Shown piece after piece: positions 1-20,393 of a stretch of DNA of 20,393 nt. The translations under genes and the position numbers were made by a program. The stretch is from a virus. Under the pieces are notes generated by a model. That model was not told the DNA's origin and did no database searches. It saw only the letters and a list, made by a program, of their open reading frames with translations. Numbering within the stretch: position 1 is the stretch's first letter; every line of letters begins with the position of its first letter. The stretch covers positions 1 through 20,393 of the IMG/VR virus record IMGVR_UViG_3300031951_001497; one strand, given 5' to 3'.

Positions 1-1757
1 AATACAAGAAAGCAGATAATCCACAATTCAACGACTTGGATGTTAGGTTCCCCGGTGTATATAAGAAGATTAGTGGTAGAGAGTTGGTTGAGATGTATCT
101 TGACGATGACTTGGAAGAAACCTTAAAAGTGGATGAAGAATTTTCACAAGGATCATTTTTGTTGGCATCACAGGTACCGACAACATATGAGAGGGTTTCA
201 ACAATGGGAACCGCCACATTATGGAAGATGATTATGTTGGCGTGGTCATACAAATACAATCTTGCAGTTCCCGAGAAACAAGGTAAAACTGATTTTGTTG
301 GTGGTCTTTCACGACTAATTACTGTGGGATATTCTAAGAATGTATTGAAACTTGACTTTTCGTCACTTTATCCATCAATTCAGTTGGTTCACGATGTATT
401 CCCTAAGTGTGATATTACAGGTGCGATGAAGGGGATGTTAAAATACTTCCGAGATACTCGTATCAAATACAAACAACTTGCCGAGGACTTCAGTAAGTCG
501 GATCCTAAAAAGTCATTATCTTATGACCGAAAACAACTTCCGATTAAGATCTTCATCAATTCTATGTTTGGGGCGTTATCTGCACCACAAGTATATCATT
601 GGGGTGATATGTATATGGGGGAACAGATCACTTGTACAGGTCGTCAGTATTTAAGACAGATGATTAAATTCTTTATGAAGAAAGGTTATAAACCCTTGGT
701 GATGGATACCGATGGTGTAAACTTTTCATCACCCGATGATGTTGAGGATCGTAAATATATTGGTAAGGGTAACAATTGGAAGGTAAAAGAGGGTAAGGAA
801 TACACAGGTGCTGAAGCAGATGTTGCCGAATACAATGACTTATTTATGAGGGGTGAGATGGCGTTGGATACTGATGGTGTTTGGCCTTCGTGTATTAACA
901 TCGCAAGAAAGAACTATGCTCTTATCACAGATAAAGGTAAAATCAAACTTGTTGGTAATACGATTAAATCAAAGAAACTACCGGTATATATTGAAGAGTT
1001 CTTGGACAAAGGTATTAAGATGTTACTTAAAGGTGAGGGTAAAGAATTTGTTGAGTATTATTATGAGTATCTTGATAAGATCTATAACAAACAAATTCCC
1101 CTTGTTAAGATTGCTCAGAGAGCCAAGGTGAAACTAAGTATGGAAGATTACAAAATCAGATGTTCATCAACCACCAAAGCAGGTAACTCTATGAGTAGAA
1201 TGGCTCATATGGAACTCGCTATGAAAGATGGTATTTCTGTTAATCTTGGTGATGTGATTTATTATGTGAATAATGGTACCAAAGCGTCTCACGGGGATGT
1301 TCAAAAAGTAACAAGTGCCAAGGCTAAAAAGGAGATGGAAGATCAAATGAATGCTTATGGTAAGGTGAATAATCCTGGTCAATATTTTGATCCCACGGTT
1401 AAGATTAACTGTTATCGTTTGGATCCTGCTGATATTGAGAACAATCCTAACTTGTTGGGTGATTATAATGTTCCGAGAGCAATTGTAACGTTTAACAAAC
1501 GTTTGGAACCTTTAATGGTTGTTTTTGGTGAGGAAGTAAGAAACGAACTTTTGGTATCTGAACCTGAAAAGAGAGGATTATTTACCGCAACACAATGTGA
1601 GTTGGTAAACGGTCTTCCATTAGAAGATGGTGACCAAGATTCCTTAGAGGAAGTATTGACCATCTCTCAGGATGAATTCAAATATTGGGAAAAGAGGGGA
1701 TTGGATCCATACTATATGTATGAAAACGCATCAGAAGATTGGGAACAGTTTATTTAA
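1..1757 (+). CDS. 43: Family B DNA polymerase (T4 gp43-like), 5' end missing
   Basis: This is the replicative DNA polymerase of the phage, which extends the primer strand at the replication fork. The reading frame is open from the first complete codon at position 3, so the gene begins upstream. The polymerase palm motifs are clear. Motif A (DFSSLYPS) is at 354-377, motif B (KIFINSMFG) at 546-572, and motif C (MDTDG, with the two catalytic Asp codons at 705 and 711) follows. These are hallmarks of family B. The proofreading exonuclease domain expected upstream lies outside the window. The C-terminal region contains a thumb-like segment ending NKRLEPLMVVFGEEV. The protein ends in the acidic, hydrophobic tail EDWEQFI, which could contact the sliding clamp as the gp43 C-terminus does in T4 (inference). 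The stop codon overlaps the 3' end of the convergent gene at 1754. The family is certain; the gp43 label rests on the T4-like context. Confidence 0.95.
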   Translation, partial: YKKADNPQFNDLDVRFPGVYKKISGRELVEMYLDDDLEETLKVDEEFSQGSFLLASQVPTTYERVSTMGTATLWKMIMLAWSYKYNLAVPEKQGKTDFVGGLSRLITVGYSKNVLKLDFSSLYPSIQLVHDVFPKCDITGAMKGMLKYFRDTRIKYKQLAEDFSKSDPKKSLSYDRKQLPIKIFINSMFGALSAPQVYHWGDMYMGEQITCTGRQYLRQMIKFFMKKGYKPLVMDTDGVNFSSPDDVEDRKYIGKGNNWKVKEGKEYTGAEADVAEYNDLFMRGEMALDTDGVWPSCINIARKNYALITDKGKIKLVGNTIKSKKLPVYIEEFLDKGIKMLLKGEGKEFVEYYYEYLDKIYNKQIPLVKIAQRAKVKLSMEDYKIRCSSTTKAGNSMSRMAHMELAMKDGISVNLGDVIYYVNNGTKASHGDVQKVTSAKAKKEMEDQMNAYGKVNNPGQYFDPTVKINCYRLDPADIENNPNLLGDYNVPRAIVTFNKRLEPLMVVFGEEVRNELLVSEPEKRGLFTATQCELVNGLPLEDGDQDSLEEVLTISQDEFKYWEKRGLDPYYMYENASEDWEQFI

Positions 1758-2068
1758 ACTGTTTTCAATCCATCTGAAGAAAGAATGTACCAATTTCCTT
1801 CAACGAACCTAAAATCAACACAAGCACCTTTTTCCAAAACGATTTCATCCCATTCTTCGTCAATTCGACCAAAATCAGGAATAATTAAGGCACCATTTAA
1901 TACTTTAATAATTATGGAATCACCTAATTGTGAATTTAGTTTGATTTTACAATTATTCTTAGCGATGACTAAGGTTTCACCATTTGTTGTGAATACTTCT
2001 AAATCCGTAACCAACGTTCTACGTTGATCAGGTAAACTTGTTCTTACGATAGTTCTTTTAACTTGCAT
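1754..2068 (-). CDS. Small beta-rich protein, possible virion fibre or decoration domain
   Basis: This 104-residue protein has no family I can name with certainty. It is rich in alternating hydrophobic residues, as in a small beta structure. The stretch from about residue 35 to the end (IKLNSQLGDSIIIKVLNG, then GNWYILSSDG) resembles the C-terminal beta-sandwich seen on some phage head-fibre and decoration proteins, where a GxWYIL-type strand closes the fold. That resemblance is by eye only. The gene starts one base after the stop of the gp13-like gene (TAATATG), so the two are probably co-transcribed and translationally coupled, which favours a structural role. Its stop codon overlaps that of the DNA polymerase gene on the other strand, leaving no intergenic space. 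Confidence 0.75.
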   Translation of the reverse strand: MQVKRTIVRTSLPDQRRTLVTDLEVFTTNGETLVIAKNNCKIKLNSQLGDSIIIKVLNGALIIPDFGRIDEEWDEIVLEKGACVDFRFVEGNWYILSSDGLKTV

Positions 2069-2069
2069 A

Positions 2070-3182
2070 TTAGATTGCTTGAATTGGGACTTTAAACGCT
2101 CTGAATTTAAGTTGTTTATTTAGGTTTTCAGCAATTGATGCTTCTTTTTCCATTTGTTTTTCAGGACGTAGTCTTTCTAAACGTAATTTAAGTTCTTCTA
2201 AAAGTGTAGATTTTTCGTCTTTAGCTTCGGTTTGAAGTGTTGTATATTCCATTTGAAGTTCGGAATCAGGTGTTTTTAAGTTACCCGAATACTTCCCTCT
2301 AACTCTTGATAAAGTTTCTTTAACGTAAGCCGTAAACCAACGACGAACCCATTGTTGGGCGGGTGCGTTAAGATCTACCCAGGATAGGTTATCCAATGGA
2401 ACATCTGAAGGTAACTTAACAATATCGGGATTAGCGGCTAAACAATCGTTTCTGTTATCGTCTGTGGTATCGTAATACCAATAGAATACTCTATATTGAT
2501 TATATCCAATATTACCAAAATTAAATTTACCACCGGGAACATTCAAAAGGTGAACCATTCTTTTTCCGTCGGGAAGTGCGGTGATTTTATATGTAAGATC
2601 CGAACCTAAAATTCTTGATTTAAGGTTAATATCTTGCATACGTGCCACCATATCATATGCTGACATCATAAAATAACCTCCTTGGAACCCCATCTGTGAA
2701 AATCCCGCAGGACCACCAATACCGGGACCACCCAAGAAACCCATAGACCAAGGATCAAACAATGTGTTATTTAATGCAGGTCTTGTAAACCACATTAATT
2801 CGTTTATTTCTCTTCCTGCGGGAATCTCATAAAGTTGTTGGTTTGGCATTAAATCAAAATAATCTTGTTTTAACACCCAAGGACCATTTGTTTGTAATCC
2901 TACAATTTTTGAATATGCATAGGTATATTGTGTTTCCCAATCTAAAGTTCTTCTAACAAGTGCGTTTGCAACGGATTTCTCATCTAAATTCAATCCATAA
3001 AGAGATGTCCATTGAGATTCTATCAACCAATCTAACACGTATTGGCTATAATCACCAATGGATAATTCCATAAGTGAATCCATCATTTCATCCTCAATCT
3101 CTACTGATCGGATTGGGGCACCTAAAAGATTTTTAATTCTTTTGTATAATTGACTTCTTTCTGGTTCAGGGATAATTGCCAT
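2070..3182 (-). CDS. 13: Neck protein, T4 gp13-like
   Basis: Likely head-completion or neck protein at the portal-tail junction. It has 370 residues (T4 gp13 has about 309). The N-terminal third is helical and acidic. A Gly/Pro/Phe-rich loop lies at about residues 148-170, followed by a segment of the type MMSAYDMVARMQDINLKSR. A beta region (YRVFYWYYDTTDD) follows, and then a basic helix at 277-300 (QWVRRWFTAYVKETLSRVRG). That order, a region near the middle containing a helical run, then beta strands, then a WxxR...AxxKExLxRxRGKYS helix, is what I associate with gp13 of T4-like marine phages. The C-terminal 70 residues look coiled-coil-like and charged. A TATTTAT element lies 13 nt upstream of the ATG. 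Unlike in T4, it sits on the opposite strand from the gp14- and gp15-like genes and is 5 kb away from them. The assignment is moderately sure; a virion structural role is quite sure. Confidence 0.8.
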   Translation of the reverse strand: MAIIPEPERSQLYKRIKNLLGAPIRSVEIEDEMMDSLMELSIGDYSQYVLDWLIESQWTSLYGLNLDEKSVANALVRRTLDWETQYTYAYSKIVGLQTNGPWVLKQDYFDLMPNQQLYEIPAGREINELMWFTRPALNNTLFDPWSMGFLGGPGIGGPAGFSQMGFQGGYFMMSAYDMVARMQDINLKSRILGSDLTYKITALPDGKRMVHLLNVPGGKFNFGNIGYNQYRVFYWYYDTTDDNRNDCLAANPDIVKLPSDVPLDNLSWVDLNAPAQQWVRRWFTAYVKETLSRVRGKYSGNLKTPDSELQMEYTTLQTEAKDEKSTLLEELKLRLERLRPEKQMEKEASIAENLNKQLKFRAFKVPIQAI

Positions 3183-3195
3183 AGTCTTTTTTCAT

Positions 3196-3202
3196 ATAAA
3201 TA
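3196..3202 (-). promoter_or_regulatory. TATTTAT element upstream of gp13-like gene
   Basis: Read along the gene, TATTTAT precedes the ATG by 13 nt. It is one of twelve matching sites placed just upstream of starts on both strands. It may be the phage's late-promoter core (inference). T4 uses TATAAATA, whose reverse complement contains this heptamer. Confidence 0.45.
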
Positions 3203-3206
3203 TCAA

Positions 3207-4022
3207 TTACTTTGATAATATATGAATTACTGACTCACTCGGAAAAGAATATTCACCTTCAACAATAACGGTTTGATTGTTATTCATAATGTAGATTTCT
3301 TTAGTACCGTCAAAAATCAGGTAATCTGTCTCGTATTTTTTAACGTTACCAGTATCTGCGAACCTAATAGTCACACCATCATTTAATGTTTTGTAGAAAG
3401 GTTTAACTTGAGCGGTTTTAGTATTACCCTCAGTTTTAATTAAAACATCAACACCCGATGTCATATCTTCAGAACTATTTAACCCACCAATCTTTGAAAC
3501 ATTATCGTCACCATAGATCCTTTTCAAAAAATTAACAACACTATCTTCTCTATTCTCACCTAATTTATGTGTGCGATTAAGTGTTGCCATAATACTATTA
3601 AATGTGGATGATTCGGTGTTGAATATTCGTTCTTTGAATGTGTCAATCACCTTAGCCATTTTTCTTGCTTCAAAAAGTTGGTCGTCTTGTGTTCCATTAA
3701 AATTCAAAAGTTGGATACCTCTTGATTTTAATACCTTATTGATATCTCTAACTAATATGGCGAATGCACTATAATTGGTATTTAACTTATTCAAAACCGA
3801 TCTACCGGGTCCTTCTAAATTAAAAACTCCTGAAACAGTTTCGGAACCTTTTGGGTGAGTTTGCCATAAATCTTTAAACACCACTTCGAGTGCTTTGTCA
3901 ATTGCTTCACGATAAATCCACTTTACTTTAGGATTACGGTTAAACAAATCTTTGTACTTACTAACTTCGGAATAGGAACATTTTGTTACTTTTTCTTCGT
4001 TGAGAACAAATGAGTTTTTCAT
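3207..4022 (-). CDS. Putative PD-(D/E)XK-fold nuclease-like protein
   Basis: The protein has 271 residues and I recognise no named family. The C-terminal half shows a pattern typical of PD-(D/E)XK restriction-type nucleases. There is a helix with acidic residues at about 157-160 (GENREDSVVNFLKRIYG). A strand then carries Asp192 (SGVDVLIK) and is followed by a strand with Gln205 and Lys207 (TAQVKPF). QxK replacing ExK is a known variant in this fold. Short strands follow (TDYLIFDG, EIYIMNNN). The N-terminal half (about 1-130) is helical and of unknown role, and could bind DNA or a partner. The ATG overlaps the stop of the superoxide dismutase gene by one base (TAATG), so the two proteins are likely made together. 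It could be a host-DNA-degrading, packaging-linked or competitor-targeting nuclease; the sequence alone does not say. Confidence 0.7.
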   Translation of the reverse strand: MKNSFVLNEEKVTKCSYSEVSKYKDLFNRNPKVKWIYREAIDKALEVVFKDLWQTHPKGSETVSGVFNLEGPGRSVLNKLNTNYSAFAILVRDINKVLKSRGIQLLNFNGTQDDQLFEARKMAKVIDTFKERIFNTESSTFNSIMATLNRTHKLGENREDSVVNFLKRIYGDDNVSKIGGLNSSEDMTSGVDVLIKTEGNTKTAQVKPFYKTLNDGVTIRFADTGNVKKYETDYLIFDGTKEIYIMNNNQTVIVEGEYSFPSESVIHILSK

Positions 4023-4696
4023 TATTTAGTTGGTTTAAGTTTCTGATATTCTGAACTTACGAAATCCCAATTTACCACTTTCCAAAAGTTTTTGATATAT
4101 CGGTCTCTCTCATTTCGGTAGCTAAGATAATACGCATGTTCCCAAATGTCAAGCCCCAATAAAATTTTTCCTCCATTTCTAATAATATTCATCTCGGGGT
4201 TGTCCTGATTGGGTGTAGATACGACACGTAACCTACCACTTTTACCCATAATTAACCAAACCCATCCTGAACCAAACCTGTCTAATGCCACTTTTTCAAA
4301 CTTTTGTTTGAACTCATCATAAGAACCAAAATCTTTGTTAATTTTTTCTAATAGTTCTTTAGATGGTTTTGTTTTGTTTGGTGATAACATTTTCCAAAAT
4401 AGTTGGTGGTTATATACACCACCAGCATTATTCCTAATTTTCTTGTTATACCTTGATATTTTTTTAATTAAATCTTCTATTGGGATCATTTTTTCATCCG
4501 GTAGAAGTTCATTTAATTTTTTAAGGTAAGTTTTATAATGTCCATTATAATGAACATCCATAGTATCTTTACCGATAAAATCTGATAATGAATTTAAGTT
4601 ATAATCTAATTTTTGTGCTTTATAATTGGCTTCAAAAATATTCTTACCATCCAATAAAGATTCTAGTAAATGTATTTTTCTCTCAAGTAGTTTCAT
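4022..4696 (-). CDS. sod: Superoxide dismutase, Mn/Fe family
   Basis: Converts superoxide to oxygen and hydrogen peroxide. All four metal ligands of the Mn/Fe family are in place: His49 (TMDVHYNGHYKTY), His97 (NNAGGVYNHQLFW), and Asp183 and His187 (LDIWEHAYYLSYRNER). The conserved FGSGWVWL (141-148) and NQDNP (163-167) are also present. The Gly-Gly before the second ligand and the Gln in NQDNP fit the Mn-type pattern better than the Fe-type, though cambialistic use is possible. The catalytic core starts near residue 30, leaving a charged N-terminal extension of about 25 residues. No signal peptide is visible, so it should act in the host cytoplasm. The start is preceded by a TATTTAT element 5 nt upstream that is shared with the adjacent paralog array. 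The stop overlaps the nuclease-like gene start. With every ligand kept, it is probably active. Confidence 0.95.
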   Translation of the reverse strand: MKLLERKIHLLESLLDGKNIFEANYKAQKLDYNLNSLSDFIGKDTMDVHYNGHYKTYLKKLNELLPDEKMIPIEDLIKKISRYNKKIRNNAGGVYNHQLFWKMLSPNKTKPSKELLEKINKDFGSYDEFKQKFEKVALDRFGSGWVWLIMGKSGRLRVVSTPNQDNPEMNIIRNGGKILLGLDIWEHAYYLSYRNERDRYIKNFWKVVNWDFVSSEYQKLKPTK

Positions 4697-4701
4697 ACCA
4701 T

Positions 4702-4708
4702 ATAAATA
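4702..4708 (-). promoter_or_regulatory. TATTTAT element upstream of superoxide dismutase
   Basis: It lies 5 nt before the ATG in the context TATTTATATGGTATG. The same string precedes paralog copy 1, so the two starts share an upstream cassette, probably by duplication. Confidence 0.45.
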
Positions 4709-4711
4709 TTC

Positions 4712-4753
4712 TTATAATGGAAAGGTATCACCAACTTCCTCCTACCATGGCAA
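4712..4753 (-). pseudogene. In-frame 3' remnant of paralog copy 1
   Basis: Directly after the TGA stop of paralog copy 1, the same frame continues as LPW, a TAG stop, EEVGDTFPL and TAA. The GDTFPL ending is identical to the C-terminus of copy 4 and like the GSFPL of copy 3. The gene therefore once extended to 4712 and has been shortened by nonsense codons. The tail is read only if those stops are bypassed. Confidence 0.7.
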
Positions 4754-5044
4754 TCACATCTCGAGGATGTTTATACCCTCAATTTGAAAAGTATCTCCAA
4801 CCCATCTAGATATAAGCGAGTCTAACATAGATTCTTCCATAGGAAGATAACGAAGAATTTTATTTTTAATATCACGATGAACCCATAAATTTTTATCTCC
4901 CAATTCCAGATCACCAAATCCTTCAGGATCCATAAACCAAATAGTCCCAAGTTCATCTTTTCTCCATTCATATTTCTTAAACTGAGTTTCCATGAATTTT
5001 TTGAAAACTGGATATAACTTTTCTTCTGTTACCTTGACTTTCAT
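4754..5044 (-). CDS. Tandem paralog copy 1 (unknown family, truncated C-terminus)
   Basis: The protein has 96 residues and its function is unrecognised. It shares with the other four copies the near-invariant N-terminus MKVKVTEEKLYPVFKKFMETQF, here ending in YEW at residues 25-27. It also shares a DPEGFG-type turn near residue 40, a helix ending ILRYLPMEESMLDSLISRWV, and a short beta-like end (DTFQIEGIN). No signal peptide or membrane segment is seen. It is closest to copy 2. The stop is premature relative to copies 3 and 4, because the family's FPL ending survives in frame downstream of two stop codons. The missing part is only a variable tail, so the protein may still fold. Confidence 0.85.
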   Translation of the reverse strand: MKVKVTEEKLYPVFKKFMETQFKKYEWRKDELGTIWFMDPEGFGDLELGDKNLWVHRDIKNKILRYLPMEESMLDSLISRWVGDTFQIEGINILEM

Positions 5045-5049
5045 ACCAT

Positions 5050-5056
5050 ATAAATA
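5050..5056 (-). promoter_or_regulatory. TATTTAT element upstream of paralog copy 1
   Basis: It lies 5 nt before the ATG in the context TATTTATATGGTATG, the same arrangement as at the superoxide dismutase gene. Confidence 0.45.
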
Positions 5057-5059
5057 TTC

Positions 5060-5086
5060 TTACAATGGAAAGGCATTTTCAACGAT
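5060..5086 (-). pseudogene. In-frame 3' remnant of paralog copy 2
   Basis: After the TAA stop of copy 2, the same frame reads IVENAFPL and TAA. The FPL-stop matches copies 3 and 4 and sits at the same place relative to the next unit's leader. Copy 2 therefore also ends early by a nonsense change rather than by deletion. Confidence 0.65.
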
Positions 5087-5395
5087 TTAAAAATTTGGAA
5101 ACGATTCTATACTGGTGTTTATACCCTCAATTTGAAAGGTATCTCCAACCCATCTACCCATAAGTGATTCTAACATATATTCTTCCATAGGAATGTAGCG
5201 AAGAATTTGATCTTTAATATCACCATAAACCCATAAATCTTCATTGTTTTCCAATTCCAAATGACCAAATCCTTCAGGATCCACAAAATCAATACACCCA
5301 TATTCATCTTTTGTCCATTCATAATTCTTAAACTGAGTTTCCATAAATTTTTTGAATACTGGATATAACTTTTCTTCTGTTACTTTAACTTTCAT
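5087..5395 (-). CDS. Tandem paralog copy 2 (unknown family)
   Basis: The protein has 102 residues. It has the shared N-terminus MKVKVTEEKLYPVFKKFMET, the DPEGFGHLEL segment, a helix ILRYIPMEEYMLESLMGRWV and GDTFQIEGIN, all very like copy 1. Differences cluster at residues 28-36 and 48-60, where charge and size change freely (DEYGCIDFV against DELGTIWFM in copy 1). The C-terminus after GIN is unrelated to copies 3-5 and ends early, with an in-frame remnant ending FPL beyond the stop. It is predicted to be a soluble, mixed alpha/beta, small cytoplasmic protein. The role is unknown. Confidence 0.87.
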   Translation of the reverse strand: MKVKVTEEKLYPVFKKFMETQFKNYEWTKDEYGCIDFVDPEGFGHLELENNEDLWVYGDIKDQILRYIPMEEYMLESLMGRWVGDTFQIEGINTSIESFPNF

Positions 5396-5399
5396 AATG

Positions 5400-5406
5400 A
5401 TAAATA
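5400..5406 (-). promoter_or_regulatory. TATTTAT element upstream of paralog copy 2
   Basis: It lies 4 nt before the ATG in the context TATTTATCATTATG. The same 14-mer precedes copies 4 and 5. Confidence 0.45.
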
Positions 5407-5409
5407 TTC

Positions 5410-5745
5410 TTATAATGGAAAGGATCCATCAACTAATGGATAGGATTCGTGTCTTGCCAAAGTGGGGGCTAACCCCTTAACTTGAAGGGTCTCTTCTACC
5501 CACTTACTCATAAGTGAGTTTAACATAGATTGTTCCATAGGAAGATAAGGAAGTATTTTTTTTCTAATATCACGATAGATCAATAAATCCTTAATGTGTA
5601 CCAATCCCAAATGACCATACCCTTTAGGATCTGAAAACCAAATGTCATCATTCCGATCTTTTCTCCATTCATAATTCTTAAACTGAGTTTCCATAAATTT
5701 TTTGAAAACAGGGTATAACTTATCTTCTGTTACTTTAACTTTCAT
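5410..5745 (-). CDS. Tandem paralog copy 3 (unknown family)
   Basis: The protein has 111 residues. Its N-terminus is MKVKVTEDKLYPVFKKFMET. It has a DPKGYGHLGL segment, a helix ILPYLPMEQSMLNSLMSKWV and then EETLQVKGL. It pairs with copy 4: both have LLIY in the middle strand and VEETLQV before the tail, where copies 1 and 2 have LWV(H/Y) and VGDTFQI. The tail (from about residue 92) is unique in sequence but keeps the ending DGSFPL. This copy and copy 4 appear to be the intact full-length forms. Function is not recognised. Confidence 0.88.
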   Translation of the reverse strand: MKVKVTEDKLYPVFKKFMETQFKNYEWRKDRNDDIWFSDPKGYGHLGLVHIKDLLIYRDIRKKILPYLPMEQSMLNSLMSKWVEETLQVKGLAPTLARHESYPLVDGSFPL

Positions 5746-5749
5746 ATTG

Positions 5750-5756
5750 ATAAATA
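5750..5756 (-). promoter_or_regulatory. TATTTAT element upstream of paralog copy 3
   Basis: It lies 4 nt before the ATG in the context TATTTATCAATATG. This 14-mer is identical to the one before the unrelated gp14-like gene on the other strand at 8247-8260. Confidence 0.45.
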
Positions 5757-5759
5757 TTC

Positions 5760-6101
5760 TTATAATGGAAAGGTATCACCATCATAAAAACGCGGTATTG
5801 TAAATTGGGGTACAGTGGGAACGGTTAACCCTTCAACTTGAAGGGTTTCTTCTACCCACTTACTCATAAGTGTTTGTAACATAGATTTTTCCATAGGAAT
5901 GTAGCGAAGAATTTGATCTTTAATCTCACGATAGATTAATAACTCTTTATTTTTCAACAATCCCATGTGACCATATCCTTCAGGGTCTATGAACCAAATG
6001 GAATCAAATTTACCTTTTCTCCATTCATATTTCTTAAACTGAGTTTCCATGAATTTTTTGAATAATGGATATAACTTTTCTTCTGTTACTTTAACTTTCA
6101 T
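5760..6101 (-). CDS. Tandem paralog copy 4 (unknown family)
   Basis: The protein is the longest copy, at 113 residues. It has the N-terminus MKVKVTEEKLYPLFKKFMET, a DPEGYGHMGL segment, a helix ILRYIPMEKSMLQTLMSKWV and EETLQVEGL. A Pro/Thr-rich tail (VPTVPQFTIP) follows and ends DGDTFPL. That ending is also found in the untranslated remnant of copy 1, so it is probably ancestral. Like the others it has no visible export signal, and the conserved N-terminal helix could be a common docking or oligomerisation surface (inference). The function is unknown. Confidence 0.88.
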   Translation of the reverse strand: MKVKVTEEKLYPLFKKFMETQFKKYEWRKGKFDSIWFIDPEGYGHMGLLKNKELLIYREIKDQILRYIPMEKSMLQTLMSKWVEETLQVEGLTVPTVPQFTIPRFYDGDTFPL

Positions 6102-6105
6102 AATG

Positions 6106-6112
6106 ATAAATA
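6106..6112 (-). promoter_or_regulatory. TATTTAT element upstream of paralog copy 4
   Basis: It lies 4 nt before the ATG in the context TATTTATCATTATG. Further upstream the sequence is an A/T-only run and differs from the leader of copies 1-3. Confidence 0.45.
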
Positions 6113-6120
6113 TATTATTA

Positions 6121-6444
6121 TTATCTATTAAGGCTAATCAAAACCAACTGTTGAAACTGCGAGAGGGTTATACCCTTAATATTTAAGGTCTCTCCTACCC
6201 ATCTAGTCATAAGTGATAGGAACATAGATCGTTCCATAGGAAGGTAATTAAGGATTTTTTTTGCGGTTTTAGCATAAATTAATAAAGTTTTATCTTTACT
6301 CAACGCCAAATAAGAATCTCCTCCGGGACTCATAAACAAAACAACATCATAATTATCTTCGATCCATTCATAATTCTTAAACTGAGTTTCCATAAATTTT
6401 TTGAAAACAGGGTATAACTTATCTTCTGTTACTTTAACTTTCAT
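6121..6444 (-). CDS. Tandem paralog copy 5, most divergent (unknown family)
   Basis: The protein has 107 residues. The first 20 or so residues are as in the other copies (MKVKVTEDKLYPVFKKFMET). The centre differs strongly: MSPGGDSYLAL replaces the DPEGYGHL-type turn, and AKTAKKILNYL replaces the charged (R/K)DIK helix start. The PMERSMFLSLMTRWVGETL block is kept. The tail lacks the FPL ending and finishes SLNR. It is the first unit in the transcription direction, next to the helicase gene. It may be the oldest copy, or one shaped by a different partner. No known domain is recognised. Confidence 0.86.
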   Translation of the reverse strand: MKVKVTEDKLYPVFKKFMETQFKNYEWIEDNYDVVLFMSPGGDSYLALSKDKTLLIYAKTAKKILNYLPMERSMFLSLMTRWVGETLNIKGITLSQFQQLVLISLNR

Positions 6445-6448
6445 AATG

Positions 6449-6455
6449 ATAAATA
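6449..6455 (-). promoter_or_regulatory. TATTTAT element upstream of paralog copy 5
   Basis: It lies 4 nt before the ATG (TATTTATCATTATG), in the short gap after the helicase gene stop. It is the first element of the array. Confidence 0.45.
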
Positions 6456-6460
6456 TATCA

Positions 6461-8215
6461 TTATCTTTTTGTGTTAATCATATTCATGATTTCCTCCACC
6501 ATATCACCCTTACTTAAATTATCCCCCATAACGGTTTCAAAGATGTTTTTCTTCTTTTGTAGAATGTTATAAATAATACCCTCAATCGTGTTATCAAAAA
6601 TAGGATAATATACCAAAACGTTATTTTTTTGACCATAACGATAAGCACGATCCTCGGCTTGTGAGTGATCTGACGGTACAAATGACAGGTCATTCATAAC
6701 AACAACTTCCGCAGATGTTAATGTGATACCAACCCCAGCTGCTTTAATGTTCCCAACAAACACCATAATATTTTCATCATTTTGGAATTTATCAACGTTA
6801 TCTTGTCTCATACCTTGAGGCATACTACCATCAAGACCAACCGCTTTTTTTCCGAAGTGAGATAAGATAGAGTTTAACGAGTTGGTAAAATTGGTAAAAA
6901 CAATTACTTTCTTTCCTTGTTCAATAATGTTTTCACATAATTCAATTGTTGATTTTACTTTTTCTTCCGATATAACCTGTCTAACCTTCATTAATTTAGT
7001 GAATTGTACGGTTAATGAGGTAGATTCTTTAGAGTTATCATACCAATCATAATATTCACCCATCAATCGTTCATATTCATAAGATTTCAATTTAAGATAA
7101 ACGGGTGTGATGATTTTTTCAGGAAGATCCAATACGTCGGTTTTTAATCTTCTTAATACTTGACGAGATGTTCTATCTCTTAATTCTTCAAGATTTGACG
7201 CACCATTAACATTCCAAACTTTTCTATTCCCTACCTTGAATTGATAACCTTCACAATATCTCATAACATAAGCCATCCAATTCATTGCAACGGGTGAATC
7301 AATCAAACTTAATAAGTTATAATAGTTTATTGGTCTTGATGTCATTGGTGTTCCGGTTAATAACCATAATCTATCAATTTTTTTAACAAAATCGTTAATA
7401 AGTTTTGTTCTTTGTGCTTGTGTGTTTTGAATATAATGTGCTTCATCAATAATGACCAACCCAAATCCTTCATTCAATATTTGACTTTCTTCCCGATTTT
7501 TTGGATCATGAAAGTTTTTCAAAATGTCATAATTTACGATAACAAAATCGGCGGATTCCCATTTCTTCCCATCAATAATTACAACCGATCTATCCGTGTA
7601 ATTTTCAATCTCACGTTGCCAGTTGATCTTCAATGATGCAGGACTAATAATTAAAACCTTCTCAACCCCTGTCTCCAACGCAGCAATAATTGTTTGTGTT
7701 GTCTTCCCCAAACCCATATCATCGGCAAGAATGTATTTTTTATTTCCAACTAATTTCTCAATACCTTCTTTTTGGTGTGAAAGAGGCGGTCTATGTGAAT
7801 ACTTTTCATAGTCAATAACAACCTTAACAGAAGTATCTTTAATAATTCCTGATTTAGGAATCCAAAAATCATATAATTCCTCGTGTTCAAAATACTTACC
7901 CCAAATGTGATAAGACGTATCTTTTTCAACCAATAACTTCTCAACCCATATTTTGGTTGGAACTTCGGTTAATAATTTTTCATCAGCAAATTTATTGGCA
8001 AAATACATATCAAGTTCCACCCATTTTCTTGCAACTTTTGGAACGGAATCTTTATAAGCCAAGATATATTCCGCTTGGTTTCTTGTTGGATAGAACTTTT
8101 TATTGGTATCTTTTTTGATTTTTAATTTAATAATATAATTGTTTGCCCCTGAATAACTATCAAGGACATCAAGTGCTCTGATTTCAAGCGGTTGATTGAT
8201 TTTTATTTCATTCAT
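6461..8215 (-). CDS. SNF2-family DNA helicase/translocase
   Basis: An ATP-driven translocase of the SNF2 branch of superfamily 2, likely acting on phage DNA in replication, recombination or fork repair. Counting from the ATG at 8215 (584 residues), motif I is DDMGLGKT (165-172), motif II DEAH (257-260), motif III LLTGTP (285-290), motif V around KAAGVGITLTSA (491-502) and motif VI QAEDRAYRYGQ (519-529). Both RecA-like lobes are complete. The N-terminal 140 residues contain short strands and may be a substrate-binding domain. The overall build is like small single-protein SNF2 helicases such as the SMARCAL1/HARP type. I chose the ATG at 8215; the frame extends to a TTG at 8245, but the added residues look like translated leader. 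A near-match (TATTTAC) to the usual upstream element sits in the 42-bp divergent gap to the gp14-like gene. Confidence 0.93.
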   Translation of the reverse strand: MNEIKINQPLEIRALDVLDSYSGANNYIIKLKIKKDTNKKFYPTRNQAEYILAYKDSVPKVARKWVELDMYFANKFADEKLLTEVPTKIWVEKLLVEKDTSYHIWGKYFEHEELYDFWIPKSGIIKDTSVKVVIDYEKYSHRPPLSHQKEGIEKLVGNKKYILADDMGLGKTTQTIIAALETGVEKVLIISPASLKINWQREIENYTDRSVVIIDGKKWESADFVIVNYDILKNFHDPKNREESQILNEGFGLVIIDEAHYIQNTQAQRTKLINDFVKKIDRLWLLTGTPMTSRPINYYNLLSLIDSPVAMNWMAYVMRYCEGYQFKVGNRKVWNVNGASNLEELRDRTSRQVLRRLKTDVLDLPEKIITPVYLKLKSYEYERLMGEYYDWYDNSKESTSLTVQFTKLMKVRQVISEEKVKSTIELCENIIEQGKKVIVFTNFTNSLNSILSHFGKKAVGLDGSMPQGMRQDNVDKFQNDENIMVFVGNIKAAGVGITLTSAEVVVMNDLSFVPSDHSQAEDRAYRYGQKNNVLVYYPIFDNTIEGIIYNILQKKKNIFETVMGDNLSKGDMVEEIMNMINTKR

Positions 8216-8246
8216 ACTTAAAAGGTAAATATAATAAACAATCAAG

Positions 8247-8253
8247 TATTTAT
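8247..8253 (+). promoter_or_regulatory. TATTTAT element upstream of gp14-like gene
   Basis: It lies 4 nt before the ATG within TATTTATCAATATG, in the 42-bp gap between divergent genes. It should serve the gp14-gp15 pair. Confidence 0.45.
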
Positions 8254-8257
8254 CAAT

Positions 8258-8773
8258 ATGGCAGAGCGTAAAGTACCGATAACAAGATTAGGAAAGTTTT
8301 TTGGAGCTGAAGACTACGACTTAGATATTGAGATGGGTCGTGAATGGTTGGAAGGTGATATGAACTTTACTTTGGTTTTATATAAAGTGGATAAAAGTAA
8401 AACCAAAAAAGACGATGTTTATGGTGAAGCACCCGAAGGTGGTATTACCTATCAACCCCCTGTGGAGTTCAAAGCGTATGTTAAGATTGTTGCACCTGAA
8501 AACAAATTTATTGGAAACAGTAAGTTAGATCAAATGGAACCAGGTAACATGACGTTTTCGGTGTATCAAAAAGAATTGGATGAATTAAGTATTGATATAG
8601 AATACGGTGATTATATTGCATATTATGAAACGGAATCAAAAGTAAGGTATTATAGTGTAGCTAATGATGGTCGTGTTACTTCAGATTTGAAACATACTTA
8701 TGGCGGATATAAACCTTTTTATAGAACATTCGTGGCGGTACCTGTTAATAGAAATGAATTTAATGGAATATAA
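8258..8773 (+). CDS. 14: Neck protein, T4 gp14-like
   Basis: Probable head-tail neck protein of 171 residues, shorter than T4 gp14 (about 256). The C-terminal half has the feature I associate with gp14: a strand segment (NMTFSVYQKELDELSIDI), then GDYIAYYETESKVRYYSV, an acidic or polar turn, and an aromatic motif GGYKPFYRTFVAVPV. The N-terminal part is acidic and has no known motif, and the N-terminal helical arm of T4 gp14 seems to be missing. Position supports the call: it is followed two bases later by a gp15-like gene and then, downstream, the sheath gene, as in the T4 13-14-15-18 order. The weak point is that identification depends on short patterns plus context. A structural role is more secure than the exact number. 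Confidence 0.7.
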   Translation: MAERKVPITRLGKFFGAEDYDLDIEMGREWLEGDMNFTLVLYKVDKSKTKKDDVYGEAPEGGITYQPPVEFKAYVKIVAPENKFIGNSKLDQMEPGNMTFSVYQKELDELSIDIEYGDYIAYYETESKVRYYSVANDGRVTSDLKHTYGGYKPFYRTFVAVPVNRNEFNGI

Positions 8774-8775
8774 TA

Positions 8776-9810
8776 ATGGCGTTACCTAAGAAAATAATAC
8801 CAACATTACCTTTAGTTGAACCCAAATTTGGACCGGCTAGAAGGCAAGAACTTCTTGATAAAATCAATGAGGATGGGACATATTTACCAAAATCTATACT
8901 TCATGCGGACTTAGATAGAGGATTTTTGGATTTTGTTAAGGATGAATTACAAATTATAAGTGAAGGAAAAATTGTTCCTACTTTAGATCTTATTATTACA
9001 ACTCAAAATTGGGCACAATTTACACAAACTTGGGATACGCAGGACTTGGATAAAAACGTTTCATTACCATTTGTTACTGTGGTTAGAGTTCCCGAGGTAC
9101 AATTTGGACAAACATATGGTGGAATGTTCAATATTCCTAATAGAAGACAATATCAATACGTTGCGGTTCCAACATGGGATGGAACTAGAAAAGGTGTTGA
9201 TGTTTATTCCATACCACAACCCGTTCCGATTGATATAACATATAACGTTTATATTATATGTAACAGAATGAGAGAAGTTAATTCTTTCAATAAAGTTATT
9301 ATAGAAAAATTCGCATCTCGACAAGCTTATACCGTAATAAAAGGACATTATATTCCCATATTAAGGGGTGATATTGTTGATGAATCGGTTATGGATGTTG
9401 AGAAAAGAAAATTCTACTTACAAAAATACAGTTTTACACTACAAGGGTTCCTTTTGGACGAAAACGAGTTCCAAGTAAAACCGGCAATTTCAAGACAATT
9501 CACTATGTTTGAGTTGGATGGTAAAAAACCAAACCAAAAAAGAAAAAAATATCCCGATAATCCTGAAACATTTGAAACTACTATTAATTTTAATTCATCT
9601 TATACTTCAGATACAAGAACCATACAATATAAAGTGAATATGAGTGTTAATGATTCAAGTAATATATCATCGTATTCAACTTACATTAATAATGTTCTCA
9701 TTACAACACCAATTCTTGAGATAAATTCGGGGGATGTTCTAAGAACCGATGTTGTGTTAACAGATTCGGGTCAAAATGGATTTATTGTTTATAAAACAGT
9801 ATTAGTTTAA
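8776..9810 (+). CDS. 15: Tail completion/sheath-stabiliser protein, T4 gp15-like
   Basis: Likely caps the tail tube and sheath end where the tail joins the head. It has 344 residues (T4 gp15 has about 272). The diagnostic stretch lies at about residues 148-195: PVPIDITYNVYIICNRM, then a helix and a strand ending YTVIKGHYIPI. This is the inner-membrane-free beta/alpha layout of gp15/gp3-type tail terminators, which form a hexameric ring. An extra C-terminal beta domain of about 80 residues (from residue 265) follows a lysine-rich linker (KKPNQKRKKYP). It has no counterpart I recognise and may decorate the neck. The gene starts two bases after the gp14-like stop, so the two form one unit. A gp3-type protein is the main alternative. 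The 3' end overlaps the stop of the small minus-strand gene at 9807. Confidence 0.72.
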   Translation: MALPKKIIPTLPLVEPKFGPARRQELLDKINEDGTYLPKSILHADLDRGFLDFVKDELQIISEGKIVPTLDLIITTQNWAQFTQTWDTQDLDKNVSLPFVTVVRVPEVQFGQTYGGMFNIPNRRQYQYVAVPTWDGTRKGVDVYSIPQPVPIDITYNVYIICNRMREVNSFNKVIIEKFASRQAYTVIKGHYIPILRGDIVDESVMDVEKRKFYLQKYSFTLQGFLLDENEFQVKPAISRQFTMFELDGKKPNQKRKKYPDNPETFETTINFNSSYTSDTRTIQYKVNMSVNDSSNISSYSTYINNVLITTPILEINSGDVLRTDVVLTDSGQNGFIVYKTVLV

Positions 9811-9965
9811 TTGTCACCGTATAAATCTTTTTTAGATTTACAATTATCTTTAATTAGTTTTTCCAAAAACTTATAAATTTTTAATCCACGGTCGTCACAA
9901 TATGATTTTAATAAATCATGTGAGGTCTTACTTATTTTAACGTTTTTGACTTTCTCGGTATCCAT
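9807..9965 (-). CDS. Small ribbon-helix-helix-like protein
   Basis: A 52-residue frame starts at ATG 9965 and ends in a TAA that overlaps the gp15-like stop by three bases. The layout fits a ribbon-helix-helix DNA-binding protein of the Arc/CopG type. A strand (KVKNVKIS) is followed by Lys-Thr and helix one (TSHDLLKSYCDDRG), then helix two (KIYKFLEKLIKDNCK) and a short charged tail. Such proteins dimerise and bind palindromic operators. A 7-bp inverted repeat (AAATATC, 7-A loop, GATATTT) lies seven bases upstream of the start and could be its own operator. It is the only minus-strand gene in the tail block. It fills most of the 277-bp gap before the sheath gene and could regulate that promoter. 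No Shine-Dalgarno sequence is present. Confidence 0.72.
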   Translation of the reverse strand: MDTEKVKNVKISKTSHDLLKSYCDDRGLKIYKFLEKLIKDNCKSKKDLYGDN

Positions 9966-9971
9966 ATCGTT

Positions 9972-9992
9972 AAATATCAAAAAAAGATATTT
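9972..9992. promoter_or_regulatory. Inverted repeat, candidate operator of the RHH-like gene
   Basis: AAATATC and GATATTT form a perfect 7-bp inverted repeat around seven A residues. It lies just upstream of the small RHH-like gene and about 60 nt upstream of the sheath gene's TATTTAT element. A/T-only stems are weak as terminators, and no gene reads toward it from the plus side. Confidence 0.35.
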
Positions 9993-10051
9993 TTAGTAGA
10001 AATAAAGATAATGAACTTTATATTATCTTCGGTTTTTGGTTAAAAGTAAAG

Positions 10052-10058
10052 TATTTAT
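10052..10058 (+). promoter_or_regulatory. TATTTAT element upstream of sheath gene
   Basis: It lies 29 nt before the ATG in GTATTTATGG. A near copy of the leader of the tube gene follows: A-rich, without a Shine-Dalgarno sequence. The spacing suits a promoter with an ordinary leader. Confidence 0.5.
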
Positions 10059-10087
10059 GGTAAATAAATTAAAAAACTTTTATTATA

Positions 10088-13000
10088 ATGGCTACAGCAA
10101 ATAAGGTATTCGTTTCACCTGGGGTTTATACCTCAGAAAGGGATTTAAGTTTTGTTGCTCAAAGTGTTGGTGTTACAACATTGGGTTTGGTTGGTGAGGC
10201 ACTAAAAGGTCCCGCTTTCGAACCAATTTTTATCACTAGTTTTGATGAGTATGAAACATATTTCGGTGGAACTTCAACAGAAAAATTTGTGAACACACAA
10301 ATTCCTAAATATGAAATGGCATATATTGCAAAATCATATTTACAACAATCAAATCAGTTATTTGTATCAAGAATATTAGGTCTATCAGGATATGATGCAG
10401 GACCATCTTGGACTATCAAAACGATTGCAAATCCAAATACATCAACAATTGGTATTACAGGTAATACACCTGTTGGATTCACAGTTACATTTAGTGCTAA
10501 CTCAACGGGAACTGTAAATATTTTAACAAACGGATTGTCAGCATATACAGACGTAAATGCGTCATATACTAAAATAGATGGTAGTACTTCAACATTTACA
10601 ACAGATTTACAAAATTTATTATTAACGGTTTTTGGTAATGATACCGCTGCGGTTGTTCAAGTTAATTCAGGTGCAACATCATATATTTTTGGTAGTTTAC
10701 CATCGGCAACTAACACAACATATACATCAGGTGCTTACACGGCTTCAACAAACGTTTTAGGTGTTTATAACACAAACGCATCATCTCAGGATTACACATC
10801 TTATTTAAATGATCCTTGGTATTATTCATTGTTTAATATCAGTTCGGGCAATGCGTATGTTGGTCGTTCTTTTGTAACTTTCTTAAGTTCATTGTCGGGA
10901 GGTTTAAGTGCTGGATCTTACACATCATACACGGGAACGATTTCGGGACAAACTTTTGGTTGGTCAGGTACTGCATATTCAGCATATAATAATATGGTGG
11001 TTGCAACATTGAGATCAAGAGGTGTTTCTAATTACGGTTCCGGAGTTGCGGGACCCGATTTTGTTGTAAGTGCTCAATCAAATGTTAATTTGGTAGATGT
11101 AAATAGCGGTGTAACTAAAAATCCATACACAGAATTCCAAATTTCAGGTTTAACAACTTCAAATTCCACACCATTCACACTAACTGCGTCAATGCAACAA
11201 ACAGGAACTAACTATTTGAGTAAAGTATTGGGTAAAGATAATTTTGGTAAAGACAGAACAGTAGTTCCTCTTTTCGTAGAAGAAATTTATCCTAACTTGT
11301 TGAATTTTGGTTATAATAAAGGTTACATTAGAGGACTAAGCACAAGTTTAATTCAGTTACCGGGGTTGAGAGCTGCTAACACAACAGGAACTATGGCTTA
11401 TTTCTTAGATCCTTACCAAACACCAAGTTCTCCTTGGGTGGTTTCAGAACTTCGAGGTAATCAGGTGTATGAACTTTTCAAAGTAATTACAATTTCAGAT
11501 GGTAATGCTGCTAATACACAAGTTAAAGTTTCAATATTGAATATGTCGTTCAATAATTTAACTTTTGATATTGCTGTTAGGGATTTTTACGATACGGACA
11601 CAAATCCTGTTATTTTGGAGAAATTCACAAACTGTACAATGGATCCTAGTCAAAATAGTTACATTGGTGTTAAAGTTGGTACCTCTGATGGTGAATACCA
11701 ATTAAACTCTAAGTTTATTATGTTGGAGCTTAATTATGATGCACCTGTAGATGCCATTCCTTGTGGTTTTGAAGGTTTAATTGAAAGAACCTATTCTTCA
11801 ACATCAAACACACCACCACAACCTGTATATAAAACTAAGTATGATTTCCCTGGTGAAGTTATTTACAACCCACCATTTGGAAATGCTACAGGTTCGGCAG
11901 ATAATTCAACAACATCAAGTGGTGATAAAGTTAGAACTACTTACTTAGGATTTTCATCACAATTGGGTATTGACTCCGATTTGTTCCAATATAAAGGAAA
12001 ACAAAACCCAACAAGTATTTGTAATGAGGCATCAAGTTGGACTTATCAAACTAAAGGTTTCCACATGGATAGTGGTGCTACGGTAGTAACTATCGCAAAT
12101 TCATACCTATCTTCAGGAACATCGGCATTTGAAGTTGGATCAACAAGTTTCACAACAGACCCAACAGATCCCGCTAATCCATATTATAAAATACAATCAC
12201 GTAAATTCACATTCTTAGTTCAAGGTGGTTTTGATGGTTGGGACATTTATAGAGAAAGAAGATCTAATGGTGATGAATTTATTTTAGGTGGTACAGGATA
12301 TCAGAAAGGTGTTTCATCTACTTGTGATACAAGATATCCATCGGCAACTGGTTGGGGTGCGTTTAGACCATATACATATGGTAATAACACTACCGATTAT
12401 GCAACAACTGACTATTATGCTTACTTAATTGGTATTCAAACATTCGCAAATCCTGAAGCAACTAATATTAACGTATTCGCAACTCCGGGTATTGATTATG
12501 TAAATAACAGTAACTTAGTTGAAAACGCAATTGAGATGGTTGAGCAAGATAGAGCGGATTCGATCTATATCACAACAACTCCCGATATTGACCTATTGGT
12601 TTCAACGGTGGATTCACAAGATTTCATTGATCCGACTGAAGCTGTTAATACTTTGGATGATACTGGTATTGATTCTAACTATACATCAACTTATTATCCT
12701 TGGATTTTAGTTAGAGATACTGTTAATAACACACAAATTTATCTTCCACCAACAGGTGAGGTTTGTAGAAACTTAGCACTTACCGATAATATAGCTTTCC
12801 CTTGGTTCGCATCGGCGGGTTATACTAGAGGTTTGGTTAATTCGGTAAAAGCAAGAAGAAAACTAACTCAAACAGATAGAGATACATTGTATCAAGGAAG
12901 AATTAATCCTATCGCAACTTTCTCAGATGTTGGAACTGTAATTTGGGGTAATAAAACACTACAAGTTGCACAATCAGCACTTGACAGATTAAATGTTAGA

Positions 13001-13294
13001 AGATTGTTGTTACAAGCTCGTAAATTAATTTCAGCGGTTGCGGTTAGATTGTTGTTTGAACAAAACGATGAGAAAGTTAGACAAGATTTCTTAGATGCGG
13101 TTAATCCTATTTTGGATTCAATTAGAAGAGATAGAGGTCTATATGATTTCAGAGTTACGGTAAGTTCTTCACCCGAAGATTTGGATAGAAACCAATTGGT
13201 GGGTAAAGTTTATATTAAACCAACTAAATCTTTGGAATTCATTGATATCGAGTTCTTAATTACACCAACAGGTGCGTCTTTTGAAAATATCTAA
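10088..13294 (+). CDS. 18: Contractile tail sheath protein (gp18-like), enlarged
   Basis: Forms the contractile sheath around the tail tube. It has 1068 residues, far longer than T4 gp18 (659). The N-terminus (VFVSPGVYTSERD, residues 7-19) and the SFDEYETYFGG segment (51-61) are typical of sheath proteins. The C-terminal domain from about residue 785 is the conserved core: ATPGID, the ATFSDVGTVIWGNKT stretch, and then a helix with RRLLLQARKLISAVAVRLLFEQND. The last 60 residues end in strands (YDFRVTVSS, EFIDIEFLI). Residues 110-320 are Ser/Thr/Gly/Asn/Tyr-rich and beta-like and look like an inserted surface domain. A second variable region lies around 560-780. The gene has its own TATTTAT element and is followed after TAATAA by the HAD-like gene. 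Codon use is like its neighbours, so the insert is not a recent foreign piece. Confidence 0.95.
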   Translation: MATANKVFVSPGVYTSERDLSFVAQSVGVTTLGLVGEALKGPAFEPIFITSFDEYETYFGGTSTEKFVNTQIPKYEMAYIAKSYLQQSNQLFVSRILGLSGYDAGPSWTIKTIANPNTSTIGITGNTPVGFTVTFSANSTGTVNILTNGLSAYTDVNASYTKIDGSTSTFTTDLQNLLLTVFGNDTAAVVQVNSGATSYIFGSLPSATNTTYTSGAYTASTNVLGVYNTNASSQDYTSYLNDPWYYSLFNISSGNAYVGRSFVTFLSSLSGGLSAGSYTSYTGTISGQTFGWSGTAYSAYNNMVVATLRSRGVSNYGSGVAGPDFVVSAQSNVNLVDVNSGVTKNPYTEFQISGLTTSNSTPFTLTASMQQTGTNYLSKVLGKDNFGKDRTVVPLFVEEIYPNLLNFGYNKGYIRGLSTSLIQLPGLRAANTTGTMAYFLDPYQTPSSPWVVSELRGNQVYELFKVITISDGNAANTQVKVSILNMSFNNLTFDIAVRDFYDTDTNPVILEKFTNCTMDPSQNSYIGVKVGTSDGEYQLNSKFIMLELNYDAPVDAIPCGFEGLIERTYSSTSNTPPQPVYKTKYDFPGEVIYNPPFGNATGSADNSTTSSGDKVRTTYLGFSSQLGIDSDLFQYKGKQNPTSICNEASSWTYQTKGFHMDSGATVVTIANSYLSSGTSAFEVGSTSFTTDPTDPANPYYKIQSRKFTFLVQGGFDGWDIYRERRSNGDEFILGGTGYQKGVSSTCDTRYPSATGWGAFRPYTYGNNTTDYATTDYYAYLIGIQTFANPEATNINVFATPGIDYVNNSNLVENAIEMVEQDRADSIYITTTPDIDLLVSTVDSQDFIDPTEAVNTLDDTGIDSNYTSTYYPWILVRDTVNNTQIYLPPTGEVCRNLALTDNIAFPWFASAGYTRGLVNSVKARRKLTQTDRDTLYQGRINPIATFSDVGTVIWGNKTLQVAQSALDRLNVRRLLLQARKLISAVAVRLLFEQNDEKVRQDFLDAVNPILDSIRRDRGLYDFRVTVSSSPEDLDRNQLVGKVYIKPTKSLEFIDIEFLITPTGASFENI

Positions 13295-13297
13295 TAA

Positions 13298-14158
13298 ATG
13301 AAAGATCTATTAAAAAATAGAATCCTAAAATCACTAATTCCCTCATACATTAACGAGGGGATTGGTGACAAAGGAACTCCTGACATGAAGTATTATGCTT
13401 TTGATTGGGATGATAATTTACTTTATATGCCGACCAAAATCATGTTAGAAGATGAGGATGGGGATGAAGTACCTATGGGAACGGAGGATTTTGCTGAGTA
13501 CCGAACAGAGATTGGTAAAGAACCCTTTAAATATAAAGGTAGAACTATTGTAGGATTTGCAGATGACCCATTTAGAAACTTTAGAACTGAAGGTGATAAG
13601 GATTTTTTGATTGATTCAATGGTTGCCGATACTGGTCCGGCTTGGGATGATTTTATTGAAGCGATTAATGGTGGTTCGGTGTTTGCTATTATAACGGCTA
13701 GAGGTCACAAACCCGATACTCTGAAAGAATCGGTATATAATATGATAGTATCAAATCACAATGGTATTAATAAAAAACTTTTGATTAAAAATCTAAGAAA
13801 TTACAGATCTATTGATGATATGGAAGATATGTCGGATGATGAAATTATTCGTGAATATTTAGATATGTGTCAATTTTCACCAGTTAGTTATGGTTCGGGA
13901 AGTGCTTCAAACCCCGAAGAGGGTAAAATTGATGCTATGAATGATTTTATTGATCACGTTAAAAAAATTGCTAAGAAAATTCATAAAAGAGCTTTCATGA
14001 AAGAAAAGATTGCTAATAAGTTCATACCTATGATTGGATTTTCAGATGATGATATTAGAAACGTTGAAAAAATGAAAACTCATTTTGAAAAAAATAAACC
14101 CGAAGGAGTTGATTTAACAACTTATTCAACGACCGGAGGTATAAAAAAGAAATATTAA
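13298..14158 (+). CDS. HAD-superfamily phosphatase-like protein
   Basis: The protein has 286 residues. Its HAD hydrolase signature is complete: motif I FDWDDN (nucleophile Asp36, Asp38), motif II at IITARGH (Thr133), a likely motif III Lys210 in EEGKIDAM, and motif IV GFSDDDIRN (Asp250-252). DWDDN at the nucleophile resembles acid-phosphatase/5'-nucleotidase or polynucleotide-phosphatase branches. The substrate cannot be read from the sequence. The cap region (residues 45-110) is large. The gene is three bases after the sheath stop and in the same transcript. A phosphatase between sheath and tube is odd for a T4-like order and suggests either a tail-associated role or a passenger. T4 PseT (3'-phosphatase/kinase) is a functional cousin, not a close match. 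The C-terminus is Lys-rich (GGIKKKY). Confidence 0.88.
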   Translation: MKDLLKNRILKSLIPSYINEGIGDKGTPDMKYYAFDWDDNLLYMPTKIMLEDEDGDEVPMGTEDFAEYRTEIGKEPFKYKGRTIVGFADDPFRNFRTEGDKDFLIDSMVADTGPAWDDFIEAINGGSVFAIITARGHKPDTLKESVYNMIVSNHNGINKKLLIKNLRNYRSIDDMEDMSDDEIIREYLDMCQFSPVSYGSGSASNPEEGKIDAMNDFIDHVKKIAKKIHKRAFMKEKIANKFIPMIGFSDDDIRNVEKMKTHFEKNKPEGVDLTTYSTTGGIKKKY

Positions 14159-14172
14159 TATGAGAATAGTTT

Positions 14173-14207
14173 GTCAAAAAAAAAAGTAAATAGAAAAACT
14201 TTTTGAC
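14173..14207. other. Inverted repeat GTCAAAAA / TTTTTGAC before tube gene
   Basis: The arms at 14173-14180 and 14200-14207 are perfect 8-bp inverted copies around a 19-nt A-rich loop. No T-run follows, so a terminator is unlikely. It lies just upstream of the tube gene's TATTTAT element and may be a protein-binding or mRNA-end-protecting hairpin. Confidence 0.35.
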
Positions 14208-14210
14208 GAG

Positions 14211-14217
14211 TATTTAT
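14211..14217 (+). promoter_or_regulatory. TATTTAT element upstream of tube gene
   Basis: It lies 33 nt before the ATG (GAGTATTTATATA). It is separated from the preceding gene by a 92-bp non-coding gap, so the tube gene may have its own start of transcription. Confidence 0.5.
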
Positions 14218-14250
14218 ATATAAAACTAAAAAAGATTAAAATTTAAAGAT

Positions 14251-14739
14251 ATGGCTGATTTGTTAATGAAAATGCCTATTCCTTATGAACCCAAAAGGAA
14301 TAACCGATTTATATTAAGATTCCCTTCTTCATTGGGTATTAACGAATGGTATGTTCAGAGTTCGGGAAGACCGGCAATAAAAATAGGTAGTACAGAAATA
14401 CCGTTCTTAAATACAAGTACATTCGTTGCGGGTAGATTCAATTGGGACCCGATTAAAGTTGATTTTGTGGATCCTATTGGGCCATCGGCAACACAGGCAT
14501 TAATGGAGTGGGTTCGTTTGCACGCTGAATCTGTAACAGGTCGTATGGGTTATGCTGCGGGTTATAAGAAAAACATTGACTTAGAGATGTTAGATCCAAC
14601 GGGTGTTGTTGTTGAAAAGTGGATACTTGAAAATACTTTCTTGACTGATGTATCTTGGTCACAAGCATCATATAGTGATGATAAGTTAGCGACTCTATCT
14701 TGTTCATTACGTATGGATCGTTGTATCTTGGTATATTAA
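14251..14739 (+). CDS. 19: Tail tube protein, T4 gp19-like
   Basis: Builds the inner tail tube through which DNA passes. It has 162 residues, almost the T4 gp19 length (163). The sequence has the expected tube-protein shape: an N-terminal NNRFILRFP strand, a loop with RPAIKIGSTEIPFLNT, and WDPIKVDFVDPIGP. A helix around TQALMEWVRLHAE follows, then KKNIDLEMLDPTG and WILENTFLTDVSW, and a final strand (LATLSCSLRMDR). Order supports it: it follows the sheath (with the HAD gene inserted) and precedes the gp26-like chaperone. It has its own candidate promoter, consistent with the high demand for tube subunits. The strong terminator directly downstream would keep most transcripts from entering the chaperone gene. 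Confidence 0.9.
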   Translation: MADLLMKMPIPYEPKRNNRFILRFPSSLGINEWYVQSSGRPAIKIGSTEIPFLNTSTFVAGRFNWDPIKVDFVDPIGPSATQALMEWVRLHAESVTGRMGYAAGYKKNIDLEMLDPTGVVVEKWILENTFLTDVSWSQASYSDDKLATLSCSLRMDRCILVY

Positions 14740-14772
14740 TTATTTACTAAAAATATTACTACACTATATTTA

Positions 14773-14801
14773 ACCGTAGAGCCAAACTCTACGGTTTTTT
14801 T
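14773..14801 (+). terminator. Intrinsic terminator between tube gene and gp26-like gene
   Basis: The 9-bp stem ACCGTAGAG/CTCTACGGT with loop CCAAA (14773-14795) is perfect and GC-containing in an AT-rich region. It is followed by a T-run ending at 14801. The next base is the A of the gp26-like ATG. It should end most transcripts from the tube promoter and let only read-through reach the chaperone genes. Confidence 0.85.
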
Positions 14802-15545
14802 ATGCAAGACGCAACACAATACGGACAAATTGATTTTAATTTACCACATGATGTGGTGCCTTTACCATCAAGAGGAATTTTTTATAAAAATAAAAAGGAA
14901 TCTGTGAAAGTGGGATATTTGACCGCTTCGGATGAAAACACAATTATGTCGGCACCTTCCGATTCCATAGTAACAACACTAATTAGATCAAAATTATATG
15001 AACCGGGAATTAGACCCGAAGATTTGTTAAATGGTGATATTGAAGCTATTCTTATCTTTTTAAGGAACACATCGTTTGGTCCCGAATACACATTCAAATT
15101 AATTGACCCCGAGACTGGTAATGAGTTTAAGGGTAATGTGATGTTAGATGAGTTAAATATTAAACGAACAAATCAATTACCTAATGAGGATGGGACATGG
15201 ACCACAACTTTACCAAGAAGTGAAGTGAAGGTAAAATTAAAACCATTGACATTGGGTGATATGACAGAGTTGGATAGAATGAATGCGATGTATCCTGTGG
15301 GTAAAGCACCTACGGTGACTACAAGATTGGCTAAGTCAATTATTAGTATTAATGATGATACTAGCCCTGAAAATATTATTAAGTTTATTGAATCTATGCC
15401 TATTATGGATTCTAAATACATTAAAAAATTCATTAATGAAAATGAACCAAGATTGGATCTTGTGAAAACAGTTATCGCCCCATCCGGAAAAAAGGTAGAT
15501 TTGAATATCGCCTTTGGGGCAGAGTTTTTTCGCCCTTTCTTCTGA
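14802..15545 (+). CDS. 26: Baseplate hub assembly / tail chaperone protein, T4 gp26-like
   Basis: Matches the T4 baseplate protein family of gp26. The N-terminus has the PLPSRGIFYKNKK stretch (20-32), the VGYLTASDENTIMS block (38-50), RPEDLLNGDIEAILIFLRN (71-89) and FGPEYTFKL. A later segment, LKPLTLGDMTELDRMN, is also typical. It has 247 residues; T4 gp26 has about 208. In T4 gp26 acts with gp51 in assembly of the baseplate hub. Here the gene lies just upstream of a gp51-like frame and the tape measure, the classic place for tail-assembly chaperones. The ATG directly follows the T-run of a terminator, so no ribosome-binding leader separates them. The stop TGA at 15543 is overlapped by the gp51-like frame, and a +1 shift at TTT-CGC would extend this protein by about 52 residues. 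Confidence 0.85.
   Translation: MQDATQYGQIDFNLPHDVVPLPSRGIFYKNKKESVKVGYLTASDENTIMSAPSDSIVTTLIRSKLYEPGIRPEDLLNGDIEAILIFLRNTSFGPEYTFKLIDPETGNEFKGNVMLDELNIKRTNQLPNEDGTWTTTLPRSEVKVKLKPLTLGDMTELDRMNAMYPVGKAPTVTTRLAKSIISINDDTSPENIIKFIESMPIMDSKYIKKFINENEPRLDLVKTVIAPSGKKVDLNIAFGAEFFRPFF
15525..15535 (+). other. Candidate +1 ribosomal frameshift site TTT TTT CGC
   Basis: In the gp26-like frame the codons are GAG TTT TTT CGC CCT. The tRNA(Phe) on TTT can re-pair perfectly on TTC after a +1 slip, leaving GCC CTT TCT in the gp51-like frame. UUU followed by a slow CGN codon is the site known from influenza PA-X, and a stop follows 12 nt later. Confidence 0.5.
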
Positions 15546-15690
15546 TTATAACAGAGTATTATCTGACGAATTTTATTATTTGGCGAAGCATCTACATGTT
15601 TCTTATGGAGATTTTTATCGTATGCCCACTTATTTTAGGAAATATTTGATGAACAAGTTGGTCACGGATTTAACACCCAAAACTAACTAA
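15532..15690 (+). CDS. 51: gp51-like frame, probably read by +1 frameshift from gp26-like gene
   Basis: From GCC at 15532 the +1 frame reads ALSSDYNRVLSDEFYYLAKH, then a helix and aromatic run, YRMPTYFRKYLMNKL, and ends TPKTN. The MPxxxRKYxxxKL segment is the pattern I know from gp51-type hub-assembly proteins of T4-like marine phages. The frame is open back to 15505, but the only in-frame ATG is at the Met of YRMP, deep inside. The sole early alternative start is a TTG at 15514, with no suitable leader. The protein is therefore more likely a C-terminal extension of the gp26-like protein than an independent gene. It ends 25 bases before the tape-measure start. Confidence 0.65.
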   Translation, partial: ALSSDYNRVLSDEFYYLAKHLHVSYGDFYRMPTYFRKYLMNKLVTDLTPKTN

Positions 15691-15694
15691 TCAA

Positions 15695-15701
15695 TATTTA
15701 T
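15695..15701 (+). promoter_or_regulatory. TATTTAT element upstream of tape measure gene
   Basis: It lies 14 nt before the ATG and immediately after the gp51-like stop (TAATCAATATTTATTG). It could start a separate tape-measure transcript. Confidence 0.45.
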
Positions 15702-15715
15702 TGTAAATAAAGTTT

Positions 15716-17455
15716 ATGGCACAAAATATTTTTGACGATTTAAATAAATATGGACAAGGATTGGCCGACATTCTTACCAAACAATTTTTTGCAAATCTGC
15801 AGGAATTTCGTGAAAATCTTGATGAGCAATCTCTGTCCGTTCAAAAGAACATGACTGCCAATAGGGAAACTTATAGAGAGGTTTCCAAAACTATTGCCGA
15901 CGCATCTAAAGATTTGGCTTTGGTTATTGACCAAGGTACCGATGTTGCTAATTTAACACAAAAAGCGGCTGACATAATTTCTAATATCGCCTCTGAACTT
16001 GAATATAGTTTTGTTGTTGGTGCTAAAAATATGGTTGAGATCCAAGCGGCAGCGACAGCAACCGGTTTAGGTATTCAATCCATTACACAAAGTTTTGTAA
16101 AATTTGCTGACTTTGGTGAATCCATGAATAATTTTGGTGAAAACACATTAACCATATTATCTGAAGCTAGAAAATTCGGAGCAAATACAAATCAAGTATT
16201 TCAACAAGTTAGTGATAATTTATCAAATGCTAATAAATTTGGATTTCAAACGGGTGTTGATGGTTTGGCAAGGATGGCGGCAAAAGCGGCTTTACTAAAG
16301 ATTGATATGTCCGACGTATTTAATTTTGCGTCAAAAGTATTTGACCCTGAAGGTGCTATTAGTGCGGTAAATACATTTCAACGATTAGGGGTTGCTGTTG
16401 GTGATTTAGCAGATCCGTTTAGGTTGATGTATTTGGCACAAGAAGACACTGAAGGACTACAAGAAGCTATTGGTGGTGTGGTTGAAAGAATGGGTTTTTT
16501 GAATAAAGAAACCGGTAAATTTGAGATACCTCCAGCTGCTAGACGAGATTTAATGAAAATTTCCGAAGAAACGGGACTTAGTTATGATAACATGGTTAAA
16601 ATGGCTAAGGCAAGGGCTCAACTTAATGAAGTATCAAAAGAATTAAAAGTTGCCGGAATTGACGAAGAAACAAAAATGTTTTTGTCGGGTGTTGCTAATT
16701 TTGATAAGATTAAAGGAGGTTTTACGGTTAAAGTTGATGGTCAAGATAGATTGGTTTCACAACTACAACAAGGTGATTTAGAAAAGATAAAAGCACAAAC
16801 AACAAGTGCCAAAACCTTAGAGGATTTTGCTGCGGAACAATTATCAACACAACAAATGATGAACAATAATTTGACAGCGATTAAAGTTGGTTTCGGAGTG
16901 TCGGGGATTGCTAGTAGTAAAGTGTTCCAAGATCTTATTGAAATACAAAGAGGAGGTCAAAGAATTGTTACTGAAGGTGTTAGACAGGCATTTCGTCCCG
17001 GAGATCAACGACAATTAGTAGATAGATTTGAAACCGGTGGTGTTGATGCAATAAAGGATTTAGTTAAGGGTGACCTTGAAGGGTTTAACGATAAGTTTGG
17101 AACAACTCTTAACGACTTTATTGTTGATTTTTCTGAAAACTTTAGTAAAAGTATTGACAGAATATCCTCAATTGATTTTGCATCCACATTTCAAACACAA
17201 ATTTCTAAAGAAAATATTGTTGTTCCTGCGGTTGGAAGTATTGTTAGTGATCTTATAGAACAATTAGGTATTAAAGAAACTAAGAAACCGGAAACTGTTA
17301 GAGTTGATCCCGTTACTGTCCAATTAACGGGTAGGGTGGATATTATGCAAGATAATAGAGTTGTTGGTCAAATAGATGCTAAAAATTTACAATTTTCAAA
17401 CGCAGTTAAAGCAGTATTAAAAGAACCTGATGTTTATAACGCGCCGGGTCAATAA
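15716..17455 (+). CDS. 29: Tape measure/baseplate hub protein, T4 gp29-like
   Basis: Sets tail length and is threaded through the tube. It has 579 residues, close to the 590 of T4 gp29. Residues 1-100 are predominantly helical and coiled-coil-like (KQFFANLQEFRENLDEQSLS). A central segment around 120-250 has the kind of block seen in tape measures: SFVKFADFGESMN, then VFDPEGAISAVNTFQRLG at about 205-225. Later regions alternate helix and Gly-rich turns. The C-terminal 60 residues turn beta-like (VTVQLTGRVDIM). No transmembrane segments are visible. Position is diagnostic: directly after the chaperone pair and before a tube-cap-like gene, as 26-51-(27)-29-48 in T4. I see no gp27 equivalent between them. 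Function is well supported by context and only moderately by motif. Confidence 0.78.
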   Translation: MAQNIFDDLNKYGQGLADILTKQFFANLQEFRENLDEQSLSVQKNMTANRETYREVSKTIADASKDLALVIDQGTDVANLTQKAADIISNIASELEYSFVVGAKNMVEIQAAATATGLGIQSITQSFVKFADFGESMNNFGENTLTILSEARKFGANTNQVFQQVSDNLSNANKFGFQTGVDGLARMAAKAALLKIDMSDVFNFASKVFDPEGAISAVNTFQRLGVAVGDLADPFRLMYLAQEDTEGLQEAIGGVVERMGFLNKETGKFEIPPAARRDLMKISEETGLSYDNMVKMAKARAQLNEVSKELKVAGIDEETKMFLSGVANFDKIKGGFTVKVDGQDRLVSQLQQGDLEKIKAQTTSAKTLEDFAAEQLSTQQMMNNNLTAIKVGFGVSGIASSKVFQDLIEIQRGGQRIVTEGVRQAFRPGDQRQLVDRFETGGVDAIKDLVKGDLEGFNDKFGTTLNDFIVDFSENFSKSIDRISSIDFASTFQTQISKENIVVPAVGSIVSDLIEQLGIKETKKPETVRVDPVTVQLTGRVDIMQDNRVVGQIDAKNLQFSNAVKAVLKEPDVYNAPGQ

Positions 17456-17472
17456 AAAAATAGCTACTAATC

Positions 17473-17479
17473 TATTTAT
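17473..17479 (+). promoter_or_regulatory. TATTTAT element upstream of large baseplate gene
   Basis: It lies 17 nt before the ATG at 17497 in CTATTTATATTAAAATG. An upstream ATG at 17486 opens only a three-codon frame. Confidence 0.45.
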
Positions 17480-17496
17480 ATTAAAATGAATTATTG

Positions 17497-20393
17497 ATGG
17501 GAACTAGTCCGTTATCGTTTAATGCAACCGAGATCATTAGAAAAAGTTTAATTGTAAGGAATCTTAAACCTTACAGAAAACCAGGCGTATATACACCACC
17601 AAGTGGTGCGGTTACATACCCAACCGAATTACAGGATTATAGTGTAATTGATTCTCCTGATGTTTTAATAGATAACAGTCCTTTTTCTGATAATTTATAT
17701 AAGATTAATGAATTTGGTCCTAATGGTGGTTTTAATAAAACTATAAATTATAATAATGTTGTAAGTTCGGGACCTAATAAGGGGGAATATGGACCATTTC
17801 CCCCATATATCGATGCTATTGAGAATTATAGTATATCCTATCAAAAAGCATCGTCAATTATCAACCAATACGGACCTCCCGGAGGTTTTCAAAATCCGTA
17901 TAATATTGGTTTAATACAAAGGTCTAAAGGTGTTTTGGCACCGTATTGGGGTCCACCTAGTTTTAGACCCTCATTATATTCACCATATGCGGTTTTACTT
18001 TCAAGTAATCCACAAGGGTCGGATGGTACATTATCTTTGGATTCTGAACCAAGAAGGTTTGATATTGGGGTTGCGTTAAAGGCTAATTTAAAGGCGAGGG
18101 TTGATCAAAATGTTAGAACCGAAACAATCGGAAGACTTACATTCTTAGAGTCACTTAGAGATCCATTTGAGGTGGCTCAAGTTTTGGCGGGTAAAAGACC
18201 TATAGTATCAAAAGATTGGACAATTACTGTTCCGTCAAACGCTATTGGTAAAATGGCGGATATTCTTAACAGAATTGCAGGAACTTACTATCCTGTATCA
18301 CCGATACCGGGTGATTATTTTGATGAGGATATGACACAGAACAACCTTGGTAGAACACAACAAACGGTTGTTGGTGCTGCGGTTGCGGGGGCGTTTGGAA
18401 CGAGAGGGTCAAGAGGTAGAACACCGTCGGATTTATTCTTAAAAAATACAGGATCGGGTCAAAAATTCCAACTACAATCTAACATTGAACAAAACAAGTT
18501 TAGACCCGCGTTTAGTGATGATGCCGTAGGTGGTATATTTTCGTTTAATTTATCAAACTTAACTAAAGGAAACTTTTATGTTGGTTCAAAGGATCAAGAT
18601 CCGGGATCTTTAACATCACCTCCGGGTGCTATACCAAAAGATGAAACGGGTAGAGAAGTTAATGCTCCTGTATATGGACCTGAAGTATTGGGTAATAATT
18701 ATGAAAATAATATACAAATCCAAAACGGTTTTGCGGGTAAATCTTATGAGGATGCGGGGGGTATTCAAGGAGGGTTCACATGGGTATCACCGAAATATAG
18801 TAAAAATGCGGGTAAAAATGTAGCACCTGGTGGTGATTATACCACAAATAACCCAACATTTAATAGTATTAGTGATAAATTCAATGCGGGTAAATCAACT
18901 AATTATGAATTTAGACCGGGTAGTATTTTAGATGATACTCAAAGGTTAATAGATTCACAACCCGATGGTGCTAAGAGACTTAACCACGTTGGTAACGCAA
19001 TTGACCAAGTATCTAAAGTATTTAGTGATGGGTATAAGGAATTAACTAAGGGTTCTAGGGTGATATCTTACACTAATGCGTCGGGAACGGAAGCGGGTAG
19101 AGAATATTGTAGGGTGTTTGCTAAGGACAAACCATATATTAATTATGAAAATTTACAGAAACAAAAAGGTAGTATCTATCAATTTGTTAATTCTGTAATA
19201 ACTTCAACATATAATTTGAATATTGTTCCGACAAGTAACAACGTTAATCCAACTGCAGTTGAGAAAAACGTTACCAAATACATGTTTAGTATTGAAAACT
19301 TGGCTTGGAGAACGTCAAATAAAGAAGGTTTTAGAGTGTCGGACCTTCCTGCTTGTGAGAGAGGTCCTAATGGGGGTAGAATAATGTGGTTCCCACCTTA
19401 TGGTTTAACATTTAGTGAGGATTCAAGACCGTCGTTTAATGAAAATACATTTATTGGACGACCTGAACCTGTTTATACTTATAAAAACACATCAAGATCG
19501 GGTCAATTATCATTTAAGATTGTGGTGGATCACCCATCTATATTAAATCTTATTGTTAATAAGGTTTTGGCGAATACTGATAGAGAAACTGCTGATAATA
19601 TCGTTGATTCTTTCTTCGCGGGTTGTAAAGAATATGATTTGTATGAATTGGCTCAAACATATAATACCATACCGGCATCGGATTTGGTATATTTTCAATC
19701 AATTGTTAATACAACAACACCACAAAATCCTGCAACACAGGAATCTACACAACCGATTAATCAATCACAACCGGCACCAATTATTCCTCAACAAACCAAA
19801 CCATCTGAATTAAATTGGGATAAGTTTAAAAACTTAGGTTTTTATTTTTACAACGATTATCCCGATCCAAATACGAGATTAACTCAAACAACGAGTGCTT
19901 ATGATGTTGAATATAATTTCTTATTAAGTAAGGAAACAACCTTCATTGAAGTTGCTTCAAGAAATAATACACAAACTGAGATGCAAAATTTCTTTGATGA
20001 TATTGTTATTGATAACTTCACAACTGTTGGTAATAAATTGGTTCCCGAGATAAAGAAAGTTTTGGATGACGGGACTGCTAAAAGTATAACAATTACTTTA
20101 ATTGGTTCTGCGTCCGCACCTGCAACAATAAGTTACAACGTTGATTTGTCAAAAAGAAGAATTGATAGTGTTAAAGATTATTTCCAAAATGTTTTGGGTT
20201 CATACATAGATTCGGGAAGATTGAAAATTGATTCGGGTTCTGCGAGAGGTGAGCAAGAATCAAGTGCTACACTATATAGTTTCAATAAAGGGACTAAATC
20301 ACAGGGTTATAATTGTACTGACTTAGATACTAAAAATATACCATACAATAAGATATTTTCCGTTCAAGCATCTGCTTGTAGAAGAGTTGGAAT
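17497..20393 (+). CDS. Large baseplate protein, gp48-like tube-cap region plus OmpA-like domain, 3' end cut
   Basis: The frame is open from ATG 17497 to the window edge, at least 965 codons. The first 120 residues are Pro/Gly/Asn/Tyr-rich (KPGVYTPPSGAV, NEFGPNGG, YGPFPPY). A middle region (about 625-700) has the FPPYGLTFSEDSRPS, FIGRPEPVYTYKNTSRS and GQLSFKIVVDHPS pattern seen in tube-like domains of baseplate tube-cap proteins. A Pro/Gln/Thr linker (about 739-770) leads to an OmpA-like domain: FYFYNDYPDP at about 782-791, SITITLIGSAS, and YNVDLSKRRIDSVKDYF at 880-896. That last segment fits the N-x-x-L-S-x-x-R signature, though the usual Asp before it is absent. In T4 the gene after 29 is 48 (364 residues), so this is likely a greatly enlarged gp48 analogue. 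OmpA-like domains bind peptidoglycan; here that could anchor the baseplate to the cell wall (inference). Confidence 0.72.
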   Translation, partial: MGTSPLSFNATEIIRKSLIVRNLKPYRKPGVYTPPSGAVTYPTELQDYSVIDSPDVLIDNSPFSDNLYKINEFGPNGGFNKTINYNNVVSSGPNKGEYGPFPPYIDAIENYSISYQKASSIINQYGPPGGFQNPYNIGLIQRSKGVLAPYWGPPSFRPSLYSPYAVLLSSNPQGSDGTLSLDSEPRRFDIGVALKANLKARVDQNVRTETIGRLTFLESLRDPFEVAQVLAGKRPIVSKDWTITVPSNAIGKMADILNRIAGTYYPVSPIPGDYFDEDMTQNNLGRTQQTVVGAAVAGAFGTRGSRGRTPSDLFLKNTGSGQKFQLQSNIEQNKFRPAFSDDAVGGIFSFNLSNLTKGNFYVGSKDQDPGSLTSPPGAIPKDETGREVNAPVYGPEVLGNNYENNIQIQNGFAGKSYEDAGGIQGGFTWVSPKYSKNAGKNVAPGGDYTTNNPTFNSISDKFNAGKSTNYEFRPGSILDDTQRLIDSQPDGAKRLNHVGNAIDQVSKVFSDGYKELTKGSRVISYTNASGTEAGREYCRVFAKDKPYINYENLQKQKGSIYQFVNSVITSTYNLNIVPTSNNVNPTAVEKNVTKYMFSIENLAWRTSNKEGFRVSDLPACERGPNGGRIMWFPPYGLTFSEDSRPSFNENTFIGRPEPVYTYKNTSRSGQLSFKIVVDHPSILNLIVNKVLANTDRETADNIVDSFFAGCKEYDLYELAQTYNTIPASDLVYFQSIVNTTTPQNPATQESTQPINQSQPAPIIPQQTKPSELNWDKFKNLGFYFYNDYPDPNTRLTQTTSAYDVEYNFLLSKETTFIEVASRNNTQTEMQNFFDDIVIDNFTTVGNKLVPEIKKVLDDGTAKSITITLIGSASAPATISYNVDLSKRRIDSVKDYFQNVLGSYIDSGRLKIDSGSARGEQESSATLYSFNKGTKSQGYNCTDLDTKNIPYNKIFSVQASACRRVG

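Follow-up and report, generated by a model that had tools for sequence, protein, structure and literature searches.

A conserved +1 overlap at the 3' end of a gp26-like phage gene, and a probable programmed frameshift yielding a short and a long tail assembly chaperone from it

Two proteins of phage T4, gp26 and gp51, are listed as hub assembly chaperones in the consulted passages of a T4 review (PMC3004832), gp51 being required and absent from the particle. The same passages refer to genetic studies supporting a place of gp26 in the hub, so that gp26 need not be a chaperone only. According to the consulted part of the PRFect publication, which cites Vladimirov 2022, some T4-like phages do not frameshift but carry two chaperone genes, a short one and a longer, fused one. 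Forward shifts are known in the chaperones of other phages, and the same part of that source gives 350 of the 2,718 positive sites in the PRFect training data as such and names UUU, CUU and CCC as slippery for +1 shifts in the context of RF2. Poly-T signals for -1 shifts are known in TAC-N genes of T4-like phages, as stated in passages of PMC12846349 citing the 2022 paper.

The stretch of DNA analysed here (the window) is the 20,393-base virus record IMGVR_UViG_3300031951_001497, a fragment of a large contractile-tailed phage (myophage). Its tail genes and the reading frame under study are the following.

10088..13294, plus strand: tail sheath protein (phrog_23, E 3.2e-57; PF17482)
14251..14739, plus strand: tail tube protein, gp19-like (phrog_4542, E 1.4e-20)
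14802..15545, plus strand: gp26-like protein, 247 aa, putative short (G) form of a tail assembly chaperone (PF12322, phrog_150)
15505..15690, plus strand: open +1 frame over the gp26-like 3' end, ORF of the C-terminal T extension (sequence reading)
15716..17455, plus strand: probable tape measure protein, 579 aa (position only)

The gp26-like protein scored 45.5 bits against the Pfam profile PF12322 (curated cut-off 24.5) and matched phrog_150 (baseplate hub) in PHROGs with an E-value of 8.9e-16. Fold matches of its AlphaFold model (pLDDT 89) in BFVD include a baseplate hub subunit of SP-15 and gp26 of Aeromonas phage 25. No solved structure in the PDB resembled the model by fold at E <= 0.001 (best 0.33), and the single PDB match by sequence had an E-value of 0.73. 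Tail tube gene, gp26-like gene, T ORF and 579-aa ORF follow each other in this order. The 579-aa ORF had no family match above cut-off in Pfam or PHROGs; a tape measure is annotated at the equivalent place in Flavobacterium phage immuto and Listeria phage LIS04. By position, this ORF is the probable tape measure gene, directly preceded by the gp26-like gene.

Three other regions of the window deserve mention. Five tandem ORFs of 96-113 aa on the minus strand (4754-6444), starting MKVKVTE[ED]KLYP[VL]FKKFMETQFK, appear paralogous by eye, and the two of them scanned against Pfam gave nothing at E <= 0.01. A phage iron/manganese superoxide dismutase (PF02777, 133.5 bits; PF00081, 67.1 bits) is encoded on the minus strand at 4022-4696. 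A large ORF past the tape measure gene (17494-20391, plus strand) contains an OmpA-like stretch (PF00691, 24.6 bits, below the cut-off of 27.2).

An earlier note on this DNA had described a +1-frame ORF overlapping the gp26-like 3' end, a site GAG TTT TTT CGC with a TGA 12 nt on, and a downstream frame devoid of a usable ATG; all three were confirmed by reading the sequence. The junction reads GAG TTT TTT CGC CCT TTC TTC TGA and comprises the following elements.

15516..15518, plus strand: GGG codon, candidate stimulatory (Shine-Dalgarno-like) element, starting 12 nt upstream of the slip codon
15525..15533, plus strand: slip site TTT-TTT-CGC, with the P-site TTT at 15528-15530 and +1 re-pairing on TTC at 15529-15531
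15532..15687, plus strand: T domain, 52 aa (ALSSDYNR...TPKTN), read only after a +1 shift; fused product 295 aa
15543..15545, plus strand: stop codon TGA of the unshifted product (sequence reading)

The A-site codon CGC occupies 15531-15533, and the slip codon is separated from TGA by 12 nt. In the +1 frame, a TGA at 15502-15504 is followed by an open stretch from 15505 to 15687 and the terminating TAA at 15688-15690. The first ATG of this ORF is codon 40 of 61, from where merely MPTYFRKYL... would be made. An in-frame TTG at 15514-15516, which the earlier note did not mention, has no close Shine-Dalgarno-like sequence by eye. RNA structure near the site was found in none of four folded stretches (two of the window, one each of the related loci L018 and L019; z -0.97 to 0.64). 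A sequencing error in the T-run, named in the earlier note as a possible refutation, is very unlikely: seven other contigs (L001-L007), all from this phage, have an identical junction stretch, and all 75 distinct sequences of the window's clade among the matches listed carry T6.

From these features and the comparisons below, a programmed +1 frameshift very probably yields a short (G) and a long (GT) tail assembly chaperone. We infer that the majority of ribosomes end at the TGA at 15543 and produce the 247-aa short form. Some ribosomes would stall at UUU 15528-15530, with tRNA-Phe in the P site, owing to the following CGC, a codon used very rarely in the phage (2 of 5,983 codons over 14 ORFs of the window, the CGC of the slip site counted in). 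The tRNA-Phe would move one base forward from UUU to UUC, GCC would become the next codon, and translation would continue in the +1 frame to give the 295-aa long form. Through its additional helical T domain of 52 residues, the long form would bind the tape measure protein encoded by the next gene, and the chaperone pair would assemble the tube around the tape measure; this putative function is suggested by gene place and arrangement.

Junctions of related phages were compared in three clades, of which clade A is that of the window, clade B the second and clade C the third. The +1 frame was counted as open if it extended at least 35 codons past the frame-0 stop with an overlap of at least 10 nt. 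The lists hold the best 80 matches per scan, and their members are related, so that the counts are not independent events. Among the matches listed, 216 sequences (the window and some copies included) had the gp26 stop in reach, seven loci without it being left out; 211 of these were +1-open (3 of them also in -1), 2 were open to the contig end and 3 were open in -1 only. Counted as distinct junctions among the matches listed, window included, 181 of 186 were +1, 2 ran off the contig in +1 and 3 were -1. The ends of other long ORFs from the same loci served as controls (475 distinct), and here the +1 frame was open in 24 (5%) and the -1 frame in 13. The search of genome contigs found 14 loci, of which 13 were examined (the partial L366 was left out); all 13, with 12 distinct junctions and identity to the query down to 32%, were +1. 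Another locus, L224, is a partial match. Named phages with the +1 arrangement are Flavobacterium phage immuto, Streptococcus phage GXN1, Microcystis phage Mel-JY01, the metagenomic LR756508, Listeria phage LIS04, Bacillus phage SP-15 and Rhodothermus phage RM378, with gp26 identities of only 24-30%. A conserved alternate frame is open across the gp26-like 3' end.

In two loci (L206 and L207), the gp26-like frame continues beyond its usual end (RSKDKKHFATTI*), and the overlap with the T-like peptide is longer than elsewhere.

The +1 peptides of the three clades are homologous (hhalign E-values of 1.8e-9 for A-B, 6.1e-9 for A-C and 8.1e-6 for B-C, with 0.14 and 0.37 in two reversed clade-to-clade controls) and often have a common motif of the type MPxxxRK. 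The +1-frame peptide of the window (15529-15687) was modelled as three helices with a pLDDT of 88, and its T part had no match in Pfam or PHROGs. Of 29 T parts, 5 showed a weak match to DUF6760 (E <= 1). In single scans of nine T parts against this family, one reached 26.3 bits (cut-off 27) and one an E-value of 0.02. The former is a clade B T part (L165:3225-3476); DUF6760 is a family of unknown function and may be the same kind of domain.

By a strict anchor, sites were parsed in 75 of 75 (clade A), 80 of 80 (clade B) and 22 of 26 (clade C) distinct junctions among the matches listed, 177 in total; the absence of a downstream stop in the +1 frame in 177 of 177 arises by construction, the loci having been chosen as +1-open, and has no evidential value. 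All 75 listed sites of clade A contain TTTTTTC and read TTT-TTT-CGN, with CGG in 30, CGT in 29 and CGC in 16; since one of two search patterns for this clade was the peptide [ED]FFRPFF, Arg was partly selected for, the Arg codon was not. The background of CGN in the same genes is 11.5% of 640 Arg codons elsewhere. The +1 shift at UUU-UUU-CGN with re-pairing on TTC, as suggested in the earlier note, is supported. The GGG 12 nt upstream of the slip codon is likewise present in 75 of 75 clade A sites among the matches listed (background 10.9% of 792 Gly codons) and precedes the slip, in a part where the +1 frame does not have to code. It may act like the internal Shine-Dalgarno sequence of prfB, which is a guess, the spacing in prfB differing from that of the GGG here.

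The other clades vary at the slip site. Among the 80 listed sites of clade B, 59 read TTT TTT T, 20 read TTT CTT T and one reads TTT CTA T; the next codon is TGG in 73, TAC in 4 and TTC in 3, and 40 of these 80 have GGG at the upstream place. Clade C has TTT TTT C in 14, TTC TTT C in 7 and TTT TTT A in one of the 22 parsed sites (26 listed), while 4 of the 26 distinct junctions have no TTT site and read TTA or CTA, TT[T/C], AAT CCC AGT. At L026, re-pairing of the second TTT on UUA would be poor, and L025 reads TTT CTA TTC. As far as can be read from the sites, the clades have in common, with few exceptions, a P-site tRNA able to pair again after moving one base forward; the rule is shared, the sequence is not. 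In the comparison with relatives proposed in the earlier note, the +1 overlap is kept in 181 of 186 junctions among the matches listed and UUU-CGN is kept in clade A, but UUU-CGN is not universal, clade B having mostly TTT-[C/T]TT-TGG and other phages a -1 arrangement.

The four clade C loci with AAT CCC AGT and no TTT anchor (L210, L211, L215 and L222) might allow a +1 slip on CCC-A.

Peptide conservation upstream of the site was higher in frame 0 (0.64, 0.49 and 0.25 in clades A, B and C) than in the +1 frame (0.43, 0.33 and 0.16). In the downstream codons 13-32 the +1 frame was the better conserved (0.51, 0.35 and 0.10 versus 0.30, 0.23 and 0.09 in frame 0), with a small gap in clade C. Over codons 1-3 past the site, frame 0 was equal or better (0.94, 0.89 and 0.43 versus 0.72, 0.89 and 0.29) because the two frames overlap there, which is of no help to the +1 case.

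Alternatively, the T ORF could have an internal or coupled start of its own, so that T would be made as a free protein and not as part of a fusion. A distant phage, LR756511 (L028), has such a start: its T ORF begins with a separate ATG that overlaps the stop of gp26 (TAATG) and is a further solution to the arrangement. A separate ATG-started downstream gene, considered in the earlier note as a refutation, thus occurs, though in that distant phage. Among the matches listed, an ATG before 15 nt past the frame-0 stop is present in 62 of 181 +1 ORFs (38 of 75 in clade A), many with AGGAG approximately 15 nt upstream, and the window, though it has no such ATG, has the TTG at 15514. However, 37 of the 181 distinct +1 ORFs among the matches listed contain neither ATG, GTG nor TTG in this range. 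In 87 of 177 listed cases, the 8 codons before the site include a +1-frame stop; the last such stop lies at a minimum of 5 nt, and in 28 of 177 listed sites at 11 nt or less, from the slip codon, which leaves little room for a start codon. The frame-0 stop is as near as 3 sense codons past the slip site. A separate start would also leave the fixation of TTT-TTT-CGN and GGG unexplained, and the lower conservation of the clade A +1 peptide upstream of the site (see above) argues against it. We regard a separately translated T protein as very unlikely.

The same frame would be reached by a -2 ribosomal shift, a type which occurs in phage Mu, and re-pairing after -2 is also perfect at TTT TTT CGN. 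At TTT CTT TGG (20 of 80 in clade B) and TTC TTT CGN (7 of 22 in clade C), by contrast, re-pairing is possible after +1 but not after -2, making a -2 shift very improbable. Slippage of RNA polymerase on the T-run, leaving a fraction of transcripts one base shorter, would suit the T6 of clade A and the T7 or T8 in 59 of 80 clade B sites among the matches listed. Yet the arrangement is kept although the T-run never exceeds 3 in 24 of the 177 listed sites and equals 4 in 4 more, and the choice of the A-site codon would not matter to a polymerase; there is only a slight chance that slippage of this kind accounts for the overlap. A pseudogene or chance overlap, for which one might point to the short T ORF and the lack of Pfam and PHROGs matches of the window's T part, is extremely unlikely, given that the overlap is kept over three clades and in named phages with gp26 only distantly similar, against the control rate of 5%. 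Programmed +1 frameshifting is therefore the preferred reading.

The earlier note had taken the downstream ORF for T4 gp51, and this had to be corrected. The whole PF12322 profile is matched by both T4 gp26 (residues 1-206 of 208) and T4 gp51 (1-201 of 249), and gp51 has about 48 further C-terminal residues beyond its PF12322 part. The +1 ORF would correspond to this extra part and not to the whole of gp51, and the likely counterpart of T4 gp51 is the fused shifted product as a whole. A merged T profile gave E-values of 0.0013-0.0035 against 13 gp51 C-termini and 0.17-0.19 when reversed, a weak resemblance; profiles of single clades gave 0.073 (A), 0.12 (B) and 0.0033 (C), and with only 7 gp51s the values were 0.12-0.34. 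L234, which was read only to 120 aa, and L227-L229, which are near copies, were left out of this comparison. One PF12322 copy was found in 19 of 21 records with a match, several of which are fragments whose genomes may hold a second copy, and two copies in T4 and Aeromonas phage phiAS4; 26 records were searched, the 5 without a match all being clade B phages. The work of Vladimirov, Gautam and Davidson (2022) on tail chaperones of T4-like phages reportedly names genes 26 and 51. The two-gene state of T4 fits the PRFect statement, in the part of that source consulted, for which Vladimirov, Gautam and Davidson 2022 is cited.

The T ORF lies in the -1 frame in 13 named phages, 11 of them proteobacterial jumbo phages and 2 of them cyanophages. 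The same Phe-Phe stands at the end of these 13 gp26 genes and reads T_TTT_TTC in 10 and T_TTT_TTT in 3, a canonical -1 site. Two scans, one of them limited to the best 80 matches, gave further distinct junctions, part of which duplicate or closely repeat those of the jumbo phages just named; among the matches listed, T_TTT_TTY is in frame in 87 of 87, and the -1 ORF is open in 84 and reaches the contig end in 3. The X_XXY_YYZ type of -1 site does not apply to the window, in which the T ORF is in the +1 frame. During evolution the homologous Phe-Phe slip site has probably changed direction: the window's clade and the phages of Flavobacterium, Rhodothermus, Bacillus, Listeria, Streptococcus and Microcystis would use +1, cyanophages and proteobacterial jumbo phages would use -1, and T-evens have two genes instead. 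Since one net base separates the two arrangements, one indel in the run could be enough to turn one direction into the other. If the switch is real, selection holds the pair of short and long products and not the decoding mechanism.

Cyanophage S-RS29 has a CDS annotated as 'baseplate hub assembly catalyst' (46 codons with stop), which lies in the -1 frame inside the T ORF. Cyanophage genes of this name (L253:2121-2258 and L254:2136-2240) probably represent parts of a -1 frameshift product that annotation has turned into genes of their own, and the name 'gp51' for the T ORF probably came from the annotation of such small cyanophage CDSs. We suggest correcting the annotation of small cyanophage 'gp51' ORFs, and of unannotated gaps before the tape measure gene, to parts of a shifted protein.

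If the frameshift is true, frameshifting is the source of the tail chaperone pair in many PF12322 phages outside the T-evens, and +1, -1 and two genes form a natural series solving the same problem. Close to 200 distinct natural +1 sites would also become available in which the A site holds a sense codon, a kind of which, to our knowledge, few are catalogued. The literature searched (titles and starts of abstracts, with passages of PMC10885494, PMC12846349, PMC12671138 and PMC3004832) describes no +1 shift in a PF12322 gene and does not mention DUF6760; subscription papers, Vladimirov et al. 2022 included, are mostly outside this scope. Part of the finding could have earlier priority in Vladimirov et al. 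2022.

Among known systems, the gp26 of cyanophages and jumbo phages belongs to the same family, with the same Phe-Phe slip place and a T ORF downstream, but with this ORF in the -1 frame behind T_TTT_TTC or T_TTT_TTT. T4 gp26 and gp51 also represent the PF12322 family with a short and a long member; unlike in the window, the two forms are two genes. The +1 shift of prfB (RF2) at CUU-U shares P-site re-pairing one base forward next to a slow A-site codon, which is a stop in prfB and a sense codon in the window, and the gene is a different one. Influenza PA-X, with the shift motif UUU-CGN, also combines +1 re-pairing with a slow A-site codon in a different gene. In the consulted passages of PMC12846349, the chaperones of Vandenendeviridae and Andersonviridae (phage Adele) resemble the window in a poly-T site (GTTTTT) and an alternate-frame ORF open in all alleles, whereas their shift is -1. 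The lambda-type G/GT genes, as described in passages of the same source (PMC12846349), are placed just before the tape measure gene and give a short product and a longer, C-terminally extended one by a shift near the 3' end. The earlier note's link of this locus to G/GT tail chaperones, and its place before the probable tape measure gene, are supported; the lambda-type shift is usually -1, whereas the window has a PF12322 N-terminal part and a +1 frame.
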